From: Marinomonas colpomeniae
GTDB taxonomy: Bacteria > Pseudomonadota > Gammaproteobacteria > Pseudomonadales > Marinomonadaceae
NCBI RefSeq assembly: GCF_014803385.1
Contig: NZ_JACYFC010000003.1
Coordinates: forward strand, 310,001 to 374,000
Direction: 5' to 3'
Length of the DNA stretch: 64,000 nt
Shown here: one piece after another, positions 1 to 64,000 of the stretch
Numbering within the stretch: position 1 is the first letter of the stretch
How the letters are laid out: each line of letters starts with the position of its first letter
Translations under genes and position numbers: made by a program
Notes under the pieces: model-generated
Told to the model about the DNA's origin: nothing
The model's input: the letters and a program-made list of their open reading frames with translations, nothing else
Database searches by the model: none

Positions 1-24
1 ACACCCGAAAAAGCAGAGGCGGTA

Positions 25-609
25 ATGGCAAGAGGAAGACCCAGTAAGAAGGCGCATATCATTGATGCGGCTTGTGGTTTGTTTACCAAGCAAGGTTATC
101 AAAGTACCAGTATAGATCAGGTCGTATTGACAGCCGCAGTGTCAAAACCAACGGTTTACAGCAACTTTCCGACGAAACTTGTGCTGTGGGAAAATGTCGT
201 TGAGTCTTTAATTGAGCGTGCAAAAGAGGACATGGACGCTGCGCTAACAAGCTTACAGTCTGGGCTGAAAACGACGGATGACGAAGCATTGGTAGCTGGT
301 TGGATAATGCTTTGGCAAGCTTGGGTTGCGAAGCAAGAACGCCTTGCTGTGTATCGAGTTTTATTAGGCGAACAACATAAAATGGCAGAATCGACTGTGG
401 CGTTGTTTGATCAATTTGAAGCGGTTTTAGAATCTGTATTAACCAAATGGTTAGAAGCGTTTAATGTGACTTTGATGGCATTTTTTGCATTAAAGGCCAT
501 CAGTAAAGAAGCGCTATTAATGCCAGCTTTACTTCATCAAGAATCAATGTCTTCAAAAAAATTAATTCAACAGTTAAATGCATTAATTAAAAATAATAAG
601 ATAAGGTAA
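25..609 (+). CDS. TetR/AcrR family transcriptional regulator
   Basis: This 194-residue protein has the usual TetR size. The N-terminus begins MARGRPSKK and is followed by a helix-turn-helix at about residues 25-48, including the SKPTVYSNFPTK recognition-helix region typical of the family. The rest should be the ligand-binding and dimerisation domain, whose effector cannot be read from sequence. The ATG is preceded by a GAGGCGG stretch that can act as ribosome binding site. Its 3' end overlaps the convergent DUF4105 gene by 23 bp. TetR proteins usually repress a neighbouring efflux or enzyme gene; the likely target lies before the window start or is the Bcr/CflA exporter at 2745-3959, which is a guess. 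Confidence 0.9.
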   Translation: MARGRPSKKAHIIDAACGLFTKQGYQSTSIDQVVLTAAVSKPTVYSNFPTKLVLWENVVESLIERAKEDMDAALTSLQSGLKTTDDEALVAGWIMLWQAWVAKQERLAVYRVLLGEQHKMAESTVALFDQFEAVLESVLTKWLEAFNVTLMAFFALKAISKEALLMPALLHQESMSSKKLIQQLNALIKNNKIR

Positions 610-2269
610 GGCTGTGTAGAGCTTTTTTGTTTTTTTGTTTAGACACGTTATATTCGTATCCAAAATTACTATTTTCTCTTCTTAAAAAAGTTATAGATTG
701 TTCTTTTAAATTTTTCATTTCATATTTTATAGATAGCTGATCTGTATTCATTTGAATCCCTGAATATACTGGAAATGTTAGTCTTGATCGTAGCTCAATA
801 CTAGGTAAAACATACATTTTCAATTTAGATATACTTGATGCTGCGCCAACTCCTGCACTTATTAGACCTTTTAATTTATTAAAACCATTCCGTTCAACTC
901 CAAGTTTTAGTCTCCAGGAAGGTTTTTTAGTAACGAAATTTAATGGAGTGACTGCCTGGATGTTTAAAAATTCTAAGGCGTTCAGGCTTGTCGATCCTTT
1001 TTTTTGTGTTAATTCAACTGTCCCTGCTGATAGTTTTGAAGATATGAAGTTATATGATCTTTGTTGAAAGTGATCAAAATCAACTACAGATAGCTTTAGA
1101 TTGATAGACTCCTCTTTTAGTGTCATCTTCACTGAAGAAATTGAGGTGCTATCAAGATCTTCGTCTGAGGTAAATTCTAATATCGGAACATTAGATAATA
1201 AAGAGTTATCTTTTCCGTATGCTGTAAGAAGCTCAGAATAAGCTTGATTTGGATTATGATAACTTTCGAAAGTTAATCTAGAGGCAAGTACCGCTACATT
1301 ACTAACATTTTTATCATGAAAGAATTTTTTTCTGGTATCGATGAACATGTTTTTAACTGATTTTTTTTGATTGGAATTTAGAGCTTGATAACCTTTATTG
1401 AAAGTATTGAATAAAGAATTCATTTCAAATTGAGATGCTTTAGTTAAGTGCTTCTGTACTTTCCTTTCTAAAAGGACTGGAGTAATGATCGAGGGTGCGT
1501 TATTAAAACAGTCGCAAGCATAGTTTAAAGCATCATATAAGTAAGTAGAGCAATTTTTAGTGAAAAAGTTATAAGATAAATCTTTTTCTAACTGATGATT
1601 AAAATAATCAATTAATCTATTTCTCTTGAATATTGATTTTGGAAGCTTTATGAATTTTAAGTTTCTAGACTCCTGATCATTATAGAAATCAATTACTTGA
1701 TGCAGGGGGATGACATTTAATTCTGCATGAATGAAAGAAAACCCACCTTTGCTAATTTGTTCAAAGGTGCTAAGGCCTTCAGTGGGCGCAAGAACTGAAA
1801 TAACTGGTGAGAAGTAAAAATCTTTTTTATCTAAGAATAAAATTAGTGAGTGTCCAAAGTAAGACATAGGTGAATTTAAACTTTCACCTGCAATGATTAA
1901 ATAAGGGTCTTTATTCTTTAGTAGGTGTTGTAGCTCATATTCTTTAACTGAAATACTTGACTTACATTTAGCTAATACTGTGTTTAGAGTTATATAAAAT
2001 TGGTAATCCTCTATTTTATCAGCTAAATCTAATGAATCTAATTTGTTAGGGTTACAGTCAATAGAGTTAAATTGATTCTTTAAACTTTCATATCCCAGTC
2101 CTGTTTTATTTTTAAGTTGAGTGTGAAGAGGGGAAGCATTTTTTAAGATAAACTCTGAAAAACTCGGGTCGAAACTAACTGTCTTTGCAAATACATTGGA
2201 TGAGAAAACCAAACATGCCGTGCTTAAGAAAATAAGGAAAACTTTTCTGTTGTGGTATGTTTGGCGCAT
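587..2269 (-). CDS. DUF4105 (Lnb-like) exported envelope protein
   Basis: This is a 560-residue protein with a signal peptide (hydrophobic residues 9-24, likely cleavage after SSNVFA). The N-terminal half carries the DUF4105 hallmarks: SYFGHSLILFL with His at about residue 140, and FFTKNCSTYLYD with Cys at about 240. This His-then-Cys order resembles permuted papain/NlpC-like folds, so a thiol hydrolase or transferase activity is possible but is only an inference. The chain ends LTLSYYF, a terminal-Phe pattern typical of outer-membrane beta strands, so the C-terminal half may be a beta-barrel. It lies 10 bp downstream of the lipoprotein gene on the same strand, probably as an operon. The DNA is clearly AT-richer than its neighbours, with many A/T-ending codons and AT homopolymers, which suggests transfer. 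Confidence 0.8.
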   Translation of the reverse strand: MRQTYHNRKVFLIFLSTACLVFSSNVFAKTVSFDPSFSEFILKNASPLHTQLKNKTGLGYESLKNQFNSIDCNPNKLDSLDLADKIEDYQFYITLNTVLAKCKSSISVKEYELQHLLKNKDPYLIIAGESLNSPMSYFGHSLILFLDKKDFYFSPVISVLAPTEGLSTFEQISKGGFSFIHAELNVIPLHQVIDFYNDQESRNLKFIKLPKSIFKRNRLIDYFNHQLEKDLSYNFFTKNCSTYLYDALNYACDCFNNAPSIITPVLLERKVQKHLTKASQFEMNSLFNTFNKGYQALNSNQKKSVKNMFIDTRKKFFHDKNVSNVAVLASRLTFESYHNPNQAYSELLTAYGKDNSLLSNVPILEFTSDEDLDSTSISSVKMTLKEESINLKLSVVDFDHFQQRSYNFISSKLSAGTVELTQKKGSTSLNALEFLNIQAVTPLNFVTKKPSWRLKLGVERNGFNKLKGLISAGVGAASSISKLKMYVLPSIELRSRLTFPVYSGIQMNTDQLSIKYEMKNLKEQSITFLRRENSNFGYEYNVSKQKNKKALHSLTLSYYF

Positions 2270-2279
2270 TAAATTTATC

Positions 2280-2660
2280 TTACTCTGCTGACTTTTCTTC
2301 TTTCTTAGGCATTTCTACATATATCGCATTTGGTGCATACTCATATACTGCACCTGTAATGAAGTCTGTTGTTGATAAATCCCAAAAGAAACTGCCAAGA
2401 GTGATAGGATCGAAAGATTTTGTAATCTCACGAGTTACAGCTCTGTAACCTTCTTTTTTGAACATTACAGTTTGCACTTTATTCTTTTTGAATGAAGCGC
2501 TTACCGGTGTTTTTCCAATTAAAGCGCCATCAACATAGACATCTACATCTTCTACATCAGAGTTAAATGTCAACGTTTGATTAGTTCCTGAAATGATAGT
2601 TGCACAACCAGTTAGAATTAACATTGTGAATACGAATGTAGCAATAATGATTTTTTTCAT
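2280..2660 (-). CDS. small PEGA-like lipoprotein
   Basis: This 126-residue protein has a lipoprotein signal: a hydrophobic stretch and the lipobox LTGC with Cys19, so the mature protein should be membrane-anchored. Residues about 30-80 look like a PEGA repeat (VDVYVDGALIGKTPVSA, then a KKEGYRAVTREI strand). PEGA domains occur in envelope and surface-layer proteins and probably bind protein or glycan. The C-terminus is charged (KKEEKSAE). It is the first gene of an apparent two-gene unit with the DUF4105 gene, which begins 10 bp downstream. The pair may work together in the envelope, but the actual role is unknown. Confidence 0.75.
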   Translation of the reverse strand: MKKIIIATFVFTMLILTGCATIISGTNQTLTFNSDVEDVDVYVDGALIGKTPVSASFKKNKVQTVMFKKEGYRAVTREITKSFDPITLGSFFWDLSTTDFITGAVYEYAPNAIYVEMPKKEEKSAE

Positions 2661-2744
2661 TTTAATTCCATTAAAATAATAGTTAGTTTTTTTGCAAAAT
2701 TATTATACATTTTATATCCATTTCGTGTATATATTTTGTGTTTT

Positions 2745-3959
2745 TTACTTCATTTTCCCTTTTTCTGCCCAGAACATAAGGCACAACGCCAATGTTCCCA
2801 TCACCATAAAACCACTCGACACTGGCACTAAGGTGTTGTTGTACACCTGCCCAATTATCGTGCCGATGCTTAATGACATAATCGAAGATACAGAACCGAT
2901 CACCGCAGACGCGATACCTGCAACGTGCCCCATTGGTTCCATTGCCAAGGCGTTGAAATTACCAAACAGCAAACCAAAGCTGAAGAAAATAGTCGCTGCA
3001 TAAATCAAAAACATCCATAACTGAATGTCTACGAAAGCATGTAAGCACAAGAACAAGGTCGAGACGATTACCACGACACAAATGGATCTAAAAGCGATCA
3101 GTTTAGCACCGTGTTTTTCAACGATACGTGAGTTCATCAAAGAAGAAGCCCCTAACACCAAAGCCAATAAACCGAAGTACACAGAGAACATGCTGCCCGT
3201 TTCAAATTGCACCTGAAAGATCTGCTGTGACGAGTTTAAATAACCAATAAAGCTACCGAAGAATAACCCCATACAAACCGTGTAGCTGGCGGTGATTCGG
3301 TTGGTCAGTACTTCTTTAAAGCCGTCGTAAAAGCCTTTTCTTGAAAACGCGATACGGTTTGATTTTGGCAAGGTTTCTTTGAGCCTAAATATAACCCACA
3401 AAACCAATATAGCCGCATAGACAAGGTACATTTCAAAAATGCCACGCCAATCTGCGACAAACATAATCGCTTGACCAAGCGTCGGAGCGATAGCGGGAAC
3501 TAGGACGAAAATCATCATCACCAATGACATGATGCGTGCCATTTGAGCCCCATGAAATAAATCGCGAACCAATGAAATGGCTGAAATATAAGGCCCAGCC
3601 ACACCAAGGCCTTGAATGAAGCGACCGAACATCAGTACTTCTAAACTGTCGGCTTGATAACAAACCACCGTGCCGACAACGTATAAGGCAAAACCACCAA
3701 ACAAAATTGGACGGCGTCCCAAAGCATCAGACAGTGGGCCACAAATAAGTTGCCCAAAAGCCAAACCAAGAAACAACATACTAATAAGTAACTGTGGTTG
3801 GTTTGCGGTTGTAGCGCCTAACTCTTTACCAATAACGCCTAACGCAGGCAGTAACGCATCTATTGAGATAGCAACAATAGACATTAACATAGCGACTAGA
3901 ACGGTGAATTCCTTTGGCGAAACGCCGGAAGCCGACGTGTTGTTGTGAGCATTTTCCAT
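2745..3959 (-). CDS. Bcr/CflA family multidrug efflux MFS transporter
   Basis: This 404-residue integral membrane protein has about 12 hydrophobic segments and the MFS motif A, GPLSDALGRRP, between TM2 and TM3. An early acidic TM1 (AISIDALLPALGVIG) fits the DHA1 Bcr/CflA subfamily of proton-driven drug and sulfonamide exporters. Length matches the family. It is transcribed alone; the 248 bp upstream region contains its promoter, and no regulator binds it obviously. The substrate cannot be inferred. The start is the ATG that gives the sequence MENAHNNTSASG. Confidence 0.88.
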   Translation of the reverse strand: MENAHNNTSASGVSPKEFTVLVAMLMSIVAISIDALLPALGVIGKELGATTANQPQLLISMLFLGLAFGQLICGPLSDALGRRPILFGGFALYVVGTVVCYQADSLEVLMFGRFIQGLGVAGPYISAISLVRDLFHGAQMARIMSLVMMIFVLVPAIAPTLGQAIMFVADWRGIFEMYLVYAAILVLWVIFRLKETLPKSNRIAFSRKGFYDGFKEVLTNRITASYTVCMGLFFGSFIGYLNSSQQIFQVQFETGSMFSVYFGLLALVLGASSLMNSRIVEKHGAKLIAFRSICVVVIVSTLFLCLHAFVDIQLWMFLIYAATIFFSFGLLFGNFNALAMEPMGHVAGIASAVIGSVSSIMSLSIGTIIGQVYNNTLVPVSSGFMVMGTLALCLMFWAEKGKMK

Positions 3960-4207
3960 ATGATATCCAAACTAGAACGAGCATTGTGAAGGATGACGAG
4001 CAAAATCGAATCCTGATTATGTTGGGCATTATACTTAGGCTTTCTTTGTATGAGTTTGTTTCTATGTGCATGAAATAAGGAAGTGAAAAAATATAAGATC
4101 TTATTGTTTTTGTAGTAACTTTATAGAATAGGATCAATAAAATGATCTGATAATTTCATTTTGATTCAATGCAACTTAATTAAAGAGGACGAAAAGGAAG
4201 GGCCGTT

Positions 4208-4711
4208 ATGCATAAGAGCGAACAAGAAAAAATTGAATTGGAACACCAAGCCGCCAAGCTCTTTATGCGCTGCTATGAACATAATACCGGCAAACACATT
4301 CGCCATATTTGGCATAACAACCCGATTCGCCCAGATGTTTCCTGCATGTTAGAAGGCGAGCCTTTAGACCTCGAAATCGCCCATTTGTATGGCTCGGAAG
4401 AAGAAGCCATGGAGATTCTAGGGCGTAACCTAACCGACAACATACGCAGCGTTTTGCGTACTTTAAAAAATGAACCCGCGAGCGAAAGACTGTTAAAAGC
4501 CCTAAACCGAATCCTAGAAAATAAATCTGGCAAACACTACAAAAGCAAACGAGTTTGGTTAGTCATTCGAAACACTCATCCTGCTTGGGTGCAAGCAGAC
4601 ATCAAAGCACTAGAACACCTTATCACTATGCCAGAGCCGCATTCCTTCGAGAAGGTTTGGATACTCGGCGATATGGAAGGCAAAAGCGGCATAGTCAGAC
4701 TTTATCCTTGA
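4208..4711 (+). CDS. hypothetical protein, 167 aa
   Basis: I do not recognise this protein. It is soluble, has no signal peptide or membrane segment, and has a charged N-terminal helix (HKSEQEKIELEHQAAKLF), a middle section LDLEIAHLYGSEEEAMEILG and a C-terminal stretch reading KRVWLVIRNTHPAW then FEKVWILGDMEG. Alternating hydrophobic strands such as VWLVIRN and VWILGD could be part of an alpha/beta fold. The ATG has a good AAGGAAGGG ribosome binding site upstream, and codon use is ordinary for the region, so I consider it a real gene. It stands alone at the left edge of the integron-cassette segment and could itself be accessory. Confidence 0.6.
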   Translation: MHKSEQEKIELEHQAAKLFMRCYEHNTGKHIRHIWHNNPIRPDVSCMLEGEPLDLEIAHLYGSEEEAMEILGRNLTDNIRSVLRTLKNEPASERLLKALNRILENKSGKHYKSKRVWLVIRNTHPAWVQADIKALEHLITMPEPHSFEKVWILGDMEGKSGIVRLYP

Positions 4712-5090
4712 GGCTTTACTCTGATGAAGCAAAGGGTCGAACCCCTTTTCCTCCAACATACTTCCAGAGACAACAAACATTCATGGAAAAGGGCTTTGAC
4801 CCTGACTCTGTTGGAATATGGAGCAAGGCAAACATCACCGCTCGACGTAACTATTCTATATCGCCGTTTGACCTCGCTTTTGATGTTCACCTTACTCCCA
4901 CCAACTACATTACTTGACACTATCGATTGAGCTCGCTTTGCCTTTAAAAACTATATAGACATATAGTTTATTTTTTCACTCGTTCTATTTTTGCGCATTT
5001 AGCCATTTTTAGTAACTTCATCTTGAACGTTTGCACTGGCAGAAATCCGAAAAGCGTTTTAGTATCAATGAATAAAGATTTTCATAGTAG
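4712..5090. other. gene-poor stretch before the cassette array
   Basis: There is no convincing gene here. Short reading frames on both strands lack ribosome binding sites and recognisable motifs. Two weak hairpins are visible: AAAGGG/CCCTTT at 4731-4748 just after the previous gene, and a perfect AAACTATAT/ATATAGTTT inverted repeat at 4948-4969 with a 4-nt loop followed by a T-rich run, which could be a weak terminator. Nothing else is evident. Confidence 0.4.
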
Positions 5091-5148
5091 AAATAACGCG
5101 CTGTGGATAGAAAGAATAACGCGCATGCGCACTATTAAACTGTTATGT
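5091..5148 (+). other. degenerate attC or half-site at the left edge of the cassette array
   Basis: GTTATGT at 5142-5148 is identical to the R' box of the full attC downstream, and the 12-bp string TGTTATGTGACT is shared exactly (5141-5152 and 6119-6130). It is preceded by ATTAAAC, similar to the TTAAAAC L' region of the intact site. AAATAAC at 5091-5097 could be a poor R'' partner, which would make a 58-bp site, but the interior does not form a clean stem. I see two direct copies of AATAACGCGC (5092-5101 and 5115-5124) and the palindrome GCGCATGCGC (5121-5130). It marks the left boundary of cassette 1. It could also be a decayed attI, but no integrase is present here. Confidence 0.5.
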
Positions 5149-5170
5149 GACTTAATCGGAGTTCAGAGGC

Positions 5171-6019
5171 TTGCTTGATATTCCTAAACGTATAGAAGTA
5201 ATTCAATCTCTATTGCGAGAAAATACAAGAGAAAGTTTAACTTACGCGGCTCTTGAAGGAAGATTAACAATTGAGTATTTATGTTATGAACGCTTTAAGC
5301 TTTCGTATTCATACCTTTCTATTGAAGATCTTAAAAATTGGCAACCAAAACATGTTGTACAACAGATATCCGAAGAGATTAATGAAAGTGTTAACAAAGG
5401 TTTTACGTTATCTATATCAACTGAACCGCTAAGTGGAAAATCACCTACTAATAAAGAAGAATACGAATCAATTAATTACATTCCAATCGGTAGCCAATCT
5501 GCAATAAATTTGAATAAGTTACACAGGTTTTGGCACGGGCTTTCAAATGTAGCCCTTCACATACCTGTTCCGACTATTGACTCTGGTGATATTAATATTT
5601 ACGGAGACAAGGAAAAAATAATAAAAAAAATAACAGCTTTTCTTTATTATTTGTCAGAATTAAAAGGTGAAAATTTACTAATGGGTGGTTCATTAGGAAA
5701 AGAGTTTTCTTTCAACTGTTGCGCTTGCGAAACTTTAATTAAAAAACCAGTTAAGCTGCTAACTTCCCATGTCGTTGCAAACTGTATTAACCCAAAGTGT
5801 AATGAAAGTTATCTTATTGAACCTGAAAAAAACAATGATCATGAAATCACACGACGCATTATTAAGTTTTCATGCCTAGATTGTAAAAAGGATCTAGACA
5901 TACCTTCAAACGTATTTAAAGGTCTTAAATTTGAGCAACAATTAAATATATGTTGCGGGGAATGTCAATCATCTCTAACAGTGATTATGAGACCTTTAGT
6001 TAAAGGTGGTTCAGGTTAA
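5171..6019 (+). CDS. hypothetical integron-cassette protein with two CxxC pairs
   Basis: I do not recognise this 282-residue protein. Residues 1-160 look helical, with no membrane segment. The C-terminal third has cysteine pairs at NCCACETL, CINPKC, FSCLDCKK and NICCGECQ, a spacing that suggests two zinc-ribbon-like modules of two Cys pairs each. Zinc binding is an inference. The start is TTG 5171, preceded by AGAGG and located 23 nt after the GTTATGT box; no upstream ATG exists in frame. The gene fills almost the whole interval between two attC boundaries (cassette 1, about 5143-6120), as expected for a gene cassette. Its AT-rich composition differs from the flanking genes. Confidence 0.65.
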   Translation: MLDIPKRIEVIQSLLRENTRESLTYAALEGRLTIEYLCYERFKLSYSYLSIEDLKNWQPKHVVQQISEEINESVNKGFTLSISTEPLSGKSPTNKEEYESINYIPIGSQSAINLNKLHRFWHGLSNVALHIPVPTIDSGDINIYGDKEKIIKKITAFLYYLSELKGENLLMGGSLGKEFSFNCCACETLIKKPVKLLTSHVVANCINPKCNESYLIEPEKNNDHEITRRIIKFSCLDCKKDLDIPSNVFKGLKFEQQLNICCGECQSSLTVIMRPLVKGGSG

Positions 6020-6024
6020 CAATT

Positions 6025-6126
6025 ACATAACAAGAGTTTTCAAGACGGACAAATTACAGTTGGCTTTTTGTTCGTGCCTAACTTATTTTAGTCAACTGTA
6101 ATTTGTCGCTTAAAACGGTGTTATGT
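6025..6126 (+). other. integron attC recombination site
   Basis: This 102-bp site has all the parts of an attC. R'' ACATAAC (6025-6031) is the exact reverse complement of R' GTTATGT (6120-6126). L'' GTTTTCAAG (6036-6044) pairs with L' CTTAAAAC (6109-6116) except for one bulged base at 6041, matching the extrahelical base that gives attC sites their orientation. Inside is a perfect 15-bp stem (6048-6062 with 6093-6107) around a 30-nt variable loop. It begins 5 bp after the stop codon of the cassette 1 gene. Recombination would occur after G6120. The architecture is read directly from the sequence. Confidence 0.88.
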
Positions 6127-6142
6127 GACTATAGGGAAAATT

Positions 6143-6601
6143 ATGGAAGTGTTGAAAACCGCAACATGGGCAAGGGCATTTGAGGCAGCCTCTGAAATTG
6201 CTGTTAGGTTATTTGGTATATTTGTAGTTTTTCTTGGGTTTGATTTTTTGCTAGAGCTACTGAATGCATCAAGTAGTAGCCAAGATCTTTTAATTAGTAT
6301 GTTGCTGTTGCCTGCACTTTATATTCTAAAAGACTCTTATATTGTATTTGAACCCTTTACTGTCAGGGCTGAGTTTTACGACGATAAAATTTCAGTTTAT
6401 CGAGGTATCGCTCCAAGAGTAAAAGATACATTAGAGTTTAAAAACTCTGAGAACATAGAAATAATTACTAGTGTTTTAGGGCATTTTTGTAGCTACTCGA
6501 CCGTAAGGTTGTATTCGCCAGGTGGGTACGTCGAAATTCCTTATGTCTTCGGGCCTGAAGACGTTGTGTCAAAAGTTGAAAAAGCGAGAATCGGTACATA
6601 A
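6143..6601 (+). CDS. hypothetical small membrane protein in an integron cassette
   Basis: This 152-residue protein starts at ATG 6143, chosen because an ATAGGGA ribosome binding site precedes it; a GTG at 6125 would lie inside the attC R' box. Residues about 16-35 and 45-65 are two hydrophobic segments (AVRLFGIFVVFLGFDFLLEL and LLISMLLLPALYIL), followed by a soluble, strand-rich domain of about 80 residues (VRAEFYDDKISVYRG onward) that resembles bacterial PH-like domains found after paired TMs. That assignment is tentative. The gene fills cassette 2 (about 6121-6688) and its stop codon overlaps the next R'' box. Function unknown. Confidence 0.6.
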   Translation: MEVLKTATWARAFEAASEIAVRLFGIFVVFLGFDFLLELLNASSSSQDLLISMLLLPALYILKDSYIVFEPFTVRAEFYDDKISVYRGIAPRVKDTLEFKNSENIEIITSVLGHFCSYSTVRLYSPGGYVEIPYVFGPEDVVSKVEKARIGT

Positions 6602-6694
6602 CAAAGGCATCAACGCACGACTAATAAAGCTTGGCTTGGTTAGTACCTCACAATTTTAGCCAACTATTTCTGTCTGCTTAAGCGGGCGTTTAAA
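6596..6694 (+). other. degraded terminal attC site
   Basis: ACATAAC at 6596-6602 repeats the R'' box of the intact attC and overlaps the TAA of the cassette 2 gene. About 70 bp further, GCTTAAGCGGGCGTTTA (6676-6692) resembles the 3' end of Vibrio-type attC repeats, but the R' core reads GTTTAAA instead of GTTATGT, so it no longer pairs with R''. An internal TTGGCT/AGCCAA pairing (about 6641-6646 and 6657-6662) remains. I read it as the last attC of the array, decayed at its R' box, and probably a poor recombination substrate. Confidence 0.5.
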
Positions 6695-6874
6695 AAATAG
6701 TAAAAACAGCAGTATATTGCTGTTACTTACTATATGGATTACAAAGACAGACCGTGCAAATATCTAAAGCCGTTCAAGGTATGTTAAAACCGAAGATAGA
6801 AGGCGAGTGTATTAAGTCAGTAGGATACCCAAATCAGTACACCTTTTTGACGTTTGAACCACAAAGGAAAAATC

Positions 6875-7270
6875 ATGATAGGCGAAACGAATCTAAATAC
6901 ATTACTCGAATCCATGTCACCAGCATTAATGCCAGATGAATATGTCTTTTGCACGGTTCAGGGTGAATATATTGATTTTCATAAGCTGTCGCCTTTGGCA
7001 TCTTATCGAGAGGCAGAAGGGCTTACTTTAGTTGTCACGAAAGAAGCGGCTCTTGCTAATGATTTAGCATTCGAATCTGTGTTCAAAGGCATCACGTTGA
7101 CGATTCATTCGAGTCTTGATGCGGTTGGTTTAACGGCGGCGGTGTCTACTAAGCTGGCTGAAAAAGGCATAAGCGCCAATGTTATCGCGGCGTATTATCA
7201 CGATCATATCTTTGTTCAATCAGAGAAAGCAGAATTGGCCATGGAAGCATTAGGCGAGTTTGGTCGCTAA
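6875..7270 (+). CDS. ACT-domain protein
   Basis: This 131-residue protein resembles the small two-part ACT (amino-acid-binding regulatory) proteins. The N-terminal half contains DEYVFCTVQGEYIDF and TLVVTKEAALANDL. The C-terminal half contains ITLTIHSSLDAVGLTAAVST and KGISANVIAAYYHDHIFV, the beta-alpha-beta pattern of an ACT domain. No catalytic domain is attached, so it may sense a small ligand or regulate a partner. The start is ATG 6875 with AAAGGA upstream rather than the in-frame TTG at 6854. The next gene begins 17 bp downstream and the three genes to 8290 are likely one operon, with unrelated predicted roles. Confidence 0.75.
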   Translation: MIGETNLNTLLESMSPALMPDEYVFCTVQGEYIDFHKLSPLASYREAEGLTLVVTKEAALANDLAFESVFKGITLTIHSSLDAVGLTAAVSTKLAEKGISANVIAAYYHDHIFVQSEKAELAMEALGEFGR

Positions 7271-7287
7271 TTCATAGAGGGCGTTTT

Positions 7288-7767
7288 TTGATAACCATTA
7301 GAAATTATGTTGAAGCGGACGCTGAAGCATTGTGGAATATTCACTTTCACACCATACGAAACATTAATAGCCGTGACTATACGAAAGCTCAGGTTGAAGC
7401 TTGGGCTCCCGAGCTTTTAGACTTATCTGTTTGGTATAAGCGAATGGAAGGGCTATCCCCGTTCGTTGCTGAAATAGAAGGCGTTGTCGTTGGTTATACT
7501 GACTTGCAACCAAGTGGTTTAATTGATCACTTCTTTTGTCATCATGAATATCAAGGTCAGGGCGTTGGCAAAGCGCTAATGAATCATGTATTCAGTGTTG
7601 GTCAACAGCGAGGAGTGAAGCGCTTCTATTCTGAGGTGAGTATTACGGCTCGGCCATTTTATGAGCACTTTGGCTTTAACGTCGATCAGCAACAAGAAAT
7701 GGAAGTTCGTGGTCAGAAATTGACGAACTTTGTGATGGAAAAAATGGTTGAAAACTATGTCTCTTAA
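7288..7767 (+). CDS. GNAT family N-acetyltransferase
   Basis: This 159-residue protein has the GNAT fold pattern: N-terminal IRNYVEADAEALWNI, a strand VVVGYTDLQPSGLIDHFFCH and the acetyl-CoA pyrophosphate loop YQGQGVGKALMNHV (Q/RxxGxG/A), then RPFYEHFGF near the C-terminus. The acceptor substrate is unknown. Translation starts at TTG 7288 with AGAGGG upstream. It overlaps the following DinB-like gene by 11 bp, indicating translational coupling. Confidence 0.85.
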   Translation: MITIRNYVEADAEALWNIHFHTIRNINSRDYTKAQVEAWAPELLDLSVWYKRMEGLSPFVAEIEGVVVGYTDLQPSGLIDHFFCHHEYQGQGVGKALMNHVFSVGQQRGVKRFYSEVSITARPFYEHFGFNVDQQQEMEVRGQKLTNFVMEKMVENYVS

Positions 7768-8290
7768 ATCCAATGTCGAATTAATGGCTGATTACAACCA
7801 GTGGATGAATCAAAGCCTTTATAGTGCGGCGTCCAGCTTAAACACTGCGGAGCTTAATCAAGATCGTGGGGCGTTTTTTGGTTCGATCATGGCGACGCTT
7901 AATCATATTCTTGTTGGTGACACGATTTGGCTTAAACGCTTTGCTTGTCATCCGTCTCGTCTTACTTCACTGGAATATGTACGTGCACTGAATCCACCAT
8001 CGTCATTAGATGTTATTTTACACACTGAATTTGCTTCGTTATTAACAGCAAGAAAGGCAATGGATGCACTCGTTATTGAGTTTGCTGATGAATTAACCGA
8101 AGAAGTTCTAACGTCGTCCTTCACTTATACAAATACCAAAGGCGATTTGTATACTAAGAACTTTGGGCACCTGATTCAGCATTTCTTTAATCACCAGACA
8201 CATCATCGTGGTCAAGTATCGACTTTGCTTTATCAAGCGGGTGTGAATATCGGAATGACAGATTTATTGGTGCGTATTCCTGATGTATAA
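7757..8290 (+). CDS. DinB-like four-helix metal-binding protein
   Basis: This 177-residue protein (ATG 7757, MSLKSNVELMADYNQWMNQ) matches the DinB/DUF664-type four-helix bundles. Three metal-ligand histidines are likely: LNHILVGD near residue 50, and HFFNHQTHHRGQ toward the C-terminus (H-x3-H). Members include thiol-dependent transferases and proteins of unknown function; the substrate cannot be assigned. The unrelated DinB DNA polymerase IV shares only the name. The gene overlaps the GNAT gene and is followed by a strong terminator. Confidence 0.82.
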   Translation: MSLKSNVELMADYNQWMNQSLYSAASSLNTAELNQDRGAFFGSIMATLNHILVGDTIWLKRFACHPSRLTSLEYVRALNPPSSLDVILHTEFASLLTARKAMDALVIEFADELTEEVLTSSFTYTNTKGDLYTKNFGHLIQHFFNHQTHHRGQVSTLLYQAGVNIGMTDLLVRIPDV

Positions 8291-8317
8291 AACAAAGTAA
8301 TAAACTTTGTTGAAATT

Positions 8318-8354
8318 AAAAACGGGAAGTAGATTGTGTCTACTTCCCGTTTTT
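8318..8354. terminator. bidirectional rho-independent terminator
   Basis: A perfect 16-bp stem (8318-8333 with 8339-8354) with a 5-nt loop has an A-run on the left and a T-run on the right. It separates the convergent DinB-like and guanine deaminase genes and can serve both strands. Confidence 0.9.
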
Positions 8355-8402
8355 GTTTTTCGGTATGGTTCTTTATTGTTCTCTATTCTATGGTTCTCGA
8401 CG

Positions 8403-9704
8403 CTAGCGTTTATGTACACATTTCCCAGCAGAATAGGTAGCTTGGATTGCTCTGTCGTCACCTATTGTCATGAAGACAAACAAACTTTCTTCAATGTTTT
8501 TAGACAAGGCTAAACGTGAATCGAGCAGTGGCGTTGCTTTTTTGTCTAAAATGATAAAGTCAGCTTCTGTGCCGACAGCGAGGTTACCAATTTTATCGTC
8601 AAGACGAAGGGCTTTCGCGCCACCTAATGTAGAAAGATAAAGGGATTTTATTGGGTTCAAGTTCTCGTTTTGCAATTGGATGACTTTGTAGGCTTCGTTC
8701 ATGGTCTGCAACATGGAGAAGCTAGTCCCGCCGCCCACGTCTGTGCCGAGTCCAACGTTCACATTGTTTTCTTCGGCTTTGCTCAGTTTGAATAAGCCGC
8801 TACCGATGAATAAGTTAGAGGTTGGGCAAAATGAGATAGCAGAACCTGTCTCATGAAGTCTGTGGTATTCGCTGTCACAAAGGTGAATGCCGTGAGCAAA
8901 AACAGAACGTTCGCTTAGTAATTTGTGTTGATCGTACACGTTTAAATAGTTGCTGCTGTTTGGGAAAAGGTCTTGAACCCAAGCGCATTCGTCTTTATTT
9001 TCAGACAAGTGTGTATGAAGATAAACGTCGTCGTATTCGCTCAATAGTTTGCCAGCAAGTTGCAGTTGTTCGTCTGAGCTTGTTGGTGCGAAACGTGGCG
9101 TGATTGCATAGTGCAAACGGCCTTTGTTGTGCCAAGTATCGATGAGTTCTTTGCTTTCTTGGTAACTGCTTTCTGGTGTGTCGGTTAGGTAATCTGGCGC
9201 GTTGCGATCCATCATGACTTTGCCGCAAATCATACGAAGATTATGAACTTCACTCGCTTCGAAAAAAGCGTCCACAGACACTTTATGAACGGTACCAAAT
9301 ACTAACGCGGTGGTTGTGCCATTGCGCAGCAATTCTTTTAAGAATCGATCTGCTACGTCACGAGCATGTGCTTTGTCGCTGAACTTACTTTCTTCAGGAA
9401 AAGTATAGGTATTAAGCCAAGTAAGCAGCTGTTCACCGTAAGAACCTATCATGTCGGTTTGCGGGTAATGAATATGAGTGTCGATAAACCCTGGTGTGAT
9501 AATAGCGTCTGGATGATGCTCGATTGAAAGGTTGTATGGTAAGTTTGGTAGAAGCTGCTCAGCATGCCCTAGAGCGTGGATTTTATCGCCATCAACGACG
9601 AGTATACCATCTTCAAAGTATTCATAAGCGGCATCAATGCCAACGTCTTTTGGGTCTGCTATGCAATGGACAATGGCGGCACGCCAGGCTTTTAATTGGC
9701 TCAT
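8403..9704 (-). CDS. guaD: guanine deaminase
   Basis: This 433-residue amidohydrolase converts guanine to xanthine and ammonia, a step in purine salvage and catabolism. The metal-binding TIM-barrel motifs are present: GFIDTHIHYPQTD at about residue 78, the HTHLSE motif, FAHGIHL and GLGTDVGGGTSFSM near the C-terminus. The PQTDMIGSYGEQLL stretch is specific to guanine deaminases among amidohydrolases. Length is normal. It is transcribed alone between the terminator at 8318-8354 and the VanZ-like gene. Confidence 0.93.
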   Translation of the reverse strand: MSQLKAWRAAIVHCIADPKDVGIDAAYEYFEDGILVVDGDKIHALGHAEQLLPNLPYNLSIEHHPDAIITPGFIDTHIHYPQTDMIGSYGEQLLTWLNTYTFPEESKFSDKAHARDVADRFLKELLRNGTTTALVFGTVHKVSVDAFFEASEVHNLRMICGKVMMDRNAPDYLTDTPESSYQESKELIDTWHNKGRLHYAITPRFAPTSSDEQLQLAGKLLSEYDDVYLHTHLSENKDECAWVQDLFPNSSNYLNVYDQHKLLSERSVFAHGIHLCDSEYHRLHETGSAISFCPTSNLFIGSGLFKLSKAEENNVNVGLGTDVGGGTSFSMLQTMNEAYKVIQLQNENLNPIKSLYLSTLGGAKALRLDDKIGNLAVGTEADFIILDKKATPLLDSRLALSKNIEESLFVFMTIGDDRAIQATYSAGKCVHKR

Positions 9705-9802
9705 GATATCTCTCTTAACTGTTTTTAAATCGAAGTTTGACCGAATGGTTATACTTTAGCAGGTCTATCTTTTTCTTTCATCGGACACTTTATTTTTTAG
9801 TA

Positions 9803-10201
9803 CTATTTTTTGTTTATGTCTGTTCTTTTATGACTAATAAAAGTATCAATACCAAAACGTGTCATCAACACCAATAGAGCGCCGAATGCATCGGCATAAA
9901 AGTCGAGCCATTCACCATAGCGGTTTACGTAAGGCTGAATAAGCTCAATCGTGCCACCCCAGAAGATGACAAATAACGCCATATAAACAAAACGTTTGAA
10001 TGGGCCAAAAGCACACATAAGTGCCCAGCCTCCAAAACCAATAACATGATGAAGTTTATCGCCACCTGGAGCAGGAGGAAGACTTTCTGCTGGTAGAAGG
10101 GTCGCTAGGCTAATGATTAGCCCACCAATAATAAAACCGGCAGCTTGGGCTGCCGGAGAACTTAACAATTTATAGAAACGAAAGAGTAATGTTTGATTCA
10201 T
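9803..10201 (-). CDS. VanZ-like family membrane protein
   Basis: This 132-residue protein has four hydrophobic segments and the VanZ-like pattern GGDKLHHVIGFGGWALMC with a later IQPYVNRYGEWLDFYADAFGALL. The family takes its name from the teicoplanin-resistance protein VanZ, but most bacterial members, including this one, have no known function. It begins 13 bp after the end of dbpA on the same strand and is probably co-transcribed with it. Confidence 0.82.
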   Translation of the reverse strand: MNQTLLFRFYKLLSSPAAQAAGFIIGGLIISLATLLPAESLPPAPGGDKLHHVIGFGGWALMCAFGPFKRFVYMALFVIFWGGTIELIQPYVNRYGEWLDFYADAFGALLVLMTRFGIDTFISHKRTDINKK

Positions 10202-10214
10202 TATTATTCGTTTC

Positions 10215-11597
10215 TTAACGCAAGATACGTGCGCGAATGTTTCTGCCCTTGATTTTTTTGTTTTCGAATTCTTTCACAACGTTTTTTGCTACAGCGTTAT
10301 CAATGGATACATAAGCGTGAAAGTCGAAGATATCGATTTTACCCACTTGAGATTTGTCTAATCCTAAACCTGCTGTTAGTGCACCAAGAATATCACCTGG
10401 ACGAAGTTTGTTTTTACGGCCAGCATCAAATGAAATAGTGGTTTTAAGTGGTACTAAACGGTAATTTTCGTCCGCTTCTTCTAGCTCTATATAATTTGCT
10501 GTTGTAGAGAAACGTTGTTCAATGTCTCGTACTTTATAGTCATCTTTTGATGTCACTAAGTTAACAGCGATACCGGCTGCGCCAGCACGACCAGTTCGGC
10601 CAATTCTGTGTGTATGAACGTCTGTGTCACGTGTTGTATCGTAGTTAACAACAAGGTCGACTTCTTTCACGTCAATGCCTCGGGCAGCAACATCGGTAGC
10701 AACTAATACACAGCTACTTTGATTGCTAAAACGGACTAATACTTGGTCACGTTGTCTTTGTTCTAAGTCGCCATTAATGACTTGAGCCGCCACTTTATGG
10801 TCAACCAACCAATCTGCCACAATTTGAGACTCTGCTTTTGTATTACAGAACACGATAACTTGACGTGGTTCAAAATGTTGCAGTGTTGCTAATAAAGTTT
10901 CGCATTTGTCTTTATTTTCACTGCGAACAAAAAACTGTTCGATATTTGGTTTAAGGTCTTCTTGTGCTTCAACCTTGATGCTAATTGGATTGTTTTGAAA
11001 TTCAGCACTAACCGCTTCAACAGTCGCGTCATAGGTCGCAGAAAATAATAATGTTTGACGATTACTTGGCGTTAGTTCAACCACTTCACGAATGCTATCA
11101 ACAAATCCCATATCTAACATACGATCTGCTTCATCAAGCACTAAAGTGTTGAGAGCGTTAAGGCGTAATGTTCCTTTACGAAGGTGTTCCATTAAGCGAC
11201 CAGGTGTTCCGACAACAATGTGAGCCCCGTGTTCTAAAGAGCCAACTTGAGGGCCAAATGACATTCCGCCACACAGACTTAATACTTTGATGTTGTCCTG
11301 GTATCGCGCAACTTTACGGATTTCTTTAGAAACCTGATCGGCTAATTCACGAGTAGGGCACATAACCAATGCCTGTACACCGAAAAAGCGAGGGTTAATT
11401 TTTAGTAATAGGCCAATAGCAAAAGCTAAGGTTTTTCCGCTGCCTGTTTGTGCTTTAGCTAGAATATCTTTGCCATCAATAATTGGTGGTAAACTTTGCT
11501 CTTGAACAGGTGTGAAAGTCGTGAATCCCATGTCTGATAGCAATGCTGTCAGTTTTGTTGGAAGAAGTTTGGTTAAATCGTGGTTAAATTGGGTCAC
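10215..11597 (-). CDS. dbpA: ATP-dependent RNA helicase DbpA
   Basis: This 460-residue DEAD-box helicase acts in 50S ribosome assembly and is targeted to hairpin 92 of 23S rRNA. The N-terminal half has the Q motif, Walker A AQTGSGKT, DEAD and SAT motifs; the second RecA domain has RGIDVKEVDLVVNYD and HRIGRTGRAG. The last about 70 residues (RPGDILGALTAGLGLDKSQVGKIDI onward) form the RNA-recognition-like domain that distinguishes DbpA from other DEAD proteins. The start at MTQFNHDLTKLLP agrees with family length. Confidence 0.95.
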   Translation of the reverse strand: MTQFNHDLTKLLPTKLTALLSDMGFTTFTPVQEQSLPPIIDGKDILAKAQTGSGKTLAFAIGLLLKINPRFFGVQALVMCPTRELADQVSKEIRKVARYQDNIKVLSLCGGMSFGPQVGSLEHGAHIVVGTPGRLMEHLRKGTLRLNALNTLVLDEADRMLDMGFVDSIREVVELTPSNRQTLLFSATYDATVEAVSAEFQNNPISIKVEAQEDLKPNIEQFFVRSENKDKCETLLATLQHFEPRQVIVFCNTKAESQIVADWLVDHKVAAQVINGDLEQRQRDQVLVRFSNQSSCVLVATDVAARGIDVKEVDLVVNYDTTRDTDVHTHRIGRTGRAGAAGIAVNLVTSKDDYKVRDIEQRFSTTANYIELEEADENYRLVPLKTTISFDAGRKNKLRPGDILGALTAGLGLDKSQVGKIDIFDFHAYVSIDNAVAKNVVKEFENKKIKGRNIRARILR

Positions 11598-11778
11598 AAA
11601 AGGCCTGTCTAGTAGAGTAAATAATAAGAGGAGGATAACAGAATTACACAGTAAATACTTTTCTTAACCATTTATTCCGTGTCGGTCAGGTGATTTTTAG
11701 GTAAAGTATATAGCTAGTTTTCAGAACGTCGTATTTTACAGACATTTTTTTTATTTTTAACATAATAACGGGCAAATA

Positions 11779-14118
11779 ATGAACTCTTCACGGAGCCATG
11801 TGAAAAATAAAAAAATGCATTACATCATACTGGTTGTTGTCTTCCTTTGTGGAGTGGTAACAAGTAGTACGATTTATTTAGAAGAATACAAACATATTCG
11901 AACAGTACAAAAAGAAGCTGGTATTCATTTTACTGAAAAATTGCATGATGGCTTATCTCAATACGCCTTAGAGCTTTCATCTATTGCCTCCCTTATACAG
12001 TCTAGTAAGGAAGATATTACTCCAGACCATTTTACACGCTACCTTCAAAACCTATCGACTCAATTGAATGCAGGTTTTTATTTTGCACAGTACGTCCCAG
12101 CCGATAAAAAAATTGAATATGAGACCAGTCAAAAGCGATTACTAAAAGATGAAAGCTTTGCTATTAGTCCTGAGGGAGAGAGAGCGAGTTATCTTGCGCT
12201 TGCGCTTGGTTACCCTGATAAATTGTCTTATGGCTATGATCTCTTAGCACCTGAATATCGCTATGCCGATCTAATTCGTCGTGTACGGACATCATTAGAT
12301 TATATTTTATCCGAACCAACCCATATCTCATTGCCTGGTTGGAAGTCGAGAACGAGTACAGATACCTTTATCTTAAGGGCGCCTATTTATTTACCCCTTG
12401 ATGCTCGTTCTTATAAGTTAACTGACAAGTTTGGTTTTCATGGAATAGTTGGTTCTTATTTCAGAATTGATGATTTATTAATGCAAATCGGTCTTTTAAA
12501 AAATAGCGACCTATCTTATCGAATAGCCGATGTAAGTGAGGAAGGAGAATCGATTTGGTTTACTAGTTCGTCTTTCGAAGAGTCTGGGTGGGTAGATGGA
12601 AAATATGACACGCAAATAATACATTTTTCCGGGCGTGAATGGCGTATAGATACACGTTCTTCAGAAGGCGTTAATGATTTAGTTCATTGGAATACAGTGA
12701 TTTGGCCTCTTGTTTTGTTTGCCTTTATGGCCTTATTTTTATTTTTTTATACGCAAAAGATATCAGCTGCCTATTATTTCGCCCTCAATTTGCTGAATAA
12801 ACGGATTGAAACCGATGATCTGACCGGTTTGGCCAGTCGTTATCAGGTTCAAAAGCTTTTAACTGAGTTGATAGAAAAGACTAATGCAGAAGATGGGACT
12901 ATTGCGACTTTAGTATTGGATTTGGATCACTTCAAAACCATTAATGACGCCTTTGGCCATGAAGTAGGTGATAAGTTATTGGTTAAGGTAGGTCAGCGCC
13001 TCAATTCTGTCTTACCAGAAGAAGCTGTTATTGGCTATTTAGGAGGTGATGCATTTGTTGTGTTACTGGCAAGCGGTCATGAACATGATATTCCACATCT
13101 TGATATTTTAGCGAAGGAAGTCATTCAGCAAATTAGTCAGAGCTACTTTGTTGATGGACGAGTACTGAATATTGGCTGTTCTATTGGTGTGGCTATGTAT
13201 CCTGAATTTGGTAAGGATGCTGTGACGCTTATCAAGAACGCCGATATGGCAGTTTATAAAGCGAAAACATTAGGTCGCGCAACCTATCATTTTTATGATG
13301 GTGTGATGGGTAAACAGTTTGCGCGTAATGTACGAATAGAGACGCGGTTACGACAAGCGCTATCAGATGGCGAATTTGAACTGCACTTTCAACCTAAAGT
13401 AGACATTGTTACTGAGCGTTGTGTTGGTATGGAGGCTTTGCTGCGTTGGGAAGATGCGGAACTCGGCACTGTTTCCCCGGCAGAATTTATACCTATAGCA
13501 GAGCAAACAGGTATCATTTTAGCCTTGGGTGAATGGGTGTTTGAACAAGCTTTTCGACATATTGTGGAATGGCAAGAGCAGGGCATTTCTGTACCACCTA
13601 TCGCAGTTAATTGTTCCGCTGCACAATTAAAACGAGTTGATTTTTTACCAAACCTTTTAGTTCTACTGGATAAATATAAGATTGATCCAGGTTTGTTAGA
13701 AATTGAGGTGACTGAATCTATTCTGATTGAAGATGCTGAAGGGTGTGCGGAGCTTTTACGTCAGATCAGCCGCTTAGGTATAAAATTGGCGATTGATGAT
13801 TTTGGAACGGGTTATTCAAGCTTAAGTTACCTAAAAGATCTTCCTTTTGACTATATTAAGATTGATCAAGTATTCATTCGAGATATTACCGAAGACAGAA
13901 ACCACGCAGCTTTAACCCATGCCATTATAGTTTTAAGCCACAACTTGCATTTAAAAGTAATCGCCGAAGGTATCACCAATGTCGACCAACTAATTATGTT
14001 GCAAGAATTTGGTTGTGATATTGGCCAAGGCTATCTTTTTAGCAAGGCCCTTGGTGCAAACTCAATGGGGACTGATCCAATGATTGTTGCTCTGAATGAG
14101 AAAGACTGCCCTGAATAA
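11779..14118 (+). CDS. membrane CHASE-GGDEF-EAL cyclic-di-GMP protein, probably a phosphodiesterase
   Basis: This 779-residue protein has TM1 at about residues 12-32, a periplasmic CHASE sensor domain (about 40-290), TM2 at about 306-328, a GGDEF domain (about 345-510) and an EAL domain (about 520-770). The GGDEF signature reads GGDAF (residues 422-426), so the fourth acidic residue is lost and no RxxD inhibitory site precedes it; cyclase activity is doubtful. The EAL domain looks intact: E552-A-L-L-R, EVTESILIED, DDFGTGYSS, KIDQ and AEG. I infer that it hydrolyses c-di-GMP in response to a periplasmic ligand, with the GGDEF domain possibly acting as a GTP sensor. Monocistronic. Confidence 0.9.
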   Translation: MNSSRSHVKNKKMHYIILVVVFLCGVVTSSTIYLEEYKHIRTVQKEAGIHFTEKLHDGLSQYALELSSIASLIQSSKEDITPDHFTRYLQNLSTQLNAGFYFAQYVPADKKIEYETSQKRLLKDESFAISPEGERASYLALALGYPDKLSYGYDLLAPEYRYADLIRRVRTSLDYILSEPTHISLPGWKSRTSTDTFILRAPIYLPLDARSYKLTDKFGFHGIVGSYFRIDDLLMQIGLLKNSDLSYRIADVSEEGESIWFTSSSFEESGWVDGKYDTQIIHFSGREWRIDTRSSEGVNDLVHWNTVIWPLVLFAFMALFLFFYTQKISAAYYFALNLLNKRIETDDLTGLASRYQVQKLLTELIEKTNAEDGTIATLVLDLDHFKTINDAFGHEVGDKLLVKVGQRLNSVLPEEAVIGYLGGDAFVVLLASGHEHDIPHLDILAKEVIQQISQSYFVDGRVLNIGCSIGVAMYPEFGKDAVTLIKNADMAVYKAKTLGRATYHFYDGVMGKQFARNVRIETRLRQALSDGEFELHFQPKVDIVTERCVGMEALLRWEDAELGTVSPAEFIPIAEQTGIILALGEWVFEQAFRHIVEWQEQGISVPPIAVNCSAAQLKRVDFLPNLLVLLDKYKIDPGLLEIEVTESILIEDAEGCAELLRQISRLGIKLAIDDFGTGYSSLSYLKDLPFDYIKIDQVFIRDITEDRNHAALTHAIIVLSHNLHLKVIAEGITNVDQLIMLQEFGCDIGQGYLFSKALGANSMGTDPMIVALNEKDCPE

Positions 14119-14167
14119 TCGGGCATAAATTGTGCTTTATATAACGGCTAATGGATAAAAATTTCAT

Positions 14168-14208
14168 AAAAAAGAGGACTCAATATGATTATTGACTCCT
14201 CTTTTTTT
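14168..14208. terminator. bidirectional rho-independent terminator
   Basis: A 17-bp stem with one mismatch (14168-14184 with 14191-14207) has an A-run before it and a T-run after it. It lies between the convergent EAL protein gene and the LysR gene. Confidence 0.88.
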
Positions 14209-14283
14209 GGGGCGATTTTTTGTAATTAATTCTTTATTTTTACTTCTATAGATTTTAGGTGAAATAGGTTATGAGTGATTTCT

Positions 14284-15219
14284 CTAAAGAGGGCCGCTAC
14301 TACGTACTTTGTCTTTTAGTGCTTCCCAAAACTGCGTTAAATTCGGATTCTGATTAAGTTTGGAACGGTATAAACGTATTTCTAACGGAATATTCCAGTT
14401 TTCTTCGCCTGCTAAAGCCACTTTCCCATAGTTAAGCGTGTCTTGCATGAGACGTTTTGGAATCCAGCCAATCCCGTAACCTTCTTTTACCATAGCTTTT
14501 ATGCTGACTGAGTGATAATTCTCAGAAATGGTTTGTAGTTGAGGGACTTCTCTTTGTCTTTGTAAGTGATGATGTATCACAGGTTGTAAGAAAGAGTTTT
14601 CATAATAACCAATATAAGGAATCTGCTTTCGTTTCGCGCCTGGTAAAGTGAATTTAGGTTCACCAGAATCATCTGTTGCACTGCACGGAATTAAGGTCTC
14701 TTCTGCAATGACTATGTGCTCGTATTGTTCATCATCAATTGCGCGAATAAAGTTAATGGCAGGATGCCAATAGCACAGCATGATGTCGCATTTTTGATCA
14801 ACCAATGAATTTACAAAGTCGATACCGAGCCAAGAACTAGACTTCATATTAATGTCTAAGTCCATCTCGATATCCTTACAAAATGGTTCAATCACTTCTT
14901 TATAGAAACTAAGGAAGAGCGTTTGAGTGGTAACAAAACGCACTTGAGACTCTTCTTCTTGTTTGATTTCTTGGCAGCGCTCTTTTGTGTCTTTTAGCTG
15001 TCGAGTAATCAACTCGGCACTTTGTAGGAATACTTCCCCTGCTGGAGTCAAAGACAAAGGCAAGGTATTACGATCTATCAAGGTGACGCGCATCTCTTCT
15101 TCGAGCAATTTAATACGTCGACTAAAAGTTGGTTGCGTAACATTTTGCTCGTCTGCCGCACGAGAAAAGTGACGTGTTTTTGCGAGCGCAATAAAGTCTT
15201 CAAGCCATCTTATTTCCAT
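14284..15219 (-). CDS. LysR family transcriptional regulator
   Basis: This 311-residue regulator starts at ATG 15219 (MEIRWLEDFIALAKTRHFS), chosen because a CAGGAGGT ribosome binding site precedes it and it aligns with family N-termini; an upstream in-frame start would add 29 unrelated residues. The winged HTH includes AADEQNVTQPTFSRRIKLLE. The remainder is a LysR substrate-binding domain. It begins 37 bp after the last ABC transporter gene on the same strand, so it is probably transcribed from the same operon and may regulate peptide uptake. The effector is unknown. Confidence 0.9.
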   Translation of the reverse strand: MEIRWLEDFIALAKTRHFSRAADEQNVTQPTFSRRIKLLEEEMRVTLIDRNTLPLSLTPAGEVFLQSAELITRQLKDTKERCQEIKQEEESQVRFVTTQTLFLSFYKEVIEPFCKDIEMDLDINMKSSSWLGIDFVNSLVDQKCDIMLCYWHPAINFIRAIDDEQYEHIVIAEETLIPCSATDDSGEPKFTLPGAKRKQIPYIGYYENSFLQPVIHHHLQRQREVPQLQTISENYHSVSIKAMVKEGYGIGWIPKRLMQDTLNYGKVALAGEENWNIPLEIRLYRSKLNQNPNLTQFWEALKDKVRSSGPL

Positions 15220-15256
15220 GAAACCTCCTGATGCACAGAAGAAGGGAATAGACGTA

Positions 15257-16267
15257 TCATAATCGTCCCTCCTCAATTGCATGGCAGGCAACACTGCTTT
15301 CGTCACTTTGCGTTATCATTTCTGGTGATTGGTCATAGCAGCGTTGGTTAGCGTAAGGGCAACGAGCTTGAAATACACAGCCAATAGGTTTTTCTATTGG
15401 TGTGGGAACCTCACCGATCAATCGAATAGCTTGCGTTGTGTTGCTGTCTAGGCGAGGAATAGCTGACAGTAAGGCGCGCGTGTAAGGATGTTTAGGATGG
15501 TTGAATAATGCGCTCCTTGGCGCTAATTCACAAATTCGCCCTAAATACATTACTGCCACTCGGGTTGCGAAATGTTCAACGACAGCAAGGTCATGAGTAA
15601 TGAAAAGATAGCTAAGATTCCGCTCCTCTTGCTTATCCATCATAAGATTAAGTACTTGAGCTTGTACTGAGACGTCTAATGCAGATAGAGGCTCATCAGC
15701 GACGATGAAGTCAGGGTCTACAGAAAGAGCACGAGCTAAGCTAATACGTTGACGTTGTCCGCCTGAAAACTCATGTGGGTAATGATCCGAACTAGACGCT
15801 GAAATACCTACTGATTCCAAAAGTACTTCAACCTTTTCATCAATCTGTGATTGAGATAGTTTTGGATTATGAAAAGAGATAGGTTCACTAAGCGTCTGAT
15901 ATACCGTCATCCTAGGGTTCAAAGACGCATAAGGGTTTTGAAATACCATTTGCATACGACGGCGAAAAGGCATGCGTTGTTGATTGTTTAGATGGTCAAT
16001 ACGTTGATCAAGATAACGTATTTCACCTGAGTCTGGTGATGTTAGCCCCATTATTGTGCGAGCAAGTGTTGATTTACCACAGCCTGTTTCACCAACAATA
16101 CATAATGTCTCACCTTTATTAATGGTGAGGTTTATGCCGTTTAGTGCATGCACACTGTCTTTTCGTCTTGTTAATTTACCTTGGTGAAAGTGCCATTGTC
16201 CAAGCCAGCCTTCATGGGTGGTAAAGGTTTTTTCAAGACCATTGATTTGAATAAGAGGTATCGTCAT
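15257..16267 (-). CDS. peptide-type ABC transporter ATP-binding protein (DppF/OppF-like)
   Basis: This 336-residue ATPase has Walker A GETGCGKST, signature FSGGQRQRI and Walker B IVADEPLSALD. The C-terminal oligopeptide-ABC extension contains PIGCVFQARCPYANQRC, a cysteine cluster found in Dpp/Opp ATPases. It pairs with the second ATPase (16264-17265) to drive import through the two permeases encoded upstream. Its start overlaps the stop of that gene by 4 bp (ATGA), indicating coupled translation. Confidence 0.92.
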   Translation of the reverse strand: MTIPLIQINGLEKTFTTHEGWLGQWHFHQGKLTRRKDSVHALNGINLTINKGETLCIVGETGCGKSTLARTIMGLTSPDSGEIRYLDQRIDHLNNQQRMPFRRRMQMVFQNPYASLNPRMTVYQTLSEPISFHNPKLSQSQIDEKVEVLLESVGISASSSDHYPHEFSGGQRQRISLARALSVDPDFIVADEPLSALDVSVQAQVLNLMMDKQEERNLSYLFITHDLAVVEHFATRVAVMYLGRICELAPRSALFNHPKHPYTRALLSAIPRLDSNTTQAIRLIGEVPTPIEKPIGCVFQARCPYANQRCYDQSPEMITQSDESSVACHAIEEGRL

Positions 16268-17265
16268 TTACTTACCTCCTGGTCTTGGTTGGCAAATTCA
16301 TTGATCATATCTTCAACAAGAAAACAGGCAACGCTAGAAACACCACTATGAATAAAACTTGGCTGTTCTTTTTTACATTTCTCTTTGGCGTAAGGGCAGC
16401 GTGGGTGAAAAGCACAGCCTGAAGGCCGTTCTATTAAAGATGGCATACTGCCTTGAATTTGATTTAGGCGCTGTCCAGGCAATGTCATTTGTGGCAGTGC
16501 GTTCAATAAACCTTGAGTGTAGGGGTGTTGAGGATCATTGATTATTTCCAGTGTTGGACCTTCTTCAACAATACGACCTGCGTACATTACTAGGGTACGT
16601 TCTGCGACTTTAGATACCACACCAAGGTCATGGCTAATCAATACCAGTGCTACGCCATTGTCTCTGCAAATAGCTAAAAGTAATTGTAATATTTCCGCTT
16701 GAATGGTCACATCCAATGCCGTTGTTGGCTCATCGGCAATAATGATATCTGGATTAAGTAATAAAACAGCTGCAATGATAACGCGTTGCCTCATACCACC
16801 AGACAGCTCGTGAGGATATTGATCAAATCGCCTTTCCGGCGACGCTATTTGCACATGATTAAGTTTTTCAATGGCAATGTTGCGTGCATCTTTATATGAG
16901 ATTTTTGTGTGACTTCTAATGGTTTCGACTAATTGAGCGCCAATGGTTATAACAGGGTTAAGCGTCATCATTGGGTCTTGAAATATCATCGCGATACGCT
17001 TGCCACGAACTTCTTGTAGTTGGCGCAAGTTCATCTTTGTCAGCTCATCATTTTCCAACCTAATAGAGCCTGAATGGATGTAACCCGGTTTGCCAATTAG
17101 GTTGACAATCGAAAAGCCTAATACGGATTTTCCTGCGCCAGACTCTCCAACAATAGCGATGCGCTCTCCACGATTTAATGTAAAGCTCACATCAATAAGT
17201 GCTGCTAATTCTTGCGCTTTGGTGTGGAAGTTGACATGTAAGTTAGTGACGCTTAAAAGGTTCAT
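16264..17265 (-). CDS. peptide-type ABC transporter ATP-binding protein (DppD/OppD-like)
   Basis: This 333-residue ATPase has Walker A GESGAGKSV, signature LSGGMRQRV and Walker B IIADEPTTALD, followed by the oligopeptide C-terminal region with RPSGCAFHPRCPYAKEKC. It is the first of the two ATPases of the transporter, and one base separates it from the upstream permease gene. Substrate class (peptide, nickel or opine) cannot be decided from the ATPase. Confidence 0.92.
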   Translation of the reverse strand: MNLLSVTNLHVNFHTKAQELAALIDVSFTLNRGERIAIVGESGAGKSVLGFSIVNLIGKPGYIHSGSIRLENDELTKMNLRQLQEVRGKRIAMIFQDPMMTLNPVITIGAQLVETIRSHTKISYKDARNIAIEKLNHVQIASPERRFDQYPHELSGGMRQRVIIAAVLLLNPDIIIADEPTTALDVTIQAEILQLLLAICRDNGVALVLISHDLGVVSKVAERTLVMYAGRIVEEGPTLEIINDPQHPYTQGLLNALPQMTLPGQRLNQIQGSMPSLIERPSGCAFHPRCPYAKEKCKKEQPSFIHSGVSSVACFLVEDMINEFANQDQEVSK

Positions 17266-17266
17266 A

Positions 17267-18205
17267 TTAGTCTTTATACACCTTTGGATTAAGGTGATCG
17301 CGCAGCCAATCTCCCAATAGGTTCATTGCCAAAATTAATATGATTAAGGTGACACTTGGGATAACGCAAATCCACCATGAACCCGCAAACATATACGCCA
17401 TTCCTTCCGCTATAAGAGAGCCAAGGGAGGGTTCTGTTGATGGCATACCTAGCCCTAAAAAAGATAAGGCTGCTTCAGCGACAATCGCGTTGGCAATCTG
17501 GACGGTAAAAATAACAAGAATAGGAGATAAGGTGTTTGGCAAAATATGACGAAACATAATGCGTTTAGAGCTAATGCCCATGACTCTTGCTGCATCAACA
17601 TATTCTTGCTGTTTTTCCGCCAATACAGAGGCGCGAACAGTCCTTGCAAAAAGTGGCCACTCAGTTAAGCCAATAACCAAAATAAGAATAACCATGGCGA
17701 GTTGCTGATACATGGCGATACCAAATAGAGATTGGAAAATGGCAAGGAATACAATCGCCACCATCATATTTGAAAAAGACAATTGAATATCGGCACAACG
17801 CATTAAGAAATTATCAATCCGGCCGCCTAAATATCCAGCTATAAGTCCAATGCAAATGCCTAATGTGGCTTGTATTAAAACGGCACATATTCCAATAGTG
17901 AGCGATAGGCGCGTGCCATATAAAATAACAGATAATAAATCTCTGCCTTGTGCGTCTGTCCCTAATAAGAATCGATAATCGTGGCTAATCCAACTGGGTG
18001 CGATTTCAGAATTCATAAGATCCATAAACGCAGGATCGTCTATATCAAAAGGAGCAAGCAAAGGAGCTAAAAGCGAGATAGCACAATAAAAAAGGAAAAT
18101 TAATAATGCTAAGACAGCTAGTTTATCTCCTATAAAACCTGACCAAATGTGGTTCCAGCGATCGCCTGAAATAGGGTGGGTAAGATCTTTCTTGTTGTAT
18201 TTCAT
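17267..18205 (-). CDS. peptide-type ABC transporter permease (DppC-like)
   Basis: This 312-residue inner-membrane permease has an N-terminal OppC-type segment (TM about 33-53), the DAQGRDLLSVILYGTRLSL motif of DppC-type permeases, and the EAA loop VDAARVMGISSKRIMFRHILPN that contacts the ATPases. Length is typical. It overlaps the DppB-like gene by 4 bp. Confidence 0.92.
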   Translation of the reverse strand: MKYNKKDLTHPISGDRWNHIWSGFIGDKLAVLALLIFLFYCAISLLAPLLAPFDIDDPAFMDLMNSEIAPSWISHDYRFLLGTDAQGRDLLSVILYGTRLSLTIGICAVLIQATLGICIGLIAGYLGGRIDNFLMRCADIQLSFSNMMVAIVFLAIFQSLFGIAMYQQLAMVILILVIGLTEWPLFARTVRASVLAEKQQEYVDAARVMGISSKRIMFRHILPNTLSPILVIFTVQIANAIVAEAALSFLGLGMPSTEPSLGSLIAEGMAYMFAGSWWICVIPSVTLIILILAMNLLGDWLRDHLNPKVYKD

Positions 18206-19182
18206 ATCCCGTGGCTCGCTAAACGTACAGTAGGATTCACTAAACCGTACACTAGATCAACCAAGGTATTGGTCATCACAAACATACCACCAACCACTAT
18301 TAGATAAGCAGAAATAAGAGGCGTATCAACTCGGCTAACAGCGTCCATGAATAAAAACCCCATGCCGGGCCATTGGAATATAGTTTCTGTCAATATGGTA
18401 TAAGCCACTAGCGTACCAGCTTGAATACCCCCAACCGTAATAATAGGGAGCATGGTATTTTTGAGCGCGTGAATAAAGTAAATTCGAGGCGTAGATAGAC
18501 CTTTTGACCAAGCAAAACGAATATATTCAGATTGTAGTACTTCCATCATCTCTGCTCGAATTAAACGTATAAATATTGGCATTAAAGCAATGGCTAGAGA
18601 CAAGCTAGGAAGGAGTAAATGGCTTAAGCCATCTTTGGTAAAAAGGCCGCTTTCCCACAAGCCTAATATTTCAGTCGTTTCGCCACGGCCAAAGCTGGGG
18701 GCGACGTTCCATTCGATAGAAAAAAAATACACCATGAAAATGGCTACTATGAAAATAGGCACAGATAGACCAATGGAACTAACGATCATTATTAACCGTG
18801 AAATAGGATTTTTGGGTTTAATAGCAGCTAGTACACCACAAGGCGTCGCGACAAAAATAATAAGTAAAATAGCACAAAAAGCGAGTTCTAAAGTAGCTGG
18901 CACTTTTTGGAAAATGACTTCTAAAACGGGTTTTTTATAATAAAAGGAAGTGCCAAGATCGCCTTGAACTGCTTTTTTGGCAAATCGCCAATATTGGTTA
19001 ATAAAGTTATCGTTTAGCCCTAAGCTTTCACGTAATTGGTTACGTTCATCTTGCGACGCCGTAACACTAACCATTTGTTGTATTGGGTCGCCTAAATTGC
19101 CTTGTATTGCAAAGCTGATCACACTGATGATGATCATAACAAAACAAGCCTGAATCAATCGACGAAGTAAGAAAATCAGCAT
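18202..19182 (-). CDS. peptide-type ABC transporter permease (DppB-like)
   Basis: This 326-residue permease starts MLIFLLRRLIQACFVMI, the usual DppB N-terminus, with six predicted membrane segments. The EAA loop IRFAWSKGLSTPRIYFIHAL is present, and the end PTVRLASHGI is near the expected length. It forms the membrane channel with the DppC-like partner. Confidence 0.92.
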   Translation of the reverse strand: MLIFLLRRLIQACFVMIIISVISFAIQGNLGDPIQQMVSVTASQDERNQLRESLGLNDNFINQYWRFAKKAVQGDLGTSFYYKKPVLEVIFQKVPATLELAFCAILLIIFVATPCGVLAAIKPKNPISRLIMIVSSIGLSVPIFIVAIFMVYFFSIEWNVAPSFGRGETTEILGLWESGLFTKDGLSHLLLPSLSLAIALMPIFIRLIRAEMMEVLQSEYIRFAWSKGLSTPRIYFIHALKNTMLPIITVGGIQAGTLVAYTILTETIFQWPGMGFLFMDAVSRVDTPLISAYLIVVGGMFVMTNTLVDLVYGLVNPTVRLASHGI

Positions 19183-19254
19183 TGGTTGATTTTATTTCCA
19201 CTTGATTTTTGAGTAATGCTCTTTGAATAAAAGTTAGCAAAGAGTTCGTTGTAT

Positions 19255-20787
19255 CTATTCGTCTTCAATGACTAAGTCCCCTAAATAGGGATAGTTCTGG
19301 TCGTTGACTATGTCTTGTATTCGTACTTTGTTTTTTGCAGCCCAAGTAAGTTGTTGCCAATATAAGGGCACAACTACAGAATCATTATAAACGGCTTGCT
19401 CAATTTGTTGGAGAAGGCGAATGCGTCTTTCTGGGTTCATTTCACGATTTGCCTGTTTAATATTCTCGTCAATGCTGTGGTTGCAATACTCACTGGCGTT
19501 GTAAGCCCCAAAACCAGTTTCAACATCTTGGCACGCAATAATAAATTCAAATAGATTATTCGAATCCATGGTGTCTGATAACCAACCAAGCATCATTATA
19601 TCTGCAGTTTTATTATTGAACTCTTTAAAATATTGCGCTTTAGGGAGTGTCTTTAAATCGACTGTTATGTTGATTCTTGCCAACATCGCAGAGATTGCTT
19701 GAGCTATTTTTTCATCATTGAGATAACGATTATTTGGCGCCATCATACTAATGCGAAAGCCTTTTTCATAACCGGCTTCTTTCATTAACTCTAGGGCTTT
19801 GGCTAGGTCATATTCTGGTTTTAAATTCTTGACGTAACCAAGAAAACGATCGGAGCTTAATTGTCCTGCTGGAGTCGCATACCCTTTTTGTATTTTTTCG
19901 ACTATTAAAGACTGATTAATGGCTAAGTTTATGGCTTTTCTTACTCTAATATCTTGAAATTCTTCTCGCCTGTTTTGATTCATATGAAGTAATAAAATGC
20001 GGGTGCTGGGAAGTGTTACTACCTGAATGCCTGATGCTCTTTTAGTACGCTCAATATCGATAGGTGAAATAGGGAATATGAAATCTACATCACCAGAAAG
20101 AAGGGCGGCAAGTCTAGTGGAGTCAGCACGTATTGGTGTCAATATAATCTGATCAACATTGCCAACAGATTTAGTGTCCCAATATGCAGGGCTTCTTTTA
20201 AGCTCCATCCGGCTGCCTAATTCTCTACTGACTAATGTGAAAGGTCCAGTTCCCGAGACATTACGAGACGCGAATGTTTCACCATATTTAATAATTTGAT
20301 CTTGATCTTTATAAAAAGTTTTATCCATCGGAAAAACATACGTCATGATGTTAAGTAACAATGGGTTTGGCGTCGTAGCATGAACGTCAATCGTATAGTC
20401 GTCTATAATTGAAGTAGAGTCGATTGTGTCGAACATAGCACGAAAATCGGGCGAGATTTTTAGTCGGTTAATGGTGTAGGCGACATCATTGGCAGAAAAT
20501 TTATTTCCAGAATGAAAGGTGACGTTTTGACGCAAGTAGAAGCGTATTGTACGCGAATCTAGACGCTGCCATTTTGTAGCAAGACGAGATTCAAATTGAC
20601 CCTGTTTGTTCCATCTTAATAATGGATCAAACACAAGATGTGAAAATTGTAATGTCCCTTCAGATAGATGTTCATGAGGATCTAATGAAATAGGGTCAGC
20701 ATTAAACGCCATTCTTAAGGTGCTTGCTGATGCCTTACTTAATAAAAGCAGAGCCAAGCAGCCGGCTATCATGACTTTTATATTCAT
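19255..20787 (-). CDS. extracellular solute-binding protein, family 5 (peptide/nickel type)
   Basis: This 510-residue periplasmic protein has a signal peptide (hydrophobic residues 8-17, likely cleavage after SKASA) and the family 5 signature region FNADPISLDPHEHLSEG, LVFDPLLRW and FYLRQNVTFHSGNKFSANDV. It captures the substrate for the importer. It is the first gene of the minus-strand operon; a 72-bp gap precedes the DppB-like gene, which could allow higher expression of the binding protein, although I see no clear processing hairpin. Substrate is not identifiable. Confidence 0.92.
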   Translation of the reverse strand: MNIKVMIAGCLALLLLSKASASTLRMAFNADPISLDPHEHLSEGTLQFSHLVFDPLLRWNKQGQFESRLATKWQRLDSRTIRFYLRQNVTFHSGNKFSANDVAYTINRLKISPDFRAMFDTIDSTSIIDDYTIDVHATTPNPLLLNIMTYVFPMDKTFYKDQDQIIKYGETFASRNVSGTGPFTLVSRELGSRMELKRSPAYWDTKSVGNVDQIILTPIRADSTRLAALLSGDVDFIFPISPIDIERTKRASGIQVVTLPSTRILLLHMNQNRREEFQDIRVRKAINLAINQSLIVEKIQKGYATPAGQLSSDRFLGYVKNLKPEYDLAKALELMKEAGYEKGFRISMMAPNNRYLNDEKIAQAISAMLARINITVDLKTLPKAQYFKEFNNKTADIMMLGWLSDTMDSNNLFEFIIACQDVETGFGAYNASEYCNHSIDENIKQANREMNPERRIRLLQQIEQAVYNDSVVVPLYWQQLTWAAKNKVRIQDIVNDQNYPYLGDLVIEDE

Positions 20788-21016
20788 TTACTAAGGCCTT
20801 TTTGATTCTTTGGATGGAATAAGTATCTATCATGAGAGTAATGGTATTGTTGATAATAAATCAATTGCTCGCTTACACATTTAATTCTGACCGTATAGAT
20901 AGCCAGCTATTTTTACAAATAAATGAGTAAAAAGACAGTAAGATGGTTTTATTTAGGCACATAGTGTCGTGATTTGTGTTTTATTTAAAAGTCAAAATTT
21001 AATGATATAGGTATCT

Positions 21017-21616
21017 ATGAATTATTTCGCTCATCTCCATATAGCCTCTATAACCAATACCTCTTGGGTTGGTAATTTACTTGGCGATTTTCCTGTTGAT
21101 GTGAATAGTTTAGAGCCTGATTTATTCGCTGGGTGGCGTTTACATCAGCAAGTAGATGTTATGGTAGATCAACATGTAGCCAGTGTGGCTTTTCGTTCTA
21201 TACCACGTAAAGGTCGTCGCCGATTTTCTGGCATCATTCAAGACATAGCTATGGATTATTGGTTGATACAATACTGGGAGAAATTTAGTTCTGTTCCTTT
21301 AACTGTTTTTTGTGAGCAGGCAGTGTCAGGTTTGGTAATGGATAAAAATCGCAGTCCTGAACGGTTAGCCAATATGATTAGTTCCCTAGAAGGAAGTAAT
21401 TGGCTGTCAAGTTTAGGGACGTTAGATGGTGTTGATAGAGCGATTCATTCAATCATGAGGCGTTGGCGTCATGGTAAGCACTTACAGGATTTTGTAGATG
21501 ATTTACCGAATGTAATTGAGCAGGCCGAGCAGCCATTTTTACTTTTATATCCAGATTTACTAGATTTTGTAGACCAAGAAATGAAAAAAGCCGAGGTCAC
21601 ACACAACCCCGGCTAA
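21017..21616 (+). CDS. acpH: acyl carrier protein phosphodiesterase family protein
   Basis: This 199-residue protein begins MNYFAHLHIA and has WVGNLLGDFPVD, the N-terminal signature of the AcpH/DUF479 family, an HD-type hydrolase that removes the phosphopantetheine arm from acyl carrier protein. Aspartates and histidines (D-x-H in MVDQHVASV, and IQDIAMDYWL) fit metal binding. The length is typical (about 193 residues in E. coli). It is monocistronic, divergent from the ABC operon. Confidence 0.88.
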   Translation: MNYFAHLHIASITNTSWVGNLLGDFPVDVNSLEPDLFAGWRLHQQVDVMVDQHVASVAFRSIPRKGRRRFSGIIQDIAMDYWLIQYWEKFSSVPLTVFCEQAVSGLVMDKNRSPERLANMISSLEGSNWLSSLGTLDGVDRAIHSIMRRWRHGKHLQDFVDDLPNVIEQAEQPFLLLYPDLLDFVDQEMKKAEVTHNPG

Positions 21617-21917
21617 ATGGACCTATGTTCGATCCGATCTAGAGAACAACCAAATAAGCATCAAGTTAGGTGCAGATTCCTTTCTTGAACTTAGATGGAG
21701 GAGTGAGTATAGGTATTTTATGCTTGGTCTCATTGATTTAAGTCAGAGTTGATCCAATCAATGGGATAAAAGCCTTGTTCATATTTGGTGGTATTGAAAC
21801 CGATAGAGTATTTTCTCTATCTTACTTCTAACTTGTGGTAGAATCCGCCACCGAAAAAACTTGGTCGTATTCGATCATAACTTTGATCGTGTTGATCATA
21901 ATAATAGGGGGAGTTAG
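21617..21917 (+). promoter_or_regulatory. intergenic region with probable promoter of the RbgA-like gene
   Basis: No gene is seen in these 301 bp. TGGTAGAAT at 21836-21844 is an extended -10-like element (TG, one base, TAGAAT). Downstream, CGATCA (21872-21877) and TGATCG (21884-21889) form an inverted repeat, followed by another TGATCA at 21893-21898, so the 5' leader holds clustered GATC-containing repeats that could bind a protein. GATAGAG/CTCTATC at about 21803-21821 makes a small hairpin. Confidence 0.4.
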
Positions 21918-22916
21918 GTGGGCGTTCAGTGGTATCCAGGGCACATGAACAAGGCGCGTCGAGAAATCGAAGAAGTCATGACGCAAGTGGATATAGTCAT
22001 CGAAGTATTAGATGCCCGTATTCCTGATTCCAGTCAAAACCCAATGCTAAATACACTGCGAGGTGATGTTCCTGTACTTCGCCTTTTAAATAAAAAAGAC
22101 TTAGCTGACAAGGCTCGCCTAGATTTATGGCTTGAGCATTGGCGTGGTAGTGATGGTATTTTGGCTCATCCATTTTCTACGCTAGATAAGTCCGATGTTT
22201 CAAAAATCAGCCAATGGGTTAGTCAAATGGTGCCTCATCGAGGTTCTGCTGAAAAACCGATTCGTGCCATGATTGCGGGTATTCCGAACGTCGGGAAATC
22301 CAGTTTGATGAATGCTTTGTTGGGGCGTCGTGTGGCAAAGGTCGGTGATGAACCTGCTGTGACTAAATCTCAACAAAAACTCAAAGTAACGAATGGTTTT
22401 CAAATACTCGATACACCAGGGATTTTGTGGCCAAAAATTGAAAATCCAGATGCTAGCTATCGTTTAGCGGTAACCGGTGCTGTACGTGCCACTGCTATCG
22501 ATTATGAAGATGTTGCGTTGGTGGGTTTGAAGTTTTTCATGTCTGATTATTTAGAAGAATTGACGACACGTTATAAATTAAAAGACGTGACGGCCGATTC
22601 TGAACCTTATGATGTGTTAAAAATAATTGGATCTAAGCGCGGTGCGCTACGGTCTGGTGGTAAGGTTGAGATGCATAAAGCGGCAGAAGTATTTTTACAT
22701 GATGTAAGAACCGGTGCTATTGGTGCTTATATCATGGAAACGCCTGCGATGATTGCCCATGAAGAACAGTTAGTGGAAGACGCGAAGGCGGCAAAAGAAG
22801 CGAAAAGGTTGGCAAAAATAGCCGCCGCGGTTCCTCAACGTCAGCAAGCCAGTAATCGTAATTACGTACGAAAAAACGAACACAATACTCAATCTGAAGA
22901 AACACCGAAAGATTAA
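21918..22916 (+). CDS. ribosome biogenesis GTPase, YlqF/RbgA family
   Basis: This 332-residue GTPase has the circularly permuted order of motifs typical of RbgA: G4 NKKD at about residue 60, then G1 GIPNVGKSS near 122, and G3 DTPG near 160. The N-terminus GVQWYPGHMNKARREI is the YlqF signature. The family acts in late assembly of the 50S subunit. The start is GTG 21918 after an AGGGGGAG ribosome binding site. The C-terminal tail is lysine/alanine rich and low complexity. The YacL-like gene follows 32 bp downstream, likely in the same transcript. Confidence 0.92.
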   Translation: MGVQWYPGHMNKARREIEEVMTQVDIVIEVLDARIPDSSQNPMLNTLRGDVPVLRLLNKKDLADKARLDLWLEHWRGSDGILAHPFSTLDKSDVSKISQWVSQMVPHRGSAEKPIRAMIAGIPNVGKSSLMNALLGRRVAKVGDEPAVTKSQQKLKVTNGFQILDTPGILWPKIENPDASYRLAVTGAVRATAIDYEDVALVGLKFFMSDYLEELTTRYKLKDVTADSEPYDVLKIIGSKRGALRSGGKVEMHKAAEVFLHDVRTGAIGAYIMETPAMIAHEEQLVEDAKAAKEAKRLAKIAAAVPQRQQASNRNYVRKNEHNTQSEETPKD

Positions 22917-22948
22917 AATACAGATGACAATCAGTGAGGTTCACGGTC

Positions 22949-23332
22949 ATGGATTATGAAATTGCCTTTGATCAGGACGAAAATGCATACCGCATTTATG
23001 CCGGATATGAATTTGCAGCGATAGGTGAATGGATCTCTGAATATGTAAGAGATCTAGAGAGTATACAGCGTGTATTAATAGCGGCTCGTTTAGCTGAGAC
23101 TGAAAAAGAAACAACGGAATTTAAACATGGCCCTTTCACTGTCATTTTAAGTGAAGAGGGTATTTCTGTTACTCGACAAGTGGATATGGATTCGGCAGAA
23201 GAAGAAATAAAAGCCATGTTTGATTCTCAGGAAAGTTTTTATCAAACATCGACGGATGGTATTCAATCAGAATGCGGTTTAGAAGATTTGATTAATATGA
23301 TCGAAAACTGGCATGAAGTACTGCAGTCGTAA
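22949..23332 (+). CDS. yacL: YacL family protein (UPF0231)
   Basis: This 127-residue acidic protein starts MDYEIAFDQDENAYRIYAG and has IGEWISEYVRDLESIQRVL and CGLEDLINMIENW, matching the small YacL/UPF0231 family of gammaproteobacteria. Function is unknown. The start at ATG 22949 is chosen because family members begin MDYE; a GTG 15 bp upstream is also in frame. Confidence 0.8.
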   Translation: MDYEIAFDQDENAYRIYAGYEFAAIGEWISEYVRDLESIQRVLIAARLAETEKETTEFKHGPFTVILSEEGISVTRQVDMDSAEEEIKAMFDSQESFYQTSTDGIQSECGLEDLINMIENWHEVLQS

Positions 23333-23413
23333 TGACTACAGTAGTTGTTCCTTACGCTGGGTGGGTTTACACTAGTGTATGTTTTAATTTTTTGTTTTTT
23401 TTAGGGAGCCGAT

Positions 23414-24031
23414 ATGCTCATCGAATTGGAAAAAGCCCGTACTCGAAATAATGTTGTTCGCATTTTTCGTGAAGAGTTGGATGGACCAGAAAGTTGGACT
23501 GACGGCTTTGTTATTGCGGCTAACGAAGAGATGGTTTTGCTTCAATTAGTGGATGACAGTATTCGCCTTAATGGTTACCAGGTTTTATTCTTGGAAGATA
23601 TTAGTGATTTTGCACATCCTGCTCCCTTTAATGATTTTCAGAAAAAAGTGCTATCTCTGCGTGGTGAAGAAGTTGCTGACCCAGAAGTCGATCTAGAAGA
23701 TCTAGCTGTTTTGCTGATTGATATTAGTGAGGAGTTTGGATTGGTTACGCTTCACCGTGAAGAAATAGAACCAGATAGCTGTGAAATAGGCCGTGTTGTT
23801 CGTGCTGATGCAGTAACGTATGAGCTTGAAGAAATCGGCTCAGATGCCCGTTGGTTTGATAGCACGTTTGAGTATGATTTATATGACATTACTCGTATTG
23901 AATTTGGTGGTGCTTACGAAGATGCCTTGATGTTGGCTAACGAAGACATGGGAGATGATGCTTTTGAGTTATCTGATGAATATCCAGATGATCTTGATAG
24001 CATTATTGAAGACGATCCTGATTTAAAATAA
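23414..24031 (+). CDS. conserved-looking acidic protein of unknown function
   Basis: I do not recognise this 205-residue protein. It is cytoplasmic and very acidic, ending in an Asp/Glu-rich tail (DDAFELSDEYPDDLDSIIED). Two similar halves can be seen: FVIAANEEMVLLQLVDDSIRLNGYQVLFLEDISDF and GRVVRADAVTYELEEIG with YDLYDITRIEFGG, suggesting an internal duplication of a small beta-rich module resembling an Sm-like fold; this is only a visual impression. It has a GGGAG ribosome binding site and a terminator directly after it. Confidence 0.65.
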   Translation: MLIELEKARTRNNVVRIFREELDGPESWTDGFVIAANEEMVLLQLVDDSIRLNGYQVLFLEDISDFAHPAPFNDFQKKVLSLRGEEVADPEVDLEDLAVLLIDISEEFGLVTLHREEIEPDSCEIGRVVRADAVTYELEEIGSDARWFDSTFEYDLYDITRIEFGGAYEDALMLANEDMGDDAFELSDEYPDDLDSIIEDDPDLK

Positions 24032-24054
24032 GTTCTTCAAGCAATTCACCATAT

Positions 24055-24082
24055 AAAAAAACGCCTTAATTGGCGTTTTTTT
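24055..24082 (+). terminator. rho-independent terminator
   Basis: An 11-bp stem (24055-24065 with 24072-24082) around a 6-nt loop ends in seven T. It follows the acidic protein gene. Confidence 0.88.
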
Positions 24083-24139
24083 ATATGCTTATTATGAAAT
24101 ACTTAACGAACAGAATAAATATATAAAGAGTCTCCTTTT

Positions 24140-26488
24140 ATGTCTCGATGGATAGCCCTAGTTTTTGTCTTCTTACTGGTTTCTGGCTGTGCGGCCTACG
24201 CTACTCATCAATTTGATTCTGTCTTTGGCTCCGAGAACACAGCAAATCGTGTGAGTGGCACTGTTGAAAGTGAGTCCGAATTTTATAATGAAGAAGTGAA
24301 GCCTATTTTAGATAATCGCTGTGTGTCTTGTCATGCCTGTTACGATGCGCCCTGCCAGTTAAAATTGACAGCATCGGGAGGGATTGAGCGAGGTGGTTCA
24401 AAAGATCTGGTTTATGATGGTACCCGTTTACTGGCTGCTACACCTACGCGACTATTTATCGATGGAAAAACCACAGATGACTGGAGGGCCAAGGGCTTTC
24501 ATCCGGTTTTAAATGAACGAGGACAATCACCTTCCGCAAATCTACAAGGCAGTATTTTATACAGGGCTATTGCCTTACGTAAACAACAAGGCGCTTTTAC
24601 TCAGCCTGTTCTATCAGATGATTATGATTTTTCGCTGGCTCGAGATCAGCAATGCTCTAGTGTTGAGGAATATAGTCAGTTTGAAAAAAACTATCCTAAT
24701 TGGGGTATGCCATATGGTCTGCCTGCATTAAATGAAAAAGAATACGATGTATTGACTCGTTGGTTAGCGAAAGGTGGAAAGATGCCAGCGTCGGCAGTCC
24801 TTCCTGCTGAGCTTCAAAAACAAGTGGTGCTATGGGAATCACGATTAAATGGTGATGACCTTAAAAAACAGCTAATTTTGCGTTATATCTATGAACATTT
24901 GTTCTTATACAGTTTATATCTTGATGATGGTGAAGCATTTCGTTTTCATTTAGTGCGATCTAAAACACCGCCGGGTGAACCGATAGATCGAATCGCCACG
25001 CGCCGTCCTTATGATGATCCTGGTGTAGATCGCATTTATTATCGACTTTGGCCTGACCCAGAAGTAAAGGTGCAGAAAAACCATATTCCTATGCAATTGG
25101 ATGAGGCGCGTTACGCCCGTTGGCAATCCTATTTTTATGGTGAGGATTATCATGTAACAAAAGATCCGGGTTATGCGCCAGAGGTCGCGACAAATCCATT
25201 TAAAGCGTTTCGAGAAATTCCTGCGAATGCCCGTTATCGCTTCTTATTAGATCATTCTCAAAATACTATTATGGCGTTTATAAAAGGGCCTGTGTGTCGT
25301 GGGCAAGTGGCTGTCAACGTTATTAATGAGCAATTTTGGGTCTATTTCGTGACTCCTGAAGTGGCTTATAACAAAAGTTCTGCGGAACTTTTAGAGAAGC
25401 AAATTAAGAGATTAGATTTGCCTGCCATTGAATCTAGTAATGCTTTGCCATTAGCGTCTTTGGTTACTTTTTCTGAACAACAAAAAACTTATTTGTCTGC
25501 AAAGGCGAAGTTAATTGAAAGTGAACGTGGCAGGGCTGTTCCACTTGGACTCAATTTGATTTGGGACGGAGATGGTAATAATCCTAATGCTGCACTGACT
25601 ATTTTTCGACATTTTGACAATGCTTCTGTTGTGAAAGGCATGGTAGGACAGCATCCTAAAACAGCTTGGGTGATTGACTATCCATTGCTAGAGCGTATTC
25701 ATTATTTGCTGGTGGCGGGCTTTGATGTGTTTGGTAACGTAGGTCATCAGTTAGTCACTCGCTTATATATGGATTTTTTACGTATGGAAGGTGAGATGAA
25801 TTTCTTACTGTTATTACCAAAGGAAGACAGAGAAAATATTAGAAAATTTTGGTACCGAGATGCTAGTCAACAGATTAAAGATTATATTTTTAACGACTTG
25901 ATTAAAGTCAATCGTGAATCTCATGTTGTTTACAAAACAAACGACCATCAAGGTGAGTTGTATGAAAAATTGCGAACCAAATTAGCTAAGGTTTTGGATC
26001 ATGGTTACGATTTAGAGCAAAGTAAGTTATCCAGTGAAAATGTCGCAGCCTTGTATCAACTCCAAAGAACACGTGGTGGTGGTTTGGTGTATTTACCAAA
26101 TGTCATTACAGTATTAGTCACTGAGAAAGGCGTGCCATTGGAAGTTATTAGTGTGATACATAATAAAGCGCACTCCAATATATCGAGTTTACTCGATGAA
26201 GCAGCAGCACGATTACCAGAAGAAGATGATATTACCTTAGTTAAAGGTGTGTTAGGTGATTATCCAAATGCTTTTATGCGAGTCGAAGAAGACGAATTGT
26301 TGGATTGGACTAAGCAAATAGCCTCCCTAAAAACTAAGGAGGATTATACAGAACTGCTCAATCATTTTGGTATTCGTCGAACACATCCTGATTTTTGGTT
26401 TGTGAGCGATTCTATTGCGAACCTAAACAAACAAGATCGTCCGAGAGAAAGTGGTATTTTGGATTATAACCGCTTAGAAAATAGATAA
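24140..26488 (+). CDS. cti: fatty acid cis/trans isomerase
   Basis: This 782-residue periplasmic enzyme converts cis-unsaturated membrane fatty acids to trans forms, giving fast membrane rigidification under solvent, heat or salt stress. The cytochrome c-type heme motif C61-V-S-C64-H65 sits after an N-terminal hydrophobic segment with a lipobox-like VSGC (Cys17), so the protein could be a lipoprotein rather than a simply secreted one. Cti proteins of Pseudomonas and Vibrio are about 760-780 residues, so the length fits. It is transcribed alone, with the luciferase-like gene 133 bp further on. Confidence 0.93.
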   Translation: MSRWIALVFVFLLVSGCAAYATHQFDSVFGSENTANRVSGTVESESEFYNEEVKPILDNRCVSCHACYDAPCQLKLTASGGIERGGSKDLVYDGTRLLAATPTRLFIDGKTTDDWRAKGFHPVLNERGQSPSANLQGSILYRAIALRKQQGAFTQPVLSDDYDFSLARDQQCSSVEEYSQFEKNYPNWGMPYGLPALNEKEYDVLTRWLAKGGKMPASAVLPAELQKQVVLWESRLNGDDLKKQLILRYIYEHLFLYSLYLDDGEAFRFHLVRSKTPPGEPIDRIATRRPYDDPGVDRIYYRLWPDPEVKVQKNHIPMQLDEARYARWQSYFYGEDYHVTKDPGYAPEVATNPFKAFREIPANARYRFLLDHSQNTIMAFIKGPVCRGQVAVNVINEQFWVYFVTPEVAYNKSSAELLEKQIKRLDLPAIESSNALPLASLVTFSEQQKTYLSAKAKLIESERGRAVPLGLNLIWDGDGNNPNAALTIFRHFDNASVVKGMVGQHPKTAWVIDYPLLERIHYLLVAGFDVFGNVGHQLVTRLYMDFLRMEGEMNFLLLLPKEDRENIRKFWYRDASQQIKDYIFNDLIKVNRESHVVYKTNDHQGELYEKLRTKLAKVLDHGYDLEQSKLSSENVAALYQLQRTRGGGLVYLPNVITVLVTEKGVPLEVISVIHNKAHSNISSLLDEAAARLPEEDDITLVKGVLGDYPNAFMRVEEDELLDWTKQIASLKTKEDYTELLNHFGIRRTHPDFWFVSDSIANLNKQDRPRESGILDYNRLENR

Positions 26489-26621
26489 AAGTGAAGGCAT
26501 GTAGGTCGCTGACATTTACGCTTCTGCATTTCCTGCAATCTTCAGTACTTGCATCTTTGATGAATGAGCCCAAATATTAAAACATAGATTTTATTATTTA
26601 GTTTATTGTCAGGTAAATATT

Positions 26622-27608
26622 ATGGTTCCTCTTTCTCTTCTTGATTTAGCACCCGTTGCCGAAGGTTATTCTGTTGCAGATTCTTTGGTGATGAGTCGTC
26701 GAATGGCGATAGCTGCCGAAGAAAATGATTATTTACGTTTCTGGTTGGCTGAGCATCATGGAATGGCGGGAGTGGCTAGTTCTGCGACTTCTGTTGTTCT
26801 ATCTCACCTTGGTGCTGCAACCTCGACAATTCGTCTTGGTTCAGGTGGTGTTATGCTACCTAATCATTCTCCCTTGGTAATAGCTGAGCAGTTTGGTACT
26901 TTGGCTGAGCTCTACCCTGATCGTATTGATTTGGGGTTAGGGCGAGCACCAGGTACGGACATGCAAACAGCACGAGCACTACGACGAAATATGAATGCCT
27001 CCGTTGATAATTACCCAGAAGACGTTTTAGAGTTACAGCGTTTGCTTGATAGTGGTGATAATGGTGTGATTTCGGTTCCAGGGTTGGGTACTAAGGTTCC
27101 TCTTTGGATGCTTGGATCTAGTTTGTACAGTGCTCAAGTCGCGGCAGAATTTGGTTTGCCTTATTCGTTTGCCTCCCATTTTGCACCTGATCAACTTATC
27201 CAGGCGCTTACTTTATATCGTCGTAATTTCAAACCTTCAGAGCAAAGTGATAAGCCTCATACTATGGCTGGCGTTATGGCTGTTGTCGCAGATACCGATG
27301 AAGAGGCTAAATATTTATTTACTTCAGCTCAGCAACAGTTTCTCAATTTACGGCGTAATCGTAACGTTCCATTCCCTAAACCTGTAGATTCAATGGGTAG
27401 TATTTGGTCACCGAGTGAAAAAAATATGGTCGAGCATATGTTGCAATATGCCGTGGTTGGGTCTAAATCGTCGGTGGCCTTTCAACTGTCGCGCTTTGTC
27501 GATATTACCAAGGTTGATGAGCTGATTGTTTCTATGCCAATTCATAATCCTGAAGAACGATTGAAGTCGTTACGTTTGATGGCAGGGGTTCGGGATAGTA
27601 TTGCTTAA
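26622..27608 (+). CDS. LLM class flavin-dependent oxidoreductase
   Basis: This 328-residue protein belongs to the bacterial luciferase-like monooxygenase superfamily: [13 protein letters not shown] at the start, [41 protein letters not shown] and [13 protein letters not shown]. It most resembles the YhbW/MsnO8 subgroup of FMN- or F420-type proteins that lack the luciferase beta subunit. The substrate is unknown. The ATG at 26622 follows an AGGTAAAT leader. A convergent terminator lies just after it. Confidence 0.87.
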
Positions 27609-27627
27609 ACGATTTTATCAGAGTGAA

Positions 27628-27664
27628 AAAAGCCACAGGAAGTATTTTTCTTCATGTGGCTTTT
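27628..27664. terminator. bidirectional rho-independent terminator
   Basis: AAAAGCCACA (27628-27637) pairs with TGTGGCTTTT (27655-27664), and an inner GAAG/CTTC extends the stem. It lies between the convergent oxidoreductase and acyltransferase genes. Confidence 0.82.
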
Positions 27665-27668
27665 AAAT

Positions 27669-28589
27669 TTAATAAGGAGAAGAATCTCCTTCAATAGGTT
27701 GAGTCTTAAAACGTCGGTGAGCCCAGAAATACTGTTCCTTCTTAGGTTCTATAGCTTGTTCCATTAGCTTATTCATAATAGTGGCATTTTCAACATCGTT
27801 GCCTGTTGGGAAGTTTTCTACTTCTGTAAAAATTAGCTTATAACCATTTTTTGTACGACCGTAATCATAAAGAACAACAGGTGCATTTGTCATTTTAGCT
27901 ATTCTACCAATGTGCGCTATAGTCGCGCATTCACGGCCATAAAAAGGCGCAAAAACAGAATCTGGGCGACCATAATCTTGGTCAACCGCATACCAAACTG
28001 CCTTATTTTGTTTAAGTGATTTTAGTACTTCACGCATGTTTCTACGCTCAATTGTTTTGCTGAAAAGTATTTTACGCTGACGCTCCATTACCCAGTTCAT
28101 TACAGGATTACGCTGCAATTTATAGATTGGGTGGACATCTAAAATACGTGGTACTTGGCTTCCACAAATATCGAGAGACGAAAAATGACCACTGATTAAA
28201 ACGCAACCTCGACCTTTTTCAAGTACTCGCTTAATAACATCCTCACCTTCAAATCTAATACGTGATGCGAATTTGTTCTTGTTTTGAAACCAAGAAGCGA
28301 ACGTTTCTAAAAGCCCTTTTCCCATGCTCTCGAAATGTTCCTTAGTGAGTTGCTTTCTCTCCATTCCTGTCATTTCTGGAAAGCAAATTTTAAAGTTTAC
28401 ATCGCAAATTTTTCGGCGTCTTGGCGAGACAGAATATAAGGCTCGGCCTACTAAAGCGCCAAAGGTTTGTAGCATCGACCAAGGAAGGAAACTAATTAAG
28501 TAAGCTATTCCCATACCAATCCAAGATAACCAATGCTTTGGCCCAATGTAGGATGTAATGCTTGTATCCAATGTGCTTTTTTTAGCCAT
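27669..28589 (-). CDS. lipid A biosynthesis-type lauroyl/myristoyl acyltransferase (LpxL/LpxM family)
   Basis: This 306-residue protein starts at ATG 28589, preceded by GGAGGG. It has one N-terminal membrane anchor (about residues 15-45) and the HX4D catalytic motif HFSSLD in LISGHFSSLDICG, with downstream AVDQDYGRPDSVFAPFYG. LpxL/HtrB enzymes add secondary acyl chains to Kdo-lipid A. Overlap of 8 bp with kdkA supports a shared role in lipid A and core assembly. I cannot tell LpxL from LpxM specificity. Confidence 0.88.
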   Translation of the reverse strand: MAKKSTLDTSITSYIGPKHWLSWIGMGIAYLISFLPWSMLQTFGALVGRALYSVSPRRRKICDVNFKICFPEMTGMERKQLTKEHFESMGKGLLETFASWFQNKNKFASRIRFEGEDVIKRVLEKGRGCVLISGHFSSLDICGSQVPRILDVHPIYKLQRNPVMNWVMERQRKILFSKTIERRNMREVLKSLKQNKAVWYAVDQDYGRPDSVFAPFYGRECATIAHIGRIAKMTNAPVVLYDYGRTKNGYKLIFTEVENFPTGNDVENATIMNKLMEQAIEPKKEQYFWAHRRFKTQPIEGDSSPY

Positions 28590-29313
28590 GATATCCCTCC
28601 AAGAAAGCCTGCCATTGTTTACTTGATACATGGAAGTTTGCGTGGTTCTTGGACTCTTTGTCTAGTGATCGTTTTAATCGATCAATATTGGATTGCACCC
28701 ATTTTGAGTTGGGCTCTCTTTGTTCACACTTATCAAAGTCTATAACCCAGATCTTATTTTGGCTGTCTATCATGATGTTATGACAGTTAAGGTCTGAATG
28801 GTAAATGCCATTGTCATGGAAACGTTTGACAACTTTACCTATTTCTTGCCATGGGATTTGATCTCTTTTAATACTTTTGATTATATCAAATAGATCTTCT
28901 GCATCTTCGATAGTTTCTGTTAATAGTGTGGCTTGGTAGAAACCTTTATTGACTGAGTAGCTTCCTGCAATAGGTTTTGGGACAGGAAGACCCAGCGCAT
29001 TCATATGTTCTAATAGGCTGAGCTCAAGCCATGGACGTGTTTTTTCTTGACCCGTGAATAAGAAAGAACTTTTATTAAATTTACCGACTAAACCGCCTCG
29101 ACGGTAGCGACGAATAACAAACTGTCCAAATAAGCTATTGATAAACCAAACTTCACCACGGCCTGCCCCTGTTCCTAATAACGTTTTTCCAGTGCCTATT
29201 GGTGCTTTTTGTAATCGCCAAAACTCAGGATCAAACCATGAGCTTGTTAACGGTTTTGTTTGATCGCTTATTAATAGCGCTGCATTGGGCGATATGTTGA
29301 TGATTTGTGGCAT
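28582..29313 (-). CDS. kdkA: 3-deoxy-D-manno-octulosonic acid (Kdo) kinase
   Basis: This 243-residue kinase phosphorylates O-4 of the single Kdo on lipid A. It has the KdkA pattern: GRGEVWFI and QFVIRRYRRGGLVGKF in the N-lobe, then the eukaryotic-kinase-like catalytic loop HSDLNCHNIMID and the DFD-type metal motif WVIDFDKCEQR. Phosphorylated mono-Kdo cores occur in Haemophilus, Vibrio and related marine bacteria. It is followed by an acyltransferase and lies divergent to a heptosyltransferase, consistent with inner-core assembly. Confidence 0.92.
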   Translation of the reverse strand: MPQIINISPNAALLISDQTKPLTSSWFDPEFWRLQKAPIGTGKTLLGTGAGRGEVWFINSLFGQFVIRRYRRGGLVGKFNKSSFLFTGQEKTRPWLELSLLEHMNALGLPVPKPIAGSYSVNKGFYQATLLTETIEDAEDLFDIIKSIKRDQIPWQEIGKVVKRFHDNGIYHSDLNCHNIMIDSQNKIWVIDFDKCEQREPNSKWVQSNIDRLKRSLDKESKNHANFHVSSKQWQAFLEGYHG

Positions 29314-29419
29314 GTTACTCGCTTTATATGGTGTTCTGTCTAATGACTATAAATTAGGACACATTCTAGAGTGTCTATTCTATAATACTAGCTGAGTTTA
29401 AGCAGCACTAGAGGAATTC

Positions 29420-30430
29420 ATGCAACGAGATAATATTCAACATTTAGCTGTAGTCAGATTGTCGGCATTAGGTGATGTATGTCACGCGATGGCCGTAATT
29501 CAATCTATTATGAAGCGTTACCCTGAAATGCAAGTTACGTGGATAACATCTCCACTAGAAGCTGATTTGGTTCGTTTGCTTAAAGGTGTTGATGTTGTTG
29601 TTTATGATAAAAAACGTGGCTTTTCAGGATTGTTGGCACTACGTACCTTATTAAAGAAGCAAACCTTTGATGTTTTGCTGCATTTACAATGGTCATTACG
29701 TGCAAGTGTTGTCTCTCGAATGATTAAAGCTAAAAGGCGTGTGGGCTTCGCTTTATCGCATTCTCGTGAGAAGCAGCACTGGTTTGTAAATGAATATGCT
29801 CCAGAGCCAAGAGGTCAGCATGTTTTGGATTCTTTTTTATCTATTGCGAGTGTATTAGGGGTCGAGGAGCCGACCTTACCTTGTGAGTTGTCATTACCTG
29901 AAACCGATTTTGATTTACCCGCACACTATGTGGTGATTAACCCATCTGCTTCTAAAACTGAGCGAAACTGGACAGTAGAGGGCTATCAAGCGGTTATTCA
30001 ATGTTTATTAGATAAAAATGTCTGTCCTGTTATTACGGGTGGACCCTCATCTTCTGAAGCGGGTTTTGCGGAGCAGGTGATTGGTGATAAACAAAAAGAG
30101 ATAATTAATTTAGTTGGTAAAACACCATTAGATTCAATGTTATCTGTTTTGAAAGGTGCGGCTTTGGTGATTAGTCCTGATACTGGTCCTGCGCACATGG
30201 CAACTTTGGTCGGTGTACCTGTATTGGGTTTGTACGCGCACTCCAATCCGCAAAGAACAGGGCCGTATCGAGATTTGGATAAGGTGGTGAGTGTTTATGA
30301 TATGTTAGCTGAAAAAGAGTATCAAAAACCAGTAACTGAATTGCCTTGGTCAACACGTGTGCACGATTCAAACGCTATGCAGCACATCCATATTGACCAA
30401 GTATTAGCCATTTTACATAAATCTATTTAA
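29420..30430 (+). CDS. glycosyltransferase family 9, LPS heptosyltransferase
   Basis: This 336-residue GT9 enzyme has the N-terminal RLSALGDVCHAMAVI, a middle VVINPSASKTERNW and the C-terminal ADP-heptose binding pattern SPDTGPAHMATLVGVPVLGLY. It probably transfers an L-glycero-D-manno-heptose onto the Kdo of the inner core (WaaC/WaaF type); the exact position in the core is not decidable. It is divergent from kdkA across about 106 bp, which suggests a shared promoter region. Confidence 0.9.
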   Translation: MQRDNIQHLAVVRLSALGDVCHAMAVIQSIMKRYPEMQVTWITSPLEADLVRLLKGVDVVVYDKKRGFSGLLALRTLLKKQTFDVLLHLQWSLRASVVSRMIKAKRRVGFALSHSREKQHWFVNEYAPEPRGQHVLDSFLSIASVLGVEEPTLPCELSLPETDFDLPAHYVVINPSASKTERNWTVEGYQAVIQCLLDKNVCPVITGGPSSSEAGFAEQVIGDKQKEIINLVGKTPLDSMLSVLKGAALVISPDTGPAHMATLVGVPVLGLYAHSNPQRTGPYRDLDKVVSVYDMLAEKEYQKPVTELPWSTRVHDSNAMQHIHIDQVLAILHKSI

Positions 30431-31379
30431 GACCTTGTTCTGCTAGTTTTAGATCGAGAGTAGCCTTGAGTAGTTTATACAGTTGTATAGAAGCGTCTAT
30501 TTCTTCTTTTCGGTTAGTTAGACTTTCAATGTTCAAACCAAGTGGTACGCCAAGTGGTAATGCTACTTCTATTATTTGTTCTAGGGCGTTACGGCAAATC
30601 TTAATAGATTCTTCTAACGGTGTTGCTGAATCTAAAATGCGATGTTTAGTTGCGTCTGGTACTGAAATTCCTAGCCATTCCATGAACTCAAGTGTTTTTG
30701 CGCTGCCACAAGGTGTAAAGGTTAAAATGATACGTTTTGGTGCTTCACCTTGGTCTTTGCATTCTCTTGCATAACGGCTGATTAAATCTGCAGTTGCTTG
30801 ATGGTTGTAAACAGCTTGTGAAATAAAGAACTCACAACCTGCGTCTGATTTTTTCATTAAGCGCAAATGTTCGTCACCTTTTTTGGCATGGCGCTCAGCA
30901 ATGGTTACGCCACCCAAGTTGAAATGATGAGGTGATGCTTTGAGTGTGTCGTATGCTTTTGGCAAAGGTAGTTTGATATCGCCATCAGAAGAAGGTGAGC
31001 CAACTAGGACCAAATCGCGAATGCCAAAATCTTCCCATGCTTGTGTTAGCCATCCAGAAAATTCTTCTGAACTACGAGAGGAAACCGATTTATAGGTGAT
31101 AACTGGCTTTCCTGATTGTGTATGAAGACGTTTTGACCAAGCTCTTGGGTCATGCGTTTCCATGAAAGGAAAAGGGCGAGGTTTGTCAATACGGCTAGTT
31201 TCGTCTTGAATGTCATAGACAATTAAACCGTCTGCTTCAACACCAGATAGTCGCTCTAAAAGTTTACTGCTGATTTGCTCTAACTGCTCTTCTTCAACAG
31301 ATGAACGTGGCGGTGTTGTGCCAATGAAGTAAACGCCTCGATTCGGATCTTGAAACTTTGTTGCCAACTCGGATTTCAT
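30423..31379 (-). CDS. methylenetetrahydrofolate reductase-like protein
   Basis: This 318-residue protein has the MTHFR TIM-barrel pattern but a divergent N-terminus: GVYFIGTTPPRSS rather than the FEFFPPK of MetF. Later motifs are DLVLVGSPSSDGD, FNLGGVTIAERH, CEFFISQAVYN and LTFTPCGSAKTLEFMEWLG. It may reduce methylene-THF or act on another folate, using FAD. I use ATG 31379 (MKSELATKF) as the start; a GTG at 31424 would add 15 residues without a good ribosome binding site. Its 3' end overlaps the convergent GT9 gene by 8 bp. Confidence 0.78.
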   Translation of the reverse strand: MKSELATKFQDPNRGVYFIGTTPPRSSVEEEQLEQISSKLLERLSGVEADGLIVYDIQDETSRIDKPRPFPFMETHDPRAWSKRLHTQSGKPVITYKSVSSRSSEEFSGWLTQAWEDFGIRDLVLVGSPSSDGDIKLPLPKAYDTLKASPHHFNLGGVTIAERHAKKGDEHLRLMKKSDAGCEFFISQAVYNHQATADLISRYARECKDQGEAPKRIILTFTPCGSAKTLEFMEWLGISVPDATKHRILDSATPLEESIKICRNALEQIIEVALPLGVPLGLNIESLTNRKEEIDASIQLYKLLKATLDLKLAEQGLK

Positions 31380-31706
31380 AATGTCGCACTCTAGGTAGTC
31401 AAGGCAGATAATGTTGTTCTTCACCTTGGTAAATTTTCTTTATATGTCTATTCTAACAGTGAAATGAATTCAAGGCTTTGCTTACAAGTTGAATAATATT
31501 GTAGATGAAGTGAGGGTGGCTAATCTATTCTGTGTTGTAGCGACTGTTATCAAAGGAATTAGGTATAGAATTGCCATGTTAGTGCAGGTAAATCCTATCT
31601 TTTAATGCAAGATGAATAACGGATTTTGCTGTGTCTAGGTTATAATGCAAAAATTAAGCGTAATCGATGGTTTTACGCGGTCTTATTGTTTTAAAGGGGT
31701 GTTTTT

Positions 31707-33053
31707 TTGTTATTCGAAGAATTTGGTTTTGATAATCGCATTTTAAAGTCTATTGCTCATTTAGGGTTTGATGAGGCAACTGAGATTCAGGCTCGAGCTA
31801 TTCCAGAGGCTGTGGCTGGTCGAGACTTATTGGCATCGTCAAAAACAGGTTCAGGTAAAACACTTGCTTATCTTTTGCCTGCTTTGCATCGAGTTTATAA
31901 GAAAAAAGCGTTATCTAAACGTGACCCTCGCGTCGTTGTACTTGTACCAACTCGTGAACTGGCGAAACAAGTTTATGGGCAGTTACGTCTTTTGTTAGCA
32001 GCTAGTCGTTTTACTTCTATTCTGATTCAGGGCGGCGAAAATTTTAATGATCAGCATAAGCAGTTGCAAAAAGACCCGCATTTTATTGTCGCAACACCAG
32101 GTCGTTTGGTTGATCATTTAAAACAGCGCCATGTTTTTTTAGAAGGCCTTGAACTGCTTATTTTGGACGAAGCAGATCGTATGTTGGACTTAGGTTTTGC
32201 AGAAGCCATGAGAGCAATAAATGTTGCTGCAAGCCATCGTCAAAGACAAACATTATTCTTTTCAGCGACGCTTGATAATACTGAAGTGAGTGAAATCGCA
32301 GGTGAATTACTGCGAGAGCCTTCACGAGTAGCCGTTGGTCAAGGGTTTGATGAGCATACGGATATTTCACAACACATTTTACTTTGTGATCATTTGGATC
32401 ATAAAGAAGCTCTGTTGAAACATATCTTGGTTGGTCAAACGATTAAGCAGGCAATTATATTTACGGCAACGAAAAACGATACCGTACGCTTGGCTGAAAT
32501 TATTGCTGGCTGGGGATTAACGACTCAAGCTCTTAACGGTAACTTATCTCAAAGTGCTCGTAATAAAACGATGGAAAGTTTTGCTAAAGGGCAGTTTGAT
32601 GTCTTGGTAAGTACGGATGTCGCTTCCCGTGGCTTAGACATTGCCAGCGTCTCTCATGTGTTTAACTTTGATTTACCAAAGCAGGCAGAAGAGTTTATAC
32701 ACAGAACCGGTCGAACAGGTCGTGCAGGGTTTAAAGGTGATGCGTATTCTTTAGTCGGCCCAAAAGATTGGGTGAATTTCAAAGCGATTGAAACGTTCTT
32801 ACAAAAAGTATTTACTACCGAAGTTATCGTAGGATTAGAGCCCAAGTTTAAAGGTTTAACACCACCTAAACCTGCTCGTAAAATAGCTAAAAAATCGGTT
32901 GAAAAAGAAGATAGTAAAACGCCTCGTAAGTCCTCTAGAAAATCAGTGGGTAAGGCGCGTTTTCATGATAACAAACAAGATGGTTTTGACGCTTTTAAAT
33001 TGCCTCCAAAACGTTTTGAGAAACAAGCTAACACTGATGATGGTGAAGACTAG
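31707..33053 (+). CDS. DEAD-box RNA helicase, SrmB-like
   Basis: This 448-residue helicase has Q motif, Walker A SSKTGSGKT, DEAD (LILDEADRMLDLGF), SAT and the HRTGRTGRAG motif VI. It has a short basic C-terminal tail (about residues 380-448) rich in Lys/Arg, as in SrmB, which acts early in 50S assembly. It lacks the DbpA-type RNA-binding domain. The start is TTG 31707 after AAAGGGG, and translates MLFEEFGF. SrmB is the best assignment, RhlE the alternative. Confidence 0.85.
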   Translation: MLFEEFGFDNRILKSIAHLGFDEATEIQARAIPEAVAGRDLLASSKTGSGKTLAYLLPALHRVYKKKALSKRDPRVVVLVPTRELAKQVYGQLRLLLAASRFTSILIQGGENFNDQHKQLQKDPHFIVATPGRLVDHLKQRHVFLEGLELLILDEADRMLDLGFAEAMRAINVAASHRQRQTLFFSATLDNTEVSEIAGELLREPSRVAVGQGFDEHTDISQHILLCDHLDHKEALLKHILVGQTIKQAIIFTATKNDTVRLAEIIAGWGLTTQALNGNLSQSARNKTMESFAKGQFDVLVSTDVASRGLDIASVSHVFNFDLPKQAEEFIHRTGRTGRAGFKGDAYSLVGPKDWVNFKAIETFLQKVFTTEVIVGLEPKFKGLTPPKPARKIAKKSVEKEDSKTPRKSSRKSVGKARFHDNKQDGFDAFKLPPKRFEKQANTDDGED

Positions 33054-33199
33054 AGTGTTTATAGCTCTATAATACTTACTTATAGTATTAGAGGTTTGTT
33101 TCGATTGGTGAACAAGTACTGCTTTTTGATGTTATTAGGATAAAGGTGAGATATATTCACGATATTGGTTAATTCTACTAATTCATTGGAGATAAAGTT

Positions 33200-34099
33200 A
33201 TTAACCGTTTACCCCCACTAAATTCATTAAAGTGCTTTGAATCAGCAGCACGAAATGGCAGCTTTAATAAAGCTGCCAAAGAGTTGTCTGTAACGCCTTC
33301 GGCTATTAGTCACCAAATTAAGGGCTTAGAAAGTTTTCTAGGTCTTGAGCTTTTCCGACGCACCAAGCGTAAAGTCATTTTGACGGAAGCCGGTGAGACT
33401 TACTTAAAGCCAATAAAAAGTATTTTTGAACAACTAGACAATGCCACCTCAGAACTTAAGAGTAAGCAAAAAACAGGCTCTCTTAGATTGGCGGTTGCAC
33501 CTGCCTTTCTTACTCGTTGGTTAATGCCTAGGATGGAGCGTTTTCAAGAGCGTTATCCAGATATTCAAATAGAAATAAGCTCCTCTGGTGGGCTAGTCGA
33601 TTTTTCTGCTAATGATATTGATATGGCGGTATATTTCGGTAATGGCGAGTGGGAGGGAGTAGAGGCACACTATTTACGTCCTGCTCGATTAGCTCCTGTA
33701 TGTAACCCAAGGCTGATAAAAGCAGATCAACCTATTAATACACCGGAAGACATGCGCTTCTACCCTTTATTGCACGTTACGAAACGAAAAGATGAATGGC
33801 ATGACTGGCTGCAGCAGCATGATTTGGACCCTACTCGTTTTCGTCGTGGTTTGATGTTCTCAAGTGGCTCTTTAACTGCAGGCGCTGCTGCACAAGGTTT
33901 GGGTATTGCACTGTCAGATTCTGAACTTGTCATGCCAGAAATTGAAGCGGGAACATTGAAGATATTGTTTGATCAGCATTTGATTACTAACAAGTCTTTT
34001 TACTTGGTGTATGAAAAACGTCGCTCGGTTACTTCAGCTATGATGGCTTTCAAAGAATGGATTATTGAAGAAATGGACGGCGGTAAAATAATTCAATGA
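33200..34099 (+). CDS. LysR family (GcvA-like) regulator with ATT start codon
   Basis: This is a 299-residue regulator if translation begins at ATT 33200. That reading gives N-R-L-P-P-L-N-S-L-K-C-F-E-S-A-A-R-N-G-S-F, the usual GcvA-type N-terminus, and GGAG lies 8 nt before it. A TAA at 33179-33181 closes the frame upstream, and no ATG, GTG or TTG occurs until TTG 33284, which would delete the first half of the winged helix (NKAAKELSVTPSAISHQIKGLE). The rest is a complete LysR effector domain. ATT starts are rare. The alternative is a base error at this codon. Confidence 0.75.
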   Translation: MNRLPPLNSLKCFESAARNGSFNKAAKELSVTPSAISHQIKGLESFLGLELFRRTKRKVILTEAGETYLKPIKSIFEQLDNATSELKSKQKTGSLRLAVAPAFLTRWLMPRMERFQERYPDIQIEISSSGGLVDFSANDIDMAVYFGNGEWEGVEAHYLRPARLAPVCNPRLIKADQPINTPEDMRFYPLLHVTKRKDEWHDWLQQHDLDPTRFRRGLMFSSGSLTAGAAAQGLGIALSDSELVMPEIEAGTLKILFDQHLITNKSFYLVYEKRRSVTSAMMAFKEWIIEEMDGGKIIQ

Positions 34100-34182
34100 T
34101 ATTATCTACCAGCTACTTTATATGTAATCTATTCAATCACTTTTTTGTTTAATGGTTTTTCAATCTAGATGAGAATTTTTTT

Positions 34183-34473
34183 ATGAGCGCAGCGTTAACG
34201 GTAAACAGTTATTTTGATGATAAAGTAAAATCAGTTGCATTGGAGAATGCCGAAGGGGTTTCTACTGTCGGTGTAATGGCGATTGGTGAATACGAATTTG
34301 GTACAAGCCAAAAAGAGTATATGACGGTTGTTTCAGGGGCGTTAACTGTTATGTTGCCAGCTGAAAATGAATGGAAAATATTTGCTAAAGGTGAAACTTT
34401 TATCGTTGAGGCAAATCAACGCTTTCAAGTCAAAGTATCTGAAACAACTGCTTACTTGTGTCGTTACGAATAA
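34183..34473 (+). CDS. ppnP: pyrimidine/purine nucleoside phosphorylase PpnP
   Basis: This 96-residue single-domain cupin (formerly DUF1255) matches PpnP through [44 protein letters not shown] and the ending TAYLCRYE. It splits nucleosides with phosphate to base and ribose-1-phosphate. The small size is normal. It stands alone and is followed by a strong terminator. Confidence 0.92.
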
Positions 34474-34510
34474 TCTATTGATAGCTAGCTATAGATAATA
34501 AGAACTCAAA

Positions 34511-34543
34511 TAAAAAGGGCTGATTTATAATCAGCCCTTTTTA
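34511..34543. terminator. bidirectional rho-independent terminator
   Basis: A perfect 15-bp stem (34511-34525 with 34529-34543) around a 3-nt loop follows ppnP. It is A-flanked on the left and T-flanked on the right, so it also serves the convergent mltD. Confidence 0.9.
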
Positions 34544-34589
34544 TTTGTCTTGCTCTAAAATAGTTTTGCTAAGTAATAATTTAAAAAAC

Positions 34590-36227
34590 TTAGCCGCCAA
34601 CCACATTAATAAGTAAAGTTACTCTGTCTCCAGGTTGAACGTATTTTTTACTACTTACTTTAGGGTTCCAGCCTTTGATGTCATTTACAGATACTTTGAA
34701 CTTGTTTGCAACTAAAGCCAATGACTCACCAGAGCGAATAGTGTAAACCACTTTTTTGACTACGCTTCGCGAACTGCCTTTAGATGCTTTAGGCTGCAGC
34801 CAGACCACAAGTTTTTTACCAGGCATTAGGCGGTCTGCTAGCCCCATACTATTCCAACGAGCCAGCGTTTTGCTATCGGTATCGTATTTATTGGCGATTA
34901 ACCATAAGCTATCTCCAGACTTTACCGTATAGCTAATTTTAATGCGATTTCGGTTTGGCGCGCTAGATTGCTTGGCTAATAAACGTTGATGAGAGCTAAG
35001 TGTGTAGCTTTCGATGTTATTGGTTGCCACTGGAATCATCAGTTCTTGACCAACACGAATGAAGGACGAAGGTATTTTATTTACATTCTGTAAAACGCTT
35101 GCTGTGGTGTTATGTTTCTTAGCAACCAGCAGTAAACTATCACCTGATTTTACGGTATAGCGAACCCAAGTAACTCTATCTTTGTTTGGAATCTCAGCCA
35201 GTTTTTTTCTGAATTGCTTGGCCTTTGTAATTGGCATAAGTAAGCGGTGAGGCCCATCTGGAGAGGTTGCCCACTGATTAAAGCCTGGATTTAATAGATA
35301 TACTTCGTCGATGCTTATTCCTGCCATATCAGCCGCTTGTGCTAGATCAAGCTGACCACCAATATCGACCACATCAAAATAAGGTTTGTTTGGAATAAAG
35401 TAGGTTGAGTAATTGTACTTTTCTGGATTTTTGATTATTTTCGCTAAAGCAATAAGCTTTGGCACATAAGCTCTAGTTTCTTTTGGTAGGTCGAGAGACC
35501 AAAAATCCGTTGGTTTACCTGCCTTCTTATTCTTCCTGATAGCTCTTAATACTCTACCTTCACCTGAATTGTAAGAGGCGAGAGCATGGTACCAGTTTCC
35601 ATCAAACATTTTATGTAGGCGAGTTAGGTAAGCAATAGCAGCTTGAGTTGAGCCTATAATGTCTCTTCGACCGTCATACCACCAAGTTTGATCTAAACCA
35701 TACATTTGTCCTGTTGATGGTATAAATTGCCAAGGGCCAGATGCTCGGCCATGGCTGTAACCAAAAGGATCAAAACCACTTTCTACAATAGGCAGTAACG
35801 CTATTTCAGTTGGTATTCCCGCTTTTTCTAATTCGCTAACAATATAGTGTAAGTAGCGCTCACCACGTTTTGAAACACGATCTAAATAAGAAGGGTGCGT
35901 ACTGAACCATCGTAGTTGTGACGTTAAACGAGGGCGATCAATGTCTAAGTCAAGCTCAAAGCCATCTCGGATTCGATCCCAAATATCATCAGGAACGTTA
36001 GGTTCATTGATAGGAATTGGTTCAATTTCTTCAGAAGACGCAATAGTCGAGTCTATTGTTGGGATGTCATCAATCACCCCTAAGCGTTCGCTATCCGCTT
36101 CAACAATATCAGCTTCTTCTGCCGATTCTAATGCATTAGAGGTGCTGCTTTGTTCTGTTTTAGACGTCGTTTGGCAAGCGCTAAGGAAAAGGCTTGCCAA
36201 GCAAATCCATAAGATTTTATATGTCAT
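34590..36227 (-). CDS. mltD: membrane-bound lytic murein transglycosylase D with three LysM domains
   Basis: This is a 545-residue lipoprotein (lipobox LSAC, Cys18 from ATG 36227). The SLT lysozyme-like domain (about residues 120-260) has ALLPIVESGFDPFGYSHG with the catalytic Glu, GPWQFIPSTG and HALASYNSGEGRV. Three LysM repeats follow, with YTVKSGDSLLLVAKKH, YTVKSGDSLWLIANKY and YTIRSGESLALVANKF. It cleaves glycan strands of peptidoglycan during remodelling. A GTG nine bases upstream is also in frame; neither start has a strong Shine-Dalgarno sequence. An acidic linker (about 20-70) separates the lipid anchor from the enzyme. Confidence 0.92.
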   Translation of the reverse strand: MTYKILWICLASLFLSACQTTSKTEQSSTSNALESAEEADIVEADSERLGVIDDIPTIDSTIASSEEIEPIPINEPNVPDDIWDRIRDGFELDLDIDRPRLTSQLRWFSTHPSYLDRVSKRGERYLHYIVSELEKAGIPTEIALLPIVESGFDPFGYSHGRASGPWQFIPSTGQMYGLDQTWWYDGRRDIIGSTQAAIAYLTRLHKMFDGNWYHALASYNSGEGRVLRAIRKNKKAGKPTDFWSLDLPKETRAYVPKLIALAKIIKNPEKYNYSTYFIPNKPYFDVVDIGGQLDLAQAADMAGISIDEVYLLNPGFNQWATSPDGPHRLLMPITKAKQFRKKLAEIPNKDRVTWVRYTVKSGDSLLLVAKKHNTTASVLQNVNKIPSSFIRVGQELMIPVATNNIESYTLSSHQRLLAKQSSAPNRNRIKISYTVKSGDSLWLIANKYDTDSKTLARWNSMGLADRLMPGKKLVVWLQPKASKGSSRSVVKKVVYTIRSGESLALVANKFKVSVNDIKGWNPKVSSKKYVQPGDRVTLLINVVGG

Positions 36228-36281
36228 GAAGGCCACAAAATTAAATAAAGTTTAGGCATTTTAAAGGTGTAACCGACGAGG

Positions 36282-37061
36282 TCAACTAAAACTATCTTTA
36301 GCGCGTCGTACTTGACTGAATACAGCGGTTGAATTTTGCGCTAAGAGCTCTTTAAGTTGTTGTGCCGCATGCGTTTTTACGGAGATGTTATGAGTGCGTA
36401 AAAAAGGGTTAGTTTTTTTCTCTAAGCTTAATATTGAAGGTAAAGTAGGTATATTGTTTTCACGTTGTTGTTTGCTGGCGATATTGCTCTCTATTAAATC
36501 TGTATTTTCTGGCTCTAAGGACAGCGCAAAACGATAGTTCGCTAAGGTGTATTCATGGGTACAATAAATAAGTGTGTCATCAGGCAGTACTGATATTTTC
36601 GTCATAGCCGTCAGCATAAGCTCAGGTGTGCCTTCCATTATGCGGCCACAACCTCCTTTAAAAAGAGTGTCACCACTGAACAAAATCGGTTTGTCGTGCT
36701 GAGAATCAGAGAAATAACATAAGTGGTCTAAAGTGTGTCCAGGGGTTTCTATTACTTTGAATTCACGTGAAAAAATATCAAGGTGATCGCCTTCACTCAT
36801 TGGTTGAGTGACAAGTGACGTCAAATGTTTTGGGCCATAGACTGGACATTTGGAATGTTGCTTTAGGTCAGCTACGCCACCTGTATGGTCGTTGTGGTGA
36901 TGGGTGATTAGAATGCCTACTAAGTTTTTTGTATTCTCATTGCAATAATTTAATACGACCTCCGCTGACCCTGGGTCTACAGCCCAGATGTCGGAACTAT
37001 CTTTATCTTCGATTATCCAGATATAATTGTCTTCAAAGGCAGGAAGCGGAAATAGAATCAT
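36282..37061 (-). CDS. gloB: hydroxyacylglutathione hydrolase (glyoxalase II)
   Basis: This 259-residue metallo-beta-lactamase-fold enzyme hydrolyses S-lactoylglutathione to lactate and glutathione in methylglyoxal detoxification. The dinuclear metal motif T53-H-H-H-N-D-H59 and later GHTLDHLCY, FSGDTLFKGGCGR and CTHEYTLANYRF are present. It is divergent from the methyltransferase-rnhA-dnaQ operon, the same arrangement as gloB in enteric bacteria. Confidence 0.95.
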   Translation of the reverse strand: MILFPLPAFEDNYIWIIEDKDSSDIWAVDPGSAEVVLNYCNENTKNLVGILITHHHNDHTGGVADLKQHSKCPVYGPKHLTSLVTQPMSEGDHLDIFSREFKVIETPGHTLDHLCYFSDSQHDKPILFSGDTLFKGGCGRIMEGTPELMLTAMTKISVLPDDTLIYCTHEYTLANYRFALSLEPENTDLIESNIASKQQRENNIPTLPSILSLEKKTNPFLRTHNISVKTHAAQQLKELLAQNSTAVFSQVRRAKDSFS

Positions 37062-37160
37062 ATATTGTCTACTTTAAATAAGGGTAGTTACATTTCGTAT
37101 GACAAACCTATCAAAAATAATAAGTACATTGTCATGCCGTTTTAATAGAGAAGTCATTTT

Positions 37161-37901
37161 ATGTCGAATGATCAATCAAGACAATTTTTTCAAACATGGT
37201 ATCAAAGTAGTTTAGGCGATAGTGTGTTGCAATTAGAGTTGGCTGCAATAGGGGCTGAGTTGGATTCGGCTGTTGGATACTATTTAGTGACTCAGTCACC
37301 TCTCAAGGATGTGTCTCTGGGTAATCACCGTTTGCGTGAAAGTATATTGATCTCGCCAGCATTAGAGCTTGGAGCATCATGTCGTACTGTTGTCGCGCGA
37401 GCCAGTGAGTTGCCATTTGAATCAGATGGTGTTGACGTACATGTTTTTCATCATTCATTAGATATATCGACAACGCCTCATGATGATTTGCGGGAGGCTG
37501 CAAGAACCTTATTACCAAGCGGTAAGTTAATTATTGTTGGTTTTAACCCTTGGGGCTTGTGGGGCTTCTGTCGTTTGTTTTCAAAAAAGACTAAGGCGCC
37601 TTGGTGCGGTCGATTTATTGCTCATCAAAGATTGGAAGACTGGTTGAAAGTGGCCGGTTTAACATTAGAGTCGAAACGTTTTATTTATTACGAACCACCA
37701 ATGCAAAATAGCCATTGGCGATTGCGATTTACATGGTTAGAAAAAATTCTAAGGCCGCTTAAATTGCCTTTTAGTGGTGTCTATATGATGACAGCTACAA
37801 AACAGGTGAGACGTTATACACCCTTAAAACCTCGCTGGACAAAAGCTCGAGTTCGAGTGCCACCGTTAACAAAGCCTACAACTAAAGAGATGAAAGAGTG
37901 A
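37161..37901 (+). CDS. class I SAM-dependent methyltransferase (YafS-like)
   Basis: This 246-residue protein sits between gloB and rnhA, the position of yafS in E. coli. The core is visible as [19 protein letters not shown] and [23 protein letters not shown], a pattern of the UbiE/Coq5-type methyltransferase fold; the glycine-rich motif I is weak. The substrate is unknown. Its end overlaps the start of rnhA by 4 bp. Confidence 0.82.
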
Positions 37902-38341
37902 AAGATGTAATTATGTACACAGATGGTGCCTGTAAAGGAAACCCTGGAATTGGAGGGTGGGGTGCTTGGCTTACGTTTGGTGAGCATGAAAAGCGTTTGT
38001 GTGGTGGTGAACACGACACGACAAATAATAGGATGGAGCTAATGGGAGCCATCGAAGGGCTTAGTGCATTAAAAGAAAAATGCACAGTAACGCTTTATAC
38101 CGATTCTTCATATGTGCAAAAAGGCATTACTGAGTGGTTGGCTGGATGGAAACGAAAAGGTTGGAAAACAGCTTCCAGGCAACCCGTTAAAAATAAAGAT
38201 CTATGGCAAGCATTAGATGAGCAATGTCAAAAACACGATGTGACATGGAAATGGGTTAAAGGTCACGCAGGTATTGAAGGTAATGAAATTGCCGATGATT
38301 TGGCAAACGAAGGCATTGATAAATTGAGGGCTGCGTCATGA
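37898..38341 (+). CDS. rnhA: ribonuclease HI
   Basis: This 147-residue enzyme cuts the RNA strand of RNA-DNA hybrids. It has [16 protein letters not shown] with the first catalytic Asp, [13 protein letters not shown] with catalytic Glu, [10 protein letters not shown] and [20 protein letters not shown]. The GTG start overlaps the methyltransferase stop, and the gene overlaps dnaQ by 4 bp, the classical rnhA-dnaQ arrangement. Confidence 0.96.
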
Positions 38342-39051
38342 GGCAAGTCATTCTTGATACCGAAACCACTGGTATTGATCCGAAACAAGGGCACCGAATT
38401 ATCGAAATTGGGTGTGTAGAAATGATAGGGCGTAAGCTGACGAAGCGACACTTTCATGTCTATATTAACCCTGATCGAGAGGTTGAGGCTGAAGCCTTTC
38501 AGGTGCATGGTATCAGTAATGAATTTCTTGCGGATAAGCCGCGGTTTCATGAAATAGCTCAAGATTTTTTTGATTTTATTAAAGGTGCTGAACTCGTCAT
38601 CCATAATGCCCCTTTTGATATTGGTTTTATGGATCATGAGTTTTCTCGTTTAGGTGGTTATCCAAAAACTGCTGAAGTATGTGGTGTCTTTGATAGTTTG
38701 GTTTATGCTCGTAAAAAGCACCCAGGGCAGAAAAACAACCTTAACATTTTGTGTAAACGTTATGGTATTGATAACTCGCATCGAGAGTTACACGGCGCAT
38801 TGCTAGATGCTGAAATTCTTGCCGACGTATATTTATTGATGACTGGCGGTCAAACTAATTTAGGTTTGGCAAATAGCTCTGACTCAGAATCTAATGAGGA
38901 GGGGGCGGTAGAAAGTATTCGTCGTCTTGCTTCTGATCGTCCTTCGTTAAAAATCATTAGAGCGACGGACGATGAATTAAAAGTGCACGAAGAGCGTCTA
39001 AATCTAATTGATAAAAAATCTGGTCAATCTTTATGGCGAGTGAAGCATTAG
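38338..39051 (+). CDS. dnaQ: DNA polymerase III epsilon subunit (proofreading exonuclease)
   Basis: This 237-residue DEDDh exonuclease has [21 protein letters not shown] (DxE), [16 protein letters not shown] and [17 protein letters not shown] (HxAxxD). The C-terminal segment that binds the alpha subunit (about 190-237) is present and divergent, as is usual. It gives replication fidelity. A terminator follows after a 60-bp gap. Confidence 0.95.
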
Positions 39052-39112
39052 TTGAATTAAATATTAATTAGACTGAGCTATTCTTAAGTAATGGCTTTCA
39101 TAATTGAACAAT

Positions 39113-39140
39113 AAAAAAGCCCTTTTTTGAGGGCTTTTTT
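39113..39140. terminator. rho-independent terminator
   Basis: A 11-bp stem (39113-39123 with 39130-39140) ends in T-run. It closes the rnhA-dnaQ unit and faces nhaB from the other strand. Confidence 0.88.
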
Positions 39141-39166
39141 ATTGGTTTATATCGAAGTATTAATAC

Positions 39167-40669
39167 TTATAAGAAGTAAACAACACAAAGGCCACCAACA
39201 AGGCTTAATACGATAGTGTAAGGCAAAGCCATCCAAACCATCTTGCCATAAGACAGTCGTAATAGTGGCGCAATGGCAGACGTGAGTAAGAATAAGAAAG
39301 CAGCTTGGCCATTTGGTGTTGCCACACTTGGTAAGTTTGTTCCTGTATTGATTGCGACAGCTAATGTTTCAAAATGCTCTCGAGTAATTGAGCCTGCATC
39401 AAGAGCAGCTTTTACTTCGCCAATATAGATGGTTGCTACAAATACATTATCGCTGATGGCAGATAAAATACCATTAGCGACAAAAAACATAATAGGTTGT
39501 GAATGTGTTGGCATATTTAGAACAACATCAATAATCGGTTGAAAAAGGTGTTGTTCATGGATAACTGAGACTATGGTAAAGAAGACGACTAAAAGAGCAG
39601 TGAAAGGCAGGGCTTCCTCAAAAGCATGACCAATTTGGTGTTCTTCAGTAATACCGTTGAATGCGGTTAGTAAAACAATCACCATTAATCCAACTAAACC
39701 AACTTCCGCTACATGAAATGCCAAAGAAAGTATAAGTAAAACAGCAACAATGCCTTGGACGATTAATTGTGCTTTGTTTTTATGGGTATTTTTTTGTGAT
39801 TCTTCTTCTTCGTATTTTTTTAGAATATTACGTACATTTTCAGGTAGGTGAGCACCATAATCAAACCACTTTGTTTTTTCCAGAACAATGACGGTGAGTA
39901 GACCACAAACTAGTACCGGCATTGAAATAGGGGCGACGCGAATAAAAAATTCAAGAAAATCCCAGCCAGCAACTTTAGCTATTAATAGATTCTGAGGTTC
40001 CCCTACCAGTGTTGCCACGCCACCTAAGGCAGTTCCGATTGCACCATGCATTAATAAACTACGGAGGAAGGAGCGAAACTCTGCTAAATCAAGTTGGTTT
40101 ACAGGGAGTATGTTGTCGTCACTGTTAGGGTTGTGTTTATTATTTGATGATTGGTCTGATGCCACTTTATGATAAACCGAATAAAAACCAACACTGACAC
40201 TGATTAATACCGCCGTCACCGTCAAAGCGTCTAGAAATGCAGATAATATGGCGGCCGTTAAGCTGAATACTAGAGAAATAGCGACTTTAGAACGTATTTT
40301 GACGAGTAATTTATTAAAGATAAACAGCAACATGCCTTGCATAAAGTAAATGCCAGCCACCATAAACATTAATAATAAAATCACATCGAAGTTTTTAATG
40401 ACTTCATGATAAACGCCGTCAGATGTTGTTAAACCTAATAAAACGGCTTGAATTGCAATAAGACCACCTGGTTGAAGGGGATAGCATTTAAGCGCCATTG
40501 CAAGGGTGAAAATAAACTCAATAATCAGCAGCCAGCCAGTAATAAACGGCCCAAGCGTCACAACGGCAATAGGATTGATTATTAGGAAAGCGATCACGGC
40601 TTGTTTGTACCAAAGGGGAGAGGCCCCAAGGAAATTATTACCAAGCGCTTGTGATATGGAAGTTTTCAT
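39167..40669 (-). CDS. nhaB: Na+/H+ antiporter NhaB
   Basis: This 500-residue membrane protein begins [22 protein letters not shown], the conserved NhaB start, and has about 12-14 hydrophobic segments including [17 protein letters not shown] and [21 protein letters not shown]. It exchanges external protons for internal sodium, which fits an organism that also runs a sodium-pumping NADH dehydrogenase. It is transcribed alone. Confidence 0.94.
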
Positions 40670-40842
40670 TTGCCGTTCCTTTTGAAAGTATTGTTCTTGT
40701 ATTTAAATTCAGATAAATAAGTGGGCAGATGATAAGGGATAAATAAATGAGTATCTATAGCGATTAATGCGTAAAAGGTATTGTTATTTGCGCAAATAGC
40801 CCCACTATCTCAAGAACTTACGATTTATTAGAGGAAACACTA

Positions 40843-41889
40843 TTGGAATTTTTAACTGACTACGCAGGATTTTTATTAAAATTAATCAGTGTGGCTTTGA
40901 TTATTGTTTTTTTATTGGCGCTGATTGCGAGTGGAAAACGAAAGTCACAACCGGGCAGTTTATCAGTCACCAAGTTGAATGAAAGCTATGATGCTATGAA
41001 GGCGGAGCTAGATAGTCAGTTGATGGACAAGAAAGACCTCAAAAACAGAGAGAAAGAAAAAAAGAAAAAAGAAAAGCTAGAAAAGAAAACTCAGAAAAAA
41101 GCCCCTAAAGAGAGTGGCGTAAAAGTCGAAGCAAAAAAGCGTCTTTATGTTTTGGATTTTGATGGAGATATTAAAGCATCGGCAGTAGAGTCAATGCGTG
41201 AAGAAATTACGGCTGTATTAAGTGTGGCTAAATCGCAAGATGAAGTAGTAGTTCGCTTGGAGAGTGGTGGTGGTGTTGTGCATGGTTATGGTCTAGCTGC
41301 TTCTCAACTTCAGCGTATCCGTGAGGCAAATATCCCTCTTACTATTTGTGTTGATAAAGTAGCAGCTAGTGGCGGTTATATGATGGCCTGTGTGGCGGAT
41401 AAAATTATTGCTGCACCTTTTGCTATTCTTGGGTCTATTGGTGTTGTTGCGCAAATTCCTAATGTGCATCGATTACTTGATAAAGGGCTAATTGATGTGG
41501 AGCTTCACACAGCTGGTCGTTATAAACGCACTCTCACTATGTTGGGTAAAAACACAGATGAAGGACGTGAAAAATTCAAACAAGATTTAGAAAGCACCCA
41601 CGACTTATTTAAGCGTTTTGTTTCGGATCAGCGTCCACAGTTAGAAATTGATGAAATTGCAACGGGTGATACTTGGTATGGCTCTGAAGCGTTAGATAAT
41701 AAATTGATTGATGTTGTAATGACGAGCGATGCTTATTTAGTCTCTCATTATGAAGATGCAGAAGTTATTCAGGTTACTTATAAGCAACCTAAAGGAATGG
41801 CTGAGCGCCTTGGCTTGTCACTGTTTTCAGCGTTAGAGTACAAAGCGGTATCTTGGATCGGGAAAATAACTCAATCTCGCGGTTATTAG
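40843..41889 (+). CDS. sohB: inner-membrane serine protease SohB
   Basis: This 348-residue S49 peptidase has an N-terminal membrane segment (about residues 9-29), a Lys-rich charged linker (about 60-95) and the protease domain. The likely Ser-Lys dyad is S176 in VAASGGYMM and K228 in AGRYKRTLTMLG. The start is TTG 40843 after GAGGA. SohB acts like SppA on the periplasmic face. The gene is followed by a strong terminator. Confidence 0.93.
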   Translation: MEFLTDYAGFLLKLISVALIIVFLLALIASGKRKSQPGSLSVTKLNESYDAMKAELDSQLMDKKDLKNREKEKKKKEKLEKKTQKKAPKESGVKVEAKKRLYVLDFDGDIKASAVESMREEITAVLSVAKSQDEVVVRLESGGGVVHGYGLAASQLQRIREANIPLTICVDKVAASGGYMMACVADKIIAAPFAILGSIGVVAQIPNVHRLLDKGLIDVELHTAGRYKRTLTMLGKNTDEGREKFKQDLESTHDLFKRFVSDQRPQLEIDEIATGDTWYGSEALDNKLIDVVMTSDAYLVSHYEDAEVIQVTYKQPKGMAERLGLSLFSALEYKAVSWIGKITQSRGY

Positions 41890-41952
41890 TAACTGAAATG
41901 CTAAGCTAAAAAGCTCTAGCTAGTTACTTGATGGCAGGTACAGTTAAAAAAC

Positions 41953-41990
41953 AAAAAGGTAATATGCAAAAAAAAGCATATTACCTTTTT
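41953..41990. terminator. bidirectional rho-independent terminator
   Basis: A perfect 15-bp stem (41953-41967 with 41976-41990) encloses an A-rich loop and ends in T-run. It separates the convergent sohB and csiV. Confidence 0.9.
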
Positions 41991-42022
41991 TTATTTTTGA
42001 TTTAATACGCGTTTACGGAATT

Positions 42023-42802
42023 CTATTGGCCTAAGCTAGACAGTTCGTTAGTGCTTCGAAGGCTATCATAGTTAAGACTTTTCCCTGTCTCTGGTGTTAC
42101 TGATTGTGCTGCTATCTCTGCCATTGCATCTTCTAGTTCTATTGGCTCAAAATAAATCAAGGTCCCTATTTTTGGATGGTCCAAATAGTTAACCTTCTTG
42201 CTCGCCGTTTTGTTGGATAGGTCTAGTTTTAATACGAGTGCAGGTCCAAATGTTTTGATTTCTGTTTCATCTGACAAAATAGGAAAGGAAGGTTGGTTAC
42301 TTTCGTTTTCAAGATTTTTTTCCATAAAAGGTTGAGATAGATTATCAAATAAATAATGTTGATAATGAATATTAGATTCCAAATAACGACCTAATTTTAT
42401 CTTGATGTTACCTGTTAGTTCTGGATAACCGTTTTTCTTTTGCTCGCTTTGAAAGTTTTTGGTTATAACATCGCCAGCTTCTCTAAAAATGAGCGTCCAC
42501 TTTTGATTGGCTACAATGGTGACATGATTTGATAGTCTTTTTTTGATGTTTTCAAAAGGCGTTTGTTCCGATTGTTTAGAATCGTTGTTGCTTTCGGCTG
42601 TATTTCTTAGATGTTGAATATCTTGTAAAGATAAGACGCTTTTGTAGTGAATGTGTTCGCTTGATTGACCGTCTGGCCACAAGAACGTAAGAATGTGGCC
42701 TTCGTACGCTCTGGCTGTGTCTGGGTTAATGTTTCCACTATCAGCAAAAAGATGAGTGCTGAATAGGCTTATTGATAAAGCGATAAGTGTCAGGGCTTTC
42801 AA
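42023..42802 (-). CDS. csiV: CsiV family periplasmic protein
   Basis: This 259-residue exported protein has a signal peptide (hydrophobic 4-16, cleavage near HLFA). The CsiV family pattern (a peptidoglycan-associated protein known from Shewanella) is seen as LTGNIKIKLGRYLESNIHYQHYL and LDHPKIGTLIYFEPIE. It lies immediately after mfd with a 4-bp overlap, the same neighbourhood as in related genera. The mechanistic role is not clear from sequence. Confidence 0.85.
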   Translation of the reverse strand: MKALTLIALSISLFSTHLFADSGNINPDTARAYEGHILTFLWPDGQSSEHIHYKSVLSLQDIQHLRNTAESNNDSKQSEQTPFENIKKRLSNHVTIVANQKWTLIFREAGDVITKNFQSEQKKNGYPELTGNIKIKLGRYLESNIHYQHYLFDNLSQPFMEKNLENESNQPSFPILSDETEIKTFGPALVLKLDLSNKTASKKVNYLDHPKIGTLIYFEPIELEDAMAEIAAQSVTPETGKSLNYDSLRSTNELSSLGQ

Positions 42803-45800
42803 TGTAATAATTCCAAAGTTTTAGTGGTTTGTTGGAAACGTTCTTCAGCCGTGTTCATTGTAGCTAAGAACTTCAAAGTATCTGATCCTACCAATTTATA
42901 AGTGTCAGGTTTGGTTTGGATTAACCTGATTAGTTTCATTGGATCAACGGGTGTTTTACTATTAAAGAATATTTTCCCTTCTTTTGCATTCGCTTCAATT
43001 TTGTTAATGCCAAGGCTCTCCGCTTTGAGTTTTAACTCTGTTTGTCGGAATAGGTTTTTTGTAGCATCGGGTAATAATCCAAAGCGGTCAATCATTTCCA
43101 CCTGTAGGTCTTTTAGCTCTTCATGTGTTTTTGCGCTGGCGATGCGCTTGTACAAAATTAGACGAGAATGTACATCGCCTAAATAGTCTTCAGGAATAAG
43201 AGCTGGAACTCTTAGGTTGACGTCTGTTTGCTCTGTTGAAAAAAGATCTACATCAGGTGACTCGCCATTTTTTAAAGAGGTTACGGCACGGTCTAGCATT
43301 TCCATAAATAATGAGAAGCCAACATGTTCTATATGACCACTTTGACCATCGCCTAATAACTCACCTGTGCCTCGTATCTCTAGATCATGTGTGGCTAGAG
43401 TGAAGCCAGCACCTAAGGTGTCCGCAAGAGTAATGGCTTCAAGACGTTTTTCTGCGTCGCCTGTTACTTTCCGATCGTTTGGTGTTAATAAATAAGCGTA
43501 AGCTTGATGGTGTGATCGACCGACCCGACCACGTAATTGGTGTAGTTGCGCTAAACCAAACTTATCAGCTCGCTCAATGATAATGGTATTGGCATTGGGT
43601 ATATCTATACCAGTTTCTATAATCGTCGAGCAAACAAGTATGTTGGCTCTTTTGTGGTAGAAATCAGACATCACTTGCTCTAGCTCTCTTTCTCGCATTT
43701 GACCGTGGCCAACAATGACACGACCTTCGGGAATAAGGGCTTCTAATTCTTCTGCCGCTTTTTGAATAGTCTGTACTTCATTATGTAAATAATAGACCTG
43801 CCCACCTCGATGTAATTCTCGTAATATGGCTTCTTTTATCTGGTGTGTGTCTTTTTCTTTTACAAAGGTTTTCACTGATAGACGTTTTGCTGGCGGTGTT
43901 GCGATGATAGATAAATCACGTATACCAGACAGTGACATATTAAGTGTTCTAGGAATGGGGGTTGCTGTCAGGGTTAGTATGTCAACTTCGGCGCGCAGAG
44001 CTTTGAATTGCTCTTTTTGTTTTACGCCAAATCTATGTTCTTCATCAATAATGACTAGCCCTAAATTAGCGAACTTTATATCACTCTGAATTAATTTGTG
44101 AGTACCTATCACAATGTCAGCCGTGCCAGCTTCTAATCGATCAATAGCTGAGTTTGATTGTTTACCTGAGCGGAAACGAGACAATAATTCTACTTCGACG
44201 GGCCAATCGGCAAAGCGGTCGCAGAAATTTTCATAATGTTGTTGAGCAAGTAGTGTTGTTGGAACAAGAACGGCCACTTGCTTGCCATCCTGAACAGCGA
44301 GAAAGGCGGCTCTCATGGCGACTTCTGTTTTGCCAAATCCTACATCGCCACAAACTAGTCTATCCATAGGTTTTTTTGACGACATGTCTTGCATGACAGC
44401 ATCGATAGCCATTTGCTGGTCTGGCGTTTCTTCAAAAGGGAAGCCTGCGGAAAAGATTTCATATTGATCATCAGGTTTAGCGAAGGCATGTCCAACGCGA
44501 GCTTCACGCTTCGCATAAATTTCTAATAGCTCGGCTGCGGTATCTCGTGCTTTTTCAGCGGCTTTTTGTTTGGCTACGCTCCATTTGTCTGTACCGAGTC
44601 TATGGAGTGGTGCTGTATCTTCATCCGCTCCTGTATAGCGAGATATGAGTTGTAACGAAGAAACAGGAACGTAAAGCTTTGCTTCATTTGCATAGCCTAG
44701 TGTAAGTAACTCAGTTTCTTGTCCATCTATTTGTAGGTTGGTTAGGCCTAAATAGCGACCTACACCGTAATCTATGTGGACAACAGGGGCGTTCATGCGC
44801 AACTCAGTAAGGTTGCGTATAATTGCATCTTCACTAATGTTGCTGTGCTTATTACGTCTGCGGTGTTGTGAGACACGTTCACCTAGGATTTCGCTTTCGG
44901 CTATGAGTACCAATTCGTCGTTGATAACAAAACCACGACTTATATTGCCTTCTGTAATGGCGAGTGATTTAGACGACTTAGTAAACGCTTTCCAATCTTG
45001 AACTTGTTTTGGAATGATTTTATGTTTTTTTAGTAATTCTAGTAAAGCTTCTCGACGTCCTGCAGATTCCGCAACAATTAATACACGAGCGCTAGTTTTA
45101 CTTAAAAAATCTTGCAGCTTATTAAGAGGCGATGCGGCTTTGGAGTCTATTTTGACCAGGTCTAAAGCCTTGTAAGACGGGTGTTCGCCTTCTGCAGAAA
45201 ATATGATGTTAGTAAACAGGTTTAACTGGGCAAACAACTCGTCTTCTTTTAGGCAAATTTCATCTGGTTTTAAAATAGGTTGTTCAATATTGTAATTTAG
45301 TGATTCGTGGCGGCTGCGGAAATCCAATTGGATGCTACCAAATTGCTCATTAAATGTGTCTGAACGAATAACTAGAGTGTCTTTTGGTAGGTAGTCAAAT
45401 ACGCTGGCTGTCTGTACAAAGAATAATGGAAGGTAATATTCAATTCCTGCTGGTATGAGGCCGCTTGAAATGTCTTGGTAAATAGGGCTCGTGAGCGGCG
45501 CCGTGTCGAAGCGCTCCCTAAAAGCTTGACGAAACTGTTGTATACCTTGGGGTGTGGTTGGGAATTCTCTTGCAGGAAGCATCTTTATTTCAGTGACTTT
45601 ATTTATGCTTCGTTGCGTTTCTGGATCAAACCAGCGAATAGAATCAATGTCATTGTCGAACCAATCAATTCTAATTGGATTTTCAGCTCCCATTGGGTAA
45701 ACGTCCATCAAGGCGCCGCGTATCGCGTACTCGCCATGACCATGGACGTTTTCTACGTTTAAATAACCCGCATTAGTTAGTTTTTTTGAAAGTTGTTCTA

Positions 45801-46212
45801 AAGGGAGTTCTTGGCCTTCTTTTAAATGAAATCGCTGTGCGTCTATGTGTTGCTTTGGGCAGAGCCTTGTCAAACATGAAGCGACAGTGGTTAGTATGAT
45901 TGGATTCTTTGTTTCTGACAGTTTTGCTAATGTCTCTAAACGCTGAGATATGATGTCTTGATGTGGTGAAAATGCGTCATAAGGCAGTGTTTCCCAATCA
46001 CTAAATCGAAGGATTTCTTTTTTGTCATGATTTAGAAACTGTATTTCGTCTTCAAGCTCATTTAATTCGGCAACAGTATTCGCCATGAGTAGGATGGGGT
46101 GTTTGTATTGTGCCGCTATAGCTAATAATTGCAGTGCTTTTCGACTGCCATCTAAACCATGTATGAGGTTTTTAAAGCCGGCTTTTAAAGTAATGGATAC
46201 AGTGTCAGGCAT
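42799..46212 (-). CDS. mfd: transcription-repair coupling factor Mfd
   Basis: This 1137-residue translocase removes stalled RNA polymerase at lesions and recruits UvrA. The N-terminal UvrB-like region runs to about residue 350. The RNA polymerase interaction domain follows (VHIDYGVGRYLGLTNLQIDG near 480). The motor domain has Walker A CGDVGFGKTEVA and IDEEHRFGVKQ, and the TRG and C-terminal D7 regions follow. Length is normal (about 1150). It heads the mfd-csiV operon. Confidence 0.96.
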   Translation of the reverse strand: MPDTVSITLKAGFKNLIHGLDGSRKALQLLAIAAQYKHPILLMANTVAELNELEDEIQFLNHDKKEILRFSDWETLPYDAFSPHQDIISQRLETLAKLSETKNPIILTTVASCLTRLCPKQHIDAQRFHLKEGQELPLEQLSKKLTNAGYLNVENVHGHGEYAIRGALMDVYPMGAENPIRIDWFDNDIDSIRWFDPETQRSINKVTEIKMLPAREFPTTPQGIQQFRQAFRERFDTAPLTSPIYQDISSGLIPAGIEYYLPLFFVQTASVFDYLPKDTLVIRSDTFNEQFGSIQLDFRSRHESLNYNIEQPILKPDEICLKEDELFAQLNLFTNIIFSAEGEHPSYKALDLVKIDSKAASPLNKLQDFLSKTSARVLIVAESAGRREALLELLKKHKIIPKQVQDWKAFTKSSKSLAITEGNISRGFVINDELVLIAESEILGERVSQHRRRNKHSNISEDAIIRNLTELRMNAPVVHIDYGVGRYLGLTNLQIDGQETELLTLGYANEAKLYVPVSSLQLISRYTGADEDTAPLHRLGTDKWSVAKQKAAEKARDTAAELLEIYAKREARVGHAFAKPDDQYEIFSAGFPFEETPDQQMAIDAVMQDMSSKKPMDRLVCGDVGFGKTEVAMRAAFLAVQDGKQVAVLVPTTLLAQQHYENFCDRFADWPVEVELLSRFRSGKQSNSAIDRLEAGTADIVIGTHKLIQSDIKFANLGLVIIDEEHRFGVKQKEQFKALRAEVDILTLTATPIPRTLNMSLSGIRDLSIIATPPAKRLSVKTFVKEKDTHQIKEAILRELHRGGQVYYLHNEVQTIQKAAEELEALIPEGRVIVGHGQMRERELEQVMSDFYHKRANILVCSTIIETGIDIPNANTIIIERADKFGLAQLHQLRGRVGRSHHQAYAYLLTPNDRKVTGDAEKRLEAITLADTLGAGFTLATHDLEIRGTGELLGDGQSGHIEHVGFSLFMEMLDRAVTSLKNGESPDVDLFSTEQTDVNLRVPALIPEDYLGDVHSRLILYKRIASAKTHEELKDLQVEMIDRFGLLPDATKNLFRQTELKLKAESLGINKIEANAKEGKIFFNSKTPVDPMKLIRLIQTKPDTYKLVGSDTLKFLATMNTAEERFQQTTKTLELLH

Positions 46213-46277
46213 GTTAGTTTTGTTGTTCTCTAAGTGGCGAATAATATTTAAAAAAGCGGTTATTTTTGTATGAGCTA

Positions 46278-46517
46278 TTATTTCTTTACAGGTAAGTCGA
46301 AAATTGACCGCATTTTTTCGATACTCTGTACGTTTTTACAAATCATTGAATCCAATATGGGTTCGTAAACGTAAGTTTTTATGTGCGTATTGGTTTCTAA
46401 CTCAGTTGTAAGAGTGATTTTGTTCATAGTGTTTAGTTTGTTAAGTGATATTGTGCTGTTTTCAGTCTTGTATGGCAACTTAACCGCAAAAACATGATTG
46501 TTAGTGTCGTGTTTCAT
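46278..46517 (-). CDS. possible small hypothetical protein, 79 aa
   Basis: This 79-residue frame runs MKHDTNNHVFAVKL to RSIFDLPVKK, is soluble and polar, and matches nothing I know. It lies 65 bp upstream of mfd on the same strand. Amino-acid composition looks protein-like, but the ATG lacks a Shine-Dalgarno sequence and its surroundings are AT-rich, so it may not be expressed. Confidence 0.35.
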   Translation of the reverse strand: MKHDTNNHVFAVKLPYKTENSTISLNKLNTMNKITLTTELETNTHIKTYVYEPILDSMICKNVQSIEKMRSIFDLPVKK

Positions 46518-46788
46518 TATTAAATTATTTATTAGTGTTCTTTTTTTAAGCGAAAAGGCAGCAGATAAGGATAAAGTTCTGTTTTAAGTAAAAGTTGGCG
46601 AGCAAAGACAGTCGTGTATGCTGGTCAAGGCGAGTAATGATCTTTATAATACTTCGGTTTTTTGGTGAAGTGAGTTTGTGTTTTACAACTACCTTACGTT
46701 AGTTGTTTGCTTATGCATGTTTTCCCGGAGGGGGGTGTAAGCGCTGCACATTAAGCTTTTGTGTTCAATCTACTGTTGGGCAGAACGT
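46518..46788 (+). promoter_or_regulatory. upstream region of the nqr operon
   Basis: This region has no gene on the plus strand. ACAACTA (46685-46691) pairs with TAGTTGT (46700-46706) as a small hairpin. A strong GGAGGGGGG stretch (46728-46736) looks like a ribosome binding site but is about 55 bp from nqrA and is followed only by GTG-TAA, so it does not serve an obvious gene. The nqr promoter must be here, but I cannot place it. Confidence 0.4.
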
Positions 46789-48126
46789 ATGTATAAAATT
46801 ACAAAAGGCCTAGATCTACCGATTTCCGGTGCTCCTGATCAAGCGATTGAGAGTGCGGCAGCTGCAAAAGTAGTTGCTGTTATCGGTCCTGACTACCATG
46901 GTATGAAACCTACCATGCTGGTTAAGGAAGGCGATAAGGTCAAGAAAGGGCAGGTTATCTTTACAGATAAAAAGACGGAAGGTGTTAAATATACCGCTCC
47001 GGCTTCAGGTACAGTATCAGCAATAAATCGTGGTCAAAGACGTGTTTTTCAATCGATTGTTATTAACGTCGAAGGCGATGAGTCTGAAGTTTTTGCTGCT
47101 TATTCTGGTTCCGAATTGAAATCTTTAGAACGTAGTAAAGTTGTTGAGAATTTAACTGAGTCTGGATTGTGGACTGCGTTCCGTACGCGACCATTCTCAA
47201 AGGTACCTGAAGTTGCTTCAGTACCGAATTCTATTTTTGTTACGGCGATGGATACGAGTCCACTAGCTGCTTCTCCAGAAGTGATTCTTGCAGATCAAGC
47301 TGAAGCCTTTGCTGATGGTCTTACTGTTTTGACTCGTCTGACAGAAGGTAAGGTCTTTGTTTGTAAAGCGCCTGGCGCGAAAATCCCCACCACGTCTGAT
47401 GTGACTGTTGAGGAATTTTCAGGTGTTCATCCCGCCGGTCTTGCTGGAACGCATATTCATTTTCTAGATCCTGTAAGCGACAAAAAAACGGTATGGTCTG
47501 TTAACTACCAAGATGTTGTTGCTATCGGCAAATTGTTTGTTACCGGTGAGCTCAATACAGACCGTGTTATTGCTTTGGCTGGGCCTCAAGTCAAAAAACC
47601 ACGTTTGATTCGTACTCAAATTGGCGCAAGCTTAGAAGGTTTAGTGGCTAATGAATTGTCTGAAGGTGAGAATCGTGTGATTTCTGGTTCGGTTCTTTCT
47701 GGTCGTAATTCATTTGGTCCCTTTGCCTACTTGGGTCGTTATCATAATCAAGTATCTGTTTTGCTTGAGGGGCGTGAGCGCCAGATGATGCACTACCTTC
47801 GTGCTGGTGTAGAAAAACACTCAATTATGAATGTGTTTTTAGCAAAGCTTACGGGTAAAAAATCATTTGATATGACAACGACAACAAACGGCAGTGACCG
47901 TACTATGTTGCCGCTTGGTAATTTTGAGCGTTTGATTCCTATGGATATTTTACCGACTCAATTACTACGTTCATTAGTGGTGAATGACACCGAACAGGCT
48001 CAAAAGCTTGGCGCACTAGAATTAGATGATGAAGATTTGGCTTTGTGTACTTACAGTTGTTCAGGTAAGTTCGAATATGGTCCGATCCTTCGTGATTGCC
48101 TAACTCTAATAGAGAAAGAGGGTTAA
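46789..48126 (+). CDS. nqrA: Na+-translocating NADH:quinone reductase subunit A
   Basis: This 445-residue cytoplasmic subunit begins at ATG 46789 ([16 protein letters not shown]); an in-frame TTG at 46759 would add 10 unrelated residues. Motifs [18 protein letters not shown] and [17 protein letters not shown] are conserved in the family. NqrA belongs to the ubiquinone-reducing end of the six-subunit pump. First gene of nqrABCDEF. Confidence 0.96.
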
Positions 48127-48129
48127 TTC

Positions 48130-49326
48130 ATGGGGCTTAGAAAAGTACTCGATAAAATAGAACCGTCGTTCCATACAGGTGGCAAATATGAAAAATGGTA
48201 TTCGCTTTTTGAAGCTGTAGATACGATTTTTTACCGTCCAAGTTCTGTAACGAAGAATGGTTCACATGTTCGTGATGCTGTTGATATGAAGCGCATCATG
48301 ATTTTAGTTTGGATGTGTACATTCCCTGCTATGTTCTTTGGTATGTACAACATAGGTTACCAAGCAAATACAGCAATGGATTCTATGGGTGTTGTTGCTT
48401 CAGATTCTTGGCGTCATGTAATTATTGGTAGCTTAACCAATTACGATGCGACAAGTATTTGGGATAATATGATTTACGGCGCAATGTACTTCTTGCCTGT
48501 TTATCTTACTGCGTTTGCTGTGGGTGGTTTTTGGGAAGTGTTATTTGCTTCTGTGCGTAAGCATGAAATTAACGAAGGTTTCTTTGTTACTTCTATTCTT
48601 TTCGCATTGTCGCTGCCAGCTACCGTGCCGTTATGGCAAGTTGCGTTAGGTATTAGTTTTGGTGTTGTTCTTGCTAAAGAAGTCTTTGGTGGAACCGGTA
48701 AAAACTTTCTTAACCCTGCGTTGGCCGGGCGTGCGTTCTTGTTTTTTGCTTATCCAGCCTCAATGTCTGGTGATGCGGTTTGGACGGCAATAGATGGTTT
48801 CTCTGGTGCAACAGCATTAAGCCAATTAGCTGCTGATGGCGTGGCTGGATTGACGCTTGTATGGCAAGACGCTTTCTTTGGCTTCATTCAAGGTTCAATG
48901 GGTGAAACATCTACGTTAGCTATTCTGATAGGTGGTTCTGCATTATTGATTATGCGAATTGCAGCTTGGCGAATTGTGGCGGGTGTTTTCTTGGGTATGG
49001 TTGCAACGTCTTCTTTATTCAACTTTATTGGTTCTGAAACGAATCCTATGTTCTCTACACCTTGGTATTGGCACCTTGTTTTAGGTGGTTTTGCTTTTGG
49101 TATGATGTACATGGCGACAGACCCTGTTTCTGCTTCAATGACCAGCCGTGGTAAATGGTTTTATGGTGCGTTGATCGGCGTGATGGTGGTTCTGATTCGT
49201 GTGGTTAATCCAGCGTATCCAGAAGGTATGATGTTAGCAATTTTGTTTGCGAACTTATTTGCGCCTTTCATTGATCACTTTATTGTTCAAGCGAACATTA
49301 AGCGGAGGATTGCACGCAATGGCTAG
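48130..49326 (+). CDS. nqrB: Na+-translocating NADH:quinone reductase subunit B
   Basis: This 398-residue membrane subunit has about 10 membrane helices and binds FMN covalently at the Thr of [10 protein letters not shown], which is T228 here. It also binds riboflavin and takes part in sodium transfer. It starts 3 bp after nqrA and overlaps nqrC. Confidence 0.96.
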
Positions 49327-50119
49327 TAATAACGATAGTATTCAAAAAACCATTATTGTTGCTTTGTCTCTATGTCTAGTGTGTTCTATTTTTGTTGCGG
49401 CTGCAGCAGTAGGGTTAAAACCTATACAGAACGCCAATAAAGATTTAGACCGTAAACGCAATATTTTATCCGCTGCAAATATGCTTGATTCTAATACGTC
49501 TATTGACACTGTATTTGAATCAATCGAAACACGTATTGTGAATCTAGAAACAGGTGCGTTTGCAACACAGGCTGAGTTAGATGAAGCTGGTATTAAACCA
49601 GCGACTTATGATCAGCAGGCAGCTGCAAAAGATCCTCAGTTATCCGTTGCTCTTGCTGGTTCAGAAGACCCTGCAAGTATTAAGCGCCGTGCTAAATTTG
49701 CGTCTGTCTATTTAGTGAAATCTGATATTGGTATTGATCGCGTTATTCTTCCTGTTCATGGGTATGGGTTGTGGTCAACTATGTATGGATTTATCGCACT
49801 AGAAGATGACTTCAATACTGTTATTGGTTTCGGTTTCTACGATCAGGGTGAAACACCTGGGCTTGGTGGTGAGGTTGATAATCCTAACTGGAAAGCTTTG
49901 TGGAAAGGCAAGAAAGTCTATAACAACCAAGGTCAAGCTATTATTCAGCTAGCCAAAGGTGGAGTAGACAATTCTGATCCGCAAGCTGTTTATAAAGTTG
50001 ATGGGTTATCAGGGGCTACGCTTACAAGTCGTGGTGTTACTAATCTTGTTCAATATTGGTTAGGCAGTGAAGGTTTCGGACCTTTCTTGGTTAAGCTGCG
50101 TAGAGGGGAGGTTCAATAA
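49319..50119 (+). CDS. nqrC: Na+-translocating NADH:quinone reductase subunit C
   Basis: This 266-residue subunit has one N-terminal membrane helix (about 10-30) and a periplasmic domain with the ApbE recognition motif [10 protein letters not shown], giving the covalent FMN on T234. I start it at ATG 49319 ([10 protein letters not shown]), with GCGGAGGA upstream; it overlaps nqrB by 8 bp. An earlier in-frame start is not needed. Confidence 0.95.
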
Positions 50120-50781
50120 TGTCTAATGTGAAACAAGTCCTTTTTGGACCTATTCTTGCAAACAACCCGATTGCTTTGCAAATTCTGGGTATTTGTTCTG
50201 CGTTAGCCGTAACAAGTAGCTTAAGTGTTAGTTTGGTAATGGCGATAGCACTTACCTTGGTAACTGCTTTTTCTAGTTTCTTCATTGCTATTATCCGTAA
50301 TCATATTCCAAACAGCATTCGTATCATTGTTCAGATGATCATTATTGCCTCTTTGGTTATTGTTGTAGATCAAATACTTAAAGCGTTTGCATTTGAAATT
50401 AGTAAACAGCTTTCTGTATTTGTTGGCTTGATTATTACTAACTGTATCGTTATGGGTCGTGCTGAAGCCTTCGCTATGAAAAACGGTCCAGTAATGAGTT
50501 TTCTCGATGGGATTGGTAACGGTTTAGGTTATAGCGTGATGTTGATTATCGTGGCTATCTTCCGTGAATTGTTGGGCGCTGGTAAATTGTTTGGTATTGA
50601 AATCTTCACTACTATTCAAAATGGCGGTTGGTATCAACCTAATGGGTTGATGTTGTTACCACCTAGTGCTTTCTTTGTTATCGGTTTAGTCATTTGGGCT
50701 TTGCGTGCTTATAAGAAAGATCAGGTTGAAGATGCTGACTTTAAAATTGCTGCAAATTCACGTGCACAGGAGGCTCTCTAA
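50119..50781 (+). CDS. nqrD: Na+-translocating NADH:quinone reductase subunit D
   Basis: This 220-residue subunit has six predicted membrane segments and the conserved [19 protein letters not shown]. The cysteine in ITNCIVMG helps hold the Fe centre shared with NqrE. It abuts nqrC and nqrE with at most one base of overlap. Confidence 0.96.
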
Positions 50782-51390
50782 ATGGAACATTATATAAGCC
50801 TATTTATTAAGGCTGTCTTCGTTGAGAATATGGCTTTGGCCTTTTTCCTTGGTATGTGTACTTTCTTGGCTTTGTCTAAGAAGGTAGAGACAGCGATTGG
50901 ATTAGGTATTGCGGTTGTTGTTGTATTGGCAATTACTGTGCCTCTGAATAACTTGTTGTATCAAAATCTATTGGTGGATGGCGCATTAGATTGGGCAGGT
51001 TTGCCTGGTGTCGATCTTAGTTTCTTAGGTTTGTTAAGCTACATTGGTGTTATCGCCGCGGTAGTTCAAATTTTAGAGATGACATTGGATAAATACATGC
51101 CTGCGTTATACAACGCGTTAGGCGTATTTTTACCGCTTATCACTGTAAACTGCGCAATCATGGGTGCGTCTTTGTTCATGGTTGAACGTGATTACAACTT
51201 CAGTGAAAGCCTAGTGTACGGCGTAGGTGCTGGTGTTGGTTGGGCGCTTGCTATTGCTGCGCTTGCTGGTATTCGGGAGAAGCTTAAATATTCAGATGTT
51301 CCTGCAGGATTGCGTGGTTTAGGTATCACGTTTATTACTGTTGGTTTGATGAGTTTGGGTTTCATGTCATTTTCTGGTGTGCAGCTTTAA
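50782..51390 (+). CDS. nqrE: Na+-translocating NADH:quinone reductase subunit E
   Basis: This 202-residue subunit has six membrane segments, related to NqrD in inverted topology. [13 protein letters not shown] carries the Fe-centre cysteine. It begins directly after the nqrD stop codon. Confidence 0.96.
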
Positions 51391-51432
51391 TTCGCTGCAC
51401 AGTGGGACAACCAAGAATAAGGTTTAACTAAC

Positions 51433-52659
51433 ATGGTCAACTTAGAGATTATTCTGGGTGTGGTGATGTTCACGGCTATCGTCCTTGCATTAGTAGCAAT
51501 TATCCTTGCTGCTCGTGCTCGTTTGGTAAGTACTGGTGACGTCACAATTCGCATCAATGGTGAGAAAGAAATTACGGCCCCTGCGGGCGGTAAGTTATTG
51601 CAAACACTTGCTAGTAGTGGCGTTTTTCTATCGTCTGCTTGTGGTGGTGGTGGTACTTGTGCGCAGTGTAAGTGTAAAGTGATGAGTGGTGGTGGTTCTA
51701 TGCTATCCACTGAGCAATCGCATTTTACTCGCCGTGACGAAAAAGAAGGTTATCGTTTGTCTTGTCAGGTTTCTGTGAAACAAGATATGGACGTAGAGGT
51801 GCCAGAAGAAGTATTTGGTGTTAAAGCGTGGGAATGTACTGTTGAATCTAACCCTAACCTAGCAACCTTTATTAAAGAGTTGACGTTGAAATTGCCAGAA
51901 GGTGAAAACGTTGATTTCCGTGCCGGTGGTTATGTTCAGTTAGAAGCGCCAGCTCATACTGTTCACTATAAAGACTTTGATATTGAAGAAGAATATCGTG
52001 GTGATTGGGATAAGTTTAACCTTTGGAAATTCACTTCAAAAGTTGACGAAACCGTTATTCGTGCTTACTCAATGGCAAACTACCCTGAAGAAAAGGGTTT
52101 GGTTAAGTTTAATATTCGTATTGCTTCTCCACCTCCAGGTAAAGATGATTTACCTCCAGGTCAAATGTCTTCTTATGTGTTTAGTTTGAAACCGGGCGAC
52201 AAAATCAAAGTATATGGTCCTTTTGGTGAGTTCTTCGCTAAAGATACTGATGCTGAAATGGTATTTGTTGGTGGTGGTGCCGGCATGGCGCCAATGCGAT
52301 CTCACATTTTCGATCAGCTAAAACGCTTGAATTCAAAACGTAAAATTACGTTCTGGTATGGTGCTCGTAGTATGCGTGAAGCTTTCTATATGGAAGAATA
52401 CGATAAGCTACAAGAAGAAAATGAGAACTTTGAATGGCATTTAGCTTTGTCTGATCCTCAACCAGAAGATAATTGGGAAGGAAAAACAGGCTTTATTCAT
52501 AATGTACTTTATGAAAGCTATCTTAAGGATCATCCAGCGCCTGAAGATTGTGAGTTCTACATGTGTGGACCTCCAATGATGAATGCTTCTGTGATCAAAA
52601 TGTTAGAAGACATGGGTGTAGAAAAAGAAAACATCTTACTTGATGATTTCGGCGGCTAG
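51433..52659 (+). CDS. nqrF: Na+-translocating NADH:quinone reductase subunit F
   Basis: This 408-residue NADH-oxidising subunit has an N-terminal membrane helix, a 2Fe-2S domain with [16 protein letters not shown], and an FAD/NAD(P) reductase domain with [11 protein letters not shown] and [16 protein letters not shown]. It feeds electrons from NADH into the complex. It is separated from nqrE by 42 bp and followed by a terminator-like hairpin. Confidence 0.96.
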
Positions 52660-52668
52660 CACCTAAAT

Positions 52669-52694
52669 AAAGACCCACCTTATGGTGGGTCTTT
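52669..52694 (+). terminator. rho-independent terminator after nqrF
   Basis: An 11-bp perfect stem (52669-52679 with 52684-52694) around a 4-nt loop ends in T-run. It splits the structural nqr genes from apbE-nqrM and may reduce their expression. Confidence 0.88.
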
Positions 52695-52739
52695 ATTTTT
52701 TTAGTCTTTGTCTTCTTGGATATAGAAAAAAAGATTTTT

Positions 52740-53753
52740 ATGCGCAAAAAAATACTGATTTCCGCTTTTTTATTTATTGTTGTGGCGGTGGTGTACCGTT
52801 TTTCCTCTTTTTCTCCTGAGTTGGTTAGTTTCTCTGGCCCTACAATGGGTACAACATACACTGTAAAATTTTACACAACGTCTGATGTAGAAAGTCCTTG
52901 GGGTTTAAAGAGTGATGTTGATGCTGTGTTGGTTAAAGTTAATAAGCTTATGTCAACATATGACTCGAGCTCAGAATTGTCCGAATTTAATAAACTAGCG
53001 GCCGGACAGTCGACAGATATTAGTGATGACATGGCTTATGTTATTGATAAAGCCTTGTTGATTAGTCAAATAAGTGGCGGCGAATACGATGTGACTGTTG
53101 GGCCTTTGGTTAATCTATGGGGCTTTGGGCCAGGTAAGCATAAAGATGTAGTGCCTAGCCAAGCTTCTATTGATGAAGCAAAAAAACGAATTGGGTATCA
53201 AAGTTTAACTCTTGATGGTCGTAACCTGACAAAAGATAAAGATATTTATGTTGATTTGTCTTCTATCGCAAAGGGTTATGGTGTTGATGAGGTTGCAAGA
53301 ATATTACGTGCAAGTGGTATTGAAAGTTACTTGGTTGAAGTGGGTGGTGAAATATTATCTAAGGGAATGAAGCCTGATGGGTCTTCTTGGAAGATTGCTA
53401 TTGAAAGCCCGGCTGGTGGTCATGAGATGGTGGAGCGCGTTGTCTCATTGGTAGATGTGGCAATAGCAACGTCAGGTGATTATAGAAATTATTTCGAAAA
53501 AAATGGGATTCGTTATTCCCATACTATAAGCCCCAGTACTGGAAGGCCTATTACGCACCGTTTGGTTTCTGTCACTGTTATTGATAAAACAGCGACTATG
53601 GCTGATGGTTTGGCTACGGCAATAACGGTTCTTGGTCCTGAAAAAGGTTTAGCTTTTGCTCAGGAAAATGGTATTGCTGCGTATTTATTAGTGAAAACAG
53701 ATTTTGGTTTTGAAGAGCGTCCATCAGATGCTTTTCAGTCTTACTTGAAATAA
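52740..53753 (+). CDS. apbE: FAD:protein FMN transferase ApbE
   Basis: This 337-residue enzyme has an N-terminal hydrophobic signal or anchor (about 4-20) and the ApbE pattern: SGPTMGTTYTVKFY, LWGFGPGKHK, DLSSIAKGYGVDEVA, EVGGEILSKG and YSHTISPSTGRP. It attaches FMN to Thr residues in NqrB and NqrC. The start at ATG 52740 (MRKK) is the likely one; a TTG at 52716 would extend it by 8 residues. Confidence 0.93.
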   Translation: MRKKILISAFLFIVVAVVYRFSSFSPELVSFSGPTMGTTYTVKFYTTSDVESPWGLKSDVDAVLVKVNKLMSTYDSSSELSEFNKLAAGQSTDISDDMAYVIDKALLISQISGGEYDVTVGPLVNLWGFGPGKHKDVVPSQASIDEAKKRIGYQSLTLDGRNLTKDKDIYVDLSSIAKGYGVDEVARILRASGIESYLVEVGGEILSKGMKPDGSSWKIAIESPAGGHEMVERVVSLVDVAIATSGDYRNYFEKNGIRYSHTISPSTGRPITHRLVSVTVIDKTATMADGLATAITVLGPEKGLAFAQENGIAAYLLVKTDFGFEERPSDAFQSYLK

Positions 53754-53790
53754 ATGAAATGTTACATATTCTGCTTTTAGGAGAAACGTT

Positions 53791-54024
53791 ATGTTGACTA
53801 TTGTTTTGGCATTTGCCCTTATGCTTTTGTTGGTTGCTGCAATGTCTGTTGGTGTATTGATGGGTAGAAAACCTATTTCTGGCTCTTGCGGTGGTATGAG
53901 CTCTTTGGGGATGGAAGTGGCTTGCGATATATGTGGTGGCGATAAAGGCAAGTGTGATGAAGAGACAGAAAAGAACGCTGTTGCAAAAGTCACTAATGAA
54001 ACATTTTACGACGCATCCAAATAA
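53791..54024 (+). CDS. nqrM: NqrM, (Na+)-NQR maturation protein
   Basis: This 77-residue protein has one N-terminal membrane segment (about 3-24) and four cysteines in SGSCGG and ACDICGGDKGKC, the DUF539/NqrM pattern. NqrM is needed to assemble the Fe centre between NqrD and NqrE. Position after apbE confirms the assignment. The ribosome binding site is GGAG. Confidence 0.94.
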   Translation: MLTIVLAFALMLLLVAAMSVGVLMGRKPISGSCGGMSSLGMEVACDICGGDKGKCDEETEKNAVAKVTNETFYDASK

Positions 54025-54043
54025 TTAAACCGAAGAGGGTATT

Positions 54044-55438
54044 ATGACAACAAGACATTATGATGTTGTAGTTTTAGGTACAGGCCCTGCGGGTGAAGGC
54101 GCAGCCATGAGTGCTGCAAAGGCCGGTAAAAAAGTGGCTGTTATCGAGGCTAGTTCTCAAGTTGGTGGTAGCTGTACACATCTGGGTACCATTCCTTCAA
54201 AAGCATTGCGTCATGCGGTGAAAGAAATTATCGTGTTTAATACTAATCCAATGTTTCGTGACATTGGTGAGCCTCGTTGGTTTTCTTTCCCTAAAGTATT
54301 GGATCGTGCAAACAAGGTTATTGATCAACAGGTGGTGGGTCGTACTGAGTATTACGCACGTAATCGAATAGATATTTACTTTGGTAGAGGTAAATTCAAA
54401 GATGCGAATACGATAGAGGTAAATACTTACGAGCAAGGGCCTGAGCTTCTTATTGCTGATAAAGTGGTCATAGCGACAGGGTCTCGTCCATATCGCCCTG
54501 CTGATATTGATTTTTCTCATCCCCGTATTTATTGTTCTGATACTATTTTGAGTTTAAATCACACACCTAGATCTTTGATTATTTATGGTGCAGGTGTCAT
54601 TGGCTGTGAATACGCTTCAATTTTTTGTGGTCTTGGTGTTCGTGTTGAACTGATTAACCCCGCTAAAAAGCTTTTGAGTTTCTTAGATGATGAGATTACC
54701 GATGCATTGAGTTACCACCTACGTGATAGTGGTGTGCTAATTCGTCATAACGAAACTTATGATTCTGTAGAAACGACGGATCGTGGTGTGGTTATGCATA
54801 TGGCATCCGGTAAAAAGTTACGGGCAGATGCTTTATTGTTCTGTAATGGACGTTCAGGTAATACGGATAATCTTGGATTGGAATCTATTGGTCTAGAGGC
54901 TAATGGTCGCGGCCAGCTCGCAGTGAATAATACTTACCAAACTCAAGTTGATAATGTATACGCTGCTGGTGATGTTATCGGATGGCCTAGTTTGGCAAGT
55001 GCTGCATATGACCAAGGTCGTGCTGTTGCCGCTAACATGTATGGATCAGAAGGTGCGGAATTTATCAGTGAGGTGCCAACAGGTATCTATACCATTCCTG
55101 AAATTAGTTCTGTTGGTAAAACAGAGGCTGAGCTAACTACGGAGAAGGTTCCTTATGAAGTTGGGCGTGCTTTCTTTAAAAATACCGCTCGAGCTCAAAT
55201 TACAGGCGAAGCGGTCGGTATGTTGAAAATCCTTTTCCATAGAGAGACTTTGGAGTTGTTAGGAATTCACTGCTTTGGTGATCAGGCTTCTGAGATTGTT
55301 CATATTGGACAAGCTATTATGAAGCAACCAGGTGAGCAGAATACATTGAAGTATTTTTTAAATACAACATTCAACTATCCAACTATGGCAGAGGCATATC
55401 GTGTTGCTGCTTTAAATGGTTTTAACCGAGTTTTCTAA
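54044..55438 (+). CDS. sthA: soluble pyridine nucleotide transhydrogenase
   Basis: This 464-residue flavoprotein exchanges reducing equivalents between NADPH and NAD+. The FAD-binding [11 protein letters not shown] and an NAD(P)-binding [12 protein letters not shown] are present. The position of the usual redox disulfide reads [16 protein letters not shown], with only one Cys, which separates SthA from dihydrolipoamide dehydrogenase. It follows nqrM by 19 bp and may share its transcript. Confidence 0.95.
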
Positions 55439-55469
55439 AAAAAGCCGGCGAAATTATTATTTTGGATAC

Positions 55470-55498
55470 AAAAAAGCGCCTTTATAAGGCGCTTTTTT
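55470..55498. terminator. bidirectional rho-independent terminator
   Basis: A 13-bp perfect stem (55470-55482 with 55486-55498) around a 3-nt loop, with A- and T-runs on its flanks, separates the convergent sthA and hpt. Confidence 0.9.
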
Positions 55499-55516
55499 TG
55501 TATGGTTATTTATGAA

Positions 55517-56071
55517 CTAGCTGTTTTTAATGGCATAAATACCTTTAAGGTTTCTGAAAAAACCTTTGTAATCCATTCCATAGCCGAATAAAAATCGATC
55601 TGCTACATCTGTTCCTATGTAGTCTGGAGTCATGTCTGTTTTACGATCGTGTAATTTATTAATGACGGTTGCAGTATAAACACTGGTGGTTTCTTGTTCT
55701 TCCAACCATTTGTTAATAGCTTGGAGTGTATGGCCCTGGTCGAAGATATCATCCACAACAAGTATGTGTCTGTCTTTAAGGCTAGTCTGAGGGTAGCATA
55801 GCCAATTTAGTGAGACGCTGCCTTCTGTTTCCATGCCATATCGTGTTGCGTGGATATAGTCGAGCTCTAATGGGAAATTCAAGCGTTGTATTAATGCTGC
55901 AGTAGGAACTAGGCCGCCATTCATAACGCATAGAACAAGAGGTAGCTTATCGGCAAGATCTGCAGTTATTTGTGTCGCCATCTTATCAAGGGCTGCATTC
56001 AATTCTGCTTCGTCGACTAAGCAATCTGCTTCATCTAATATTGTATTTAAGTCGGTTATTGTGTTCGTCAT
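55517..56071 (-). CDS. hpt: hypoxanthine-guanine phosphoribosyltransferase
   Basis: This 184-residue enzyme makes IMP or GMP from purine base and PRPP. The PRPP-binding motif is ILVVDDIFDQGHTL, and VMNGGLVPTAALI and DRFLFGYGMDYKGFFRNL are present. The length and LFGYGMDYKG pattern fit the proteobacterial HPRT family. It is a salvage partner of guanine deaminase found earlier in the window, though not linked to it. Confidence 0.9.
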   Translation of the reverse strand: MTNTITDLNTILDEADCLVDEAELNAALDKMATQITADLADKLPLVLCVMNGGLVPTAALIQRLNFPLELDYIHATRYGMETEGSVSLNWLCYPQTSLKDRHILVVDDIFDQGHTLQAINKWLEEQETTSVYTATVINKLHDRKTDMTPDYIGTDVADRFLFGYGMDYKGFFRNLKGIYAIKNS

Positions 56072-56108
56072 AATGGGCCTTGTTATGAAAAATTTTCGAG
56101 ATTCTACA

Positions 56109-56951
56109 TTAATCCTGACTAGATGCTAAGTTTTTTATATTGTGTAAAGTGGCGCAAAGACAGACTGAAGCAAGAACAATGAGCCAAGAACTTTGTAGCC
56201 AAACAAGAAAAATAGGTATCGCTGCAAATGCGCCATATATAACTTGGTAGTTAGTAAAGAACTGGGCGAATGAGCCAAATATTGTATTTAGAATGTACAA
56301 GCCTATGCTTCCTACTATGGCAGATATAGATGCTAATTTTATTGAGACGTCAGCATTAGGTGTCAAAAAATTTAAAGTTAGAAGCATTAAAAAATAAAGG
56401 GCGATACTACCGAGCTCAAGTAAGTTGTTTAGCCAGGCATTGGTATCGGTATCTTGTATCTGCATAGATATGAGTGTTCCATAGAGACTAAGCGATGTGG
56501 CAAAAAGAATAGGGCCTAATGTTAATATAGCCCAATAGGTTAATAGTCGTTCTCTAATTTTTCGTGCTTTTTTAATTTGCCATATAGATTGGACACTACT
56601 TTCGAAACTGTTGAGTAAAAGTAATGCTGTTATAAAAAGGACGACAAGTCCGGCAATGGGTAGTTTTTTAGTTTGCGATGCAAAAGTAATTAAATGGGGC
56701 AATACTACATCGCTTGATCCTGGTGCTAAGTGTAGCTCAAGAAGTTGGAATAATTGTGCCTGCATAGCTTCTAGAGCTGGAGTGAAGCTCAAAATACCAA
56801 GAATGATGGTAATAATAGGCACGGCAGCGAGTAAGCTTGATAAAGTGAGTTGAGCGGCCTTTTGTGGAAGGTGGCTGTGTTTGAAGCGGTTAGCGGTTAG
56901 GTATCCGTAGCGTTTTATCAGAGGAAGCAAAAAAATTAGACGATTGAACAT
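56109..56951 (-). CDS. YihY/UPF0761 family inner membrane protein
   Basis: This 280-residue protein has six hydrophobic segments and AQLTLSSLLAAVPIITIILGILSF at the N-terminus, which marks the YihY family (once annotated as RNase BN, incorrectly). The function is not settled. It ends 37 bp upstream of hpt, on the same strand, probably in one transcript. Confidence 0.87.
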   Translation of the reverse strand: MFNRLIFLLPLIKRYGYLTANRFKHSHLPQKAAQLTLSSLLAAVPIITIILGILSFTPALEAMQAQLFQLLELHLAPGSSDVVLPHLITFASQTKKLPIAGLVVLFITALLLLNSFESSVQSIWQIKKARKIRERLLTYWAILTLGPILFATSLSLYGTLISMQIQDTDTNAWLNNLLELGSIALYFLMLLTLNFLTPNADVSIKLASISAIVGSIGLYILNTIFGSFAQFFTNYQVIYGAFAAIPIFLVWLQSSWLIVLASVCLCATLHNIKNLASSQD

Positions 56952-57074
56952 GTGTGTATCGCTTTATTGAATGAGCTTTCAGAATATCATAGCTTTAAAA
57001 TAGAGTATAAAGACTTCTTTTAAAAACGTAATGCACAAATAAAGTGCAACGTGCATTTAAATGGAGCGTTAATC

Positions 57075-57103
57075 TTGTTTTTATCAGGGTAGGCTAGTAT
57101 TAT
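57075..57103 (+). promoter_or_regulatory. predicted sigma70-type promoter of the sRNA candidate
   Basis: TTGTTT (57075-57080) and TATTAT (57098-57103) are separated by 17 bp, a good fit to the -35 and -10 consensus. No coding region starts after it; the next element is the terminator at 57191-57213. Confidence 0.45.
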
Positions 57104-57109
57104 TTATCT

Positions 57110-57213
57110 CGTTCCTTTTGTGATGTTTGTGCTTAGAAGAGATGGTTTCTTTTAGCTATTCTCGGTTCCTTAGTTGCAAATAGTCATTTTAGCCCAGTTT
57201 ACTGGGCTTTTTT
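57110..57213 (+). ncRNA. candidate small RNA between yihY-type gene and tRNA-Arg
   Basis: A predicted promoter and a compact intrinsic terminator (57191-57213, AGCCCAGT/ACTGGGCT then T6) enclose about 104 bp with no reading frame. No gene upstream on the plus strand would need that terminator, because the neighbouring gene points away. I therefore infer a short noncoding transcript. I do not recognise its family. It could also be a spurious promoter. Confidence 0.4.
57191..57213 (+). terminator. rho-independent terminator
   Basis: AGCCCAG (57191-57197) pairs with CTGGGCT (57202-57208) and is followed by T6 run. It lies upstream of the tRNA-Arg promoter and ends the candidate sRNA. Confidence 0.82.
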
Positions 57214-57224
57214 ATGTCTATCTG

Positions 57225-57252
57225 TTGACGATTCTTATTCCGTCCCTATAAT
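57225..57252 (+). promoter_or_regulatory. predicted promoter of tRNA-Arg
   Basis: TTGACG (57225-57230) and a perfect TATAAT (57247-57252) with a 16-bp spacer lie 30 bp upstream of the tRNA gene. This is the strongest sigma70-like promoter I see in the window. Confidence 0.7.
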
Positions 57253-57281
57253 AGCCCACCACAAGAAATGTAATAAGCCTA

Positions 57282-57358
57282 GCTTCGTTAGCTCAGTTGG
57301 ATAGAGCAACCGCCTTCTAAGCGGTAGGTCACTGGTTCGAATCCAGTACGGAGCACCA
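57282..57358 (+). tRNA. tRNA-Arg (anticodon TCT)
   Basis: This 77-nt gene folds as a cloverleaf. The acceptor stem GCTTCGT pairs with ACGGAGC, the D arm is GCTCAGTTGGATAGAGC, the anticodon loop CTTCTAA holds TCT, and the T arm has GGTTCGAATCC. CCA is encoded. It reads AGA/AGG arginine codons. Confidence 0.97.
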
Positions 57359-57475
57359 TTTCAGCTTATTACTTTATTTAATTTTTTATTCAGGTTTTGT
57401 TGGCTGTAATTTAATTTCTGTCTTGTTGATGACGAGATGCCAACAAATTAAAGCAAGTTCCCGAGAGGAAGTTTT

Positions 57476-58801
57476 ATGCAAGTTTCTGTAGCGACAACGT
57501 CCCCAATCGAGCGCGTTCTAACAATTACTGTTCCTGCTGCTCGTGTTGACGAAAAAGTAAATGCTGAAGTAGCTGCGACAGCTAAGAAAGCTCAAATCGA
57601 TGGTTTCCGTAAAGGTAAAGTGCCTATTAGCGTAATTAAAAAACGTTACGGCCAAGGTATCCGTATGGATGCAGTGGAGCAAATTATGCGTGACTCTTAC
57701 GTTGAAGCGATTCAGAAAGAATCTATTCAGCCAGCAGGTATGCCTTCTATTGAGCCTAAAAATATTACTGAAGGCGCAGATCTTGAGTTTGTTGTTAAAG
57801 TAGAAGTTTACCCAGAAATTACTTTAGGCGATAACACAACAATTAAAGTTGATCGTGTTGTATCTGATGTTACAGATGCAGATGTTGATACTATGTTGGA
57901 AACGTTGCGTAAACAAAATGCTGAATGGTCTGCTGTTGAGCGTGCATCTGATGATGGCGATCAAGTTACAATCGATTTTGTTGGTTACTTAGGTGACGAA
58001 GCATTTGAAGGTGGAGCGGCTGAAGGTCATAAATTAGTTCTTGGTTCTAATACTATGATACCAGGTTTCGAAACTGGTATTGTTGGTGCTAAAGCAGGTG
58101 AAGAACGTACTATTTCTGTGACTTTCCCTGATGACTACCAAGCTGAAAATTTGAAAGGAAAAGAGGCTAGCTTTAAGATCACGGTATCTGAAGTGGCCGA
58201 ACAAATTCTTCCTGAGCTTGATGATGCGTTTGTTGCTAAGTTCGGCTTAGAAGATGCGACCATCGATGCTTTACGTGCTGAAGTGCGTAAAAACATGGAG
58301 CGTGAGCTTAACCAAGCGGTTAAAGCTAAGCTTAAAAACGCTCTGTTCGACGGTTTGGTTTCTATCAACGAAGTGGAAGTTCCTTCTGGTTTGATTGACC
58401 AAGAAGTTGATGCGCTTCGTAAACAAGCTGCAAGCCAATTTGGCGGCCAAGATTTTGATGCTTCTCAATTACCTGCAGAGTTATTCCAAGACGAAGCAAA
58501 AAAACGCGCTAAGCTTGGTTTGTTGATCTCTGAAATAATTAAGCAAGAAGAATTGAAAGTTGATGACGATAAAGTTCGTGTGTTCTTAGAAGATATGGCT
58601 CAAGCTTATCAAGAACCACAACAGGTTATCGAATATTACCTAAAGAACAAAGAACAACTAGCGCAAGTGCAATCCGCTGTACTTGAAGAGCAGGTTGTTG
58701 ATAAACTACTAGAATCAGCCCAGGTTACTGAAGTGACTTTGGGATATGAAGACGCTATCAAGCCAAATGCCCAAGCTGAAGAGGCTGGGGAAGAAGCATA
58801 A
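57476..58801 (+). CDS. tig: trigger factor
   Basis: This 441-residue ribosome-associated chaperone has the ribosome-binding signature GFRKGKVPISVIKKRYG (about 42-58), an FKBP-type prolyl isomerase domain (about 155-240, with VTIDFVGYLGDEAFEGG) and a helical C-terminal substrate domain. It is first in the tig-clpP-clpX-lon proteostasis group. Confidence 0.96.
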   Translation: MQVSVATTSPIERVLTITVPAARVDEKVNAEVAATAKKAQIDGFRKGKVPISVIKKRYGQGIRMDAVEQIMRDSYVEAIQKESIQPAGMPSIEPKNITEGADLEFVVKVEVYPEITLGDNTTIKVDRVVSDVTDADVDTMLETLRKQNAEWSAVERASDDGDQVTIDFVGYLGDEAFEGGAAEGHKLVLGSNTMIPGFETGIVGAKAGEERTISVTFPDDYQAENLKGKEASFKITVSEVAEQILPELDDAFVAKFGLEDATIDALRAEVRKNMERELNQAVKAKLKNALFDGLVSINEVEVPSGLIDQEVDALRKQAASQFGGQDFDASQLPAELFQDEAKKRAKLGLLISEIIKQEELKVDDDKVRVFLEDMAQAYQEPQQVIEYYLKNKEQLAQVQSAVLEEQVVDKLLESAQVTEVTLGYEDAIKPNAQAEEAGEEA

Positions 58802-58826
58802 GACTCGTCTTATCTTTTTAAATAAG

Positions 58827-58858
58827 GTCGACATAGCTTTTGCTGTGTCGGCTTTTTT
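58827..58858 (+). terminator. rho-independent terminator or attenuator between tig and clpP
   Basis: GTCGACATAGC (58827-58837) pairs with GCTGTGTCGGC (58842-58852) using two G-U pairs, followed by T6. It allows separate levels of tig and clpPX transcripts. Confidence 0.75.
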
Positions 58859-58875
58859 GTTTTAAGGAATGCTAT

Positions 58876-59508
58876 ATGAATTTGACGAACCCAACTACTG
58901 GCCCTGTTGCAATTACGAGTAATGGTCTTGTTCCAATGGTTATTGAGCAGACTGCTCGTGGAGAAAGATCATTCGATATTTACTCTCGTTTACTTAAAGA
59001 ACGAGTGATTTTTTTAGTGGGTCAAGTTGAAGATCACATGGCTAATTTGGTTGTGGCTCAATTATTGTTTTTAGAGTCAGAAAATCCAGATAAAGATATT
59101 CACTTGTACATTAATTCTCCTGGTGGTTCTGTTACAGCAGGTATGTCTATTTACGATACAATGCAATTTATTAAGCCTGATGTTAGTACTATGTGTATTG
59201 GTCAAGCGGCTAGTATGGGTGCTTTATTGTTAACAGCTGGTGCAGCTGGTAAGCGTTATTGTTTGCCTAACTCGCGAGTTATGATTCATCAGCCGTTAGG
59301 TGGCTATCAAGGTCAGGCATCTGATATTGAGATCCATACGCGTGAAATCTTAAGTATTAAACATAAATTAAATGAAATTATTTCTTCTCATACTGGTAAA
59401 GCAATTGAGCAAGTCGCTATTGATACGGATCGTGATAATTTCATGAATCCTGAGACAGCGAAAGAATATGGTTTGATTGACGAAATTTTGCAAAAACGAG
59501 AAGTTTAA
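58876..59508 (+). CDS. clpP: ATP-dependent Clp protease proteolytic subunit
   Basis: This 210-residue serine peptidase starts at ATG 58876 ([10 protein letters not shown]) after AAGGA; an upstream frame overlaps the terminator. The catalytic Ser is in [11 protein letters not shown] and the His in [10 protein letters not shown], with the Asp later. Fourteen copies form the barrel that degrades ClpX-unfolded proteins. clpX follows 15 bp downstream. Confidence 0.96.
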
Positions 59509-59523
59509 GAAAGGGTGGAATAA

Positions 59524-60804
59524 ATGTCGGATGATAATGTAAGCCGTGGCGACCACTCGGATCGGTTACTGTACTGTTCTTTTTGCGGAAAGAGTCAGGA
59601 TGAAGTTAAAAAACTTATTGCAGGGCCTTCGGTCTATATCTGTAATGAGTGTGTGGATTTATGCAATAACATCATTATTCAAGAGTTGTCTCAGCTTGAT
59701 GCGGATAGTGATGCTGAACATGAGTTGCCTACGCCGGCGAAGCTGAGTGCTTCTTTAGATGATTATGTTATTGGTCAAGATAGAGCTAAAAAAGTTTTAG
59801 CGGTAGCTGTATATAATCATTACAAGAGATTGCGCCATCAAGGTAAAACCGATACCACTATTGAGCTTGGTAAAAGTAATATCTTGTTAATCGGACCGAC
59901 TGGTAGTGGTAAAACATTGCTTGCTCAAACGCTAGCGCGTGTTTTGGATGTGCCTTTTACTATTGCTGATGCTACAACACTGACAGAGGCTGGTTATGTG
60001 GGTGAGGATGTGGAAAATATCATCCAAAAGTTACTACAAAACTGTGATTATGATGTAGAAAAAGCTCAGCGCGGTATTGTTTATATTGATGAGATTGACA
60101 AGATTGCAAGAAAATCAGATAACCCATCTATTACTCGCGATGTGTCTGGTGAAGGTGTTCAGCAAGCCTTGCTTAAATTGATTGAAGGTACCGTTGCGTC
60201 TGTTCCACCACAAGGTGGTCGCAAACATCCTCAGCAAGAATTCTTGCAAGTTGATACATCGAATATCTTGTTTATTTGTGGTGGTGCGTTTGCTGGTTTA
60301 GAGCGCGTTATTAGCGATAGAACAGAAAAAAGTAGTATCGGTTTTTCTGCTATGGTGAAAAGTAAAGATGAGGGTAGGTCCTTTTCAGAAGCAGTTCATC
60401 AAGTAGAAACTGAAGATTTGGTCAAATTTGGACTTATTCCTGAGTTTGTTGGTCGTCTGCCTGTTGTTGCAACGCTTTCAGAGCTTGATGAAGAAGCGCT
60501 AATGACTATCTTGAGTGAACCTAAAAATGCATTGGTTAAACAGTATCAGCATTTATTTGAGCTTGAGGGTGTTGAGTTAGAGTTTACTCCTGAATCTTTG
60601 CGTGAGGCGGCTAAATTAGCGTTAGAGCGTAAAACAGGTGCTCGTGGGTTACGTAGTATTTTAGAGTCTGCTTTGTTGGATTCTATGTATGAGCTTCCTA
60701 CTCGCACAGATGTTTCTAAAATCGTGATGGATGGTTCTTCTATCCGCGGAGATTCTTCTCCACTTATGGTTTTGGAAAAAGAAGAGTTGACGAAAAACGT
60801 TTAA
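59524..60804 (+). CDS. clpX: ATP-dependent Clp protease ATP-binding subunit
   Basis: This 426-residue unfoldase has the N-terminal zinc-binding domain ([11 protein letters not shown] and ICNECVDLC, near residues 15-42), Walker [13 protein letters not shown], Walker [10 protein letters not shown] and the IGF-type loop IGFSAMV that docks ClpP. Length matches the family. Coupled to clpP. Confidence 0.97.
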
Positions 60805-60833
60805 TAGACAGATTTTCGTATAATTTGTCACAT

Positions 60834-60875
60834 AAAGCCGAAATTAAGTTTAATTACTTGGTTTCGGCTTTTTTT
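60834..60875 (+). terminator. rho-independent terminator after clpX
   Basis: AAAGCCGAAA (60834-60843) pairs with TTTCGGCTTT (60862-60871), followed by T-run. The loop is 18 nt, longer than usual. Confidence 0.78.
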
Positions 60876-60928
60876 ATTGTGTTTCCCTGTCTAAACTTCA
60901 TATAAATGAAAATCAAATGTGTATTACT

Positions 60929-60954
60929 CTTGTAATTTAGGGCTTCGCCCCTAT
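60929..60954 (+). promoter_or_regulatory. possible heat-shock (sigma32-type) promoter of lon
   Basis: CTTGTAA (60929-60935) and CCCCTAT (60948-60954) are 12 bp apart and resemble the sigma32 consensus (CTTGAA and CCCCAT). lon is a heat-shock gene in enteric bacteria. A small hairpin AGGGC-TTC-GCCCT overlaps the -10 side. Confidence 0.4.
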
Positions 60955-61020
60955 CTCTTTCCTAATCAATGATGAAATATAAAGTGCGCTTTCTCTTATG
61001 CGCCCAGATTGGAAATAAAT

Positions 61021-63414
61021 ATGTCAGACTCTTTACTCATGCCAATGCTGCCCCTTCGTGATGTGGTGGTTTATCCTCATATGGTTTTGCCCTTGTTTGT
61101 TGGGCGTGTCAAATCTATCGCAGCGTTAGAATCGGCGATGGAAAATGACAAGTATGTTTTTCTTGTTGCTCAGCAAGATGCTTCTAAAGATGATCCAACA
61201 TTAGAAGACTTATATTCGATTGGTACCACAGCGAAAGTTATGCAGTTACTGCGTCTACCAGATGGCACCGTAAAGGTATTGGTTGAAGGTGGTAAGCGTG
61301 CGCGTCTTGAAAAAATGGAAGAGGCTGATGGCTTTGTGTTGGGTGGTGTTGTTGAGCTAGATTCACTCGAAGAAGATCAAGCCGAATATGGTGTTATTCG
61401 TAATGCATTACTTAAACAGTTAGATGAATACGTAGCAGGTAGTAAACGCATTCCAGCTGAGGTTGTTGCTTCTCTAAAATCTATCGATGACCTTTCTAAG
61501 TTGATAGATAACATTACAGGCCATATGAGCTTAAAGCTTGAAGATAAGCAAAAAGTTTTAGAAATTGACTCTTTGGTTGGTCGTGGTGAATATTTGATCG
61601 GTTTGATGGATGGTGAGTTAGATATTGCTCATCTTGAAAAAAGTATTCGAAGCCGTGTTAAGAAACAAATGGAAAAAAGCCAACGCGAATATTATTTGAA
61701 TGAGCAAATGAAGGCCATTCAAAAAGAACTTGGTGATATGGAAGACGGCGGTAATGAGTTGGATTTACTGCAGGAAAAGATTGCTGAAGCAGGCATGACG
61801 GATGAAGCAAAAGAAAAAGCCGATGCTGAGTTGAAAAAACTACGCATGATGTCCCCTATGTCAGCCGAAGCTACTGTTGTGCGTGGCTATATAGATTGGT
61901 TGATTTGTCTGCCATGGAAAAAGCGTAGCAAAGTCCGTAATGATTTGGCTTATGCTGAAAAAGTGCTGAATCAAGATCATTACGGTCTTCAAGATGTTAA
62001 AGAGCGTATTTTAGAGTTTTTGGCTGTTCAGCAGCGAGTGAAGAAAGTAAAAGGGCCTGTTTTGTGTTTGGTTGGACCGCCAGGCGTGGGTAAAACATCA
62101 TTGGGTCAATCAATCGCGAAAGCGGTGAATCGTCAATACGTTAGGATGTCACTTGGTGGGGTTCGAGATGAAGCTGAAATACGTGGGCATCGTCGAACTT
62201 ATATTGGTTCTATGCCGGGTAAATTGCTGCAGAAATTAGCGAAAGTAAAAGTTAAAAACCCACTGTTTTTGTTAGATGAAATTGACAAAATGGGTATGGA
62301 TCAGCGTGGTGATCCTGCTTCTGCTTTATTAGAGGTGCTCGATCCAGAGCAAAATCACACCTTTAATGATCATTACCTTGAAGTGGATTATGATTTATCT
62401 GATGTGATGTTTATTTGTACTTCTAACAGTATGAATATCCCAGGTCCATTACTTGATCGTATGGAAGTAATTCGTATCCCAGGTTACACAGAGGATGAAA
62501 AATTAAACATAGCAAAACGTTATTTATTACCTAAGCAAATTAAATTGGCAGGTCTTAAAGAAAGTGAAATTCAAGTAACAGATGAAGCCTTAATGGATGT
62601 GATTCGTTACTACACAAAAGAGGCTGGTGTTCGTGGATTAGAGCGAGAGCTAAGTAAAATTTGTCGTCGTGTTGTTAAAAAACAAACCCTAGCTAAGGGT
62701 AAAAATATAAAAGCAGTCGAAATTTCGAGTGAAAATTTAGAAGAATTTTCCGGTGTTCATAAATTTAGTTACGGAAAAGCAGAAGAAAAAAATCAAATTG
62801 GACAGGTTACTGGTTTGGCTTGGACGTCTGTTGGTGGTGAATTATTGACCATTGAGGCGGCTGGTGTGGTTGGTAAAGGGCGTCATGTTAAAACGGGTTC
62901 GCTTGGCGATGTGATGCAGGAATCCATTCAGGCGGCTCTAACAGTTGTTAGAAGTCGAGCAACTGGTCTTGGAATTGATGAAGATTTTCATGAAAAAACA
63001 GACCTTCATTTACATGTTCCTGAAGGGGCAACTCCGAAGGATGGGCCAAGCGCTGGTGTGGCTATGTGTGTTGCCATCGTCTCTGTTTTGGCTAAAGTGC
63101 CCGTTAAGGCTTCTGTGGCGATGACTGGGGAGATTACTCTTCGTGGAGAGGTGCTACCTATAGGTGGACTGAAAGAGAAGCTTCTGGCTGCTCACAGGGG
63201 AGGAATAAAAACAGTAATAATTCCTCAAGAAAATGCTCGTGATTTGAAAGAGATTCCTGATAACATTAAAGCGGATATCAAAGTGGTTCCTGTTAAATGG
63301 ATTGATGAAGTACTTGATATCGCATTAGAGTATATTCCTTCGCCAAAAAAGGTAGAAAGTTTACCGTCGAATGAAAAAACTGTTGATGAACAAGAAACTG
63401 TAAGTCATCATTAA
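61021..63414 (+). CDS. lon: ATP-dependent protease La
   Basis: This 797-residue protease starts at ATG 61021 (MSDSLLMPMLPLRDVVVYP); the ATG 12 bp upstream is less likely. It has the N-terminal substrate domain, Walker A GPPGVGKTS (about residue 355), Walker B FLLDEIDKMG and the Ser-Lys dyad in PKDGPSAGVAM and EKLLAAHRGGIKT. It degrades misfolded and regulatory proteins. Confidence 0.97.
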   Translation: MSDSLLMPMLPLRDVVVYPHMVLPLFVGRVKSIAALESAMENDKYVFLVAQQDASKDDPTLEDLYSIGTTAKVMQLLRLPDGTVKVLVEGGKRARLEKMEEADGFVLGGVVELDSLEEDQAEYGVIRNALLKQLDEYVAGSKRIPAEVVASLKSIDDLSKLIDNITGHMSLKLEDKQKVLEIDSLVGRGEYLIGLMDGELDIAHLEKSIRSRVKKQMEKSQREYYLNEQMKAIQKELGDMEDGGNELDLLQEKIAEAGMTDEAKEKADAELKKLRMMSPMSAEATVVRGYIDWLICLPWKKRSKVRNDLAYAEKVLNQDHYGLQDVKERILEFLAVQQRVKKVKGPVLCLVGPPGVGKTSLGQSIAKAVNRQYVRMSLGGVRDEAEIRGHRRTYIGSMPGKLLQKLAKVKVKNPLFLLDEIDKMGMDQRGDPASALLEVLDPEQNHTFNDHYLEVDYDLSDVMFICTSNSMNIPGPLLDRMEVIRIPGYTEDEKLNIAKRYLLPKQIKLAGLKESEIQVTDEALMDVIRYYTKEAGVRGLERELSKICRRVVKKQTLAKGKNIKAVEISSENLEEFSGVHKFSYGKAEEKNQIGQVTGLAWTSVGGELLTIEAAGVVGKGRHVKTGSLGDVMQESIQAALTVVRSRATGLGIDEDFHEKTDLHLHVPEGATPKDGPSAGVAMCVAIVSVLAKVPVKASVAMTGEITLRGEVLPIGGLKEKLLAAHRGGIKTVIIPQENARDLKEIPDNIKADIKVVPVKWIDEVLDIALEYIPSPKKVESLPSNEKTVDEQETVSHH

Positions 63415-63550
63415 AGTCATATCCTGTGTTGACAGGGAGTAGGTTGGGCTTGTATAACTTCTCGCTCGGCCTTGTGAGTAGGCATTTATATTTTATATTG
63501 AGCCGAAAATAATTCTAAGGAACAACGACAATATACTGAAGGGGTACAAC

Positions 63551-63826
63551 GTGAACAAATCTGAATTAATTGATGCTATTGCGGCGTCTGCTGATCTATC
63601 TAAAGCTTCTGCAAGTAATGCTCTTGACGCTACTTTGAAATCAATCGAAGCAGCTTTGGCAAAAGGTGACCAGGTTACACTAGTTGGTTTTGGTACTTTT
63701 GCAGTTAAAGAACGTGCGGCACGTACAGGCCGTAACCCTCAAACGGGTGAAGAAATCCAAATTAAAGCAGCGAAAGTACCTGGCTTCAAAGCCGGTAAAG
63801 GTCTTAAAGATAGTGTAAATATCTAA
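63551..63826 (+). CDS. hupB: DNA-binding protein HU-beta
   Basis: This 91-residue nucleoid protein begins with GTG 63551 ([18 protein letters not shown]) after [33 protein letters not shown] is the DNA-binding arm. The lon-hupB order is common in gammaproteobacteria. Confidence 0.96.
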
Positions 63827-63848
63827 GACGCTGTAAACTAATGTTTTT

Positions 63849-63925
63849 GGAGCAGTAGTTCAGTTGGTTAGAATACCTGCCTGTCACGCAGGGGGTCGCG
63901 GGTTCGAGTCCCGTCTGTTCCGCCA
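63849..63925 (+). tRNA. tRNA-Asp (anticodon GTC)
   Basis: This 77-nt cloverleaf has acceptor GGAGCAG paired with CTGTTCC (one G-T pair), D arm with GTTCAGTTGGTTAGAAT, anticodon loop CTGTCAC with GTC, T arm GGGTTCGAGTCCC and encoded CCA. It lies 22 bp after hupB. Confidence 0.97.
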
Positions 63926-63933
63926 TTAGACAC

Positions 63934-63966
63934 AAAAGGTGTATTCCGAGCGGAATGCACCTTTTT
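63934..63966 (+). terminator. rho-independent terminator after tRNA-Asp
   Basis: AAAAGGTGTATTCC (63934-63947) pairs with GGAATGCACCTTTT (63952-63965) with one G-T pair, then T-run. It ends the hupB-tRNA transcript. Confidence 0.88.
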
Positions 63967-63991
63967 TATTTGCCATTTAATTAACTTATTC

Positions 63992-63996
63992 GGAGG
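63992..63996 (+). promoter_or_regulatory. ribosome binding site of a gene beyond the window
   Basis: GGAGG lies 4 bases before the window end. The start codon must be just outside. In many gammaproteobacteria ppiD follows hupB, so that is the likely next gene, but it cannot be confirmed here. Confidence 0.4.
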
Positions 63997-64000
63997 CAGT

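Follow-up and report, generated by a model that had tools for sequence, protein, structure and literature searches.

An integrase-less mini-integron with its own attI site in Marinomonas colpomeniae, one of some 13 arrays headed by attI in the genome

CALINs (clusters of attC sites lacking an integrase) are commonly regarded as integron wrecks or stray insertions. The question raised by a short cassette array in a 64,000-nucleotide stretch of the Marinomonas colpomeniae genome (hereafter the window, meaning the whole stretch analysed) is whether it is such a plain CALIN, as the original prediction had it, or an integron platform with an attI of its own. The locus has features of both: it shares with complete integrons an attI and attC cassettes in a single orientation, and lacks intI; it shares with CALINs the presence of at least two attC sites and the absence of an integron integrase nearby. 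We conclude that it is an intI-less mini-integron with the order attI, cassette, attC, cassette, attC, rather than a plain CALIN. The two cassettes, the real attC and the missing integrase of the original prediction stand, while the attI at the head had been overlooked.

All parts of the array lie on the plus strand. The attI segment (4960–5145) ends in the core CGCATGCGCACTATTAAACTGTTA (5122–5145), with the crossover at G5142|T5143. Cassette 1 extends from this crossover to that of attC1 (5143–6120) and carries an open reading frame of 282 codons with a TTG start (5171–6019), which stops 5 bp short of attC1 (6025–6126; crossover 6120|6121). Cassette 2 (6121–6688), delimited by box positions and by the covariance-model attC, carries a frame of 158 codons read from GTG 6125 (6125–6601; alternative start, ATG 6143), which ends inside the R'' box of attC2 (6596–6694; R' box GTTTAAA; crossover 6688|6689), the final site of the array. 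Both frames therefore fit between the boundaries, as predicted originally. Upstream of the attI, an inverted repeat AGGGTCGAACCCCTTTTCC / GGAAAAGGGCTTTGACCCT (4733–4803, no strand) was spotted by eye; a similar hairpin is also found upstream of orphan attI in other species (L213, L214, L219), an association only.

The attC sites were assessed with a covariance model (R1) built from 16 seed attC-like sites of other loci, six from the same genome (including L046) and ten foreign; the window sites and their 92% look-alike in L022 were excluded from the seeds, some of which were picked by eye. In the whole 64 kb the model, whose E-values are rough, matched two sites only, both on the plus strand: attC1 (6025–6126; 58.9 bits, E = 5.6e-14) and attC2 (6596–6693; 27.3 bits, E = 4e-5). 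Thus, the site at 6025–6126 is accepted as an attC, and its anatomy is as originally described, with R'' ACATAAC and R' GTTATGT exactly complementary, one bulged base in the L arms and a perfect inner stem of 15 bp. The R'' box at 6596–6602, noted earlier as a repeated box, proved to be the start of an entire, though weaker, attC.

The bottom strand of 6025–6126 folds as DNA at -21.3 kcal/mol (z = -5.1; 1 of 200 shuffles equal), and the top strand reached z = -5.8, with none of 200 shuffles as good. For attC2 alone, folding was no better than that of the shuffles (z = 0.41), and we regard it as a weak site. A chance hairpin at attC1 is ruled out by the covariance model. A crude box-and-stem scan missed attC1 in its first form, with 11-bp L arms; the loosened form, which served for seed collection only, gave 6 background matches at score 12 across four shuffled strands, and at score 13 retained attC1 alone on the two strands of the window (shuffled control, 1 in 4 strands). 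An Rfam search of the window, among whose families no attC family was listed, gave no attC match. The same window contains an nqrA-Marinomonas RNA (RF03035; 46640–46771, 129 bits).

What stands at the head of the array decides between the two alternatives. The GTTATGT at 5142–5148 had been taken for a matching R' box of an attC. It comes after AACGCGCATGCGCACTATTAAACT, which is found repeatedly across the genome, and the 24 bases ending at 5145 fit the attI consensus of the genus in all but one position (23 of 24). Furthermore, about 180 bp (4960–5142) share homology with the spacer between intI and attI in complete integrons of Marinomonas; in these integrons of relatives the same segment is situated between the divergent intI and the first cassette, and by our reading a LexA-type box CTGT-N8-ACAG immediately precedes the intI start. 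Judged by these similarities, the box is an attI core rather than an attC box, and the segment is an attI. The attI in the window is a short allele. Some 105 bp of the common form, located between two AACGCGCATGC-like repeats, are absent in 5 of 59 attI copies (window 4960–5145, L052, L120, L124, L192). The conservation of the core is 0.78–0.79, compared to as much as 0.87 for some upstream blocks, so conservation alone is no proof of use.

If a plain CALIN had arisen by insertion of cassettes by IntI at a random genomic attG site, no attI would be involved. A GTT with few further sequence needs suffices for such insertion, according to the relevant passages of two studies (PMC12901181, PMC12444791), and the absence of a local intI agrees with this scenario. 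The homology of the 180 bp preceding cassette 1 to the intI-attI spacer, together with the core match, makes it extremely improbable as an account of the locus, and at the window itself attG insertion is ruled out, the junction being attI-homologous.

The array is not the only one of its kind in the genome. When 521 bases of the locus at C9:538412, comprising a remnant of intI and the spacer, were used as a BLAST query, the genome gave 16 matches, where 13 attI ends could be placed (the window, L022, L023, L042, L043, L044, L045, L046, L047, L048 with two, L051 and L052); L049 and L050 contain upstream pieces only and no attI end. Eight of the 13 are within two mismatches of the core pattern, and several copies are degenerate. 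An attC follows on the same strand within 3.5 kb for all attI except that of L044 (12 of 13). Behind L045 the attC hit is weak (E = 0.056), and a single attC follows the pair of attI in L048. The genome does contain further attC elsewhere and the covariance model accepts the window sites, so the tests proposed for the original prediction did not refute it. Because some 13 arrays in this genome start with an attI, the one in the window is not a solitary CALIN, nor did cassettes simply insert at a random attG site.

The protein of cassette 1 (282 aa) was matched by neither Pfam (E 0.1) nor PADLOC (E 0.001); in another Marinomonas (G032, L191), a homologue with 37% identity occupies the first cassette position after an orphan attI. 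The cassette 2 protein (158 aa) matched a bacterial PH domain at 16.6 bits, under the Pfam cut-off of 22. Elsewhere in the same genome (contig C9), GajA and GajB of the Gabija system immediately follow the degenerate orphan attI (L044:3921-7780), with no attC hit behind, and an Eco29kI-type endonuclease with a C5 methylase forms the first cassette after an orphan attI with an intI remnant (L051:5908-7754).

The absence of an integrase, noted originally for the locus, holds for the genome. Over the whole assembly (99.99% complete), the TIGR02249 profile produced four partial matches, the best scoring 48 bits against a cut-off of 265, and hence no intI above the family cut-off. Two of the four are N-terminal scraps of about 40 codons adjoining the attI copies L051 and L052. 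Since no intI is left in this genome, the window array is probably frozen at present. A Marinomonas IntI from elsewhere in the genus shows, among the matches listed, 66.5% identity to integrases of Shewanella plasmids and 62% to IntI2.

Across the genus, matches to the attI segment (E 0.001) occur in 46 of 48 Marinomonas genomes, with counts per genome from at least 0 to at least 18, which are lower bounds, 13 candidates per genome having been scored. The core is present with at most two mismatches in 40 of the 48 (reversed control, 0). An exact-pattern scan of genome contigs recovered 20 loci, all in Marinomonas, and with up to three mismatches the pattern was absent from all 368 sampled gammaproteobacterial genomes outside the genus, a sample that may lack Shewanella. 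In the neighbourhood of fabV, a gene present in 47 of 48 genomes and used here as a relatedness ranking, no core-pattern attI was observed within 1.5 kb at any of the 30 loci examined. Several copies of attI on one strand, few kb apart, that is, internal attI, are found in L120 (G040:C1:3604901-3619000), L121 (G011:C37) and L124 (G040).

The attC hits are ordered relative to attI: 133 of 135 are on the same strand and at most 12 kb downstream, a zone that makes up 29% of the searched positions. The hits include the 16 model seeds and the loci were preselected for attI, so this tests order and strand and is not a random genome sample. One of the two exceptional attC is 12.7 kb downstream; the other is in L207, where the attI was found by the segment search and missed by the core finder. 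Of the 59 listed attI copies, including the intI-adjacent ones, 55 have an attC within 3.5 kb.

We consider it likely that the locus is a satellite mini-integron, devoid of an integrase, whose orphan attI is a landing site used in trans. IntI made at another locus would insert cassettes at the G|TT of the orphan attI, and the same trans-acting IntI would remove them at attC. The claim about the window is one of anatomy, whereas the claim of use in trans is drawn from relatives: in the search for an empty site at the window's own locus, no close relative was found, the right-flank matches being of 66–75% identity and scattered, and the orthologous flanks distant or non-colinear. There are 20 intI above the cut-off in 18 of 48 genomes. 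Among the 46 genomes that match the attI segment, 28 have no such intI, M. colpomeniae being one of them; many of these are drafts, and the count speaks against use in trans.

One competing explanation is decay of ordinary integrons. If each orphan had lost its adjacent intI independently, differences in cassette content between relatives would predate the loss, and remnants of intI would be found near attI, as indeed three copies of the same genome (L051, L052, L042) still have sequence of the intI side or remnants some 40 codons long. Vice versa, if the orphan sites are served in trans, cassettes would differ between relatives at sites where both have been devoid of a local intI, with the differences confined between attI and attC.

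The latter is what we observe for the orthologous loci L215 (G043, probably M. spartinae CECT 8886) and L217 (G044, probably strain USM8). Their left flanks are 94.1% identical over 2794 bp and the right ones 92.6% over 7525 bp. The left homology ends at the attI crossover (3279|3280 and 3019|3020, respectively) and returns at the last attC crossover (3851|3852 and 4490|4491; TTAGAAGGAGAGACATGG / TTGAAGGAGAGACATGG), both points of resumption falling inside model attC (sites in L215, 3738-3857; in L217, 3614-3715 and 4425-4496). The intervening 572 bp in L215 and 1471 bp in L217, holding one and two cassettes, have no match to each other better than E 0.35, and neither contig has a TIGR02249 match at E 1e-8. 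Such sharp boundaries at attI and attC are the typical product of IntI. An intI above the cut-off is present elsewhere in the genome G043. Two details count against use in trans: G044 has no such intI, and the attI crossover in L217 reads ATT, with A in place of the G of GTT.

The same tendency is seen in a second pair, L190 (G032) and L196 (G012, probably M. foliarum CECT 7731), with flanks of 93.2% and 95.7% identity, attI 79.3% alike over 305 bp and unrelated cassettes; the right homology returns about 20 bp beyond the crossover of the last attC, which was recognised by eye only. An intI is present at another place in both genomes, but in G012 it is interrupted by a stop codon, which counts against use in trans. 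Three further same-place pairs with different content (L189/L194, L201/L205, L192/L198) give a less clear picture than L215/L217 and were left out of the proof. In L215/L217 and L190/L196 neither member has a local intI, the upstream sequence is shared and the cassettes differ, hence the loss of intI would be older than the split of the species, contrary to independent decay. The clean attI and attC ends, in pairs without a local intI on either side, argue for action in trans, and thus orphan attI sites are probably served in trans, whether by gain of cassettes, by loss or by both.

Comparison of close relatives suggests that the integrase gene also changes its place. At one locus with shared flanks (92.6% over 5062 bp; 85–87% on the other side), G032 has intI-attI and G012 an orphan attI, which again is compatible with decay; a G012 block of intI-attI, 88.6% alike, is located elsewhere, and that of G031 (81% alike) has no flank of 300 bp or more in common with G032 or G012 in the stretches compared. 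The three are near relatives by fabV (96–97%), with intI-attI blocks that share no flanks in these stretches. Read from such alignments, the integrase gene is one that relocates or gets lost. The orphans, in turn, appear to have a history of their own. One 5' junction is common to 11 of 59 attI copies from five genomes and is absent, by eye, from the listed complete integrons; copies in G040 have another junction in common, also seen by eye. Since shared 5' junctions have no counterpart in complete integrons, they point to multiplication of orphans as orphans and disfavour decay, which we consider unlikely as a general account.

If orphans do multiply, a wider reading would be that of a distributed integron, where attI is dispersed and multiplies, so that one genome may have as many as a dozen short landing sites, or more; a single IntI, in its turn subject to gain, loss and relocation, would serve them all in trans. 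Each promoter-sized attI segment would set the first cassette nearby, defence genes among these. We hold this reading, including its latter part, as tentative, a little short of an even chance. The attI might travel as the 3' end of a cassette or through recombination between the surrounding repeats. For the first route there is one example by inspection, a viral contig (IMGVR_UViG_3300046449_000435, L147:1732-2594) where a cassette ends in a short piece of attI, not in a normal attC. As this cassette resembles the delta-attI cassettes described in the pertinent part of PMC12901181, attI may be able to travel with cassettes, at least in principle.

For the second route, a repeat of about 276 bp, present in low copy number, often lies upstream of attI, with 21 matches in G032 (e.g. 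G032:C1:1420621-1422097) and 10 in the M. colpomeniae genome (G000); several copies are beside attI and others away from known attI. The repeats near attI could also suggest that the attI is carried by a transposon-like or repeat-driven unit with the cassettes as passengers, integron recombination being secondary. In agreement with this, the mini-integron L188 of G032 is situated between opposite-orientation copies of the repeat, while G012 has neither attI nor cassettes there, and G043 and G044 have, at different loci, repeated copies of a stretch of about 720 bp that has the attI core as its end. However, no transposase or target duplication was recognised by eye at the borders, and the repeat is not confined to attI. 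At the L188 locus the attI is present in G032 and also in G001, with none in G012 and none seen in G031; the G001 copy makes a loss in G012 as likely as a gain in G032. A transposon-like unit seems to us a somewhat doubtful explanation.

Arrays of this type may easily be overlooked. IntegronFinder defines a CALIN as at least two attC without intI and limits its attI search to class 1 integrons, as stated in the part of PMC9024848 that deals with these rules. By this rule the window array would be filed as a CALIN, and attI-headed CALINs in general would escape notice. The Marinomonas arrays resemble CALINs in having at least two attC, cassettes and no intI nearby, and differ in starting with a full attI, in being many per genome and in deriving all from one attI type. 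In the open-licence literature, among the matches listed, we found no paper title joining Marinomonas and integrons and no occurrence of the phrase "multiple attI", and the attI string was found in PMC9892861 only.

That study is the closest precedent. As far as its relevant passages go, a CALIN of the Shewanella prophage M16-3 is likewise an integrase-less array with its own attI at the head; this attI, printed as AAACGCGCATGCGCACTAATAAAATGTT, differs by eye from the Marinomonas consensus in 1 of 28 bases (PMC9892861). An attI-headed array without integrase thus has a precedent, although the M16-3 case described there is one prophage with a single CALIN and, next to it, one complete integron, whereas the Marinomonas copies are scattered over the chromosomes of the genus, mostly with no intI in the genome. 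Other Shewanella CALINs and SALINs are similar in that attC cassettes are scattered away from intI, in genomes with and without intI, and different in that an attI at the head is not mentioned in the corresponding sections of PMC9229058. Delta-attI-type cassettes of class 1 and 2 integrons share the occurrence of attI copies or pieces in arrays, which IntI1 is able to recombine, attI x attI included; according to the same part of PMC12901181, these are clinical integrons and the attI takes the place of a cassette's attC, whereas in Marinomonas a whole attI heads separate chromosomal arrays. With sedentary chromosomal integrons the arrays share similar attC across unrelated cassettes, and defence genes among the cassettes; the textbook form has one platform with a local intI, and Marinomonas many short platforms.

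If the orphan attI sites do work in trans, a single integrase could feed many chromosomal positions, which would change the understanding of the reach of cassettes, of their expression and of the origin of CALINs.
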